33,804 nucleotides of DNA from an uncultured Clostridia bacterium (lineage in GTDB: Bacteria; Bacillota; Clostridia; Lachnospirales; CALKRZ01). A program made the position numbers and the translations under genes. A model generated the notes under the pieces. The model was given only the letters and a program-made list of their open reading frames with translations. It was not told the DNA's origin and searched no databases. The DNA is taken from assembly GCA_937989765.1 (NCBI GenBank), contig CALKRZ010000244.1, positions 1-33,804 of the forward strand. Direction: 5' to 3'. The first letter of the stretch is position 1; the number at the start of each line of letters is the position of its first letter. Positions 1 through 33,804 of the stretch are shown piece after piece.

Positions 1-2
1 AT

Positions 3-1475
3 TTTGATTGGGGTAATGGATATTTATTATTTGGCAGAAAAGTGACTGCTCAAATGTTAGAAACAGGGAAGATGATGATGGATATGGATCTGCAGATTGA
101 GCTTACAGGGGGTCCCAGCATAGGAACGAGTGGATATATGAATAGTTCCATAGGAGAGAGAATAAATATAAATGATAAATCCATTCATACCACCACTTTG
201 TTCAAAAAAGATCATGTGCTCGTGGAATCTAAAAAGGTTTTTAGAGATGAGCAGCAAGTACCCATAGGAATTTTAAAAGTCAAAATAATAGATCATGGAG
301 GTATTGCTGCACTACGAATGCTGAGAACAAGTTTTTTGGGGTTATTAGCGAGTATTATTGTTCTTTCAGGTTTAATGCAGGTATGGCTCACTCAAAATAT
401 CATTCATCCTATTGGGGAAATGGGAAGTGCAGCAGCAGAACTGCAGAATAAAAATTTTAGCAGACTTATCAATGTAAGCACGAAGGATGAAATAGGTGAT
501 TTAGCAGAAGCTTTCAATGGCATGGTGCAGGAAATAAATAATGTCATAAGGAAGATAAGAAATAAGTCACTTGTGGTAGAACAGCATGGGGGAAGTCTTG
601 CAGAGGTATCTAAGCATATGACGGAAACATCACAGCAAGTAGCCACAGCGATCGGAGAGACGGCAACAGGCATTAATGCACAGGCCAATGAATTAGTAGA
701 GATTACAAGTGCATTATATCATTTTGGAGATAAAATCCATAAGATTATACAGACAGTAGATGAAATAGAAGTTCAGTCACAGCAGCTGTTTTTTATGGCA
801 GATAAAAGCAATGAACAATTACACACAGTAGAACATGCTTTTTATGATGTGGAGAGGCTTTTTGATCAAATAAAGACAAAAACAGAAAAGCTATCTGATA
901 GCGTAAAACAGGTGATGGATATATCCCATATGATTCAGAATATATCAGACCAAACAAATCTACTAGCCCTCAATGCGATGATTGAAGCTGCCAATAGCCG
1001 CAAAGGTTCTGCAGGATTTACCGTGATAGCACTGGAAATACGTAAGTTGGCAGAACAATGCAAGGGGTTCTCTGAAGAAATACAACAAATTATTAAACTT
1101 TTTTTGGGAGATCATAAAGAAGTGTTAGATGAAGTACAATCAGCGAATGAGACGCTTACAGAACAAGCAGATATAGTGAGACACACGCTTAATGCGATAA
1201 AACAGATTACCACTGAAGTTGCTCAGATTATTCCTTGTATTCATGAAGTGTATACTGTTTCTCAGGAGGTACGGAGTGAACAAGAAATAGTATTTGGTAG
1301 AGTAGAAGAAGTCTCTGCAGTGACCCAAGAAATGTGTGCATCCGCGCAGGAGATTTCTGCATCAGCGCAGGAAATGTATGGAGCAGCTGAAGAAGTAGCG
1401 GCATCCGCTCAAATTTTAGAGGAAGAAGCAAAAGTCATAAAATCAGAGATGGATGAGTTTACCTTAGAATCATAA
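3..1475 (+). CDS. Methyl-accepting chemotaxis protein (HAMP + MCP signalling domain), 5' end cut by window start
   Basis: Frame is open to the window edge (FDWGNGYLLFGRKVTAQ... precedes the GTG used by the ORF track at 42). One TM segment (FLGLLASIIVLSGLMQVWL), then HAMP (IIHPIGEMGSAAAELQNKNFSRLINVSTKDEIGDLAEAFNGM), then an MCP core ([20 protein letters not shown]...IALEIRKLAEQ). Confidence 0.9.
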   Translation, partial: FDWGNGYLLFGRKVTAQMLETGKMMMDMDLQIELTGGPSIGTSGYMNSSIGERININDKSIHTTTLFKKDHVLVESKKVFRDEQQVPIGILKVKIIDHGGIAALRMLRTSFLGLLASIIVLSGLMQVWLTQNIIHPIGEMGSAAAELQNKNFSRLINVSTKDEIGDLAEAFNGMVQEINNVIRKIRNKSLVVEQHGGSLAEVSKHMTETSQQVATAIGETATGINAQANELVEITSALYHFGDKIHKIIQTVDEIEVQSQQLFFMADKSNEQLHTVEHAFYDVERLFDQIKTKTEKLSDSVKQVMDISHMIQNISDQTNLLALNAMIEAANSRKGSAGFTVIALEIRKLAEQCKGFSEEIQQIIKLFLGDHKEVLDEVQSANETLTEQADIVRHTLNAIKQITTEVAQIIPCIHEVYTVSQEVRSEQEIVFGRVEEVSAVTQEMCASAQEISASAQEMYGAAEEVAASAQILEEEAKVIKSEMDEFTLES

Positions 1476-1517
1476 AAACAAAGCCCCTCTACGAGTAAAA
1501 TGTAGAGGGGTTTTGTT
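1476..1517 (+). terminator. Rho-independent terminator after the MCP gene
   Basis: AAACAAAGCCCCTCTAC-gagtaaaat-GTAGAGGGGTTTTGTT stem-loop with T-rich 3' side. Confidence 0.85.
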
Positions 1518-1531
1518 CGTGTATTCAGTAT

Positions 1532-1569
1532 AAAGACTATCTAAAGACTATCTAAAGACTATCTAAAGA
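1532..1569. repeat. Short 11-bp tandem repeat (TAAAGACTATC x3 plus partial)
   Basis: ...taaagactatctaaagactatctaaagactatctaaagatttt; overlaps the 3' end and stop codon of the minus-strand gerQ-like gene. Confidence 0.85.
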
Positions 1570-2134
1570 TTTTAACAAATTTAATAGAATAAATATCGCA
1601 CATAACCAAGTCATTGGTTTGTACTTCTCTGATTAATATATAGCTAATCCCCACATCTACTAAAGTTCCTTCGCGGTCGATGAACATATTGGTTCCGATC
1701 AAAAACTCAATTTTTACGCGTCTACCAATCTGCGTTCTCAAAAAGCCTTGGTTATAGTTTATATCTTGTTGTACAGGGGGGCCAGGCTGAAGCTCAAAAG
1801 TAGGTCCACCCGTAGTAGTGGGTAATCCCATCATAGGCATAGCGGTGGGCATAGTGGCATAGCTAGCGGGAACCGCAGACATCATAGTGCCATAGCTAGT
1901 AGTGTCAGCAGGAGCCATGGTGCCATAGCCAGTGGGGGTAGCAGGCATCATAGTACCATAGCCACTGGGAACAGCAGGAGCCATGCCGCCATATCCAGTA
2001 GTAACAGCAGGAGCCATAGTACCATAGCCAGCAGAAGGCATCATGCCTGGAGTTCCATAGGAAGGAACCGTAGAATACATAGGAACTTGTGAACATTGTC
2101 TAGTTAGATCATCAGAACATTTTTTTACTGCCAT
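1559..2134 (-). CDS. gerQ: Spore coat protein GerQ-like, with Tyr/Gly/Met/Pro/Ala-rich N-terminal repeats
   Basis: C-terminal domain FLRTQIGRRVKIEFLIGTNMFIDREGTLVDVGISYILIREVQTNDLVMCDIYSIKFVKIF resembles the GerQ/YwdL coat family. It lies directly downstream of a CwlJ-like hydrolase gene, consistent with the known GerQ-CwlJ functional link. Confidence 0.7.
   Translation of the reverse strand: MAVKKCSDDLTRQCSQVPMYSTVPSYGTPGMMPSAGYGTMAPAVTTGYGGMAPAVPSGYGTMMPATPTGYGTMAPADTTSYGTMMSAVPASYATMPTAMPMMGLPTTTGGPTFELQPGPPVQQDINYNQGFLRTQIGRRVKIEFLIGTNMFIDREGTLVDVGISYILIREVQTNDLVMCDIYSIKFVKIFR
1840..2045 (-). repeat. Degenerate 33-bp (11-aa) tandem coding repeats in the gerQ-like gene
   Basis: Protein units GYGTMAPAVTT / GYGGMAPAVPS / GYGTMMPATPT / GYGTMAPADTT / SYGTMMSAVPA / SYATMPTAMPM. 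Confidence 0.85.
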
Positions 2135-2231
2135 ACAACATCCTCCTCTATAATAAAAATAAATTGTTTCAACTATATTGCAAGCGTTATAAAAAGACTG
2201 CAGATGTAGTCAAAGGATAAAGTTTTTTTGA

Positions 2232-2684
2232 TTATGTTTGAGAATACAATTCTGTAGGATTATAAAAACAGTGTTGGCCTACATGGACTTGAAATGAACC
2301 GCTTCCATTTCTGGGAAATATATTAGGGCAGGTAGGTTGGAAAGGATTAAAATACCAAAGAGAATATCCAACAGTAAATAAACGGTTTCCAGCCAAGGCC
2401 CAATCTGCGATCTCATAATGAATGGGTTCAGGGGGAGTGGCCCAGATGGTTTGAGGATTATGTCTACCATAGAGTGTGGAACGAACACAGTCAAATTGAC
2501 CCTGTTGAAAGACAACTTTTCGTAAGTCTCCTTGACAGACTCTTTGATATTCCCCATAGGGCACTCGAACTCTATTCATCACTACCGTAGCGACAGCTTT
2601 CATACCATTTTCCCCTTCGCCTCCAGCTTCACATTTAATAATTCTCGCCAACAGCTCCCGAACTGAGTACGACATAAGATTCAC
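2232..2684 (-). CDS. cwlJ: Cell wall hydrolase, SleB/CwlJ (Hydrolase_2) family
   Basis: LLARIIKCEAGGEGENGMKAVATVVMNRVR...FDCV...NPFQPTCPN..., typical of the SleB/CwlJ catalytic domain; no signal peptide and no peptidoglycan-binding domain, as in CwlJ. Confidence 0.85.
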   Translation of the reverse strand: MNLMSYSVRELLARIIKCEAGGEGENGMKAVATVVMNRVRVPYGEYQRVCQGDLRKVVFQQGQFDCVRSTLYGRHNPQTIWATPPEPIHYEIADWALAGNRLFTVGYSLWYFNPFQPTCPNIFPRNGSGSFQVHVGQHCFYNPTELYSQT

Positions 2685-2909
2685 CTCCTATTATGGTTTC
2701 CCTATCAATGTATTCAGATTAAGTAGAAAAGTTCTAACTGCACATGGAATACTCAAAAAATAATTATTCATTAAAATTGATGTTTTTTGATTCTTTCTTA
2801 AACTTAAAAGTATAAGCAAGCATTATGTTTATTTTTGTAATAAAAGAATGTATAATGAAGGAATAAGAAAAGTAGAATGAGGTAGATATAAGGGAGGAAT
2901 GGGCGAAGG

Positions 2910-5264
2910 ATGGGTAAAGGTGTTTGGAGGTTTGTCTTACTTATATGGATAGTACAGGTATATCTTCCTGTACAAGTATTTGCCTATCAAACAGAAAAAA
3001 AGAATATATTGGTGATTCATTCCTATAATAAGGGTTTGTATTGGACAGAGTCTATAACAGAAGGAATACATGCAGTCTTAGATCCCTATCAGAAGGATAT
3101 TGTACTAGAATGGGCTTATATGGATACTAAATATAATGACTATCAAGGGTACAATGAACAATTATATAAGCTGTATAAATATAAATATAAAAACAGGCAT
3201 TTTGATGCAATACTTACTTCTGATGATGATGCTTTTCAGTTTATGTTAAAATACGGACAGGAAGTATTTCCAGGAGTCCCCTTTGTATTTTGCGGAGTTA
3301 ATATTTTTGAAGAGCAAATGCGAGAAGAACATCCTGACTTTACAGGTGTCATTGAAAGAATAGACTTGGAGAGCACGCTAGATATAGCGATCAAGCTACA
3401 TCCAGAGCGGAATACACTTTTGGTGCTCACAGATGGAACGACTACAGGGACTATCGTAAAAGAGATGGTTGAAAAATATAAGAGCTATTATGATCAAAAA
3501 CTTAAGTTTGAGTTTTATGAAAGTATGAACCTTGATGAAATAGAAAAAAAGCTAAAAACGATGCCTGAAAAAACTTTGATTTTTGTGCTCACATATTTTA
3601 AACAACCAGAAGGTGGAGTGATTTCTGAAAAAGAAGCGATGCAATATCTGACGAATACGTATAACTTTCCCGTGTATAGTTGTTGGGATATATATATGGA
3701 ATCAGGCATGGTAGGAGGTATGCTGAATAGAGGATTTGAGCAGGGGAGAGTGGCAGCAGAAAAGATATTACTGGTACTAAAGGCAGGATCGGCTCAAGAT
3801 ATTCCTATTGGGCAGAGTATCCCAAATCAGTATATGTTTGATTATAATCAAATGAAGCGTTTTGGAATTAAGCTTACAGACCTACCCCCAGGAAGCATCA
3901 TAAAAGGCAGAAAAGATTTTATCTACTCTATTCCTAAGGAGCAAGCATGGATCTATATTTGCGTGTTGATTGGACTTCTTGTGTTGATCATAGGCGCACT
4001 TAGTATCAACATCTATAAAAGAAAAAAAGCAGAAGAAACCCTCAGAGCAAGTGAAGAGCGGTATAGAAAATTAGTAGAAATTTTGCCTGTAGCTTTAATT
4101 ATTCATATCGACGGCATCTTACAGTATGCAAATGAAGCAGCGTATAAACTCCTACAGGTATCTAGATCAGAAGATATCATAGGAAAAAGCATGTGGGATT
4201 TTGTACATCCAGATAGTGTGGGGGTACTGACAGCGTACATTGAGAAGTTTGCACAAGGAATTATACAGGATCCCGTAGAAACTAAGGTGATTACAGGTGA
4301 GGGTGAAAATATTGATGTGCAATCCATAGTCACGCTATTGCCATATAAAAATCAGATAGGAATCATGGTTGTTGCCATAGATATTACCGAGCAGAAAAAA
4401 GCAGCAGAATTAAAAGAAAAAATTAAGGAAAAAAAGAGATTATTAGAAGAAGTGCAAGAGTATGATCGATTAAAAACAGAGTTTTTCTCCAATCTGTCCC
4501 ATGAGATGAGAACACCCCTTAATCTCATATTCAGCTCTATTCAATTATTAGAATTAGACTTTAATCGGCAGGTGTTAGATGAAAAAAGTATCCAAAAAAA
4601 GATAAAAATATTAAAGCAGAATAGTTATAGGATGATAAAACTGATTAATAATCTTATCGATATTTCGCGAATTGATGCAGGGTACTATGAGTTTAATCTG
4701 CAAAATATGGATATAGTTTTGCTGGTTGAAGATATTGTTCAGTCTGTGGCAGCATATGTGGAGTACAAAAAAATACAACTTATATTTGATACCGATATAG
4801 AAGAAAAAATAATGGCTTGTGATCCTGAAAAAATAGAGCGAATTATACTAAATTTATTATCCAATGCTATAAAGTTTACAGACAGGGGTGGTCAGATTAT
4901 GGTGGAGATCTGTGATGGGAAGGATGATATACAAATTTATGTGAAAGATACAGGGATTGGAATGGAACTGGATCAAAAAGAGTTAATTTTTGATCGTTTT
5001 AGACAAGTGGATAAGTCTTTTACCAGAAAACAGGAGGGAAGTGGTATAGGACTTTCTCTAGTGAAATCCATGGTAGAGATGCATAAGGGTAGTATTACGG
5101 TAGGTAGTATATACGGGCAGGGTAGTGAATTTAGGATTACCCTTCCTATCCTAGTTTTACAGGAGGATCAGATAGGAGAGATACAGTCCCAGCAGCGAAG
5201 CTCCGTAGAAAAAATAAATATTGAGTTCTCCGATATATATGAGATTATGCGGAGTACTTTATAA
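2910..5264 (+). CDS. Sensor histidine kinase: extracytoplasmic ABC-substrate-binding-like domain, TM, PAS, HisKA, HATPase_c
   Basis: N-terminal signal/TM; sensor NILVIHSYNKGLYWTESITEGI...; TM AWIYICVLIGLLVLIIGALSINIY; PAS region; H-box FFSNLSHEMRTPLN; N-box ILNLLSNAIKFTDRGG; G boxes DTGIGM and GSGIGLSLVKSMVEMHKGSI. Confidence 0.92.
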   Translation: MGKGVWRFVLLIWIVQVYLPVQVFAYQTEKKNILVIHSYNKGLYWTESITEGIHAVLDPYQKDIVLEWAYMDTKYNDYQGYNEQLYKLYKYKYKNRHFDAILTSDDDAFQFMLKYGQEVFPGVPFVFCGVNIFEEQMREEHPDFTGVIERIDLESTLDIAIKLHPERNTLLVLTDGTTTGTIVKEMVEKYKSYYDQKLKFEFYESMNLDEIEKKLKTMPEKTLIFVLTYFKQPEGGVISEKEAMQYLTNTYNFPVYSCWDIYMESGMVGGMLNRGFEQGRVAAEKILLVLKAGSAQDIPIGQSIPNQYMFDYNQMKRFGIKLTDLPPGSIIKGRKDFIYSIPKEQAWIYICVLIGLLVLIIGALSINIYKRKKAEETLRASEERYRKLVEILPVALIIHIDGILQYANEAAYKLLQVSRSEDIIGKSMWDFVHPDSVGVLTAYIEKFAQGIIQDPVETKVITGEGENIDVQSIVTLLPYKNQIGIMVVAIDITEQKKAAELKEKIKEKKRLLEEVQEYDRLKTEFFSNLSHEMRTPLNLIFSSIQLLELDFNRQVLDEKSIQKKIKILKQNSYRMIKLINNLIDISRIDAGYYEFNLQNMDIVLLVEDIVQSVAAYVEYKKIQLIFDTDIEEKIMACDPEKIERIILNLLSNAIKFTDRGGQIMVEICDGKDDIQIYVKDTGIGMELDQKELIFDRFRQVDKSFTRKQEGSGIGLSLVKSMVEMHKGSITVGSIYGQGSEFRITLPILVLQEDQIGEIQSQQRSSVEKINIEFSDIYEIMRSTL

Positions 5265-5378
5265 CTATCGAGGAAAGTCTTTCAAACTTTACCGTTGTCT
5301 GCTACAATAAAGGTATTGACAGTACTGGAATTTATACAAATATAAAAACACAGATGGGTATAATAGGGGGCGAAGCCA

Positions 5379-8300
5379 TTGTCAGAAGCAAAGAATAAAG
5401 AATATCCCAAAAAAATACGGCGTACCTTGAAAAAGAGAATATCCAAGGCGATCTCACGCTCTGTGGGGATTGCGATTACACTGTTTACAATAATGATGTT
5501 ACTTCTTTCAGCTATGTTTTTTAAGGGAATGGGAGCAGCAGTTTCTGAGGTGGTTAGTCATGGTATTGCCAATCAATTAAATAACAAGCACTTTTTGAAC
5601 CATATGGGAGTTTCAAATATGGAAGAGCTACAAATACACAATCCAAACTTTCAAGGATGGTTGTTAAGTATACAAGAAATGCTGAGAATACGTTGGTTAG
5701 AACAAGAAAAAGAACAAGGACAAGGACAAAGACAACCAAAAATTGAACAGGCAGGACCTTTTCATGATCCTAATGCAATCTATGCTATATCCGTTACTAT
5801 TACAGTACAAGACAAGATCATTCATCAGATCGGTGAAAAGGATCTATGGGATATGGAAAATATGGAAAATCAGGGGATAAACTTGTTACAAAAACCGATA
5901 GTAAGCGCATATAGGTTTTTAGATACGGAAGGCAGTTCGCCAATTATACAGGGGGAAGAGCAAGTAGGGTCGGTTACAGCCAGGGTATCGCCTACTATTT
6001 TGTTATTTTTATTTTTAGCTTTTGTTTTTGCAGTTGTGATGCTTAGTATCAGTGCACTCATTATTTCAAAAGTGATTACGTATTTCTTTGTGTATCCTAT
6101 TGTACGGCCTCTCACCTTGCTGCAGAAAAAGATGGAAGCTATTGCCAATGAACAGCTAGAAGATGCAATTCATTCATCACTGAGCATGGATAAAAAGCCT
6201 TTGAGAGAGATTGCATCCTTAACAGATTCAACCAATAGGATTATCACAAAGATGAAAGAATATATAGACTTAGTGGATCAGCAAAAGGGAGAACTAGAAG
6301 CGCAAAAGCAGGAATTAGAATCTCAAAGAGATGAACTGGAGTCTCAAAATGAAGAACTGGAAGCGGTAACAGAAGATCTTAAAGAGACAAGCCAGTATGT
6401 GGAACAAAAAAACAAGCAGCTAGAAAATTTCTTTAATAATGTAGGACAAGGGTTCTTATCCTTTGGCGTAGATTTATTGATTGATGAAGAATATAGTGCA
6501 GAATGTAAAAATATATTTGGAGTGGATATTAAACACGAAAAATTATCCCAACTGCTTTTTCCAGAAGACGAAGAACAAATCCTATTTTTGGATTCTATAT
6601 TTCAAAAAATATTATATAAGAAGGATCCTAATAAGTCGGAAATTTATCTATCCCTGCTTCCCACAGAAGTAACCCTACACAATCGATTTATTCAAATAGA
6701 GTATAAACAGATAGGATATACTAGGGAGAATTCTGGTATGTTTATGGTCATCCTGACAGATATTACAGATAAACGTGCGCTGGAATACAAGATGGAGGAA
6801 GAAAAGAATATCCTAAAGATGGTAGTCAAGGTTGTTGTGAATTATAACGATTTTATGGACTGTGTGGAAGAGTATAAGGAATTTTACAGATTTAAACTTC
6901 AAGAACTTCTAGAAAGCCAAAACCCTCTTCAGGAGATTTATCATGAGGTATATAGAAACATTCATAATTTTAAAGGGAATTTTAGTCAATTTGATTTATG
7001 TAGTGTGATTCAGCAGCTCCATACGATGGAAACACAAATCAGTAAGAGTAAAAAAAATCTCCCCAATATGGATGTGTGGGAGTTTGGTGGATTTATAAGG
7101 CAATTTAATCTGGCGCTCTGGTTAGAAGAAGACTTGGACATTTTAAGAACATTTTTGGGAGATGAATTTTTCTTTAGGAAGAATGCTTTTGCAGTGGATA
7201 AACAAAAGCTTTTAGAGATTGAGAGAAAGATGATCAATACGCTTTCTCCAAAGGAATGCAGCTTGCTTCTTCCAGATATCAAAAGGCTTCGGTATCAGCC
7301 ATTTAAAGAATTGATGAAGACATATCCTGAGTATGTAGCCAAGTTGGCAGAAAGAATGGATAAAACGATAGAGCCAGTCGTGATAGAAGACGATGAAGCA
7401 GTAATTGATACAGAGTACTATCATGACTTTGCCAAGTCCCTAGTCCATATATTTAGAAATAGCGTGGACCATGGAATTGAAACGATAGAGGAGCGTGTGA
7501 TCGCAGGCAAAAGTGAGGCTGGAAATATAGGTTGTAAGATCACAAAGCAGAAAGAGATGCTTCAGATCATAATTGCCGATGATGGGCGAGGCATTGATCT
7601 AGAAGCGATACGCCATAAAGCTGTAGAACGAGGTATGTTTTCTCAAGAGGAAGCGCAAAATGTATCTTCCGAGGATCTTTTACATGTGATTTTCAGAGAT
7701 GAATTTTCCACCAAAGAGGAAGTTACAGAGATTTCAGGAAGAGGTGTAGGTTTGGCATCTGTGAAAGCAGAGCTTGGTAGAGTAGGTGGTACGGTAGAGA
7801 TCCAAACACACGAAGGACGAGGAACAGAGTTTATATTTACCTTGCCGCTAGAACAAAAAAATGAATCTGTGCAAGTTTCTATTAGTCATATTATGGATGC
7901 ATTAATCGATACCTCAAAGCATTTTATGCAGGAGCAAAACATGGGTACATTTGAGTTGGATGAAGATATTAGCCAAACAAATCGTATATGTTTAAATAAT
8001 ATTACAGCACTGATTAATATTCGTGGAATCGTAGATGCTATTTTGGTCTTGAGTCTCAATGAGCAGTTAGCCCATCGGCTTGTAAAGAGCTTCGTGATAG
8101 AAGAACTAACACCAGAGGAAGAACAGGGATATATTGAAGATGTAGTAGCAGAGGCATTTAATATTATAGCAGGCAATTCTATCAAACAATTAAAAGAGAT
8201 TGAGGATTTTATCACCATTGGAACGCCTACGATCATTTGTTATAAGGGTGCTTCTATCAAGTATGCAGACTCCCAAATCTGGAGCTGTGTACTAGGAGTA

Positions 8301-8381
8301 GAGGAAAGTGAATATAGCATCAGCTTGATTTCCATGGATAAAAATCTCTCAGAGGAGGGGAATATATGGCACGTATTTTAA
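5379..8381 (+). CDS. Membrane CheA-like histidine kinase: TM sensor, coiled coil, PAS-like domain, Hpt, CheA-type HATPase, C-terminal CheX-like domain
   Basis: Two TM segments; coiled coil (QKGELEAQKQELESQRDELESQNEELE); Hpt motif HNFKGNFSQF; CheA-type N-box HIFRNSVDHGIE, ADDGRGID and SGRGVGLASVKAELGRVGGTVEI; C-terminus ...EQGYIEDVVAEAFNIIAGNSIKQLKEIEDFITIGTP... resembles CheX/CheC-type phosphatase domains. Confidence 0.85.
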   Translation: MSEAKNKEYPKKIRRTLKKRISKAISRSVGIAITLFTIMMLLLSAMFFKGMGAAVSEVVSHGIANQLNNKHFLNHMGVSNMEELQIHNPNFQGWLLSIQEMLRIRWLEQEKEQGQGQRQPKIEQAGPFHDPNAIYAISVTITVQDKIIHQIGEKDLWDMENMENQGINLLQKPIVSAYRFLDTEGSSPIIQGEEQVGSVTARVSPTILLFLFLAFVFAVVMLSISALIISKVITYFFVYPIVRPLTLLQKKMEAIANEQLEDAIHSSLSMDKKPLREIASLTDSTNRIITKMKEYIDLVDQQKGELEAQKQELESQRDELESQNEELEAVTEDLKETSQYVEQKNKQLENFFNNVGQGFLSFGVDLLIDEEYSAECKNIFGVDIKHEKLSQLLFPEDEEQILFLDSIFQKILYKKDPNKSEIYLSLLPTEVTLHNRFIQIEYKQIGYTRENSGMFMVILTDITDKRALEYKMEEEKNILKMVVKVVVNYNDFMDCVEEYKEFYRFKLQELLESQNPLQEIYHEVYRNIHNFKGNFSQFDLCSVIQQLHTMETQISKSKKNLPNMDVWEFGGFIRQFNLALWLEEDLDILRTFLGDEFFFRKNAFAVDKQKLLEIERKMINTLSPKECSLLLPDIKRLRYQPFKELMKTYPEYVAKLAERMDKTIEPVVIEDDEAVIDTEYYHDFAKSLVHIFRNSVDHGIETIEERVIAGKSEAGNIGCKITKQKEMLQIIIADDGRGIDLEAIRHKAVERGMFSQEEAQNVSSEDLLHVIFRDEFSTKEEVTEISGRGVGLASVKAELGRVGGTVEIQTHEGRGTEFIFTLPLEQKNESVQVSISHIMDALIDTSKHFMQEQNMGTFELDEDISQTNRICLNNITALINIRGIVDAILVLSLNEQLAHRLVKSFVIEELTPEEEQGYIEDVVAEAFNIIAGNSIKQLKEIEDFITIGTPTIICYKGASIKYADSQIWSCVLGVEESEYSISLISMDKNLSEEGNIWHVF

Positions 8382-9106
8382 TCACAGATGATTCAGTGGT
8401 CATGAGAAAAAATCTCAAGTCCATATTGACGACAGGAGGACATAGTGTAATAGGGGAAGCAGCCAATGGTCAGCAAGCTTGTGCTGAATATGAAAAACTG
8501 AAACCAGATCTAGTGACGATGGATATAACCATGCCCGTGATGGATGGAATAGAAGCAGTAAAGAAGCTTATTAAGGATTTTCCAGATGCAAAGATTATCA
8601 TGATCAGTGCGCTAGATCAGAAGAGAATGGTATTTGAGGCTTTGGAAAATGGAGCAAAGCATTATATCGTAAAACCGATTACTGCAGAAAAGGTGTTACA
8701 CATCATACAAGAAGTATTGCAGGAGGAAGATCTTCAAGAGAATCTTTCAGAAGTAAGCAGTATACCTGATCAGGGTACACCTTTTTCTATTGAAAATGTC
8801 AATGGAGAATTTATCGTAAAAATTCATGAACAAATGGATGGAAGTCAGCTGCAGTTTTTACAGATGGCTGTACAAGGATTTCTATTTGTACGCCCCTTAC
8901 AAGTTACTTTTGATTTTGGTCATACTGCCCTATTAGATCTACAAGTCTTAAAACAACTAGGGACGATAGGCAAGAGTATTCATGATATGGGTGGAATATG
9001 TGGGGTTAAAGCTTTTAATGCGCAACTAATAAAACAAATAGAAAATGCAGGATGGGGAGAGTTTACCACCAGCCAAACAAATGATTCTACGGAAGGGGAA
9101 GTATAA
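8366..9106 (+). CDS. CheY-like response regulator receiver domain with C-terminal STAS-like domain
   Basis: Receiver [21 protein letters not shown]...[18 protein letters not shown]...IIMISAL...[11 protein letters not shown]-terminal half ([22 protein letters not shown]...[33 protein letters not shown]) resembles a STAS fold. Overlaps the upstream kinase gene by 16 nt. Confidence 0.85.
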
Positions 9107-9810
9107 TGAGTATACATATTGGTGCCAAAATAGGAGAGATTGCAGATACAGTACTGCTCCCAGGAGATCCTCTGCGAGCCAAGGTGATCGCAGAAACCAT
9201 GCTAGGAAATGCGGTATGCTATAACGAGGTACGGGGGATGTATGGTTTTACAGGAACCTATAAAGGCAAAAAGATATCTGTACAGGGAACTGGAATGGGA
9301 ATTCCGTCTATATCCATCTATGTAAATGAATTAATTCAGAGCTATGAGGTGAAAAATCTTATCCGAGTAGGAACTTGTGGAGGAATTCAACCTACCGTAG
9401 CAGTGCGAGACGTGATCTTGGCGATGAGTGCATCGACTACTTCTGGTACGGTTCGTACTCGTTTTCAAGACAGTACCTATGCACCTACAGCGGCGTTTAG
9501 TCTATTAAAGAAAGCGTATGATGCAGCGATCGCAAAAGGAGCGCCTGTAAAGGTAGGGAATGTACTTACGGGAGATTTATTTTATGATGATAGTCAGACG
9601 TGGAAAAAATTTGCAGCGTATGGTGTACTCGGTGTAGAAATGGAAACAGCAGAACTATATACCCTAGCGGCAAAATGGGGTGTCAATGCGTTATCGATCT
9701 TGACGGTCAGTGACAGCCTTGTAACTGGAGAAGAAACTACCTCAGAAGAACGGCAGAACACTTTTAAAACAATGATTGAGATTGCTTTGGAAGCAGCGGT
9801 ACAAATATAA
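9106..9810 (+). CDS. deoD: Purine-nucleoside phosphorylase, DeoD type
   Basis: [26 protein letters not shown]...[39 protein letters not shown]...[13 protein letters not shown]...[14 protein letters not shown], characteristic of DeoD. Confidence 0.97.
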
Positions 9811-9835
9811 AAATTGCAGATTACAGAAAAAGAAG

Positions 9836-9966
9836 GTGGTAGGGCAAATATATAAATCTTCCAACAACTGCAAAATCGCACTTGTGTAAAGGGAGGGTGT
9901 AGCTAACACTCTGGGACGTGCTCTTTTGTTGCAGTTGTTTACAGATTTATATATTTACCCTACCAC
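9836..9966. repeat. 131-nt imperfect inverted repeat / structured element
   Basis: Left arm GTGGTAGGGCAAATATATAAATCTtccAACAACTGCAA versus reverse complement of right arm GTGGTAGGGTAAATATATAAATCTgtaAACAACTGCAA. The interior can form GCAC/GTGC and a hairpin AGGGTGT-agcta-ACACTCT. Confidence 0.9.
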
Positions 9967-9991
9967 TGTATACTTTTTAGGAGATCTCAAG

Positions 9992-10017
9992 ATCCCAGCC
10001 TTTTGGCTGGGATTTTT
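9992..10017 (+). terminator. Rho-independent terminator
   Basis: ATCCCAGCC-TTTT-GGCTGGGAT-TTTT. Confidence 0.9.
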
Positions 10018-10096
10018 CTATGTGTGGATATGAATTTATTCAAGATAAGAAAAGTGGGCATACTACGTAGGAAGAATTCATACAGGAGGAACCCAT

Positions 10097-11638
10097 ATGT
10101 TCAAGAATAAAGAAGTAGAAGGAAATGTTTTTACGCATAGTCCGCATTCCTATTGGATCGCGTCTACGGATACGCCAAAGCTTCAAATGCTTACGGAAGA
10201 GACCACAGCCGATGTGGTCATCATCGGGGGAGGCATGGTAGGCATTACTACCGCCTATCTATTAAAAGATGCAGGGCTAAAGATCATCATATTAGAGGGT
10301 AATCGATTGCTAGAAGGGGTCACAGGACATACCACAGCCAAGCTTACGTCCCAGCACAAGATCATCTATGCAGAACTAATCAAGAAATTTGGTCAGGAAA
10401 AGGCACAGATGTATGCGGATGCCAATCAGCAGGCGATAGAAAAAGTGGCATCTATTGTGGAGGACAGAAAGATTGACTGTGACTTTAGTCGGCAGAGGGC
10501 GTATGTATATACTCGTTCAGAGGACTATATAAAGCAGTTAGAAAAAGAAGTACAGGCAGCTCAAAGTTTAGGGATTCCTGCTTCTTTTGAAAGCAAGATC
10601 GATCTCCCTTTTTCCATCAAAGGCGCAGAATGCTTTGAAAACCAAGCTCAATTTCACGTACGAAAATATCTACTGGCATTAGTAGAAGAGATTCAGAAAG
10701 CAGGGGTACAGATTTTTGAGCATTCTAGAGTGATCGATGTAGAAGGGGGGAGTCCGTATAAAGTCATTACCCAAAAAGGCAGTGTTCATGCGGCGAAGGT
10801 TGTGGTAGCATCCCATTATCCTGTTCAAGATCGGTTTGGATTTTATTTTAGTAGGATGTATACGGAGAGATCGTATATACTCGGATTAAAGGTGAAGGAA
10901 AAGTTTTCGGGCGGCATGTATATTACAGCAGAAACGCCTACACACTCTTTCAGATCCCAAGCTACAGAGGATGGAGAGCTGGTACTACTCGCAGGCGAAG
11001 GACATAAAACGGGGCAGGGAGGTCCTACCCATATCCATTACAAAAGACTTTTGGAGTATGCCCAAGAAGTATATGACGTACAGTCTGTACCCTACAGGTG
11101 GTCTGCTCAAGACTGCTATACCGTAGATGGTGTACCCTATATTGGACAGCTTACTGCCCATACACCTCATATGTATGTGGCTACTGGTTTTTTTAAATGG
11201 GGTATGACCAATAGCACGGCAGCAGGAATCATTCTAAGTGATCTACTGCAAGAAAAGGAAAATTCATGGCTCCCTGTATTTGATTCTCTTCGGTTTACAC
11301 CCAAAGAATCTGCAAAAGATTTCATCGTGCAGAATGCCAATGTGGCACAACAATTTGTGGGAGGAAAGATATACAGGCCTTTAGCAGATCAAGAAGATCT
11401 AGCCCATGGAGAAGGCAGAATTATTGAATGCAACGATCAAAAGGTAGGTGCCTATCGGGATGAAACAGGACAGCTCCATATCGTAGACCCGATCTGTCCA
11501 CATATGGGATGTCAGCTCTCATGGAATGAAGCAGAACGAACTTGGGATTGCCCATGTCATGGTTCACGGTATACCTATGAAGGAGAAGTCATCGAAGGGC
11601 CCGCAGTTCATGGACTTACGAAAATAGAGATAGAATAA
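10097..11638 (+). CDS. FAD-dependent oxidoreductase (DAO family) with C-terminal Rieske [2Fe-2S] domain
   Basis: FAD-binding VVIIGGGMVGITTAYLLKDAGLKIIILE near the N-terminus; Rieske motifs CPHMGCQLSWN and CPCHGSRYTYEGEVIEGPA at the C-terminus; RBS aggagg at 10083. Confidence 0.93.
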   Translation: MFKNKEVEGNVFTHSPHSYWIASTDTPKLQMLTEETTADVVIIGGGMVGITTAYLLKDAGLKIIILEGNRLLEGVTGHTTAKLTSQHKIIYAELIKKFGQEKAQMYADANQQAIEKVASIVEDRKIDCDFSRQRAYVYTRSEDYIKQLEKEVQAAQSLGIPASFESKIDLPFSIKGAECFENQAQFHVRKYLLALVEEIQKAGVQIFEHSRVIDVEGGSPYKVITQKGSVHAAKVVVASHYPVQDRFGFYFSRMYTERSYILGLKVKEKFSGGMYITAETPTHSFRSQATEDGELVLLAGEGHKTGQGGPTHIHYKRLLEYAQEVYDVQSVPYRWSAQDCYTVDGVPYIGQLTAHTPHMYVATGFFKWGMTNSTAAGIILSDLLQEKENSWLPVFDSLRFTPKESAKDFIVQNANVAQQFVGGKIYRPLADQEDLAHGEGRIIECNDQKVGAYRDETGQLHIVDPICPHMGCQLSWNEAERTWDCPCHGSRYTYEGEVIEGPAVHGLTKIEIE

Positions 11639-11708
11639 TCTCCTCATTTTTAGAGGAGTATGATATAATGATTTTGTGGAGAATACTGGGAATGGAAGGA
11701 GGCTGTAT

Positions 11709-12095
11709 ATGAGTATTTATGAAACATTTAAAACGGTAATGAGCCAGATTTTAGATACTACGCAGATAAAGACTGTGTTTGGAGACCCGATCCGAACAGA
11801 AAACAAAGTAGTGATTCCAGCAGCGAAAGTAAAATATATGTTTTGGGGCGGTGGTGGCGGAGGTCACACCCAAAGTCAAAAGGATAATCAAAGAGAAGCA
11901 GAAGAAGATGGGTGCAATGGAATCGGTGGGGGCGGCGGCGGCGGAGCCGGTGTCAGCACTCGAGCTGTAGGCGTTTATGAGATCACAGATAAAGAGACAA
12001 AATTTATTCCTGTGGTCGATACCAAATATATTGTGATGATGGTCATGGGTTTTTTATTTGTGATGTACAAGATATCAAAAAAAAGCGAACGGTAA
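11709..12095 (+). CDS. ytfJ: YtfJ/GerW-family sporulation protein
   Basis: GDPI..ENKVVIPAAKVKYMFWGGGGGG...GGGGGGGAGVSTRAVGVYEIT...FIPVVD; Gly-rich YtfJ pattern. ATG at 11709 follows ggaaggagg, so the 11676 ORF start is probably too long. Confidence 0.85.
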   Translation: MSIYETFKTVMSQILDTTQIKTVFGDPIRTENKVVIPAAKVKYMFWGGGGGGHTQSQKDNQREAEEDGCNGIGGGGGGGAGVSTRAVGVYEITDKETKFIPVVDTKYIVMMVMGFLFVMYKISKKSER

Positions 12096-12136
12096 AGAAA
12101 TTAAAAAATAACGCGCAAGATATAGGAACCTGATAG

Positions 12137-12174
12137 AAAAAGCCACCTTGAAATTTATTTCAAGGTGGCTTTTT
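12137..12174 (+). terminator. Rho-independent terminator
   Basis: AAAAAGCCACCTTGAAA-ttta-TTTCAAGGTGGCTTTTT perfect stem. Confidence 0.9.
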
Positions 12175-12186
12175 GTAGGCAGTGTG

Positions 12187-12452
12187 ATCGGAATCTCCAA
12201 AGCCACAGACTCCGTAGACTACGAATACGATATCTTAAATAGACTCATCAGCACCAGAGACACCAAAGAATCAGAAAAAGAAGGAAAACAATACACCTAT
12301 GACGACTTTGAAACCGAGTCAAAACAGTGACTTAACTCGGTCACAATGGAGGCGGCAACAGTCCGATCCTCTCACCGCGACAAAATAAAGACAAGAACAA
12401 CCCAGGCAACCACTATGGTAATCTCTGGCTTAAAACACCACTAGTAAAATAG
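12187..12452 (+). pseudogene. Remnant of RHS/YD-repeat protein C-terminal region (frameshifted fragment)
   Basis: SKATDSVDYEYDILNRLISTRDTKESEKEGKQYTYDD in one frame (YD-repeat-like), then in another frame NGGGNSPILSPRQNKDKNNPGNHYGNLWLKTPLVK* ending at 12452. Confidence 0.6.
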
Positions 12453-12507
12453 CCGCAGATTTGATAAAATAAACATATACTATCCTATTACTACGTATGG
12501 AGAAAAC

Positions 12508-13482
12508 ATGATGAAAATTGATGACACACAACGACGAACAGTAGAGCCAAGTGGAAATACCAAACATCAAATACAAGACAAAGGCTATAAAAAACTCTTT
12601 CAAAATAAAGAAATATTTCTAGAATTCTTACATACCTTTATACATGAAGAATGGGTAAAAGATATACAAGAAAATGATCTAATCAGAGTAGATAAAGAAT
12701 ATGTACTAGAAGACTATAGAAAAAAAGAATCCGATATTGTCTATCGGATGAAGCTAAAACATCCAACAACGGGACAAGAAAAAGAAGTAATCTTCTACAT
12801 TCTGCTCGAACTGCAATCAAGAGTAGACAGGATGATGCCATATCGGCTACTTATGTATATGATACAGATATGGAAACAAGATTTAACAAATATAACGATA
12901 GAAGAAACCAATAAAAAAGACTTTAAGCTTCCAGCCATTATTCCGATTGTACTTTATAATGGAGCAAGTGAGTGGGATGCAGGTATGCAATTTAGAGACT
13001 TACAGAATGCATCTGAAAGATTTGGAGAATACGTAGTAGACTTTAAATATATCCTAGTCAATACCAATAGCTATACAGAAGCAGATTTACTAAACATATC
13101 GAATGCCATTTCATGTATCATTATGATGGACCAATCGGTTGTTGGGAAAGATAAAGATGTGATGATTCGAAGACTAAACGAAATTATAGCAATCAAAGAT
13201 CAACTACCTGTACAAAAGATGGATTTAATATTTGAATGGTTGATGGAAGTACTAATGAAACGATTTCCAGAAAAAGAAGTCAAGAAAATCATTCAAAGTA
13301 TGAAGGAGGGTAAGACTATGACATATGCGATTGAAAGGCTATTTGATGAAGCAGAAGAAAAAGGCAAGATAGAAACAGCAAAAGTAGCCTTGATAGAAGG
13401 ACTCCCCATAGAACTGATTAAAAAGTTGACAGGACTAGAAATAGAAAAAATAGAAGAATTGCAGAGACAAATAGTGCATTAA
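12508..13482 (+). CDS. Rpn-family recombination-promoting nuclease / putative transposase (PD-(D/E)XK, YhgA-like)
   Basis: DKGYKKLFQNKEIFLEFLHTFI...ESDIVYRMKL...VIFYILLELQSRVDRMMPYRLLMYMIQIWK...LPAIIPIVLYNG; Rpn/transposase_31-like signature. Confidence 0.85.
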   Translation: MMKIDDTQRRTVEPSGNTKHQIQDKGYKKLFQNKEIFLEFLHTFIHEEWVKDIQENDLIRVDKEYVLEDYRKKESDIVYRMKLKHPTTGQEKEVIFYILLELQSRVDRMMPYRLLMYMIQIWKQDLTNITIEETNKKDFKLPAIIPIVLYNGASEWDAGMQFRDLQNASERFGEYVVDFKYILVNTNSYTEADLLNISNAISCIIMMDQSVVGKDKDVMIRRLNEIIAIKDQLPVQKMDLIFEWLMEVLMKRFPEKEVKKIIQSMKEGKTMTYAIERLFDEAEEKGKIETAKVALIEGLPIELIKKLTGLEIEKIEELQRQIVH

Positions 13483-13493
13483 ATTGATTTCAT

Positions 13494-13533
13494 AAAGCCT
13501 AGAAACAGAATATATCTCTGTTTTAGGCTTTTA
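13494..13533 (+). terminator. Rho-independent terminator after the Rpn gene
   Basis: AAAGCCTAgAAACAGA-atatatc-TCTGTTTtAGGCTTTT. Confidence 0.8.
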
Positions 13534-13564
13534 TTGTTTTAGATCAATATGTAAATTTGTTGAA

Positions 13565-13747
13565 TTGGCTGTACAAGTAAAATGTATTGGGAATATTGGT
13601 GACAAAGTATTACTGCCAATTTTAAATAAATTGGGAGACACTGTAGAAATAAAATATCCTTTAAAGACAGGAGAAATATATGATGATCTGATAGAAAACG
13701 AAGATGAAGTAATATATCTTTTTGAAACGCAAGGAGGTAATAAATAA
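13565..13747 (+). CDS. Short uncharacterised ORF, possibly a C-terminal gene remnant
   Basis: LAVQVKCIGNIGDKVLLPILNKLGDTVEIKYPLKTGEIYDDLIENEDEVIYLFETQGGNK; TTG start with no convincing RBS, and the frame is open further upstream. Confidence 0.3.
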   Translation: MAVQVKCIGNIGDKVLLPILNKLGDTVEIKYPLKTGEIYDDLIENEDEVIYLFETQGGNK

Positions 13748-13814
13748 CAGTTTTTAATCTTAACTTGAACCAAAGGTGCATAAGTTTTAATCTTAGAAAA
13801 TTGGAGGAATTCAT

Positions 13815-14582
13815 ATGTTTAAAAAGTTATTATCATTAGTTTTAGTAGTCAGTTTTACTTTCAACACTGTAATCTATGCCAATTCTGTTACGGAGGAGAT
13901 GAAAGATATAGGCAGCGAGGGTACTGTAGAGATTATTAAAAATCAAGTAGATGCCGTGGGGGTCAGTGGGAAGGTAGTTTTTAATGTGGGTGCTGAACTA
14001 CTAGAGATTGCAGGGTTGCAGGATATGAAAGGAGAAATGCTTAGTAAAGTTAAAGTGTATGCAGTGGAAGTTTTTGTGGATATAAAGAGTAGTGATTGGT
14101 TTGCTGACTCCATGAGCAAGCTTGTTGGCATCGGGGTTTTAAATGGATATGATGGGAAACTGAATCCAAATGAGCAGATCAAGGCAGATGAATTTGTCAA
14201 AATGACTATAACAGCTATGGGATATACGGATATTCAAAATGGATCGGAGTATTGGGCTATGAATTATATCGTAAAAGCTACAGAACTTGGGCTTGTAAGG
14301 AATGGAGAATTTGATGAGTATAATAGAGCGATCACAAGGGAAGAAATGGCTAGGATCATTGTAAGAGTTGTAAATGAAGATGCAACAGTAGATATGGACA
14401 AAGTATCGGCTGCATTTACGGATTGGAGTACAGTGACCTATAAAGACGATTTTGCCAAGGCTGTAATGTTGGGGATCATGGGTGGCTATCCTGATAGGAC
14501 TGTAAGAGCTGCAGCAAGTGCAACAAGGGCAGAAGCTACTACGATGATTGTTAGATTGATTGATCCAAGTGCGAGATTTTGA
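13815..14582 (+). CDS. Secreted S-layer homology (SLH) domain protein
   Basis: Signal peptide MFKKLLSLVLVVSFTFNTVIYA; SLH motifs WFADSMSKLVGIGVLNGY...ITREEMARIIVRV and AVMLGIMGGYPDRTVRAAASATRAEATTMIVRLID; RBS ggagg upstream. Confidence 0.88.
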   Translation: MFKKLLSLVLVVSFTFNTVIYANSVTEEMKDIGSEGTVEIIKNQVDAVGVSGKVVFNVGAELLEIAGLQDMKGEMLSKVKVYAVEVFVDIKSSDWFADSMSKLVGIGVLNGYDGKLNPNEQIKADEFVKMTITAMGYTDIQNGSEYWAMNYIVKATELGLVRNGEFDEYNRAITREEMARIIVRVVNEDATVDMDKVSAAFTDWSTVTYKDDFAKAVMLGIMGGYPDRTVRAAASATRAEATTMIVRLIDPSARF

Positions 14583-15486
14583 TGGATTGGTTTGTGCACT
14601 GTTGCTCAAAGAGAAAGACTTAATTGACGAGATTAGATTTGTACATCCCAAGGATATGCAGGATGGTAAGATTCCTGTAACCGATAAGGATATTACTACG
14701 AATCTTCCTTATGTAGAAGGCGTATATTTGGCATTTGACCATCATTTAAGCGAAACGGTTCGTAATACACAAAAGCATTCTAATCATATTATAGATCCCC
14801 ATGCTCCATCAGCAGCAAGAGTAGTGTATGACTACTATGGAGGTAAAGAAGAATTCCCCAGAGTTTCTGATGAGATGATGCTAGCAGTAGATAAAGCAGA
14901 TTCAGCTCAGTTTACCATGGAAGATGTCCTAGACCCAAAGGGTTGGGAGCTTTTGAGCTTTCTCATGGATGCGAGAACCGGTTTGGGGCGTTTTCGCACA
15001 TTTACAGTGTCTAATTACGCACTGATGATGAACTTGATCGATTACTGCAGAGATCATACGATAGAAGAAATTCTGCAGCTGCCTGATGTGGATGAAAGAG
15101 TAAATCTGTATATGGAACATGTAGAGCGTTTTAAACAAATGATGAGAAAAAGAGCAGTAGTACAGGAGAATGTATTAGTGATTGACCTGCGAGAGGAGGA
15201 TACGATATGGGCAGGGAACCGCTTTATCGTCTATGCCATGTATCCAGAATGCAATATTTCTGCACAGATCATGTGGGGACTCAATAGACAAAATACGGTA
15301 TGTACCATAGGAAAATCTATCTTTGACCGCAGTTCTACGTTGAATATAGGAGATCTTATGTTACAGTATGGCGGTGGCGGGCATATGAATGCAGGTACCT
15401 GCCAAGTAGACAACGATGCAGCAGCTCAGTTGCTTCCAGAGATCGTAAACAAACTGAAAGATACAGCACAAGATGTAGGAGCGTAA
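14562..15486 (+). CDS. DHH-family phosphoesterase-like protein, N-terminus unusual/possibly truncated (start uncertain)
   Basis: RDFDGLVCALLLKEKDLIDEIRFVHPKDMQDGK...YLAFDHHLSE...PSAARVVYDYYGG...VDKADSAQF...GGGGHMNAGTCQV; DHH/DHHA1-like motifs. No ATG start; only TTG/GTG within the end of the SLH gene. Confidence 0.8.
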
Positions 15487-15529
15487 TACAAGAACCACCT
15501 TGAGATGAAATTCAAGGTGGTTCTTGTAT
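15486..15529. terminator. Bidirectional terminator-like hairpin between convergent genes
   Basis: ATACAAGAACCACCTTGA-gatgaaat-TCAAGGTGGTTCTTGTAT, 18-bp perfect stem. Confidence 0.75.
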
Positions 15530-15539
15530 GTTTAATGGA

Positions 15540-18500
15540 TTATTTAGGTAAAGTAATTACAAATTTGGTACCCATATGAAGAGAAGAGGTAACTTGTATA
15601 GAACCCTTCAAGGCATCTACTTCTTTTTTGACGGAAGACATCCCGATCCCACGACCTGACACCTGTGTAACAGCATCTTTCGTAGAGAGTTCATCCATAA
15701 ATATAAGCTCTACTACTTGTGCCTCAGAGAGGGTCTCCGCTTCTTGTATGCGGAGGATCCCTTTTTGCACCGCTTTGTCTCTAATTTTAGCTGTATCGAT
15801 ACCATGACCATCGTCTTCAATGGTAAGGAGGATATGGTCATGGTCTTTGTGAATTTTGCATTGAATGGTGCCATATTCATCTTTACCCATATCCATACGT
15901 TGCTCTGGAGACTCTATACCGTGATCCATACAATTTCTAAATATATGAATCAAAGATTTGGCAAAAGGAAGGTATAGTTCAGGATCAACAAGGAGCTCTT
16001 CTCCTTGAATGATAAAAGGATGTACATACTTTTCTAGCCGTTCAGATAAATTTTGAACATAAGCAGGATATCCTTTGAGGAGTTCTGCTAAGGGTCGATA
16101 GCGCAATTGTCTTATGAGGGGCAGGAGCTGTACATATTCAGCAGAAGAAAGAATAGATTGCATTTTTGCTTCGATTTCTAATAATTTATCCTGATCAATA
16201 TGAATAGAGTGATCTTTGGTAAAGTACTGTTTTCCTAGTATATTCTGCAATATGTCTAATTCCTCAGAGAGCCACTGTTTCATATCTTGAGGTGACAAAA
16301 GTGCAGTAAAATCGGGTATCTCGGCAAGCGTGAGCGGATCAACGAGTGCTGTATCTTTAAATGCCGACAGCGCAGACTCCAATTGATGAAGCTTTGATAC
16401 GATAGAGGAGAGTTCATATTGGCTAAAGCTTCCTTTGAAAGTATGGATACTGCGGTATATTTCAAAAAGTTGCTGTAACGGAGGTAGAGGACTCTGCAAG
16501 ATTTCTTGAAGTCGTTCTGTATAAAACTCCTCATATCCTTTGACGCAGTCCATAAAGTCAGCAAAGTTAGCTACGACTTTGACGACCATCCGTAAAGTAG
16601 ATTGTTCTTCTAGGGCTTGTTTTTCCAAAAGCCTTTTTTCTGTAACATCTGTAAGAATCACCATGAGGGTCATGAAAGGATTTTCACTCCACTGGTTTTC
16701 AATCAGTTTATATTCAATTTCTATATGCTGTTCATACAGGGTGATCTCTTCGGGTAGTAAAGATAAGTAAATCAGCTTTTGCTTGGAAGCATTTTTTTGA
16801 AAAATAGTGTGAAGAATTTGTTCCATAGTCTTCCTGTCTTCACAATCAGTAGGATAAATAAGGTGAGGAAAGTACATGCCTTCAATATGTGTATGGAATA
16901 TACGAAGACATTCTGTGCTATAATCTGGTTGGATCAGTAGGTCAGCGCGGATAGATAAAAATCCTTGTCCTGCATGATTTAATAGACTACGAATATTGGC
17001 AGTGGTTTCTTGAAGCGCCTTATTTGTTTCTGAAAGCTTTCGAGTCCGTTCCTCAACTAGGTTTTCTAGGTTATTTTTGTGAAGTGCTAGGCTGTTATAC
17101 AAGTTAGCATTCTCTAAAGCAATAGCCAATTGAGAACATATGATGCTAAGTATTTTAATGCGGTTTTCAGTAAAAGCACTACTGAGTAGATTGTTTTCTA
17201 GATATAGGATTCCTATTAATTTGCGTTTATTCATTACGGCTGTACATAAGATGGATTTGGGCTTTTCTTTTGCGATGTATGGATCCATCATAAATTTTTC
17301 AGATATAGAAGCTACAGAGAGTACTACATCTTCTTTGGTGCGGTATACATAATTAATAATACTAATAGGAATTTTAAAACTCTTGCGTATAGGTATAGAC
17401 TGTAGTACTGTAATATTTTCACCTTCTAGAATTCCTTCTGCTTCAACCACCAGATCCTGATCTTTCTTCACGATAAAGTATACTCTTTGAGCACCAGCAT
17501 ATTCTAATACGATTTTTACTAGTTTTCGTAAAAGTTGTTCTAGCACGATCTCGCCAGAGATAGCTTGAGTAGCCTTAATAATTGCAGCAGTATCCAACAT
17601 GTCAGAAGTACTGGTACTTGTAGTATGTATGGCTGCTGAATGGGTACTTTGCTCAAAATCTACCGTAAGAAGCTTTACATATCGTGCCTTAAGCTGCTTT
17701 GCTTTTCCAAGAGCACCCCATTTTACATAATGATGGTACGCATTTCGAATACACTCTTCTCCCATATCAAAATTACTCTTGGACAAATAAAATTTGCCAG
17801 CTAATTCATAAGCAAGAGCTTGTTCTTGAAGATATCCGTTTTGATCCGCCCATTCGATTGCCTTAAAATAAAAAGCTACTGCTTTTTTGCCATTTCCCAA
17901 GACTCTGGCTTGCTCGGCTTCTACCAAATAATATTTGTGTAAAAAGTTCATGGGGGCATGGTCAGCCCACTTTCTGAGTTTTTTTTGATTATGCATAACA
18001 TGTATATATAAACTACTGAGCTTGGAAGGATGATCCGCATCATAGAGCGCCAAGCGAGTCAGAGAATCATAAAAATATAGGAGTACAACAGACTGAAGAG
18101 ATTTTACCCCTTCTTTATAAATATAAGCATTGCGAGCATGATCCAATGCTTCTTCATAATGCCCAAAAGTATAACTCAAAAATAGCTTGTGAATATATAC
18201 GGTACAAATAGAGGGATAATCTTTAGCGTCCAAATGAATAGGAAGCATGCCCTCTTCATTGTATATTTGGCCAGAGAGGACGTGGGGCGTATCCGTTCTG
18301 CCTAATAGATGAAGTGTAGTTTGCCACCAGATCTGTTGCAGAGAAGCAATATTTACCTGCTTTAATTGAATCATGAGAGCTGCATAGGTAGAAATTTCTT
18401 TTTCAAGGTCTACTAAATTCTTACCGATGCAAAAAGAATGATAACAGTATATATGTGCACAGTAGCAGGAAAATTCCCAGTCACCAGCACTTAAACCGAT

Positions 18501-21500
18501 CCTGTGCCCCTCTATCAAATCGTCTAAAGTATCTTTCACATGCACTTTCCAAGGTTTGATAAAATCATTCACAGAAAAGATTGTCTTTGCTTTTACATCT
18601 ACAGCCGTAAAAGAATCGAGGAGCGTAAGAGACATATTGCCAAACGCGTACCCTTCTTGCATATCTCCTAAGATACTGCACAGGATAAGGGCATATCCTG
18701 AGTAGGCATAAGCAGATAGGGGCGCATTGCCATAGCGTAAGGATAGAAGCATCATTTCAAACAATACAAGAGGCAGAAGATTTGGGCAGGCTAAATAAGC
18801 CGAGGTAGTAATGCTCCCTAGAATATCCATAGTGGCTAGCTTTTCTGGATTTGTCATAATAGGAAGAGATAAAAAATCTGCAGGTTTTTTGTATTTTAAA
18901 ATCATTTTTATTTTTATTAGTTTTAAAAGTACATGCATTTTCGTAGCATTCTTAGGAAGAGATACCCCTAAAAGCTTGAGTACGTGTTGACCTAACTGGA
19001 TAGACTCCATCATTTTGTTCTGTACCTTGTAAGATACGATCATGATCTCATAGACTCGGATTTGATCTAATAGTGTTCGGCCGTGGAGGATGACAATTTT
19101 GGATAGACGATCCATCTCGTTAAATTTGGTGCTGATATAAGCTGCTTCAGTGGCTTCTATATAAAGCCCTAGGGTCAAATCATAAGCATCTTGCCAGCTA
19201 GACAAATCCAAAAAGGAGATACCTATGGAAAGATAGTGTAAGGCAGCCTCGGAAGCGGCAGAAGCCTTTGCCTTGCGCCCTGCTATAAGATTGAGTTGAG
19301 CCATCTCATAACGCTCTTTTTTATAGGTGATTAGATCGATACCATAATTGATTTGATTGACAATCTCAAAAATCCTATCATCCTGAGCAGGATCTTCTAT
19401 GGTTTCAAGAAGTAGTTTTCCTATTTTTAGATGGACTTCTTTTTTGATAGGATCTTTTACTAAGGCATAGGCTGCCTGCTGTACCCTGTCGTGGAGAAAA
19501 GTATATCGAATATGTCGGCTATCTATATGCTGTACATATTTATATTCTTCAGAAGCAGGAATGATCAGATCGAGTTGTAGGGCTGGCCACAAGGATTGGG
19601 AAGTGTCTTGAGAGGTTTGCCCTATAATGATGGATAAGGTATAGAGATCAAATTCGCTGCCGATACAGGCTGCAAGCTGCAGTGCTACTTGGGTTGGTTC
19701 TGGCAACCGTTGTATTTTTTCGATCATTAAGTCTACGACATTGTCTGTAATACGACAATGTCTGATGCCATCTATATCCCAAGTCCAAGTGCCTTGATGG
19801 GTATCAAACCAAATATGACCCTCTTCATGTAATGCCATTAAAAATTGGTTCAAAAAGAATGGGTTGCCACCCGTTTTTTGTAGGACTAGTTCTCCTAAAG
19901 AAATGACCGACGCAGGTTCGTGGCGTAGGGTCTCTGAAAGCATCTGCTGAATATGGGATAGGGTCAGGGGTCTTAGTGAAAAAGTATGGATGGTATTAAG
20001 GGTGCGACCTATTTTATCCATGCTAAGCATAAGGGGATGGGCATCATCCACCTCATTTTGTCGATATGCGCCTATAAAAAAAATATACTTAATGTCTATA
20101 TCTGCAGTAAAGAGCTCTACCATTTTTAAAGAAGAAGCATCGGCCCATTGTAGGTCATCTAAGAACAAGGTCAGGGGATGCTTTGCGGTAGCAAAGGTTT
20201 TAATGAAACTGCCGAATACTAATTGAAAGCGGTTTTGTGCTTCTGTAGAGGGGAGCTGCGGGAGGGGAGGTTGAGGGCCTAGGATATGTTCAAGCTCAGG
20301 GATTACATCTACCATCACTTGCCCTGTTGTACCTAAGGCTCTTTGCAATTTTTTACGCCATACCTGAATCTGCTGTTCGCTTTCTGATAAAATTTGGCCG
20401 ATCAAGTCTTTGAATGCTTGGATCAGAGGATAATAAGGGATATCTCGTTTAAACTGCTCGAATTTACTTGCAATAAAATAGCCCTGTTTTTCTATGATGG
20501 GCCTATGAATTTCGCGAACTAATGCAGATTTGCCGATGCCAGAATGGCCTGCAATGAGGGCAATTTCTTTCGCACCGGTAGATACCTGCGCAAAAGCAGA
20601 GAGCAGCCCTGCTACTTCTTCCCCTCTTCCATATAATTTTTGGGGAATGAGGAATATACTGGATATATCTTTTTGACATAGTGGAAAAGAAGAAATGGTT
20701 CCAGTGGAGGAAAGTTGCTGCAAGCAGTTTTCGAGATCATATACAAGTCCGGATGCACTTTGATATCTAGCTTCAGGCATCTTTTCCATAAGTCGTAGGA
20801 TAATCTCAGATAGGATCTGAGGGATTTTGGGATTAAGTATATGGAGCGGAGTAGGATTTTGAGCAAGATGGCAGTGAATCCACTCCATTTCATCTTCACC
20901 TTGGAAGGGAAGAAAGCCGATTAAGGTTTCGTACAAAGTAACACCCAAGGAGTAAAAATCGGATCGGTAATCTAGGGTATAGGTGGTTCTTCCTGTTTGT
21001 TCTGGAGAAATATAATACAAAGTCCCTTCAATTCGGGGAGACTGCTGATTTTTATTTTCTTGACACAGGAGGGTAGATAAACCAAAGTCAATAATTTTGA
21101 CTTCGTGAGTGGTAAGATTCACGATAATATTATTTGGATTGATATCTTTATGAATGATCGCATGATGGTGGATCTTTTGCAATGTCTGGGCAGCAGAGAG
21201 CGCGATTTGCATACATGTTTCAACAGAGAGCTTATGGGTATGTATAATATGTTTGAGGGATACTCCACCAAAGTCTTCCATAACTAATACAGGGGTATTG
21301 TTATAGTCTTCTATAGAATAGATTTGTACAATCCCAGGAAGATTCAATTGTTGACTTATTTTGTACTCATGTTTTAGACGCGCAAGATCCCCAGCTTCAG
21401 GATAATCAGCATGCAAAAATTTTAGAACGACCGAAAGGTGGTCGGAGGTTCTTTCAGCTTTACAGATAATATGTTTTTTACCTTGATAAAGCTGCTCTTT

Positions 21501-21527
21501 TATACTATAACCAGCCAATGTGATCAT
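15540..21527 (-). CDS. Multidomain Ser/Thr protein kinase - AAA-type ATPase - TPR-like region - GAF - PAS-like - Hpt - CheA-type HATPase protein
   Basis: Kinase motifs HAIIHKDINPNNIIVN, KIIDFGLSTLL, GTLYYISPEQTGRTTYTLDYRSDFYSLGVTLYE; Walker A AGHSGIGKSALVREI; GAF-like region (QLLRKLVKIVLEYAGAQRVYFIV...LSIICSQLAIALENANLYNSL); Hpt IHTFKGSFSQYEL; CheA-type ATPase HIFRNCMDHGIE, EDDGHGID, SGRGIGMSSVKKEVDALKGSI. Confidence 0.9.
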   Translation of the reverse strand: MITLAGYSIKEQLYQGKKHIICKAERTSDHLSVVLKFLHADYPEAGDLARLKHEYKISQQLNLPGIVQIYSIEDYNNTPVLVMEDFGGVSLKHIIHTHKLSVETCMQIALSAAQTLQKIHHHAIIHKDINPNNIIVNLTTHEVKIIDFGLSTLLCQENKNQQSPRIEGTLYYISPEQTGRTTYTLDYRSDFYSLGVTLYETLIGFLPFQGEDEMEWIHCHLAQNPTPLHILNPKIPQILSEIILRLMEKMPEARYQSASGLVYDLENCLQQLSSTGTISSFPLCQKDISSIFLIPQKLYGRGEEVAGLLSAFAQVSTGAKEIALIAGHSGIGKSALVREIHRPIIEKQGYFIASKFEQFKRDIPYYPLIQAFKDLIGQILSESEQQIQVWRKKLQRALGTTGQVMVDVIPELEHILGPQPPLPQLPSTEAQNRFQLVFGSFIKTFATAKHPLTLFLDDLQWADASSLKMVELFTADIDIKYIFFIGAYRQNEVDDAHPLMLSMDKIGRTLNTIHTFSLRPLTLSHIQQMLSETLRHEPASVISLGELVLQKTGGNPFFLNQFLMALHEEGHIWFDTHQGTWTWDIDGIRHCRITDNVVDLMIEKIQRLPEPTQVALQLAACIGSEFDLYTLSIIIGQTSQDTSQSLWPALQLDLIIPASEEYKYVQHIDSRHIRYTFLHDRVQQAAYALVKDPIKKEVHLKIGKLLLETIEDPAQDDRIFEIVNQINYGIDLITYKKERYEMAQLNLIAGRKAKASAASEAALHYLSIGISFLDLSSWQDAYDLTLGLYIEATEAAYISTKFNEMDRLSKIVILHGRTLLDQIRVYEIMIVSYKVQNKMMESIQLGQHVLKLLGVSLPKNATKMHVLLKLIKIKMILKYKKPADFLSLPIMTNPEKLATMDILGSITTSAYLACPNLLPLVLFEMMLLSLRYGNAPLSAYAYSGYALILCSILGDMQEGYAFGNMSLTLLDSFTAVDVKAKTIFSVNDFIKPWKVHVKDTLDDLIEGHRIGLSAGDWEFSCYCAHIYCYHSFCIGKNLVDLEKEISTYAALMIQLKQVNIASLQQIWWQTTLHLLGRTDTPHVLSGQIYNEEGMLPIHLDAKDYPSICTVYIHKLFLSYTFGHYEEALDHARNAYIYKEGVKSLQSVVLLYFYDSLTRLALYDADHPSKLSSLYIHVMHNQKKLRKWADHAPMNFLHKYYLVEAEQARVLGNGKKAVAFYFKAIEWADQNGYLQEQALAYELAGKFYLSKSNFDMGEECIRNAYHHYVKWGALGKAKQLKARYVKLLTVDFEQSTHSAAIHTTSTSTSDMLDTAAIIKATQAISGEIVLEQLLRKLVKIVLEYAGAQRVYFIVKKDQDLVVEAEGILEGENITVLQSIPIRKSFKIPISIINYVYRTKEDVVLSVASISEKFMMDPYIAKEKPKSILCTAVMNKRKLIGILYLENNLLSSAFTENRIKILSIICSQLAIALENANLYNSLALHKNNLENLVEERTRKLSETNKALQETTANIRSLLNHAGQGFLSIRADLLIQPDYSTECLRIFHTHIEGMYFPHLIYPTDCEDRKTMEQILHTIFQKNASKQKLIYLSLLPEEITLYEQHIEIEYKLIENQWSENPFMTLMVILTDVTEKRLLEKQALEEQSTLRMVVKVVANFADFMDCVKGYEEFYTERLQEILQSPLPPLQQLFEIYRSIHTFKGSFSQYELSSIVSKLHQLESALSAFKDTALVDPLTLAEIPDFTALLSPQDMKQWLSEELDILQNILGKQYFTKDHSIHIDQDKLLEIEAKMQSILSSAEYVQLLPLIRQLRYRPLAELLKGYPAYVQNLSERLEKYVHPFIIQGEELLVDPELYLPFAKSLIHIFRNCMDHGIESPEQRMDMGKDEYGTIQCKIHKDHDHILLTIEDDGHGIDTAKIRDKAVQKGILRIQEAETLSEAQVVELIFMDELSTKDAVTQVSGRGIGMSSVKKEVDALKGSIQVTSSLHMGTKFVITLPK

Positions 21528-21836
21528 TTATATTCACCTCTTTAAATCTTGCAGTATAGTAGGGGATGTACAATGTTTAGATAGGTTTATTATAGCATAT
21601 ATACAGGGGTAGTAAAATAAGTTGAAAGGGTTAAAAGGGTAGAATAGATATAAATTCTATTTTTCATCATAAAAGAGGAAAAGTGGTACGATATATTCAG
21701 AATATGTAGTATAATACACAGGAGTCAGTGTGACATCCTTTTGTACCAAAAATCATAGGATCGCTGAAAAAGCAGGTGGCAAGATAAATACTTTTTGGCA
21801 GATCTAAGCATAATAGAGAGTATAGGAGTGGATCAT

Positions 21837-23999
21837 ATGAAGCATATGTATGAAGTACGAAGAGGCAAGCCCTTATTAGGTGCTACCGTAGATGCAGCAG
21901 GAACTAATTTCGGGATTTTTTCCCGCAATGGGACCAAAGTATATTTAGAAATATTTAATCAGTTTTATGATGAAGAGCCCATAGATCATTTTGAATTAGA
22001 CTCCGTATTAAACCGTACCGGAGATGTATGGCATATTTATGTAAAAGACATTCGGCATGGAGCCTATTATGGATGGAGGATCGATGGTCCATTTATACCT
22101 CAGGAGGGGCACCGATTTAATCGCAACAAACTTTTGATGGACCCCTATGCCAAGGCTGTAGCAGGTACATATGATTTCCAAAGCGAATCTATTTATGGAT
22201 ATGATAAAAAAGCACCATTTGATACAGATTTGACTTTTTCAAAGGTAGACTCTATTGATTCGGCTTGTAAAAGTATTGTGATCGATGACCTAACCTATGA
22301 TTGGGAAGATGATGTGCATCCTAGAATACCTTTGCAGGATACCATTATTTATGAAATGCATACAAGACAGTTTACGAGACACCCTAATTCAGAAGTGGAA
22401 CATAAAGGTACTTTCAATGGGATTATCGAAAAGATTCCATATCTTAAAGAGTTGGGCATTACAGCGGTAGAACTTTTACCTATTTTTGAGTTTAATCTAA
22501 ACTCCATCGCCAATCGTAATCCAGAAACAGGGGAAATGCTCCGAGATGTATGGGGATACAATCCTATCGGATTTTTTGCTGTAACAGGAAACTATACCAA
22601 TGGTATGCGATTAGGAGAGCAGGTATTCGAGTTTAAAGAATTCATAAAAAAGATGCATCAAGCAGGACTAGAAGTCATACTAGATGTGGTGTATAACCAC
22701 ACAGGAGAAGGGAATGAATACGGTCCTACGGTTTTCTTCAAAGGGATAGATAACTCCATTTATTATATACTAGAACAGTATAATAAGCGGTGGTACTCCA
22801 ATTACTCTGGCACAGGAAATACACTAAACTGTAGTCATTCTGTGGTAAAGCAACTCATTATGGATAGCCTGCGGTACTGGGTCACAGAGATGCATGTAGA
22901 CGGTTTTAGATTTGACTTAGCGGCTATTCTAGGAAGAGATGAAACAGGACAGTGGATTGGTGATTTATCTCTTTTGAAGGATATAGCAGATGATCCTATC
23001 CTATCTGGTTCTAAACTGATCGCAGAAGGATGGGATGCAGCAGGGGGATATTATGTAGGAGAATTCCCTGTAGGATGGGCAGAATGGAATGGAAAGTACC
23101 GAGATACAGCCAGACAGTTTATCAAAGGGGACTATGAAATGATAGGCGATTTGGCTACTCGAATTTGCGGTAGTCCTGACTTGTTTGGTAAATATGGTCG
23201 AAAGCCTTATCATAGTGTCAATTTTGTAACGGCGCATGATGGATTTACGATGTGGGATTTGGTATCCTATAATGTAAAGCATAATTACTGTAATGGGGAA
23301 GGCAATCGAGATGGACTCGACCATAACTGTAGCTGGAACCATGGAGTAGAAGGGGAGACGGATAATCCTCAAATCCTTGCTTTAAGAAAGCGGCAAGTAA
23401 AGAACTTTATGGTACTCATGATGGTATCCCAAGGAATTCCTATGCTGCTCATGGGAGATGAATTTTGTCGTACACAGCAGGGAAATAATAATGGATATTG
23501 CCATGATAATGAAATCACTTGGGTAGACTGGTCCAGAAAAGCAAAGTTTGAGGATGTATTTGCATTCACCAAAAAAATCATTGCCTTCCGTAAGGAACAT
23601 CATGGTCTTCGTAGGGAACAATTCCTTATAGGACAGGATTTGACAGGTAATGGGGTAAAGGATATTACATGGCATGGACTAAAGGCACATAAACCAGACT
23701 GGACACCCGCATCAAAAACTTTAGCGTTTATGATGAGTGGAGAAGATTTTATGGATCGAGCAATCCCGCTAGATCAGGACATATATGTAGCATTTAATGC
23801 CAATCACGAAGCAGTGACCTTTGAACTGCCGATACTGTGGAATAAAGATTGGTACAGGGTAGTGGATACGTTTAAAGAAGCACCCAATGACTTTTTGGAC
23901 GAGCCTAAATATATTGCGAGTCCTTCTTATACAGTGGGTGCGTATAGCTGTATTATACTCATAGCCCGTACAAGTAAAAATATAAAGAGTAAAAAATAA
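21837..23999 (+). CDS. glgX: Glycogen debranching enzyme / isoamylase-type alpha-amylase (GlgX-like)
   Basis: GRKPLL-like N-terminal CBM48 region (GATVDAAGTNFGIFSRNGTKVYLEIF...), GH13 motifs DVVYNHTGEGNEYGPT, DGFRFDLAAILGR, LIAEGWDAAGGYYVGEFP, VNFVTAHDGFT, MLLMGDEFCRTQQGNNN. ORF-track start at 21795 is TTG; ATG at 21837 with upstream ggag is more plausible. Confidence 0.93.
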   Translation: MKHMYEVRRGKPLLGATVDAAGTNFGIFSRNGTKVYLEIFNQFYDEEPIDHFELDSVLNRTGDVWHIYVKDIRHGAYYGWRIDGPFIPQEGHRFNRNKLLMDPYAKAVAGTYDFQSESIYGYDKKAPFDTDLTFSKVDSIDSACKSIVIDDLTYDWEDDVHPRIPLQDTIIYEMHTRQFTRHPNSEVEHKGTFNGIIEKIPYLKELGITAVELLPIFEFNLNSIANRNPETGEMLRDVWGYNPIGFFAVTGNYTNGMRLGEQVFEFKEFIKKMHQAGLEVILDVVYNHTGEGNEYGPTVFFKGIDNSIYYILEQYNKRWYSNYSGTGNTLNCSHSVVKQLIMDSLRYWVTEMHVDGFRFDLAAILGRDETGQWIGDLSLLKDIADDPILSGSKLIAEGWDAAGGYYVGEFPVGWAEWNGKYRDTARQFIKGDYEMIGDLATRICGSPDLFGKYGRKPYHSVNFVTAHDGFTMWDLVSYNVKHNYCNGEGNRDGLDHNCSWNHGVEGETDNPQILALRKRQVKNFMVLMMVSQGIPMLLMGDEFCRTQQGNNNGYCHDNEITWVDWSRKAKFEDVFAFTKKIIAFRKEHHGLRREQFLIGQDLTGNGVKDITWHGLKAHKPDWTPASKTLAFMMSGEDFMDRAIPLDQDIYVAFNANHEAVTFELPILWNKDWYRVVDTFKEAPNDFLDEPKYIASPSYTVGAYSCIILIARTSKNIKSKK

Positions 24000-24037
24000 C
24001 CATAAACCCCTTCAATGCTGAAGGGGTTTATGGTTAT
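23996..24037 (+). terminator. Terminator-like hairpin overlapping the glgX-like stop codon
   Basis: ATAACCATAAACCCCTTCA-atgc-TGAAGGGGTTTATGGTTAT, 19-bp perfect stem. Confidence 0.75.
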
Positions 24038-24182
24038 GATGCGAAGGTATACTTTTGTAGAGATCTATCGTTCTTTTTGTACCATTGAAACATAAAAAAG
24101 TATCATTGAGACATAAAACGTTGTGAGGTAGGATAGAAAGTACTACAATAAGAGCAAATGGATTGAAAATGGAGGGCTATAT

Positions 24183-25160
24183 ATGGATGAAATACTTCAA
24201 GTAAACATAGAGAAGATGAAACACACCTATGAGAAAATGTATAAAGCCTATAAATGGTCTGCCAATGGACTGATTCTTCATTTTTCGGCTATGATCTATA
24301 CGATTTATGACAAACCTTTTGATAGGGAAGAATTTCAGAGAGTACAGTCCTATGTCAAAAAGAATGTGGGGATGTTCTCTCATTATAGAGCCACAGAATT
24401 TTATTCTATACCTACGCTTCTACTTACAAAGTATAAAGATCCTGAAGCAGCTTTTTCCACGCTAGTAGAATATGAGCAAAAAATAAAAGAGCATGGACTG
24501 AAAGGAACGGGCGTATACATTGGCATGGCAGCCAATATACTCTTGAACTGCTGTGAGTCAGGGCAGGCGGAAGAGAGAATCGCAAAGAGTATGACTTTAT
24601 ATAAACAAATCAAGGCACATCATCCATGGCTAACCAGTTCGGAAGATATTCCTTTTACAGTGCTCATGACAGGCCTATCTAAAGACGTAGAAGAGATCGT
24701 GCATGAAATGGAACTGTACTATGAAAAGCTACAAGAAGTAGGATTTAAAAAAAGTGGTGGACTTCAAACACTTTCTCATATACTGATGATGGGTACATCG
24801 GATATGGATATAAAAAGTAAGAATTGTAAGGAAGTATATGATTTTTTTGCACAGCATAAGATAAAGCTTTATACTAGTCAGTATGGATTATTAGGTTTTT
24901 TTGCACTGCTAGGAGAATCAAGAATACAAGCGTCCAAAGATACCTTAGAAGCCTATCAATATTTATTAGGACAAAAAAAATATAAATATATTGGTAAACA
25001 GATGTGTATGTTATTGGCAATGAGTTTGGCTACCCATCAGCATATAGGGCTACAAAAGAAATTGATAGGAGAGACAGTGCTGGGTCTCACAGTAGAAGCT
25101 TTGATCGCAGCCCAACAGGCTGCTGTCATGGCTGCAATATACGCAGCATCACCTTCATAA
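24183..25160 (+). CDS. DUF4003-family protein
   Basis: MDEILQVNIEKMKHTYEKMYKAYKWSANGLILHFSAMIYTI... resembles DUF4003 proteins of Firmicutes; RBS ggaggg upstream. Confidence 0.7.
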   Translation: MDEILQVNIEKMKHTYEKMYKAYKWSANGLILHFSAMIYTIYDKPFDREEFQRVQSYVKKNVGMFSHYRATEFYSIPTLLLTKYKDPEAAFSTLVEYEQKIKEHGLKGTGVYIGMAANILLNCCESGQAEERIAKSMTLYKQIKAHHPWLTSSEDIPFTVLMTGLSKDVEEIVHEMELYYEKLQEVGFKKSGGLQTLSHILMMGTSDMDIKSKNCKEVYDFFAQHKIKLYTSQYGLLGFFALLGESRIQASKDTLEAYQYLLGQKKYKYIGKQMCMLLAMSLATHQHIGLQKKLIGETVLGLTVEALIAAQQAAVMAAIYAASPS

Positions 25161-25173
25161 AGCTAATAAGTTC

Positions 25174-25207
25174 AAAAGGTGGATAGATGAAAATCTATCC
25201 ACCTTTT
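25174..25207 (+). terminator. Rho-independent terminator
   Basis: AAAAGGTGGATAGAT-gaaa-ATCTATCCACCTTTT followed by TT. Confidence 0.9.
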
Positions 25208-25346
25208 TTATGTCATTTTGTACAATTTCACAAGTGTAATTATAATATTACTTGTGAAATTGCTAGCTATCGCATAAAATGTAGGTATAAAGATCTATTT
25301 TGTAAGTTTTATTTTCTATGAGTAAAAACAGGTAAGGGGGATATAT

Positions 25347-26105
25347 ATGCATAGATTACCACTCAATATTGCACATCGGGGGGCTAGTTCTTTGGCACCA
25401 GAAAATACCATGGCTGCATTTTATAAAGCTATAGAAGTAGGCGCACAGGGGATTGAACTGGATGTGCAGCTTTCCAAAGATGGAATTCCAGTGATCATAC
25501 ATGATGAAATTCTTCAGCGTACCACCAGTGGAACAGGATTTGTGAAGGGTTACACTTTGGCAGAATTAAAACAGTTAGATGCAGGAACTAGTTTTTCTAC
25601 AGAATTTGCAGGAGAGCGTATTCCCACTTTAGAGGAAGCATTGCAGTTAGCCCAAAAATACAATCTATTTCTAAATGTAGAGCTAAAAAATGGAGTGGTA
25701 CTATATCCTGGTATAGAGCAGATCGTAGCTGATATGATTCGTACTTACCGGTATGAAGCCAATACCATTGTATCCAGTTTTAATCATTACTCTTTACTAG
25801 AAATGAAAAAAATTGCACCTCAGATCAAGACGGGAGTTTTGTATATGAGTGCACTGGTAGATCCTTGGAAATATGCTGCAAAGTTAGGCGCCCAAGCGCT
25901 TCACCCCTTCTATATCACTCTTATCAATCAGTCAGAAGAACAAATACAGAGGCTTCGTGATAGTGGGCTTATGATTAACCCCTTTACGGTGGATCAAGAA
26001 GCAGAAATGCTGGCGCTCATAAGGATGGGGGTAGATGGGATTATCACGAACTTTCCACAGAGATTAAATGATTTACTAAGAAAGGTGGCACAATATGAAA
26101 TATGA
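25347..26105 (+). CDS. Glycerophosphodiester phosphodiesterase (GDPD)
   Basis: NIAHRGASSLAPENTMAAFYKAIEVGAQGIELDVQLSKDGIPVIIHDEILQRTTSGTG, classic GDPD motif; RBS ggggg upstream. Confidence 0.95.
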   Translation: MHRLPLNIAHRGASSLAPENTMAAFYKAIEVGAQGIELDVQLSKDGIPVIIHDEILQRTTSGTGFVKGYTLAELKQLDAGTSFSTEFAGERIPTLEEALQLAQKYNLFLNVELKNGVVLYPGIEQIVADMIRTYRYEANTIVSSFNHYSLLEMKKIAPQIKTGVLYMSALVDPWKYAAKLGAQALHPFYITLINQSEEQIQRLRDSGLMINPFTVDQEAEMLALIRMGVDGIITNFPQRLNDLLRKVAQYEI

Positions 26106-27276
26106 CCGCAAAAAAACATTTATCATTGGCTTCGGTTTCTTTTCTATCAGTTTAATGTGGGCTATTTATAATGCGTTTATCCCCTTATTTCTAAAGGATT
26201 TCATCAAAAGCAATCAGACGATCGGTTGGGTTATGACCATTGATAATATCTTGGCCGTAATTTTGCTTCCTATTATTGGAGTCTTAAGTGACAAGACGCA
26301 TACGCGTTTTGGTCGTAGAATGCCGTATGTGATAATAGGCATTCCATTGGCAGCGGTATTCTTCTTTTTAGTACCTTTTTATATGAGTTTGCCCATGCTG
26401 ATGATTACTTTGATCTTGACCAATATATCCATGAGTGTGTATCGTTCACCGGTGATCGCCTTAATGCCTGATTTGACGCCACCAGAAGCCAGAAGCAAAG
26501 CCAATGGGATCATTAATGTCATGGGTGGAATAGGTGCAGTGTTAGCCTATGGGATCGGTTCTATTCTATATGGTATGAATAAAACGCTTCCTTTTGCATT
26601 TGTATCCATGATGATGATCATCGCGCTTGTTATGCTTGTCGTATTTATTAGAGAACCTAAGAATCACTATGAAAAGATAGAAAATGACTATGAAGGATTA
26701 AAAACGGTTACCTGGCAAGATCTTAAGAATACATTATTACTTCTTTTGGCTATTTTCTTTTGGTTTGTAGCCTATCAAGGTATCGAAGCTTTATTCACAT
26801 TATATGGCATTGACTATTTAGAGCTTGCCCCCAGAGATGCAGCATTTTCACTTACATTTTTCTCACTTTCGTTTTTGATTTTTGCCTTGCCCGCAGGCTT
26901 GATCGGAGAAAAGGTGGGTAAGAAAAAGACAATCGTAGCAGGTCTTATTGGACTTATTGCTACATTTACTATCCTAATATACATCAAAGAATTGATTCTT
27001 TTACGAATCTTATTGTTAATTGGTGGTGTGTTTTGGGCTTGTATTAATATTAACTCCTATCCTATGGTGGTAGGGATGACTACTTCCCAAAAGATCGGCA
27101 CTTATACAGGGCTGTATTATTTATTTTCTTCAGCCGCAGCCATTGTATCTCCACCACTACTAGGGTATATGACGGATGCATTTGGATATGGGATATTCTT
27201 TGTGTATTCTACTGTAGCATTTATCGTAGCACTCATATGTTTACTGGCAGTAGAGCCCAAACCACAAAATCAATGA
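26095..27276 (+). CDS. MFS transporter (GPH/SLC45-like sugar transporter type)
   Basis: About 12 hydrophobic segments; GVLSDKTHTRFGRRMPYVIIGIP motif; overlaps the GDPD gene by 11 nt. Confidence 0.9.
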   Translation: MKYDRKKTFIIGFGFFSISLMWAIYNAFIPLFLKDFIKSNQTIGWVMTIDNILAVILLPIIGVLSDKTHTRFGRRMPYVIIGIPLAAVFFFLVPFYMSLPMLMITLILTNISMSVYRSPVIALMPDLTPPEARSKANGIINVMGGIGAVLAYGIGSILYGMNKTLPFAFVSMMMIIALVMLVVFIREPKNHYEKIENDYEGLKTVTWQDLKNTLLLLLAIFFWFVAYQGIEALFTLYGIDYLELAPRDAAFSLTFFSLSFLIFALPAGLIGEKVGKKKTIVAGLIGLIATFTILIYIKELILLRILLLIGGVFWACININSYPMVVGMTTSQKIGTYTGLYYLFSSAAAIVSPPLLGYMTDAFGYGIFFVYSTVAFIVALICLLAVEPKPQNQ

Positions 27277-27326
27277 TATACGATCATTGATTTTGTGGTA
27301 TGATATATCATATCAAAAAGGAGGAC

Positions 27327-28205
27327 ATGATGAATCCAAGAATTGCATCACCCCAAAGAACAAAACAAATTATTCAAAAATATAATTTTCATCTTCTTAA
27401 AAAGTTTGGTCAAAACTTTTTGATTGATGAAAATATACTCGATGAGATTGTCTGGTCTGCTGGAGTTACAGAAACAGACTGTATCTTAGAGATCGGGCCT
27501 GGTATAGGAAGTTTGACACAAGCGCTAGCAGAAAACGCTTTCAAAGTAATTGCAGTAGAAATCGACGCCAAACTGATTCCTATCTTACAGGATACCTTGA
27601 AGGAATATAAAAATATTGAAATTATAAATAAAGATATTTTGAAAGTCGATCTAAAACAGTTGATCGAGGAAAAAAGTGAAGGAAAGCCCGTCAAGGTAGT
27701 GGCAAATCTACCGTATTATATCACTACCCCGATTATTATGGAATTATTAGAAAAAAAGCTGCCTATTCAAAGTATTACGGTCATGGTTCAAAAGGAAGTC
27801 GCAGAACGGATGCAGGCATCACCCGGTACAAAGGACTACGGTGCACTCTCTCTAGCAGTCCAGTATTATGCAGAAACGTGTATTGTAGCTAAGGTTCCAC
27901 CGAACTGCTTTATGCCTAGTCCAGCAGTAGAATCTGCGGTAATCAGGCTAGACGTAAGTAAGGAACCACGGGTACAGGTGCAAGATGAAAGATTATTTTT
28001 TGCCCTGGTCAAAGCAGCCTTTGGACAGCGTCGAAAAACCCTCATGAATGCATTGTATAATCTAGGAGGATTATCCTTAGATAAACAGCAGATTACAGAA
28101 CTATTGCAGCAGGCAGGTCTTGATGAAAAAGTTAGGGGCGAAGCCCTAGACTTAGCCCAATTCGGCAGGTTAGCAGATACCATACATAGATTTATAAATA
28201 AATAG
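27327..28205 (+). CDS. rsmA: 16S rRNA (adenine(1518)-N(6)/adenine(1519)-N(6))-dimethyltransferase
   Basis: KKFGQNFLIDENILDEIV...ILEIGPGIGSLTQALAE...VVANLPYYITTPIIMELLE; RBS aaggagg upstream of ATG at 27327. Confidence 0.97.
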   Translation: MMNPRIASPQRTKQIIQKYNFHLLKKFGQNFLIDENILDEIVWSAGVTETDCILEIGPGIGSLTQALAENAFKVIAVEIDAKLIPILQDTLKEYKNIEIINKDILKVDLKQLIEEKSEGKPVKVVANLPYYITTPIIMELLEKKLPIQSITVMVQKEVAERMQASPGTKDYGALSLAVQYYAETCIVAKVPPNCFMPSPAVESAVIRLDVSKEPRVQVQDERLFFALVKAAFGQRRKTLMNALYNLGGLSLDKQQITELLQQAGLDEKVRGEALDLAQFGRLADTIHRFINK

Positions 28206-28370
28206 GCAGTAAAAAGCCTATTTTTTTTATGTATTCATATTTCACTTCTCTCATAAATATACTTATATAAGTGATTTCTATAGATCTTTACTCAGCAAAA
28301 AAATATGGTTGAGGTCTTGGGTTGTAGATCCGTCACTTTTACGGATGATCAATTGGAGGAGGGGAGCTTT

Positions 28371-29816
28371 TTGACAGGGAATAGAAAATATAGTCGACAT
28401 TTTATTATTATGCGGCAAGAAGCGCAGGGGTATGGAGTAGAGGCTAAGGAGCCTACAGGATACTGTAAGATTGAAGTAAGGGATGGCAAGGCAAAGGCTC
28501 AAACTTTCGTACAAGGACTGAAGGCTTTATCAGAAGGTGGGGTGTATAAAGCCTGTTTTATCGGCAAAACATCAGAGGGTATGGTGGGAATCCCAGCAGG
28601 GGTTATCCGTATAGATGGGCACGGTCGAGGAGAAGCAAAGTGGGAGTTTGATCCTGATCGAATCGGTGGGCTAGACCTAGCCATAGAAGGAGTAGAAGCG
28701 GTAGCAGTGCTAGTAAAAAATGATCGAAGCATGGGTAAGGAAATTATTTCACCCTTGGTAGGGTATAAAGAAAAGGAAATCGCATGGAAGCATAACTTTG
28801 AAGAAGTAGGTGTGCAGCAAGATAGAGATATAGCTCACAAACAGGAACCTGTGACAGTAGAGTCGGCAGCGATTGAAGAAATAATTGAAGAAACAGTGGA
28901 AGAGATAGTGGAAGACATCGTCTTAGAGCAAAAACAAGAGCCTATGCAGATGCCAGAAGATTCTCGAATGGTAGAGCCTGTGGTAGAGCCTATTGTAGAG
29001 GCAAGTATGGAACCACATGGAGAAATGAATGACTACTGGGCAGATCGAGAGGATGCAGAAAGAAAAGTCCAGCCTGAGCAGGAGCTCAGTAAGGAAGTAA
29101 TACCAGATGCATGGGGAAATGATGAAGGTGATAGTCAAGAACTCTGTGGTACGGCAAAAGATTTTTATAATAATCTTTTAGAAGATATTTGTGTTTCTGA
29201 AGAGAGTATGCCCGTGTTTCAGCCAGAAGCATGCCAACAGCAAGTCAAGGATGCGGATACATATCTCTATCATCAAGCATTTCATAGTATGGTAGATCAA
29301 TATAAGCAAGAGTTACATACAGTAGACCACATAAAGTATACCCCGCCTCCTGTAGCACCAAAGGAGGTACAGCCAATAATCTCAGTGGAAACACCCTATT
29401 GTTCTTGCCAAGATGAAACAGAAGATATGGACATAGAAATACAAAGCTTATTTGATATACAAGAAAAGGATATTACCTACATGATGGAGCACCAACCCGT
29501 GATGAATCCATTTGAAAAACAAGAGGAAGGGATTAAGTGGATACGAATCTGCATCCGAGATTTGGCAGTACTCCCTATTAGTGCATGGAGATATATGACA
29601 TGTCCTTTGGTTATAGCAGGAAACATGAAATATAAACATCTGATGTTAGGCATGTACCAAAAAGAAAATATAAAGAGATATATAGTAGGTGTTCCTGATG
29701 TGTATAATGAAGCGCAGCAAACACCAGCAGCTCAATTAGGTTTTCATCAGTTTAAATGCTGTCAGGATAAAGAAGCACAAGCAGGGGAGTATGGATATTG
29801 GATTATGGAAATATAA
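28371..29816 (+). CDS. Uncharacterised clostridial protein with Glu/Val-rich central region
   Basis: Long ORF; TTG at 28371 follows ggaggagggg and begins TGNRKYSRHFIIMRQEAQGYGVEAKEPTGYCKIEVRDGKAKAQTFVQGLK. ORF-track ATG at 28305 has no convincing RBS. Confidence 0.8.
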   Translation: MTGNRKYSRHFIIMRQEAQGYGVEAKEPTGYCKIEVRDGKAKAQTFVQGLKALSEGGVYKACFIGKTSEGMVGIPAGVIRIDGHGRGEAKWEFDPDRIGGLDLAIEGVEAVAVLVKNDRSMGKEIISPLVGYKEKEIAWKHNFEEVGVQQDRDIAHKQEPVTVESAAIEEIIEETVEEIVEDIVLEQKQEPMQMPEDSRMVEPVVEPIVEASMEPHGEMNDYWADREDAERKVQPEQELSKEVIPDAWGNDEGDSQELCGTAKDFYNNLLEDICVSEESMPVFQPEACQQQVKDADTYLYHQAFHSMVDQYKQELHTVDHIKYTPPPVAPKEVQPIISVETPYCSCQDETEDMDIEIQSLFDIQEKDITYMMEHQPVMNPFEKQEEGIKWIRICIRDLAVLPISAWRYMTCPLVIAGNMKYKHLMLGMYQKENIKRYIVGVPDVYNEAQQTPAAQLGFHQFKCCQDKEAQAGEYGYWIMEI

Positions 29817-29859
29817 AAAAAAGCATGACCTCCTAAGAAAGGGTGTCATGCTTTTTTTT
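29815..29859. terminator. Bidirectional terminator between convergent genes
   Basis: AAAAAAAAGCATGAC-ctcctaagaaagggt-GTCATGCTTTTTTTT. Confidence 0.9.
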
Positions 29860-31015
29860 GTATACTGATCATGGTAAGATCATCTCGAAATAGGGTAGAG
29901 TTTTGATATTCATGCAGATAAGCGAGCATACTGGCTATCGTAGATCCTGTGCCGATAGAGATCGACGATAGAATATTTTCAAGATCTGCGGTATCAAGCA
30001 TATACCCCTTCAAATCAAATATTTCTACAGCTCCATCGGAAAAACAAAGCAGAGTATCTCCAACGCATAGGGTGGTTTCAGAGATAGAGAAGGTGAGCAT
30101 ATGGGAGCGAAACATCCCTAAAATAGGACAGTTGGATAGTAATTCCATAGGTTGTACCCCACTTCTTAAGACATATTGTGGGATATGTCCGGCACTCGCA
30201 TAATGAAGGACATGGGTCTTGATATTTAGAATGCCAATAAACATAGTAGCAAATGTATCAGGGGAAGTTTTTTCTAAGACCTCATTATTGATGGTAATCA
30301 TAAAGGTATGAAGAAAATCGGAGATGCAAGAAAAATCTATAAATTTCAGATGATAGTCCACTGTAGACTTTACTAAACTCGCTACAACAGCGGATAGGAT
30401 TCCATGACTAGATATATCACATATGTAAAAGTATAGATGAGAGTCATCTATACGACATATATCATAAATATCTCCACCTACCTCGTCACAGCATTGGTAG
30501 AAGGTATCGATGGATAGGGAAGGTATTTGAGGGATGAATTTTGGTAGGAGATTACTAATGAGGGTTTTAGCCGAGTCCATAATGCTGAGTAGATATTGAT
30601 TTTGCTCTTGAATCTGTTTTTGCATTTGTTTTATTTCCAGCGCCATATTCTTTTTCAGGATGGCTTGTTGTAGGATGTGAATCAGATTATCAGAGGATGT
30701 GGGTTTTAATATATAATCAAATGCCCCACGTTTGAGCGCTTGGATCGCATTATCCATATCACCATGACCCGTTAACACTATAATGCCGATCTCAGGCATA
30801 TACTGTAAAAATGCATCAATCAGCTCAAGTCCCGATAATCCTGGCAGACGCATATCTGTAATGATGGCATCGATCAAAGGAGTGTTTTCACGAAAATAAG
30901 ATAAGGCCTCTTGAGGATCATCAAAATCTATTACCTCGAAGTCTTCTAATTCTAAAACAAATTTTAAATTTTCTAAGATAAGGATTTCATCATCTATGAG
31001 TAATATTTTTCCCAT
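29846..31015 (-). CDS. Response regulator with C-terminal PP2C/SpoIIE-type (RsbU-like) phosphatase domain
   Basis: Receiver MGKILLIDDEILILENL...DAIITDMRLPGLSGLELI...IIVLTGHGDMDNAIQALKRGAFDYILKP; phosphatase CCDEVGGDIYDICRIDDSHLYFYICDISSHGILSAVVASL...LHYASAGHIPQYV...GDTLLCFSDGAVEIFD...FRDDLTMISIQ. Confidence 0.93.
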   Translation of the reverse strand: MGKILLIDDEILILENLKFVLELEDFEVIDFDDPQEALSYFRENTPLIDAIITDMRLPGLSGLELIDAFLQYMPEIGIIVLTGHGDMDNAIQALKRGAFDYILKPTSSDNLIHILQQAILKKNMALEIKQMQKQIQEQNQYLLSIMDSAKTLISNLLPKFIPQIPSLSIDTFYQCCDEVGGDIYDICRIDDSHLYFYICDISSHGILSAVVASLVKSTVDYHLKFIDFSCISDFLHTFMITINNEVLEKTSPDTFATMFIGILNIKTHVLHYASAGHIPQYVLRSGVQPMELLSNCPILGMFRSHMLTFSISETTLCVGDTLLCFSDGAVEIFDLKGYMLDTADLENILSSISIGTGSTIASMLAYLHEYQNSTLFRDDLTMISIQKKA

Positions 31016-31099
31016 GGTGTTACCTCCGAATTACTAGAACTGGCATATAGTGTAATATATTTTTTATAAAAAGCAAGGATTTTACTACATAAAACAAAA

Positions 31100-31136
31100 A
31101 CAAGATGCATTCATGAGGATAACGGATGCATCTTGT
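31100..31136 (-). terminator. Rho-independent terminator for the minus-strand MCP gene
   Basis: ACAAGATGCAT...ATGCATCTTGT; on the minus strand the stem is followed by TTTTGTTTT. Confidence 0.75.
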
Positions 31137-31175
31137 ACAATAAATCATCCTAGTTTGGTTGTGTTATTTTGAGCA

Positions 31176-32981
31176 TTATAGTTTAAATACAGAGACGATT
31201 TTCTCTAGCTCTACGGACATTTGATTCATTTTATCCACCATCTGTACATTCTGTTCCGTAGAGGCAGTTTGTTCTTGTACAGAGGCAGAAATTTCTTCTG
31301 CCAAAGAAGAAAAGCCTTGGGCGATAGCGGTTATTTCATAAAAAGATTTCTGTGCTTCTTCTTTATTTTTTTCTACTTGTTTAATATTTTGGAGCATTTC
31401 GGATACTTTCAGTACTGTATTTTTTGTAGCATCATTGATCCGCATAAATACTTTAAGCGCATCTTTTGAAGCTTGGTCAGAGTCTTTTACTACAATCTTT
31501 GCAGCATCCATATTTTGTTTAGCTTTATGAACTTCTTGGTGCACTTGAGAAGTAAGTTGTTCAATTTCTTTTGTGGAATGGGCGGTTTGCTCAGATAGCT
31601 TTCGAATTTCATCGGCTACCACTGCAAAGCCTTTACCAGACTCCCCAGCTCGGGCAGCCTCAATAGCAGCATTTAATGCCAACAAGTTAGTTTGTTCTGC
31701 AATATTTTGTATCACAGTGATAATATTACTGATAGAACTGGACTGATCTGCTAGCGAAAGGATGCTTTCAGACATTTTTTCTGTGATATCACTATTGGCT
31801 TTAAATTTAGCACTGATAATTTCCATAGCAGCAAATCCAGTTTGATTGGCTTTTTCTGTTTCGGTAGTATAGTCATACATTTGAGTAGAATTCACGACCA
31901 TCTCATCTACCTTTTTGGAGAGAAGATCTAAAGTTTCCCTGCCATTTTCAATCTGGAATACTTCTTCTGTAGCCCCATTGGCTAATTCTTCAATAGCCTT
32001 AGCGACTTGTTCGATAGAAATTTGATTTTGCTGCGAATTCTGATTAATGATAGCAGTATTTTTTACTAAAGTACTTGTAAACTGCTTATTTTTGCTCATC
32101 ATTTCTCGCAAAGCAAGTCGCATATCAAATATAGCTGTGGCGATAATGCCCGTTTCATCATTATTTTTTTCCAGACCTTCAAAGGCTGGATCGTATAATA
32201 AGTTAAACGCAGCTGTACGATTTACCAATTCTGAAAGCTTTATAATAGGAGAAGAAATTTTGTTTCCAATAGAAAAAGCAATCCATATGATGCCAAGTAA
32301 AGTAAGTAGATTAATAGCTGTGATGAGCATATTTATTTGCTGGAGCTGTTCTTGAAATCTATTTTGAATACTACCGATTGTCAGGTGGATATCGTCTGTA
32401 TAATTACCCGTTCCGATGATCCAATCATAGGGTTGTATATACATACTATAACCTCTTTTTTGCAGGGGCTCAGTAGTGCCCTTTTTGGGAAAATAGTAGT
32501 TCGTATATCCGCCTCCAGCCATCGCTTGATTTCGTAATTCCTGAATAATCATTGTACCATAGGCATCTTGTAAGCTATCCCTATTTGTACCTTCTACGTC
32601 TTCGCGACCCAAGAGGACTACATTGGTTCCATCGCTAGTATCAGCCCAAAAGTATCCTTCTTCGCCGTACCGAAGATCTCGTAGTACATTTTCAGCCATT
32701 TGCTTACCTTGTTCTTTAGAAATAATGTCAGCTTCTACTTGTGTATGAATACTATGCAGGAGGGTAGATGCAGTTTCTACTTGAGACTTGATCATAGCAT
32801 CATAATCTTCGTATAGTACTGTATTTAATTCTGAGCGGGTATAAATAGTTACTGCATTCATCAAATATATAGTGATTGCTGCATTGGCAAACATTAAGAA
32901 AATAGTAACTCCAATCAGTGCTGTAAGTATTTTTCTTCTAATACTGGATCGACCATGTTTTGTGTACTCTCTTTTTGGCAT
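31176..32981 (-). CDS. Methyl-accepting chemotaxis protein with extracellular Cache (sCache_2-like) sensor
   Basis: TM - Cache ([41 protein letters not shown]...[14 protein letters not shown]) - TM - HAMP-like - MCP core [40 protein letters not shown]. Confidence 0.95.
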
Positions 32982-33180
32982 ACCTAACGCCTCCTTTATG
33001 ATGCATGTATATACTAGTATTGTACAATATGTCTAAAAATGTTTCAATGTAAATCAATGCAAATAATATCCCTGATCCTATTCAACTAATCATATTTTTT
33101 ATAAAAAATAGTTTGAAGATTGTTTAACAGAGGAGTATTATATAAGGTAGGAATGAAGAGGGAATGGCAAGTAGGGGGGC

Positions 33181-33690
33181 ATGATGATGATAAGTATTCG
33201 GGGATATAAAGATGAAGATGAGGCATATATTGAGTACTGGGAACAGCAAAGGGAGATTTTTTCTTATCTGTGCCATACGAAGCCTAGATGTTTTCGACAA
33301 GGAACACCGCTTGATGAAAGCAGTACAAAGTGGTATATTATAGAAGTAGAAAATGTATCCATAGGATCTGTATGGATAGAAGAGATGGCAGCAGGGAAAG
33401 GAAAGTTAGGTATATGGATTGGAGATCCTACTAGACGGAATATGGGGATCGGAAAACAAGTAGTCAAGCAGATGATCGACTGGGCATTTACTGTGTGGGG
33501 ACTTGAAGAGATATACCTGAGAGTAAGACAAAATAATCGAAGAGCCATCCAATGTTACAAAAAATGCGGCTTTGTACTAGTCAAAGAATATCCAAAAATG
33601 CGTTTTGCAGATGGATCTTATCAAGGAATTTATGAAATGACCCTATATAGAAATGGGATATCTGAAAAAGTATGTGGGGACAAAGTATAA
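33181..33690 (+). CDS. GNAT-family N-acetyltransferase
   Basis: LGIWIGDPTRRNMGIGKQVVKQMIDWAFTVWGLEEIYLRVRQNNRRAIQCYKKCGFVLV, GNAT acetyl-CoA binding pattern. Confidence 0.9.
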   Translation: MMMISIRGYKDEDEAYIEYWEQQREIFSYLCHTKPRCFRQGTPLDESSTKWYIIEVENVSIGSVWIEEMAAGKGKLGIWIGDPTRRNMGIGKQVVKQMIDWAFTVWGLEEIYLRVRQNNRRAIQCYKKCGFVLVKEYPKMRFADGSYQGIYEMTLYRNGISEKVCGDKV

Positions 33691-33804
33691 GGCAACTGAA
33701 AGAAAATAACTGGTCAAAGATGCTGAGGATATTTTGTGTCAGACAAGGAAGCAGGTTCCGTTGCTAGTGGAACTATCAGCGGGTTCTGCTGACGCGGTAT
33801 GACG

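Follow-up and report, generated by a model that had tools for sequence, protein, structure and literature searches.

The window, the entire 33,804-nt stretch of DNA that was analyzed, contains a long palindrome at positions 9836–9966, between an open reading frame at 9106..9810 that we take to be deoD and an intrinsic terminator. The question raised by this locus is whether the palindrome is a mobile element of the MITE type or a structured RNA of the deoD 3′ UTR, both of which had been proposed in the initial annotation.

Structure of the Palindrome Downstream of deoD

Residues 9836–9859 pair with residues 9943–9966 with a single mismatch. The inner stem, AACAACTGCA/TGCAGTTGTT, consists of 11 pairs, including the adjoining A-T, and the hairpin AGGGTGT-agcta-ACACTCT was confirmed in the core. 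The 24-bp stem with one mismatch, the 3 × 3 loop, the inner stem, and the 7-bp hairpin described initially were all recovered by the inverted-repeat and folding analyses. The arm motif is found at just two sites in the window, the two arms of the palindrome itself. A minimum free energy of −57.9 kcal/mol was calculated for 9836–9966, compared with −31.5 ± 3.8 kcal/mol for dinucleotide shuffles (z = −6.9), and none of the 200 shuffles reached this value.

The palindrome had been placed at 9836–9966, and the pairing of that segment is correct; its ends are not. Alignment of the flanks of sister copies demonstrated that the palindrome continues for ~20 nt past the reported limit on both sides, to 9818–9987, and the z score is −8.2 when the full element is folded. 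The features of the locus are listed below.

9106..9810, + strand: ORF of 234 aa, presumed deoD (purine-nucleoside phosphorylase), directly upstream of the element
9818..9987, + strand (element orientation +): window copy of the 169-bp element, very probably a MITE (sister-copy alignment, 9819–9986 at 85.7% identity; folding z score)
9818..9835, + strand: left outer arm, degenerate; family consensus GGATCTCAGAAAAAGTAT (sister-copy alignment)
9836..9859, + strand: left inner arm GTGGTAGGGCAAATATATAAATCT (inverted repeat; genome-wide arm consensus counts)
9863..9873, + strand: 5′ side of the inner stem AACAACTGCAA (fold)
9874..9928, + strand: asymmetric core with the small hairpin; most variable region across copies (fold, alignment)
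9929..9939, + strand: 3′ side of the inner stem TTGCAGTTGTT (fold)
9943..9966, + strand: right inner arm AGATTTATATATTTACCCTACCAC (inverted repeat)
9967..9987, + strand: right outer arm, degenerate; family consensus CACATACTTTTTCTGAGATCC (sister-copy alignment)
~9992..10017, + strand: intrinsic terminator hairpin ATCCCAGCC-TTTT-GGCTGGGAT-TTTT, downstream of the element (read from the sequence; not listed by the terminator scanner)

Copies of the Element in the Genome

The draft genome to which the window belongs comprises 2,295,331 bases (~2.3 Mb) in 244 contigs and is 80% complete. When the window palindrome was searched against this genome, the best 40 of 114 candidates were scored, and the copies other than that of the window are 85–91% identical to it. 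The arm consensus GTGGTAAGGCAAATATATAAATCT gave 87 forward and 89 reverse matches with at most three mismatches; the reversed control pattern gave none. Each full copy provides one forward and one reverse arm match, and the genome therefore contains ~90 copies. The end sequence GGATCTCAGAAAAAGTATGTGG occurs 86 and 80 times. Several contigs start or finish within a copy, as expected of repeats in a draft assembly.

The copies were analyzed in 324 kb of stretches surrounding known copies. The family consensus is 169 bp in length, GGATCTCAGAAAAAGTATGTGGTAAGGCAAATATATAAATCT-(core)-AGATTTATATATTTGCCTTACCACCACATACTTTTTCTGAGATCC, with 42 + 10 base pairs, a 3-nt bulge, and the 3 × 3 loop, and it contains no gene or coding capacity. 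A terminal inverted repeat of ~22 bp, GGATCTC(A/T)G(A/C)AAAAGTATGTGG, is found at both ends. A subgroup with the ends GGATCTCTGCAAAAG (e.g., L018, L019, and L021) has both ends altered together, from CAGA to CTGC, and defines a subfamily.

Target Duplications and Mobility

An exact 8-bp direct repeat lies immediately outside the GG...CC termini in 28 of the 59 near-full-length copies for which both flanks are available, compared with an expectation of 0.8 and a maximum of 4 in 200 shuffles. A further 10 of the 59 match at seven of the eight positions, and no other duplication length is in comparable excess in this set. The duplicated targets are AT-rich, as in AAAATAAA and TTTATTTT. Copies with an exact duplication differ from the consensus by a median of 6.5 changes versus 13.0 for those without, which is consistent with decay over time. 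The window copy has no recognizable target duplication, as had been stated initially; the statement does not extend to the family, whose sister copies carry the 8-bp duplications. The window copy is an old one that has lost its duplication.

An internally deleted form of 48 bp (GGATCTCAGAAAAAGTATGTGGTAAGGCAAATACTTTTTCTGAGATCC) gave six matches, and each of the five that were read with their flanks carries a duplication that matches at 8/8 or 7/8 positions. If these forms were born by transposition, the core is dispensable for that process. The copies read are as follows.

48-bp form, copies read with flanks: L043 2837, L052 3164, L053 8605, L204 1491, L205 1491

The ~90 dispersed copies, the shared 169-bp unit with inverted ends, the 8-bp duplications, and the 48-bp derivative with its own duplications identify the element, almost certainly, as a MITE with an AT-rich 8-bp target duplication. 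Dispersed copies with intact ends had been named in the initial annotation as the outcome that would support a MITE, and this is what the genome contains. Every testable defining feature of a MITE is found in the family (a noncoding unit within ~70–300 bp, inverted ends within ~15–30 bp, a target duplication, and many copies); the partner transposase is missing. The copies would have been inserted into AT-rich 8-bp targets, with duplication of the target, by a transposase that acts in trans and recognizes the ~22-bp ends.

Genomic Setting of the Copies

Gene positions were obtained with a simple ORF caller and are approximate. By this measure nearly all copies are intergenic. For the 69 cases in which a 3′ end of a gene faces a copy, the distances have a median of 20 nt and 24 lie within 0–10 nt; for the 57 in which a 5′ end does so, the median is 74 nt and 2 lie within 0–10 nt. 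Copies are found in all gene contexts, divergent gene pairs among them. Selection against insertion in genes and promoters probably left mostly those copies that lie just downstream of genes. The clustering just past stop codons implies that many copies are probably transcribed as 3′-UTR or intercistronic hairpins. Copies on contigs C102, C140, and C183 of G000 are inserted at the T-run that follows terminator-like hairpins, which suggests that terminators are frequent AT-rich targets.

The copy at deoD starts 7 nt past the stop codon and stops just short of the terminator hairpin, and it is probably transcribed as a long 3′-UTR hairpin between the two. In the mRNA such a hairpin may passively influence cleavage by RNase III or decay from the 3′ end. 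Relatives of the deoD protein, at 66–74% identity in a protein search, are spread over Clostridia and Bacilli; even the best of them, at 74%, are too distant to supply an empty site.

RNA-Level Selection and Matching of the Arms

Selection on the stem as RNA predicts an excess of single changes that turn a pair into G-U in the transcript over those that produce A-C. Once changes common to at least five copies had been removed, 18 G-U and 18 A-C changes were counted in the transcript orientation. The test, which has moderate power, provides no sign of RNA-level selection on the stem and argues against it.

Changes matched between the two arms are nevertheless frequent. Among pairs inside the outer ten, 19 cells with arm-matched changes were counted, whereas shuffling of the arms among copies gave 2.2 on average and never more than 8; the shuffle takes the copies as unrelated, and most matched cases sit in single copies. 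Both arms are changed together in C58 (C/G), C110 (two adjacent pairs), and C191 (C/G). These changes are best explained by amplification of altered source copies or by template switching between the arms, without RNA selection. Template switching during replication is a described mutational source of compensatory changes (PMC8794818). A more tentative proposal is that, within each inserted copy, one arm is corrected from the other by this route, so that the family stays self-complementary without selection on the RNA. If this is true, the ~90 copies constitute a natural experiment on conversion between palindrome arms, and the seeming compensatory changes are mutational and no proof of RNA function. 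Matched changes in two arms are usually taken to prove RNA structure, and their frequency here, despite a G-U test without any indication of RNA selection, calls for caution.

The same observations bear on the possibility that the family is a MITE whose 3′-UTR copies were co-opted, with the hairpin RNA selected for a role in mRNA stability or in processing by RNase III, in the manner reported for ERIC and Correia. The concentration of copies past stop codons and the excess of matched arm changes are in its favor, and effects of MITE hairpins on mRNAs have been described (PMC10969869). The equal numbers of G-U and A-C changes speak against it, however; the location is explained by avoidance of coding and promoter sequence, and the matched changes can come from template switching or altered source copies. 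Co-option is therefore considered unlikely.

Mobilization as a REP/REPIN-type palindrome by a RAYT (IS200/IS605-like) transposase is much less probable still. The family is palindromic, intergenic, and high in copy number, and the arm GTGGTAAGG superficially has a GTAG-like motif in some copies. Single-strand IS200/IS605 transposition makes no target duplications, however, whereas 8-bp duplications are present here. The 169-bp unit with GG...CC termini also contrasts with REPs of 20–40 bp (PMC3733652).

A stand-alone, nonmobile regulatory RNA of the deoD 3′ UTR, to which the very stable fold might point, can be dismissed in view of the ~90 dispersed copies beside unrelated genes, their target duplications, and the lack of an Rfam match to the palindrome at gathering scores. 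The best of the relaxed Rfam matches scores 26.6 bits, where the gathering threshold is 211, and these low-scoring matches were rejected. The palindrome had not been recognized initially as a known riboswitch or 6S-type RNA. The two candidates of the initial annotation thus part ways: the MITE is upheld by the copies and their duplications, and the unrecognized RNA is set aside by the Rfam result, the absence of a G-U bias, and the occurrence of copies in all gene contexts. The family is a new one of a well-known mobile-repeat kind, not a novel regulatory RNA. The result eliminates a false candidate for a structured RNA and describes an abundant, apparently lineage-specific MITE family that has a precise 8-bp duplication as well as the derivative of 48 bp.

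Search for a Partner Transposase and Relatives

No autonomous element with the ends of this MITE family was found in its own 80% complete genome or in the other genomes searched, and the solo ends that were inspected are followed by degenerate sequence, by other repeats, or by the end of a contig. ISL3 elements have ends that begin with GG and AT-rich target duplications of 8 bp, and the family resembles them in both respects. IS6, IS256, and IS1595 also give duplications of ~8 bp. The transposase models for ISL3 (PF01610), IS256, IS1595, and IS6 gave no match in the 80% complete draft; PF01610 matched in 4 of 14 control genomes. Derivation from ISL3, from which the family differs in lacking both a PF01610 match in its own genome and an autonomous element with its ends, was not adopted after this negative result in an incomplete draft.

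The exact end pattern gave nothing in the GTDB r220 contigs, the degenerate pattern gave nothing in viral contigs, and a distant blastn search of plasmids and phages was likewise negative. A DNA search of 392 genomes of the order gave just 22–46-nt matches, of which L103 was read and appears to be a fortuitous similarity within coding sequence. In 391 genomes from the class, a set that overlaps partly with that of the order, the end pattern with two mismatches was hit once in each of nine other genomes, and in no case was a matching opposite end present close by. Three of the nine hits were checked for genes; all three fall inside coding sequence, and no transposase was seen there. No convincing relative was obtained from the ~760 additional genomes searched in the order and class, a set composed of genomes from outside the taxonomic family of the host, and judged against these the element looks restricted to the present lineage.

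A Second Palindromic Family

At positions 33691–33804 of the window lies a partial copy (95% identity), truncated where the contig ends, that belongs to another palindromic family, ~160 bp in length, GGCAACTGAAA...TTTGAAGTTGCC, with ~30 good copies in the same genome. A 3-bp TAA or TTA (TWA) duplication flanks 23 of the 24 copies read, which identifies a second MITE family with another target rule. At the window copy, the TAA also terminates the acetyltransferase-like ORF that lies upstream. Positions 33663–33680 (GAAAAAGTATGTGG), at the 3′ end of this ORF, contain a 14-nt exact match to the end of the first family, which may be a remnant or chance. The two families are nested on contig C1 of G000, where an element of the second (L056, 2043–2202) lies within a copy of the first (1923–2242).

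Comparison with Known Repeats

Bacterial MITEs such as ERIC, YPAL, NEMIS, RUP, and EFAR are 70–300 bp in length, have inverted ends, often lie beside genes, and fold as RNA (PMC3733652). Among the closest descriptions is that of YPAL of Yersinia, a palindromic intergenic repeat of 168–169 bp with a predicted stem-loop (PMC2267715) that is classed as a MITE (PMC3733652). The host of YPAL belongs to another phylum, and the likeness lies in the listed length, the palindromic form, and the predicted fold. ERIC, from Enterobacteria and Vibrio, is likewise a high-copy palindromic MITE, of 127 bp, with a long stem-loop and a location near genes (PMC2267715). It differs from the present family, which duplicates 8 bp, in length and in host. 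The target duplications of ERIC are TA. Correia/NEMIS of Neisseria is also a high-copy MITE with transcripts that fold, and its ends differ from those of the present family. RNase III cleaves Correia-containing mRNAs (PMC10969869), and the deoD transcript could, by analogy, be cleaved in the same way.
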